Assembly (NCBI GenBank): GCA_030040695.1
Contig: JASHTE010000252.1
Location: 1-10,471 of the forward strand
Reading direction: 5' to 3'
DNA: 10,471 nt
Origin: Vulcanimicrobiota bacterium
Lineage (GTDB): Bacteria; Vulcanimicrobiota; Vulcanimicrobiia; Vulcanimicrobiales; Vulcanimicrobiaceae
A program made the position numbers and the translations under genes. Of this stretch, positions 1 to 10,471 are shown piece by piece. The notes beneath the pieces were generated by a model that did no database searches, was not told the DNA's origin, and was given only the letters and a program-made list of their open reading frames with translations. Every line of letters begins with the position of its first letter. The stretch's first letter is position 1.

Positions 1-25
1 CCATGAAACCGCTAAACAAGTTCAC
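1..25 (-). CDS. possible start of a further leftward gene, cut by the window edge
   Basis: Only eight codons are visible, reading VNLFSGFM from a GTG at 25-23. The support is a good purine-rich ribosome site, GGAGGGG (minus strand, 43-37), 11 nt before the GTG. An in-frame ATG at 4-2 is an alternative start but lies far from that site. The gap of 97 nt back to the preceding gene holds a small perfect hairpin (70-75 with 80-85, AACGCG/CGCGTT) with no following T-run, and no promoter I can defend. The hydrophobic N-terminus would suit a membrane protein. Because the preceding protein has a TonB-like domain, an ExbB/TolQ-type partner is conceivable, but eight residues cannot show that. Confidence 0.25.
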
Positions 26-122
26 CGTGTTTTCGACCCCTCCGGAATAAGTAAAGTTGGTTCCGCTGTAACGCGCTCCCGCGTTCCGAGTTTGGCTCGC
101 GCCGACCTAAGTCCTTGTACCC

Positions 123-1472
123 TCATGGCGTACCCCCACCCTGGGGCGCGTTGAGCGCGTTGATAAACTTCTCTGCGTTCTGCGCCACCGACTGCTCCCC
201 GGCTGCCTTCGCCAGCGTGTCGGCCTTGCCCAGATAGGTAAGCGCCTGTTGCTTCAGGCTCACGTTGTGCGTGCTTCCGTATTCTCCGGCGTACGCGTAC
301 CCCTCCCAGAAGTTCGCCTGCGGATCATTCGCGTCGATCGCGAGAGCCTTGTCGGCGTAGCTCTTGATCGACGCGATATTCGGCACCGTCTCCGAGCCGA
401 GCATTAACGCGATGCGATCGTACGCGATGAGCGCTAGCTTGGACTCGCCGAGGTCCGCAATTTTTTCGTAGAGCGTGAGCGCTTGATCGTAGTTCTTGGC
501 ATCCTTGGCCGCATCGCCTTGCTGGATGTAGAGTGCCGCGACCTCTTCGGTCGGGAATTCGTTCGAGGGCTCGAGTCTGCGCATCTCCGAGATCAACGGC
601 TGGGCGCCGTCGAGGTTGCCGGATTGCACGTACGCCATCAGCAGATGCTGGTCGATGGCGTAGCGCGTGTCGACGTCGCTGTGCGTATCCCCGAACACCG
701 CCGCGTGGACGCTCTCCAGGGTCGCGATCGCCGCGCTATACTGCTTGTCGCCCAGCTGTGCGACACCGAGCGCATACTTCGAGTTGTTGCTGTGGTCGAG
801 CGCGTACGCCCGCTGCGCGTAGTCGACGGCCTGCGCCGGATCGGTGCTCGAGAGGCTCACGGCAGCCGAAGCGTATGCCTGAGCCGCGACGGTCGCGTAG
901 ATCTTATGGACCGTTCCCGCACGAGAGAACGCCTCGGCGGCATCCGTGTAATCGTGCAAGTAGAACTCCGCGACGCCCTCGAGCTGCTGCAACTCCTGAT
1001 TGTTCGGGTCGCTCGAGAGCGCTGAGAGCGCGAGGCTCTTCGCCGTGTCGTACTGCCCGGCACGAATCAGGCTCTGGATACGCGCCACCGTGCTGCTTCC
1101 CGCGCTCTCTCCCACGCCACTCGCCGAGACCGCCGAGCTACCAAAATGGTAGGACGGGTGCAAGAACCACGCAATCGGCTTGCCATCGCACGTCGCTGGG
1201 CGATACGTCGATGATTCGGCGATCTGGCGCGCTGCTTCGTCATCGCCATGGTTCGTCGATCGGTAAATCTTCGTGACGATGTGGCTGCCGTCTGGATTTA
1301 CTTGCACCTGCACCTCGACCGTGCCCGTGCCCGAGATCGGCGCGCTGTATTTGCCTTGCGTAACGACTGAGGCCGCAACCACATTCCCGCCGCAGGCCGC
1401 GAGAGCCGGGCGCGCCGTAATCGCGATCACGACGGCCGCGGTAGTCGAGAGGATGAGCAGAATCCGATTCAT
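123..1472 (-). CDS. exported protein with TonB-like domain and TPR repeats
   Basis: A 449-residue protein. Residues 1-25 form a signal peptide (MNR, hydrophobic core, then PALA). L24-A25-A26-C27 also fits a lipobox, so it may be a lipoprotein, although R21-P22 interrupt the usual layout. Residues about 35-105 resemble a TonB C-terminal/energy-transducer domain: GTVEVQVQVNPDG, then DDEAARQIAESSTYRPATCDGKPI. The rest, from about 128, is helical TPR-like repeats (e.g. AGQYDTAKSLALSALSSDPNNQ, split here only by eye), indicating a periplasmic scaffold. Cys27 and Cys95 could pair in a disulfide if Cys27 is not lipidated. The ATG at 1472-1470 overlaps the rluB stop as ATGA and has a ribosome site (AGAAGGT) inside rluB, so translation is probably coupled. 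An upstream extension of the frame lies inside rluB and is not credible. No transmembrane anchor or proline-rich linker of a true TonB is present. Exact role unknown. Confidence 0.8.
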   Translation of the reverse strand: MNRILLILSTTAAVVIAITARPALAACGGNVVAASVVTQGKYSAPISGTGTVEVQVQVNPDGSHIVTKIYRSTNHGDDEAARQIAESSTYRPATCDGKPIAWFLHPSYHFGSSAVSASGVGESAGSSTVARIQSLIRAGQYDTAKSLALSALSSDPNNQELQQLEGVAEFYLHDYTDAAEAFSRAGTVHKIYATVAAQAYASAAVSLSSTDPAQAVDYAQRAYALDHSNNSKYALGVAQLGDKQYSAAIATLESVHAAVFGDTHSDVDTRYAIDQHLLMAYVQSGNLDGAQPLISEMRRLEPSNEFPTEEVAALYIQQGDAAKDAKNYDQALTLYEKIADLGESKLALIAYDRIALMLGSETVPNIASIKSYADKALAIDANDPQANFWEGYAYAGEYGSTHNVSLKQQALTYLGKADTLAKAAGEQSVAQNAEKFINALNAPQGGGTP

Positions 1473-2209
1473 GGAGCGTCTACCTTCTTGCTTGTGTGAC
1501 CCGCTCGGATGCGACGCAGGTCCTTCAGCTCCCTTGTGCTCAAAGAACGGCTGCGACCAGGCTTCAGTTCCCCAAGCGCAACGGGACCGAAACGCACCCG
1601 TTGCAGCGATAGGACTCGGTATCCGAGGGCATCGAGCATACGACGGACCTGACGGTTCTTCCCCTCGTGCAGACGCATCTCGATGAGTGAGGCCTGCCTG
1701 CCCGCGGCGACGACCCGAACCCTGCACGGCTGAGTGCGGTAATCGCCGAGCGAAACGCCGTCGCGAAGCGCTTGCACGTGCTCCTTCGCGACGCGCCCGG
1801 CCACCCGAACGCGATAGTCCTTCTCTACTCCGAAGCGTGGATGCATCAGCCGGTATGCTAGCTCGCCGTCGTCGGTGAGCAGGAGTAGCCCCGATGTATC
1901 GTAGTCGAGGCGGCCCACCGGCACGACGCGCGGCGCGCCGGCCGGCAACAAGTCGCGTACGGTCTGCCGCCCTTGCGGATCGCGCAACGTCGTTACGACG
2001 CCGACCGGCTTGTTGAGGGCGAGATACGTCTTCGTTTTTGGGATTGCGATCGGCGCGCCGTCGACCGCGACGCGATCGCTCTTCTCGACGATCCAGCCGA
2101 GAACACGGACGACCTCCCCATTGACCCGAACCCGCCCCTGCGCGATCAGCTTGTCGGAGCTGCGCCGCGAAGCCACACCCGCCTCGGCCAGGAATTTGTT
2201 GAGCCGCAT
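1469..2209 (-). CDS. rluB: 23S rRNA pseudouridine synthase, RsuA/RluB family
   Basis: A 246-residue cytoplasmic enzyme that isomerises a uridine in rRNA to pseudouridine; RluB-type enzymes act on the large subunit. Residues 1-60 are an S4 RNA-binding domain (MRLNKFLAEAGVASRR, then GRVRVNG). The catalytic motif is GRLDYDTSGLLLLTDDG at about 99-115 with the nucleophile D102, the same number as in RsuA. The late motif EGKNRQVRRM is at 182-191. I chose the ATG at 2209 because the family starts at MRLNKFL, although no ribosome site precedes it. The frame stays open upstream to an ATG at 2266 and a TTG at 2269, and those codons also have GC-rich third positions, so a 19-20 residue extension is possible. 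It lies downstream of rho and is coupled to the exported TPR gene through an ATGA overlap. RluB versus the RsuA/RluE/RluF relatives is inferred from overall resemblance. Confidence 0.9.
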   Translation of the reverse strand: MRLNKFLAEAGVASRRSSDKLIAQGRVRVNGEVVRVLGWIVEKSDRVAVDGAPIAIPKTKTYLALNKPVGVVTTLRDPQGRQTVRDLLPAGAPRVVPVGRLDYDTSGLLLLTDDGELAYRLMHPRFGVEKDYRVRVAGRVAKEHVQALRDGVSLGDYRTQPCRVRVVAAGRQASLIEMRLHEGKNRQVRRMLDALGYRVLSLQRVRFGPVALGELKPGRSRSLSTRELKDLRRIRAGHTSKKVDAP

Positions 2210-2277
2210 CTTCGGGGGCCGCAGCGACGAGGTGACGGCCTCCCGCAGCCAGTCATCTTCACGCATCAACGTACTAG

Positions 2278-2341
2278 GTACTAGGTTTGATTTCGTTCAA
2301 CCCCGAGGCGATAACGGCATGGACGAAATCAGGCCTAGTAC
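2278..2341. repeat. imperfect 19-bp inverted repeat around the rho stop codon
   Basis: Left arm 2278-2296 (GTACTAGGTTTGATTTCGT) and right arm 2323-2341 (ACGAAATCAGGCCTAGTAC) pair at 17 of 19 positions around a 26-nt loop. The rho TAG (2337-2335) lies in the right arm. Next to the left arm the bases GTACTAG are repeated in tandem (2271-2277 and 2278-2284). No T-run follows on the minus strand, so it is not a standard intrinsic terminator. It could be an mRNA stability or attenuation hairpin at the rho/rluB junction, or the remnant of a small palindromic mobile repeat. Confidence 0.75.
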
Positions 2342-3771
2342 TTGCCGTTGCCTTCGTCGCGTGAGCTACTGCTGCGCGCCATCGACATGGCTTCCTTCGT
2401 GACCGTCTGCAAGAACTCGTCATTCGTCCGCGTCTGCGACATCTTGTTGAGGATGAGCTGCGTTGAATCCGTGTCGAGCACCGCGGTCGCGCGGCGAAGC
2501 ATCCAGATCTTCTGCATGACGTCCGGCGCCAGCAGCAGCTCTTCGTGTCGCGTGCCCGACTTCTTGATGTCGATCGCGGGGAAAATGCGCGAGTCCGCGA
2601 GCTTGCGGGAGAGATTGAGCTCCATGTTGCCGGTGCCTTTGAACTCCTCGAAGATGACGTCGTCCATCTTCGAGCCGGTCTCGATGAGCGCGGTCGCAAT
2701 GATCGTGAGCGAGCCGCCCTCCTCAATCTTGCGCGCCGCACCGAAGAACCGCTTCGGCTTGTGCAGCGAGGCGGTATCGAGGCCTCCCGAGAGCGTGCGT
2801 CCCGATGACGCAACGACCTGGTTGTACGCGCGGGCGAGGCGTGTGATCGAGTCGAGCAGGATGACGACGTCCTTCCCCATCTCGACGAGTCGCTTCGCAC
2901 GCTCCATCGTGAGCTCCGCGACCGCGGTGTGATTCTCGGGATGCTCGTCGAACGTCGATGCGACGACCTCGCCGTCGATCGTGCGCTGCATGTCGGTGAC
3001 TTCTTCCGGTCGCTCGTCGACGAGGAGCGCGATGATGTGCGCCTCGGGATGATTGATCGAGATCGAGTTGGCGATGTTCTTCAACAGCGTCGTCTTACCG
3101 GCTTTCGGCGGCGAGACGATGAGCGCGCGTTGCCCCTTCCCGATAGGGCAGAAAAGATCGATGATCCGCGTGGAGAGTTGTGTCGAGCGTACCTCTAAGC
3201 GGTAGTGCTCGTTCGGGTAGATCGGCGTTCCCTTTTCGAACACGCGGCGTCCGCGCATCTCCTCGGGATCGGCGCCGTTGACTTTGTCGACACGAACGAG
3301 GCCATAGTACTTCTCGCTCTCCTTCGGCCGGCGCATCTGCCCCTCGATTTGATCGCCGCGCCGAAGCTCGTATCGCCGAACCTGCGCCTGACTGACGTAG
3401 ACGTCATCGTTGCCGACGACGTAGCCCTCACGCCGCAAGAAACCATAGCCCTCAGGAAGCACGTCGAGGATGCCGCTCGTGGCCTCGATGCCCGAACGCG
3501 CCGCCTGCGCCGCAAGAATTTGGGCGATGAGCTCGTCCTTCTTAACCTTCGCGGGCGTGAGCACTTCGATATTGAATTCTTTTGCCGTTTCGACCAGATC
3601 GGTCTTCGTTTTCTCTTCGAGCTGCGCCGCCGTCAACATCGGCGGCATCTCGAACTGCGGGAACGGCTCCCGGAACTGCGGCGGGTGTCCACCAAAATGA
3701 TGACGCCGGCGCGAGCGGTGACGGCGGCCTCCGCCGCCTTGCGGGCGATTGTTTTCGTTGCGTTGTTCCAA
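2335..3771 (-). CDS. rho: transcription termination factor Rho
   Basis: Hexameric RNA-dependent ATPase/helicase that releases nascent transcripts. From the TTG at 3771 it has 478 residues: a Gly/Arg/His-rich basic arm (about 11-30), the Rho N-terminal helix bundle (about 44-90), a cold-shock-type RNA-binding fold (about 99-165, ILDVLPEGYGFLRR), then the ATPase core. Walker A is SPPKAGKTTLL (220-230), Walker B DVVILLDSITRLARAYN (301-317), the Q-loop SGRTLSGGLD (323-332) and the R-loop region EEFKGTGNMEL (375-385). The start is uncertain. The TTG has GGAGAAG 11 nt upstream; an in-frame ATG at 3807 has none; a GTG at 3867 lies upstream of the transcription start expected from the promoter at 3868-3896, and the Cys-rich peptide it would add is unlike Rho. 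It has its own promoter inside mpg and is followed by rluB. Confidence 0.97.
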   Translation of the reverse strand: MEQRNENNRPQGGGGRRHRSRRRHHFGGHPPQFREPFPQFEMPPMLTAAQLEEKTKTDLVETAKEFNIEVLTPAKVKKDELIAQILAAQAARSGIEATSGILDVLPEGYGFLRREGYVVGNDDVYVSQAQVRRYELRRGDQIEGQMRRPKESEKYYGLVRVDKVNGADPEEMRGRRVFEKGTPIYPNEHYRLEVRSTQLSTRIIDLFCPIGKGQRALIVSPPKAGKTTLLKNIANSISINHPEAHIIALLVDERPEEVTDMQRTIDGEVVASTFDEHPENHTAVAELTMERAKRLVEMGKDVVILLDSITRLARAYNQVVASSGRTLSGGLDTASLHKPKRFFGAARKIEEGGSLTIIATALIETGSKMDDVIFEEFKGTGNMELNLSRKLADSRIFPAIDIKKSGTRHEELLLAPDVMQKIWMLRRATAVLDTDSTQLILNKMSQTRTNDEFLQTVTKEAMSMARSSSSRDEGNGKY

Positions 3772-3861
3772 GGTGCTTCTGGCTTCTCCGGGGGAGTGCG
3801 CGCACATCGAGCAGCGACAAAGCGCATCGAACGATGCGTAGTCGGCGACGTGGCAAAGGAC
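3772..3861 (-). promoter_or_regulatory. rho 5' leader with a short hairpin
   Basis: If transcription starts about 7 nt below the -10 element, near 3861, rho has a leader of roughly 90 nt before the TTG. It contains a perfect 7-bp inverted repeat, CGCATCG/CGATGCG at 3823-3829 and 3832-3838; as RNA this is a 6-bp stem with a four-base loop. Autogenous control of rho through its leader is known in other bacteria. Whether this hairpin takes part is inference. If rho starts at the ATG at 3807 the leader is about 54 nt and still contains the hairpin. Confidence 0.4.
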
Positions 3862-3863
3862 GC

Positions 3864-4487
3864 TCACACTATAGCACGGCGCTGGCAGCGATTCAAGCGG
3901 CTAGGGCCACTCACGAAACGAGAGCCCCGTTCGTAGTAGCGAAGCAAGCGCGACGCGCCTTTGGTGACGCCGATGCGCCGCGAGACCCCGATTTCGGCCG
4001 GCGGCCGTTGTGGTGACACGAGGCGCAGCGCTGCATCCCCGAAGAGCGTGACGCCGTCGAACCGGCGGTCGATGGAGAGCGCCTTGCAGAGCCGTCCAGG
4101 TCCGCGGCAGAGATCCACAATCTCCTCGGTTCCGCGCTGTTCGCACATGAGCTCGATGCCGCACAACGGCTCGAGCGCGCGCACGAGCACGCCGCCCCCA
4201 ACCCCGTCCTCCTCGCTGGAAAGATTGAAACAGTACGAAGTTCCATAGATGTGGTAGACGTACGCGCGGTGCGCAGGGAGAAAGAGTGAAGCGTTGCGTT
4301 CCGTACGTCCGCGAAAGTGATGCGCAGCGGGATCCGCCGGCGGATATGCTTCGGTTTCGACGATTCTTCCCGCGACGACGCCTTTTGGGGTTTCGTGCAC
4401 GAGGATGTAACCGATCAATGCGCGCGCAAGCGCCACCGTCTCAACGGGTAATTTGCGAGGATCGGCGGCGCTAAAAGAGCCTGACAT
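3864..4487 (-). CDS. mpg: 3-methyladenine DNA glycosylase, AAG/MPG family
   Basis: A 207-residue base-excision-repair enzyme that removes alkylated and deaminated purines (3-methyladenine, hypoxanthine and the like) from DNA. The active-site strand GRIVETEAY (40-48) carries the general-base Glu at E46 and Y48 (human AAG E125, Y127). A His follows in PAAHHFRG (H56). YVYHIYGTSYCFN (76-88) supplies Y78 and the intercalating Y81, plus N88 (human Y159, Y162, N169). RALEP and GPGRLCKAL are further family signatures. The length is normal for a bacterial member. The ATG at 4487 has only a weak purine-rich stretch (GAAAGA) before it. It lies 45 nt after the small unknown gene, with no obvious promoter between them, so it probably shares that gene's LexA-box promoter. 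Its last dozen codons, after the family core, contain the rho promoter. Confidence 0.95.
   Translation of the reverse strand: MSGSFSAADPRKLPVETVALARALIGYILVHETPKGVVAGRIVETEAYPPADPAAHHFRGRTERNASLFLPAHRAYVYHIYGTSYCFNLSSEEDGVGGGVLVRALEPLCGIELMCEQRGTEEIVDLCRGPGRLCKALSIDRRFDGVTLFGDAALRLVSPQRPPAEIGVSRRIGVTKGASRLLRYYERGSRFVSGPSRLNRCQRRAIV
3868..3896 (-). promoter_or_regulatory. sigma-70-type promoter for rho, inside the mpg 3' end
   Basis: Minus-strand -35 TTGAAT (3896-3891), spacer of exactly 17 nt, and an extended -10 TGC-TATAGT (TATAGT at 3873-3868). The -10 matches TATAAT at 5 of 6 positions and the -35 matches TTGACA at 4 of 6. The promoter is encoded within the last codons of mpg, so rho and the genes after it can be transcribed separately from the repair genes upstream. 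Confidence 0.7.
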
Positions 4488-4496
4488 GATCTTTCG

Positions 4497-4521
4497 TTCA
4501 GGCTTAGGAGCCGAGCCTGGA
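4497..4521 (-). repeat. short hairpin between the unknown gene and mpg
   Basis: CAGGCT (4499-4504) pairs with AGCCTG (4514-4519) across a 9-nt loop, and one further pair is possible outside. On the minus strand it falls between the stop at 4533 and the mpg start at 4487. There is no following T-run, so at most it is a weak attenuator or an mRNA-processing element. Confidence 0.35.
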
Positions 4522-4532
4522 CGGAAGAGCAG

Positions 4533-4940
4533 TTAGGCTGCGATGAGCGTTGAGACCTCTGCGCGCGCGCGCGCCGCAAGATCGCTCGGCGCACGCGTCG
4601 CCGTGAGGCGGCACGACGTGAAAGCGTTGAGCGCACAGCGAGTGCGCACGTACGGCAGCATCAGCGGGACGGGAAGCTCGCGCCGCGCATTCAAGTCGTC
4701 AACGAGCTCTGCATCATCGATGGCAAGCTCGATGTTCTCGGCCATCTTTCGCAGCCGCGGTACCATCGAGGACAGCGCGGCGAAGCCGGCCGCCCGCGCG
4801 TCACCCGCCCGCGGACTCGAAAACCCGGCGCGCAGCACGCGAACCTTCCCCTCTGCGCTCAAGCGGGCATAGACGATCCCGCGCCCCTGCTCGTCGGCGG
4901 CGTACCCGATCGTGGCGTAGGCCGGTCTCCTGTTTGCCAT
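4533..4940 (-). CDS. unknown small protein, possible degenerate RNase H-like fold
   Basis: A 135-residue cytoplasmic protein that I do not recognise as a named family. By eye its order resembles RNase HI: N-terminal strands (AYATIGYAADEQGRGIVYARL, 7-27), a helix (GDARAAGFAALSSM, 46-59), a strand ending in an Asp pair (IELAIDDAELVDDL, 70-83), and a C-terminal helix with an Asp (RAPSDLAARARAEV, 116-129). D76 and D120 would match the third and fourth catalytic Asp, but the first Asp (DGS motif) and the Glu are missing, so catalysis in the usual way is doubtful. The ATG at 4940 is preferred: an in-frame ATG at 4973 lies inside the LexA-box operator, upstream of the expected transcription start. 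mpg follows 45 nt later. Its place behind a LexA box suggests a DNA-damage role, which is inference. Confidence 0.7.
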   Translation of the reverse strand: MANRRPAYATIGYAADEQGRGIVYARLSAEGKVRVLRAGFSSPRAGDARAAGFAALSSMVPRLRKMAENIELAIDDAELVDDLNARRELPVPLMLPYVRTRCALNAFTSCRLTATRAPSDLAARARAEVSTLIAA

Positions 4941-4956
4941 GTTCTCTACCGTTCCC

Positions 4957-4986
4957 ACTCTAGCATCGAACATGTGTTCGAGTCAA
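4957..4986 (-). promoter_or_regulatory. promoter for the unknown gene and mpg
   Basis: Minus-strand -35 TTGACT (4986-4981; 5 of 6 to TTGACA), an 18-nt spacer, and -10 TAGAGT (4962-4957; 4 of 6 to TATAAT). Transcription would begin near 4950, only about 10 nt before the ATG at 4940, so the leader is short. The -10 is embedded in the stop-codon region of the GT4 gene upstream. Confidence 0.5.
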
Positions 4987-6114
4987 CGGAACGAGGCTCT
5001 CGTAGAGCGAGAGTATGCTGTCGACCTGGGCGTCGACCGCAAAGCGATCGGCGCTCTCACGGGCCCTCTGACGGGCGTCCGCCGGCTGCGCGACGAGCGT
5101 GGCGAGCGCCATGCCGAACGCCTCTGGAGTCGGAGCCACGAAGCGGCCCGAGGCGCCGAGGACGTCACGATTCTGTGGCGTGTCGGCAGCAATCACCGGG
5201 ACCCCCGCCGCGAGCGCCTCTGCCAGAACAAGCCCTTGCGTCTCGCTCGTGCTCGGGAAGACGAAGGCATCGCTCGAGGCATAGAGATCCGGAAGGCGGT
5301 CGCGTTCCACGGCTCCGAGGAAGCGCACGCGTTGCCCCACGCCGAGCGCCGCGGCGAGCTCCTCCAGCTCTTCGCGCGCCGGTCCGTCGCCGGCGATTGC
5401 CAGCGTGAGATCGTCGCGGTTCGCGAGCTTCAGTGCTCGCAGCACGATCTCGACGCTCTTCTCCTTTGCCAGGCGTCCCACGAAGAGTAGCAAGAGATCT
5501 TCCGTGACTCCCAATGAGGAGCGCACGCCGTCGTCGCGCCGGCCCGACGCAAAACGCTCGACGTCGATGCCGCTTGGAACGACGTCGATGCGCGCGGTCA
5601 CCCCAAGCTCGCGAAGACGCGCGTGCATTGCCTCGGTCGGCACGACGACTGCGTCGACGGAGTTCGCAAACGTCCGCGTCAGCGTCTCGGTGGCAAAGCG
5701 CGTTGCGTGCTGATCGAACGGCACGTAGTGTGTGTACGCCTCGAGCTGCGTGTGATACGTGTAGATCACCGGCATGCCATAGCGGCGCGCATATCGCAAG
5801 CCCATCCAGCCGGTCACGAAGGGAGAGTGCACGTGCACGAGGTGCAGCCGTCTGATGACGCTGCGGACGCTCCGCCGGCTGACGAGCGGCACCGTCAACC
5901 GATACGGCGTGCGGGTCGGCAGCGGCAACGACGGCATCCGAAAAAAGACGTCGGCGCTTCCTTCGTCGCCGGGCATCGATGGCGCAAAGCAGTACACTTC
6001 GTGCCCACGCGATCTCAGGCCGTGCGCCAGGGCCTCGACCGATGCCACGACGCCGTTCATCACCGGCCGATGAATCTCGGTGAAAAACCCTATCCGAAGC
6101 CCGCCTTCATCCAC
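4960..6114 (-). CDS. family 4 glycosyltransferase (GT-B fold)
   Basis: A retaining sugar-nucleotide-dependent glycosyltransferase of about 384 residues, similar in style to diacylglycerol glucosyltransferases and PimB-like mannosyltransferases. The N-terminal domain opens with LRIGFFTE and MNGVVASVEALAHGLRSRGHEV and contains HVHSPF. The C-terminal domain has FVGRLAKEKS (about 211-220) and the EX7E motif SETQGLVLAEALAAG (E291, E299). The probable product is a cell-envelope glycolipid or polysaccharide; the acceptor cannot be told. The start is uncertain. The GTG at 6114 has GGGAAG 11 nt upstream; ATGs at 6150 and 6189 are in frame but lie in repeat-like DNA (6144-6221) and encode an atypical N-terminus. 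Its stop overlaps the -10 of the next gene's promoter. Confidence 0.88.
   Translation of the reverse strand: MDEGGLRIGFFTEIHRPVMNGVVASVEALAHGLRSRGHEVYCFAPSMPGDEGSADVFFRMPSLPLPTRTPYRLTVPLVSRRSVRSVIRRLHLVHVHSPFVTGWMGLRYARRYGMPVIYTYHTQLEAYTHYVPFDQHATRFATETLTRTFANSVDAVVVPTEAMHARLRELGVTARIDVVPSGIDVERFASGRRDDGVRSSLGVTEDLLLLFVGRLAKEKSVEIVLRALKLANRDDLTLAIAGDGPAREELEELAAALGVGQRVRFLGAVERDRLPDLYASSDAFVFPSTSETQGLVLAEALAAGVPVIAADTPQNRDVLGASGRFVAPTPEAFGMALATLVAQPADARQRARESADRFAVDAQVDSILSLYESLVPLTRTHVRC
4967..4980. promoter_or_regulatory. LexA/DinR box (SOS operator)
   Basis: CGAACATGTGTTCG fits the Gram-positive-type LexA consensus CGAACRNRYGTTCG at every position, and the symmetry extends one base outward on each side (TCGAACA/TGTTCGA, 4966-4981). 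It occupies 14 of the 18 spacer bases between the -35 and -10 hexamers, a classic repressor position. A rough uniform-base estimate is about 0.001 chance matches in a window of this size. The next gene but one is the repair enzyme mpg, which supports the reading. No LexA gene is in the window, so binding is inferred. Confidence 0.72.
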
Positions 6115-6143
6115 TGGTGCGCTAGCTTCCCGAACTCCGCCCC

Positions 6144-6221
6144 TTGTCATCCCGAGCGCAGCCGAGGGACCGCCAAGGGCCTCGGCCATCTAAAGGCAGG
6201 TCTTTCCTCCCTCATCCCGAC
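6144..6221. repeat. dispersed-repeat-like segment (TCATCCCGAGC type)
   Basis: TTGTCATCCCGAGC (6144-6157) followed by GCAGCCGAGGGACC (6159-6172) resembles the common intergenic repeat of the form GTCATCCtGAGC...AGCgAaGGAtC seen in many environmental bacterial genomes. A second, diverged piece, TCCTCCCTCATCCCGAC, is at 6205-6221, with GGTC/GACC in inverted arrangement between them. The segment sits in the divergent region before the GT4 gene. Only one locus is visible here, so copy number elsewhere is unknown. Confidence 0.45.
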
Positions 6222-6251
6222 TTTTGCCGTAGCCAGCTCGTGTGCGGGCCA

Positions 6252-6260
6252 TGCTATAGT
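6252..6260 (+). promoter_or_regulatory. extended -10 promoter for the 3D-protein gene
   Basis: TGC-TATAGT, with TATAGT at 6255-6260, is an extended -10 element. The ten bases TGCTATAGTG are the same as in the rho promoter. No good -35 lies at 16-18 nt, as is usual for extended -10 promoters. Transcription would start near 6267 and run into the 3D-protein gene. Confidence 0.5.
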
Positions 6261-6266
6261 GCCCCG

Positions 6267-6401
6267 GGTCGCCGCCGCCCCTCTGGTGAGAGAGCGCGCG
6301 TATCGGCGGAGACCTCGATAGCCGCAGTGGTAGCGTCTACGCCCCTTTCCGGGTGACGGCTGGACCCTGCCCTGAGGCGTGTGTCAGGAAGGGAACCCTG
6401 G
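6267..6401 (+). promoter_or_regulatory. about 130-nt untranslated leader of the 3D-protein gene
   Basis: This stretch lies between the inferred transcription start and the GTG at 6402 and has no credible ORF. It can form local stems: GTAG/CTAC around CGT (near 6331-6341), and CCTGA/TCAGG around 6371-6388 with CCCT/AGGG outside it. A long leader before a cell-wall 3D/Rpf-like gene is where cyclic-di-AMP (ydaO) riboswitches often sit. The 3' part has short look-alikes (AGGCGT, then GGAAGGG), but the ydaO core GGGGUGAAU and CCCGAACCCG are not found, so I do not call a riboswitch. Confidence 0.35.
6386..6393 (+). promoter_or_regulatory. ribosome binding site deciding the 3D-protein start
   Basis: AGGAAGGG lies 8 nt before the GTG at 6402. 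It falls downstream of the alternative GTG at 6381, which has no such site, and so favours 6402. It overlaps the 3' arm of the leader hairpin, so folding could mask it. Confidence 0.65.
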
Positions 6402-7085
6402 GTGATCCGACCCATCCGGCTGCTGCCGAGTATTATTACCCTCATTCTCGCCTCGGTTTCGACGACGCTTTCGTCGGGAGCCACGGCGGTGGTTCTGCCA
6501 CCTCAAGGCGGGATGCAGCTCCCTACCCACGTGACAAGCTGGGAGTATCATGCGCGCACTCCTATCGCCTTCACCACGCTCTACCGTCTCGATCTCGCTC
6601 GCGGGCAAGCCCCGCGCGTCATCGCACGCGGACATGACGGGATCCGCATAACGGTAACACGCTTCGCGCCGCTCGCCGACGGTCGCGTGCGCCGCACCGT
6701 GACGCACTACGTCATGCAGATGCCGCGGCCGCGCATCGTCGACGTCCCGCTGGGAACGTACGGCGAGCTCGATCGCTATGCGCTCGCGCGCTTCGGCTTC
6801 ATCGCACAGAGCGAGGTGCAGATGATCGCCACCGCATACACGGCGAATTGTTACGGTTGCAGCGGCATCACGGCAATCGGGCGTCCGGCGGGGCGCGGCA
6901 TCGTCGCCGTCGATCCGCGTGTCATTCCACTTGGATCCCACCTCTATATTCCTGGATACGGCTTCGCGCTGGCTGGCGACACGGGAGGGGACATCCGCGG
7001 CAATCGCGTCGATCTCGGTTTCGGCTCGTACGGTGAAGCGATTCAGTTCGGTCGTCGCGAAGTCACCGTCTACCGATTGAAGTAA
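6402..7085 (+). CDS. exported G5-like/3D-domain protein, putative peptidoglycan hydrolase
   Basis: A 227-residue protein with a signal peptide (MIRPIR, hydrophobic core, cleavage near SGATA/VV after residue 29). The middle (about 83-120) reads like a G5/DUF348-type linker (RFAPLADGRVRRTVTHYVMQ, then MPRPRIVDVPLGTY). The C-terminal 3D domain runs from about 142 to 226: MIATAYTANCYGCSG, GIVAVDPRVIPLG, AGDTGGDIRGNRVDLGF. It carries the three name-giving aspartates D171, D193 and D204. 3D domains share the double-psi barrel of lytic transglycosylases such as MltA and occur in RpfB/YabE/YuiC-like wall proteins. Cys150 and Cys153 (CYGC) might form a disulfide. The gene lies just before rsmA, an order also seen for yabE-like genes in Bacillus (yabE-rnmV-ksgA), here without rnmV. 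The start is fixed by the ribosome site at 6386-6393. Confidence 0.88.
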   Translation: MIRPIRLLPSIITLILASVSTTLSSGATAVVLPPQGGMQLPTHVTSWEYHARTPIAFTTLYRLDLARGQAPRVIARGHDGIRITVTRFAPLADGRVRRTVTHYVMQMPRPRIVDVPLGTYGELDRYALARFGFIAQSEVQMIATAYTANCYGCSGITAIGRPAGRGIVAVDPRVIPLGSHLYIPGYGFALAGDTGGDIRGNRVDLGFGSYGEAIQFGRREVTVYRLK

Positions 7086-7903
7086 CGGACCCTCGCGCAC
7101 TCCTCGCGGCGCACGGCCTTCGGCCGCGCAAGCGCCTCGGTCAGCACTTTCTGCTCGATACGTCTGCAGCGATGCGCATCGCGCACATCGCGCTCGCAGG
7201 GAACGCGCGAGTCCTCGAGATCGGCGCCGGCACCGGCACGCTTACCGCGGCTTTGCTCGAAGCCGGTGCCACGGTTACCGCCGTCGAGATCGATCCGCAC
7301 CTCGTCGTCATTCTTCGTGAGCGCGCCGACCTGCGCGCGGCGACGATTCTCCAAGCCGATGCGCTGGCGTTTGATTACGCGGACTTGGCACGGTCCGGAG
7401 CCTGGTGCGTTGCCGGGAATCTCCCGTACAACATCGCGACGCCGCTCGTCACAAAGCTCGTCGAGATGGGCGGTGGCCCGCAGACGCTCACCGTGATGGT
7501 ACAACGTGACGTCGCCGAGCGGTTCTCCGCGCGTCCTGGGACCGCGGCCTACGGCAGCCTCTCGGTCGCGGTGCAGTACGCGATGGACGTGCGTCGCGAG
7601 CTCACGCTCCCTCCGCGCGCCTTCTTTCCGCAGCCGAAGGTCGACTCAACGGTCGTTCACATGACGCGCCGTCGCACGCCGGCCGTGCATCCCCGTGACG
7701 TCGCACTCTTTCGGCAGGTCGTGCGCGCTGCGTTCGCGTACCGCCGCAAAACGCTCGTGAACAGCCTCGTGCTTGCGCTTGCGCTCGAGCGGCCGCGGGT
7801 GGAACGTGCCGTAACGACCGCCGGCATTCGATTGGAGGAACGTGGAGAACGACTCGACCTCGCAGCTTTCGCCAAGTTGGCCGACGCGCTGGCCGAGGGG
7901 TAG
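7076..7903 (+). CDS. rsmA: 16S rRNA (adenine1518/1519-N6)-dimethyltransferase
   Basis: KsgA-type enzyme that dimethylates the two adjacent adenines of helix 45 late in 30S assembly. Read from 7076 it has 275 residues. PRALLAAHGLRPRKRLGQHF (about 6-25) is the expected N-terminus. Motif I is VLEIGAGTG (46-54), followed by AVEID. The catalytic motif NLPYNI starts at N115. The C-terminal signatures are FFPQPKVDSTVV and AFAYRRKTLVNSL. The frame has no ATG, GTG or TTG from the stop at 7034 until the ATG at 7172, which would delete the conserved RLGQHFLLD segment. The only known start-like codon at the right place is ATT at 7076, overlapping the end of the 3D-protein gene by 10 nt without its own ribosome site. 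An unusual start with coupled reinitiation, or a sequence error, is therefore likely. The CPBP gene overlaps its end by 62 nt. Confidence 0.92.
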   Translation: MEVTDPRALLAAHGLRPRKRLGQHFLLDTSAAMRIAHIALAGNARVLEIGAGTGTLTAALLEAGATVTAVEIDPHLVVILRERADLRAATILQADALAFDYADLARSGAWCVAGNLPYNIATPLVTKLVEMGGGPQTLTVMVQRDVAERFSARPGTAAYGSLSVAVQYAMDVRRELTLPPRAFFPQPKVDSTVVHMTRRRTPAVHPRDVALFRQVVRAAFAYRRKTLVNSLVLALALERPRVERAVTTAGIRLEERGERLDLAAFAKLADALAEG

Positions 7904-8669
7904 CTTCTCGTTCGGCCGGACGATCGCGTTCATCTGTCTGGTCGCGGGCGTCTTTCTCGTAACACTCTTCGTAGCGGCCGTCGGAGCCACGCTCTGGCTC
8001 GAGCTACACGGTCAGCGCGCTAGCTTGATGGCCACCGCGGTGAGCCACGGCACGCTCGTGAACGCGCCGGTTTTCATCGCCTTGTCGAGCGCGCAGCTCA
8101 TCGGAGAGGCCTGCGGTGTCATCGTCATCCTCGTCGGACTGCCGCGGCTCACGCATCTTTCGCTGCGCGAGATCGGGTTTCGGGCGATCTCTCCGCGCGT
8201 GATCGGCTACGCGCTGCTCGGCGCGGCGGGCATGGTGCTCGTCGCGGACGTGGGTTCGGGCATCGTCTCCGCTTGGAATCCGCACGCAGTGCACCCTCAA
8301 GTGGTCGAAAAAATGTTCGAAACACTCAGACACCAGCGCAGCGGCTTGATCTTCTTCATCCTTTTCGCCGTCGTCTTGCAGCCGATCGCCGAAGAGATGA
8401 TCTTTCGCGTCTTCATCTTCAACCTCGTCCTGCGGTACGCCGGTTTTTGGATCGCCGCGATCGTCAGCGGCGGCCTCTTCGGCGCCGCGCACACGATCTC
8501 GGGCGGCGCGGACGACGTGAGTGCGGCCTTGCTTGCGGCCGGCGGCGTCGTGCTCTGCTGGGTCTATTACCGGTCGCGCAATGCGTACACGTCGATGATC
8601 TCGCACGGACTCTTCAATGCGCTGACCGTCGCAGCGCTCTACTACGCACCTAAGCTCGCAGGCTCGTAA
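7842..8669 (+). CDS. CPBP family intramembrane glutamic protease
   Basis: A 275-residue membrane protein of the CPBP/Abi (Rce1-like) family, which cleaves peptide bonds within the membrane. The catalytic motifs are all present: EExxxR as E184-E185-M-I-F-R189, FxxxH as F213-GAA-H217, and HxxxN as H255-GLF-N259. Hydrophobic stretches are visible near 28-50, 72-100, 118-140, 168-185, 200-215 and 228-245. The GTG at 7842 is the only practical start before the first membrane segment; GGAGG lies only about 3 nt before it, rather close. It begins inside rsmA, suggesting coupled translation. Its stop overlaps the convergent GT9 gene by 20 nt. Family roles range from prenyl-protein processing to bacteriocin immunity; the substrate here is unknown. 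Confidence 0.9.
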   Translation: MENDSTSQLSPSWPTRWPRGSFSFGRTIAFICLVAGVFLVTLFVAAVGATLWLELHGQRASLMATAVSHGTLVNAPVFIALSSAQLIGEACGVIVILVGLPRLTHLSLREIGFRAISPRVIGYALLGAAGMVLVADVGSGIVSAWNPHAVHPQVVEKMFETLRHQRSGLIFFILFAVVLQPIAEEMIFRVFIFNLVLRYAGFWIAAIVSGGLFGAAHTISGGADDVSAALLAAGGVVLCWVYYRSRNAYTSMISHGLFNALTVAALYYAPKLAGS

Positions 8670-9735
8670 GTACCGCCTCTGCCGGAATCGTGCGCGTCGC
8701 GAGCATCTCTTTGCGATGCCACGCGTCGGGAAGCGTTCGCGTTGCGGGGCGGCGGTCGAAGCCGCGCTCACGCACGTAGGAGCCGATCAGGTGTAGTGCG
8801 TCGCGTTGCGGCTCGTCGTACCACTCCGGAAGGTGCGTCTGCCACACGCCGACGATCGGAAAACCGCCGCGCGCCATCGCTACGTGCAACGGCCCTGCCG
8901 GAATCGCAACGACGCCGTCCACTCGCCCGAGAAGCGCGAGGAATGCTCGCGCGAACGGCGCGTCGAGCTGGCCGAAGAGCTCGCGATATCCCGCGACGAT
9001 CTCGCGCCCCGGCCACGGTGATGCGTCGCCGAGCGCTGGATCCTCCATCGCGACGACCCGTGCTTGCGGATCGTCGCGTGCCAGCAGGTGGACGAAGCGC
9101 CGCGCTTCACTCGGATCCCAGTTCTTCCGCTCCGCGGTATAGCCCGCGATCGAGAGCACGTAGCGGCGAGTACCTGCGGGCGCGAAGCGCTGCAGCCGCT
9201 CATCGACACGTGCCTGAAGCTCCGGCGTTACGGTGAAGTCGAGCGTTGTCGACAGCGGCGCCGAGAGATCGAAGGCCGCGAGTCGCTCGCGAGCGATGAG
9301 CAGCCGCGCGAGATTGCGCGCCTTGCTCTGAAAGGGAAACGCGGTGCGACCTTCGGTTTCAGGATAATCGGTCCAGAGCACGACCGTGGGACCGAACGCC
9401 CCGAGCTCCGTCGCGAGCGGCTCGGGCGCGTGCACCTCGCGCGGTCGACCGTCGAGCCCGCGCAGCTCGAGGCCGAGATGCTTTGCGCCGGCTGATGATC
9501 CGTCCCCTGGTTCGCGCACGCCGCTGCGCAAGACGCGAACGTACTGGTTGCCTTCCAGAATCGCCGAGTAATCGTCGCCGAAGCGCGCAATCGCATACAC
9601 ATTCGACGGCTCGAGCATCGGCAGGATTGCAGCGAGATGCACCCAGTCGCCCAAGCCGTGCGGCCAGTAGACGAAGACGCGTTCGCCCCGGAGCGCGGCA
9701 AAGCGCCCGCGATCCTCTCGCATTGCGCGCAGCAT
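8650..9735 (-). CDS. family 9-type glycosyltransferase (heptosyltransferase-like)
   Basis: A 361-residue GT-B protein. HGLGDWVHLAAILPML (26-41) corresponds to the GxGD phosphate-binding start of ADP-heptose:LPS heptosyltransferases. RRYVLSIAGYTAERKNWDPSE (190-210) matches the start of the C-terminal donor domain. VAIPAGPLHVAMARGGFPIV (276-295) matches the DSGPLHLA signature, with the usual Ser replaced by Ala. Such enzymes add heptose or related sugars to LPS core or other surface glycans; the actual sugar is unknown. The ATG at 9735 follows the VOC stop by one base, so the two are probably one transcript, though no clear ribosome site is seen. An ATG at 9723 is an alternative. It ends tail to tail with the CPBP gene. 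Confidence 0.8.
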   Translation of the reverse strand: MLRAMREDRGRFAALRGERVFVYWPHGLGDWVHLAAILPMLEPSNVYAIARFGDDYSAILEGNQYVRVLRSGVREPGDGSSAGAKHLGLELRGLDGRPREVHAPEPLATELGAFGPTVVLWTDYPETEGRTAFPFQSKARNLARLLIARERLAAFDLSAPLSTTLDFTVTPELQARVDERLQRFAPAGTRRYVLSIAGYTAERKNWDPSEARRFVHLLARDDPQARVVAMEDPALGDASPWPGREIVAGYRELFGQLDAPFARAFLALLGRVDGVVAIPAGPLHVAMARGGFPIVGVWQTHLPEWYDEPQRDALHLIGSYVRERGFDRRPATRTLPDAWHRKEMLATRTIPAEAVLTSLRA

Positions 9736-9736
9736 G

Positions 9737-10090
9737 TTACATGCGCTGGTGCAGGCCGAAACGATTCCCCTCGGGATCGCTCGCGAAGCACGAGCGACAA
9801 CTACTCGGAAACTCGTTCACCTCGCTGACGTCGCCCGCGCCGCCTGCGATGAGGCGTTCTCGCGCCGACTCGATATCGTCAACTTCGAACATGGCACCAT
9901 TCGACTTGCCCGGAGTAAAGCCGAGCGGCTCGCCATTCCCAACACCGAAGGCCGTCGTTCCAATGTCGAACTCGGACCAGTGATCGCCGAATACCTTTCC
10001 GGGCTTCAAGCCGACAACGTCGCGATAGAATGCTGCGGCGCGAGGAACGTCGCGAACCGAGTACGCGACAAACGCTAAGTCTTTGACCAT
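9737..10090 (-). CDS. VOC-superfamily (glyoxalase/bleomycin-resistance-like) protein
   Basis: A 117-residue single-domain protein of two beta-alpha-beta-beta-beta modules. The first opens with LAFVAYSVRDVPRAAAFYRDVVGLK (split as residues 5-14 and 15-29); the second with AMFEVDDIESARERL (66-80) and closes with FASDPEGNRFGLHQ (102-115). VOC proteins bind a metal ion and act as lyases, dioxygenases or binding proteins. The usual first-strand His is Tyr or Ala here and the usual C-terminal Glu is replaced (GLHQ), so the metal site may use E40 and H114 or be absent; no substrate can be assigned. The ATG at 10090 overlaps, on opposite strands, a possible ATG of the rightward methyltransferase gene. 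The stop is one base before the GT9 gene. Confidence 0.88.
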   Translation of the reverse strand: MVKDLAFVAYSVRDVPRAAAFYRDVVGLKPGKVFGDHWSEFDIGTTAFGVGNGEPLGFTPGKSNGAMFEVDDIESARERLIAGGAGDVSEVNEFPSSCRSCFASDPEGNRFGLHQRM

Positions 10091-10148
10091 GCGTGGCTTC
10101 TTCGAACTAAGGGAAGCGGTGCCTTTCTCGCAGAAAGTGCGGCTGCCG

Positions 10149-10471
10149 ATGATCAGCGATGAGGCGTTAGTCGCCTACTATGAGACGAAGAATCGTGCCG
10201 AGGAGCGACGTGTCGCCACCGGAGAGCGAAGAGACGTCTCGACTGATGCGCTGCGCGACGAGATCGAGTCGCACAGCCAAGATCTCTACCGCGAGCGCCT
10301 CGGAGGCCTCGCGAATCTCGCCGTCGGCGAAGTCGGTGTGGGCGCCGGAGACTTCGCCCGCTTTGCCTTTGCGCAAAAGCCGCGCACGCTCGTGCTCATC
10401 GACGTCTCGCCCGCCCGCATGGAGTTGCTCGCGCAAGAGTTCGGGCGTCGCTCCGGTGACGTCGGGGTCAA
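10149..10471 (+). CDS. SAM-dependent methyltransferase-like protein, 5' part
   Basis: At least 107 codons, open to the window edge. The visible segment has a charged N-terminus (DEALVAYYETKNRAEERR), a helix (LRDEIESHSQDLYRERLGGL), then a Rossmann start: EVGVGAGDFARF (about 61-72) as motif I, and TLVLIDVSPARMELLAQEF (about 80-98) with the motif II acidic residue D85. This is typical of class I methyltransferases; the substrate cannot be named. The start is unsettled: ATG at 10149 has AGAAAG 11 nt before it, while GTG at 10137, GTG at 10119 and ATG at 10089 are also in frame. The last overlaps the ATG of the divergent VOC gene. A weak promoter-like TTGACC lies at 10083-10088. Confidence 0.7.
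   Translation, partial: MISDEALVAYYETKNRAEERRVATGERRDVSTDALRDEIESHSQDLYRERLGGLANLAVGEVGVGAGDFARFAFAQKPRTLVLIDVSPARMELLAQEFGRRSGDVGV

Follow-up and report, generated by a model that had tools for sequence, protein, structure and literature searches.

A LexA-type operator in the promoter of a predicted RNase H-fold gene that precedes mpg in Vulcanimicrobiota

Small SOS regulons reveal what a lineage keeps under the control of DNA damage. In Bacillus and the Actinobacteria, SOS promoters of the LexA/DinR type carry operators of the form CGAAC-N4-GTTCG, and the consensus for Bacillus LexA/DinR is CGAACRNRYGTTCG. The LexA protein of Streptomyces venezuelae binds tCGAAC-N4-GNNCGa (PMC9380542), and units in which a uracil-DNA glycosylase is under SOS control are reported for Bacteroidetes, Verrucomicrobia and Alphaproteobacteria (PMC8565304). 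A literature search found no work on SOS in Eremiobacterota and nothing that brings methylpurine-DNA glycosylase together with LexA and a regulon; the matches listed contained no mention of LexA in this group and no RNase H-fold SOS gene.

The locus described here has the same class of operator as the LexA/DinR-type systems, and as in those systems lexA and translesion genes carry one motif. It differs from them in that the host set is very small (three strict sites) with an unnamed RNase H-fold gene as its third member, in that the centre of the box is mostly RYRY (93/101), and in that the box at recA is off consensus or absent in many genomes. Like the uracil-DNA glycosylase units, it places a base-excision glycosylase in a small LexA-type unit; unlike them, the glycosylase belongs to the methylpurine (Mpg/AAG) family and its partner is a predicted RNase H-fold protein. 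What is new is that a gene with a predicted RNase H fold belongs to the SOS set across the class. It represents a new SOS gene family, and among the most constant SOS members here is thus an unnamed protein family, a predicted relative of RNase H without its active site.

The window (the whole stretch of DNA analysed, 10,471 nt) contains the following features at and around the promoter of this gene, hereafter the small gene.

4981..4986, minus strand: −35 hexamer TTGACT (direct reading and promoter scan)
4967..4980, minus strand: LexA operator CGAACACATGTTCG (plus strand CGAACATGTGTTCG), from direct reading, conservation in orthologues and a motif common to the lexA and imuA-like promoters
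4957..4962, minus strand: −10 hexamer TAGAGT, spacer 18 nt (direct reading and promoter scan)
4533..4940, minus strand: small gene, encoding 135 aa (MANRRPAYATIG...) with a predicted RNase H fold that lacks a conserved catalytic centre (open reading frame list, profile searches and AlphaFold)
4960..6189, minus strand: glycosyltransferase gene (gt), upstream of the small gene (open reading frame list and Pfam)

The first-pass annotation had put a LexA box exactly between the hexamers TTGACT and TAGAGT, and this placement was confirmed both letter by letter and by a promoter scan. Read along the minus strand, the order is TTGACT (4986-4981), CGAACACATGTTCG (4980-4967), ATGC (4966-4963) and TAGAGT (4962-4957); the operator abuts the −35 hexamer, ends 4 nt before the −10 hexamer and overlaps the core promoter of the small gene. 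The scan returned the identical −35/−10 pair, which matches 9 of 12 consensus positions and has TG ahead of the −10 hexamer, and over 2.5 kb it detected two such promoter-like sites, where shuffled sequence gave 0.2 on average. Because the operator lies inside the 3' end of gt, the small-gene promoter overlaps a coding end, and the gt stop lies beyond the start of the box in 25 of 89 loci. The small gene begins at the ATG at 4940; a longer alternative ATG at 4973, inside the box, is an unlikely start. Elsewhere in the window, a GC-rich leader ahead of a gene for a 3D-domain protein (6255-6440, plus strand) looks structured; its folding was no better than that of shuffled sequences (z −0.67), and Rfam matched nothing in the window or in five loci, nor anything in 6180-6560 at E up to 1.

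This arrangement suggests a familiar mode of control, in which the box would serve as a LexA operator within the spacer of a sigma-70-type promoter. Judging from where the box lies, a LexA dimer bound at 4967-4980 would obstruct RNA polymerase as long as the cell is undamaged. By analogy with known LexA biology, DNA damage would cause RecA-triggered self-cleavage of LexA and free the promoter, which would yield an mRNA with a leader of ~10 nt encoding the 135-aa protein and then Mpg. The small gene would be the selected SOS target, and where mpg follows it, removal of alkylpurines should rise with SOS. By every feature that can be tested in sequence, the recA point apart, the small-gene promoter is LexA-controlled, and we put the probability that LexA controls the small gene, and mpg behind it as part of one unit, at about 0.9.

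Conservation of the box before orthologues, which the first-pass annotation had named as a check on its reading, proved nearly complete. Among 105 loci (one per matching genome, 280 nt upstream scanned), three (L089, L123 and L124) were excluded, as their contigs begin at the gene or within it; an exact CGAACN4GTTCG lies upstream of the small gene in 101 of the 102 testable loci, which span 47 genera and, being related, do not amount to 102 independent events. The single exception (L087, from the single-contig genome G015) has a box with one mismatch. Roughly 0.0013 matches to CGAACN4GTTCG are expected by chance per 300 bp, and control windows contained none before gt (0/57), mpg (0/81) or rho (0/79); the 101 boxes are the sole occurrences of the pattern in 383,619 bp of loci. 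The promoter layout is retained as well, with TTGAC at most 8 nt ahead of the box in 93/101 loci and a −10-like hexamer (at least 4/6 positions, with A2 and T6) after it in 96/101. The centre departs from RYRY in eight of the 101 boxes.

Of 198 genomes of relatives searched, 105 have the small gene, and all of them fall in three families (f1, f2 and f3) of one class. No copy was detected in at least 12 genomes of the same genus, family or class (nine from f1 and three from f3 among those listed). The gene is present on 16 named contigs, of which 15 bear the label Eremiobacterota or Eremiobacteria and the other bears Rhodospirillales, and close f3 proteins are labelled Eremiobacteraceae; the phylum is now named Vulcanimicrobiota. 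Two orders are named for the class in PMC9758169, from which f1 and f2 are probably Baltobacterales. The same source names a cultivated member of the phylum, Vulcanimicrobium, in which binding, induction and function would be directly testable.

The first-pass annotation had further proposed that the small gene and mpg together form an SOS unit. Two more features bear on this claim.

3864..4487, minus strand: mpg, methylpurine-DNA glycosylase (PF02245, 190.9 against 27 bits; TIGR00567, 155.2 against 116.35)
3868..3896, minus strand: separate promoter-like site ahead of rho: TTGAAT, 17 nt, TATAGT (consensus scan alone)

By profile, the second gene is an ordinary member of the Mpg/AAG family, with predicted glycosylase activity. 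It starts 45 nt past the small gene, with which it is probably co-transcribed, and the promoter-like site before rho would bound the SOS unit at mpg. Of the 97 loci where tblastn finds the small gene, a set that excludes eight more divergent ones, 80 have mpg directly after it, and mpg should therefore be co-induced; by mechanical start calls, 79 of 81 loci have a gap between −109 and 47 nt, and in 20 of the 81 the two genes overlap by exactly 4 nt. Thus mpg would ride along with the small gene in most of f1 and f2. Such a position behind a gene with a LexA-type box sets this mpg apart from mpg genes located elsewhere, none of which is boxed (0/20, up to 1 kb upstream, and less than 1 kb in at least one, L209). 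We therefore rejected mpg as the main SOS target. In 15 of the 97 loci, each with at least 900 nt of downstream sequence, there is no mpg next to the small gene, and the eight f3 loci read all have a convergent frame as the next long one (with mpg ~1 kb further on in one of them, L119). Since box and small gene are kept even if mpg is missing or placed elsewhere, and the mpg genes read elsewhere are unboxed, the small gene is the conserved SOS member. The proposal is thus partly supported, with an exact box at the small gene in all but one testable locus and mpg adjacent in most, and is corrected in that conservation of the box tracks the small gene and not mpg.

These observations leave considerable room for a reading in which the small gene alone is what LexA control serves, while mpg comes along as a passenger, co-induced through gene order (gt, small gene, mpg, rho) and of no selected benefit. 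The unboxed mpg genes elsewhere, the loci in which box and small gene persist without an adjoining mpg, and the convergent f3 frames are all as that reading would have it, and we regard it as a real possibility at somewhat under even odds. Against it, the order is kept in most loci with tight spacing and frequent overlap, which suggests selection for joint expression, and an alkylation repair gene other than mpg also comes with a box. A gene for an AlkB-like 2OG-Fe(II) oxygenase (PF13532, 109.7 against 31.2 bits for the G015 copy) is boxed in 7 of 30 loci, taken from 62 matching genomes, with the box 13-31 nt upstream in six loci (L267-L271 and L273) and at −83 in L288. Alkylation repair is therefore found under LexA-type boxes on more than one occasion in these genomes. 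Under joint control of the small gene and mpg by LexA, the unit would tie alkylation repair to SOS.

With regard to the product of the small gene, sequence searches gave little. The host protein has no Pfam or NCBIfam match over the curated cut-off; 43 f1-type members have only weak single-member matches to Pfam, none of RNase H type, and RVT_3 reaches at most 20.4 against a cut-off of 21.6 bits in seven f3-type members. A search of PDB sequences returned no match for the f1-type profile and six weak matches for the f3 profile (E 0.022-0.9), one of them an RNase H domain. The AlphaFold model of the small protein (pLDDT 89.6) has RNase H structural matches, and an RNase H fold is predicted in two models from distant branches. 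Unlike RNase HI (RNase H1; Pfam RNase_H, RVT_3), the small protein lacks a match over the cut-off and a conserved catalytic set. No conserved D-E-D-D set was found: the Glu position is Gly or Ala in 43/43 f1-type sequences, and the first Asp position probably corresponds to A14 (Ala in 42/43), which lies outside the reliable profile alignment; a forced full-length profile alignment to RNase HI is unreliable at the N-terminus. The third Asp corresponds to D75 (24/43) by profile alignment or to D76 (41/43) with a shift of one residue. D120 is Asp in 41/43 f1-type sequences and Glu in the other two, and D16 is Asp in 35/43; neither residue is conserved in the f3 branch. Proteins of the family are mostly basic (pI above 8 in 40/43 and 21/23), and a canonical RNase HI is encoded separately in 39 of 41 genomes.

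From this combination we infer that the small protein is probably a nucleic-acid binder that does not cut. More specifically, it may bind RNA-DNA hybrids or damaged DNA and work alongside the ImuA/ImuB-like translesion genes, a role to which we would give somewhat less than an even chance. More tentatively, and with somewhat greater doubt, lexA, the imuA-imuB-like genes and the small gene may form the class-wide core of a very small SOS response, in which a pseudo-enzyme descended from RNase H would act on nucleic acid without cutting it, for example by sensing or protecting RNA-DNA hybrids or abasic intermediates where forks stall; within the taxonomic order to which the host belongs, it would have become coupled to an alkylpurine glycosylase, while some lineages would have brought an AlkB-like gene under LexA too, so that alkylation repair would be tied to SOS.

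SOS regulons often include a small, lineage-specific inhibitor, and the small protein might be an SOS-induced inhibitor of growth or cell division that happens to be RNase H-like in fold. Of the three host targets, it alone has no known role, and its conservation across the class alongside lexA and the imuA-like genes would suit such a function; the basic character of the proteins and their predicted RNase H fold suggest nucleic acid rather than a division protein, and we think an inhibitor unlikely. An active nuclease with a rearranged metal centre, formed for example by D16, D75 or D76, and D120, would account for the frequent retention of D16, D76 and D120 among the f1-type sequences, but is at odds with the invariable Gly or Ala at the Glu position, the loss of D16 or D120 in the f3 branch and the separate RNase HI, all of which make it quite improbable.

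We also asked how far the motif stands out from chance. The window contains one CGAACN4GTTCG where 0.06 would be expected, and at least one appears in 11 of 200 shuffles; taken alone, this is only weakly significant. In the host assembly (1.9 Mb, 76% complete), the loose pattern occurs at eight places against ~8.3 expected by a first-order Markov estimate, which is chance level. The tighter CRAACRYRYGTTYG, which demands an RYRY centre but is more lenient at the outer arm positions, occurs at three places against ~1.6 expected (reversed control, 0), and these are only the sites before lexA, before an imuA-like gene and before the small gene. The other five loose sites (C10, C19, C210, C224 and C248) each lie within at least one long open frame, and reading by eye revealed no clear promoter or target gene at any of them; the C19 site, CGAACAAGCGTTCG, does fit the consensus of the first-pass annotation. 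Because the tighter pattern is confined to three host places, and above all because CGAACN4GTTCG is conserved before orthologues, the box is not due to chance; a chance palindrome was rejected on that conservation despite the chance-level frequency of the loose pattern across the genome.

Several observations connect the box to the LexA protein of the host. The host LexA is complete (TIGR00498, 231.5 against 110.95 bits), with S24 peptidase and LexA DNA-binding domains, and when aligned to solved LexA proteins it keeps the VAAG, GDSM and TVK stretches, which we take to have catalytic roles. A second LexA-like DNA-binding match in the host (C44, 962-1081) scores 20.9 bits, below the cut-off. 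The host lexA promoter carries CGAACGTACGTTTG, and CGAACRNRYGTTTG is present at 29 of 30 lexA loci read (fetched from 57 matching genomes), 26 of them with the RYRY centre; the one exception comes from another class. The alternative that the host LexA recognises a different motif, raised in the first-pass annotation, is thus not borne out by the lexA promoters of the host and its relatives. Many lexA promoters (L178-L203) have two or three boxes ~40-60 nt apart, for example CAAACGCCTGTTCG plus CGAACRYRYGTTTG, which suggests autoregulation through multiple sites.

The host imuA-like gene carries CGAACATATGTTCG in the same −35/−10 layout as the small gene (TTGACT-A-TCGAACATATGTTCGA-TAGCAT) and is followed by an ImuB-like frame that is cut by the contig end. 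Both labels rest on sub-threshold profile matches: the imuA-like protein scores 61.8 bits with the ImuA profile against a cut-off of 150, and the ImuB-like frame has no Pfam match and matches only polymerase IV profiles, the best at 55.3 bits against a cut-off of 367. The imuA-like genes are boxed in all six f1 genomes read, and in 12 of 12 f3 genomes searched the box adjoins a weak RecA-superfamily match, taken here as imuA; a gene of the DNA polymerase III alpha type is boxed in G012. In 89 genomes of the class there are 369 sites that match CGAACRYRYGTTCG and 56 that match its reversed form; in 25 genomes of the phylum outside the class the counts are 4 and 4. Since the host lexA and imuA-like promoters, 29 of 30 lexA genes and nearly all small-gene orthologues have the motif, it is very improbable that the box arose as a palindrome by chance or serves some other repressor whose motif resembles that of LexA, although the chance-level loose pattern and the weaker second LexA-like match would lend these readings something.

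The picture at recA is less regular. The first-pass annotation had proposed a scan of the host genome for the motif at SOS genes, in which lexA and the imuA-like gene proved to carry a consensus box and recA was the weaker point. The host recA, itself cut by the contig end, has only CGAACAGGAGTTCG, ~145 nt upstream and off consensus. In the 31 recA loci (30 fetched from 40 matching genomes, plus the host), a letter-identical CGAACAGGAGTTCG occurs in 14 (L017, at 3399-3412, and L252, L254, L255 and L257-L266), lying ~130-150 nt upstream of recA in some and ~1 kb upstream in others, where it apparently precedes an ftsY-like gene. Another CGAACN4GTTCG is found in 5/31 loci, and no box was seen in 12/31 within the up to 1.5 kb scanned. 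The deviation of CGAACAGGAGTTCG from the LexA consensus lies in its centre, AGGA, which may serve a second purpose. RYRY boxes also occur in single genomes near mraZ-like (L154, 1587, G015), B12-dependent ribonucleotide reductase (L142, 1501, G015) and dprA-like (L150, 1495, G054) genes.
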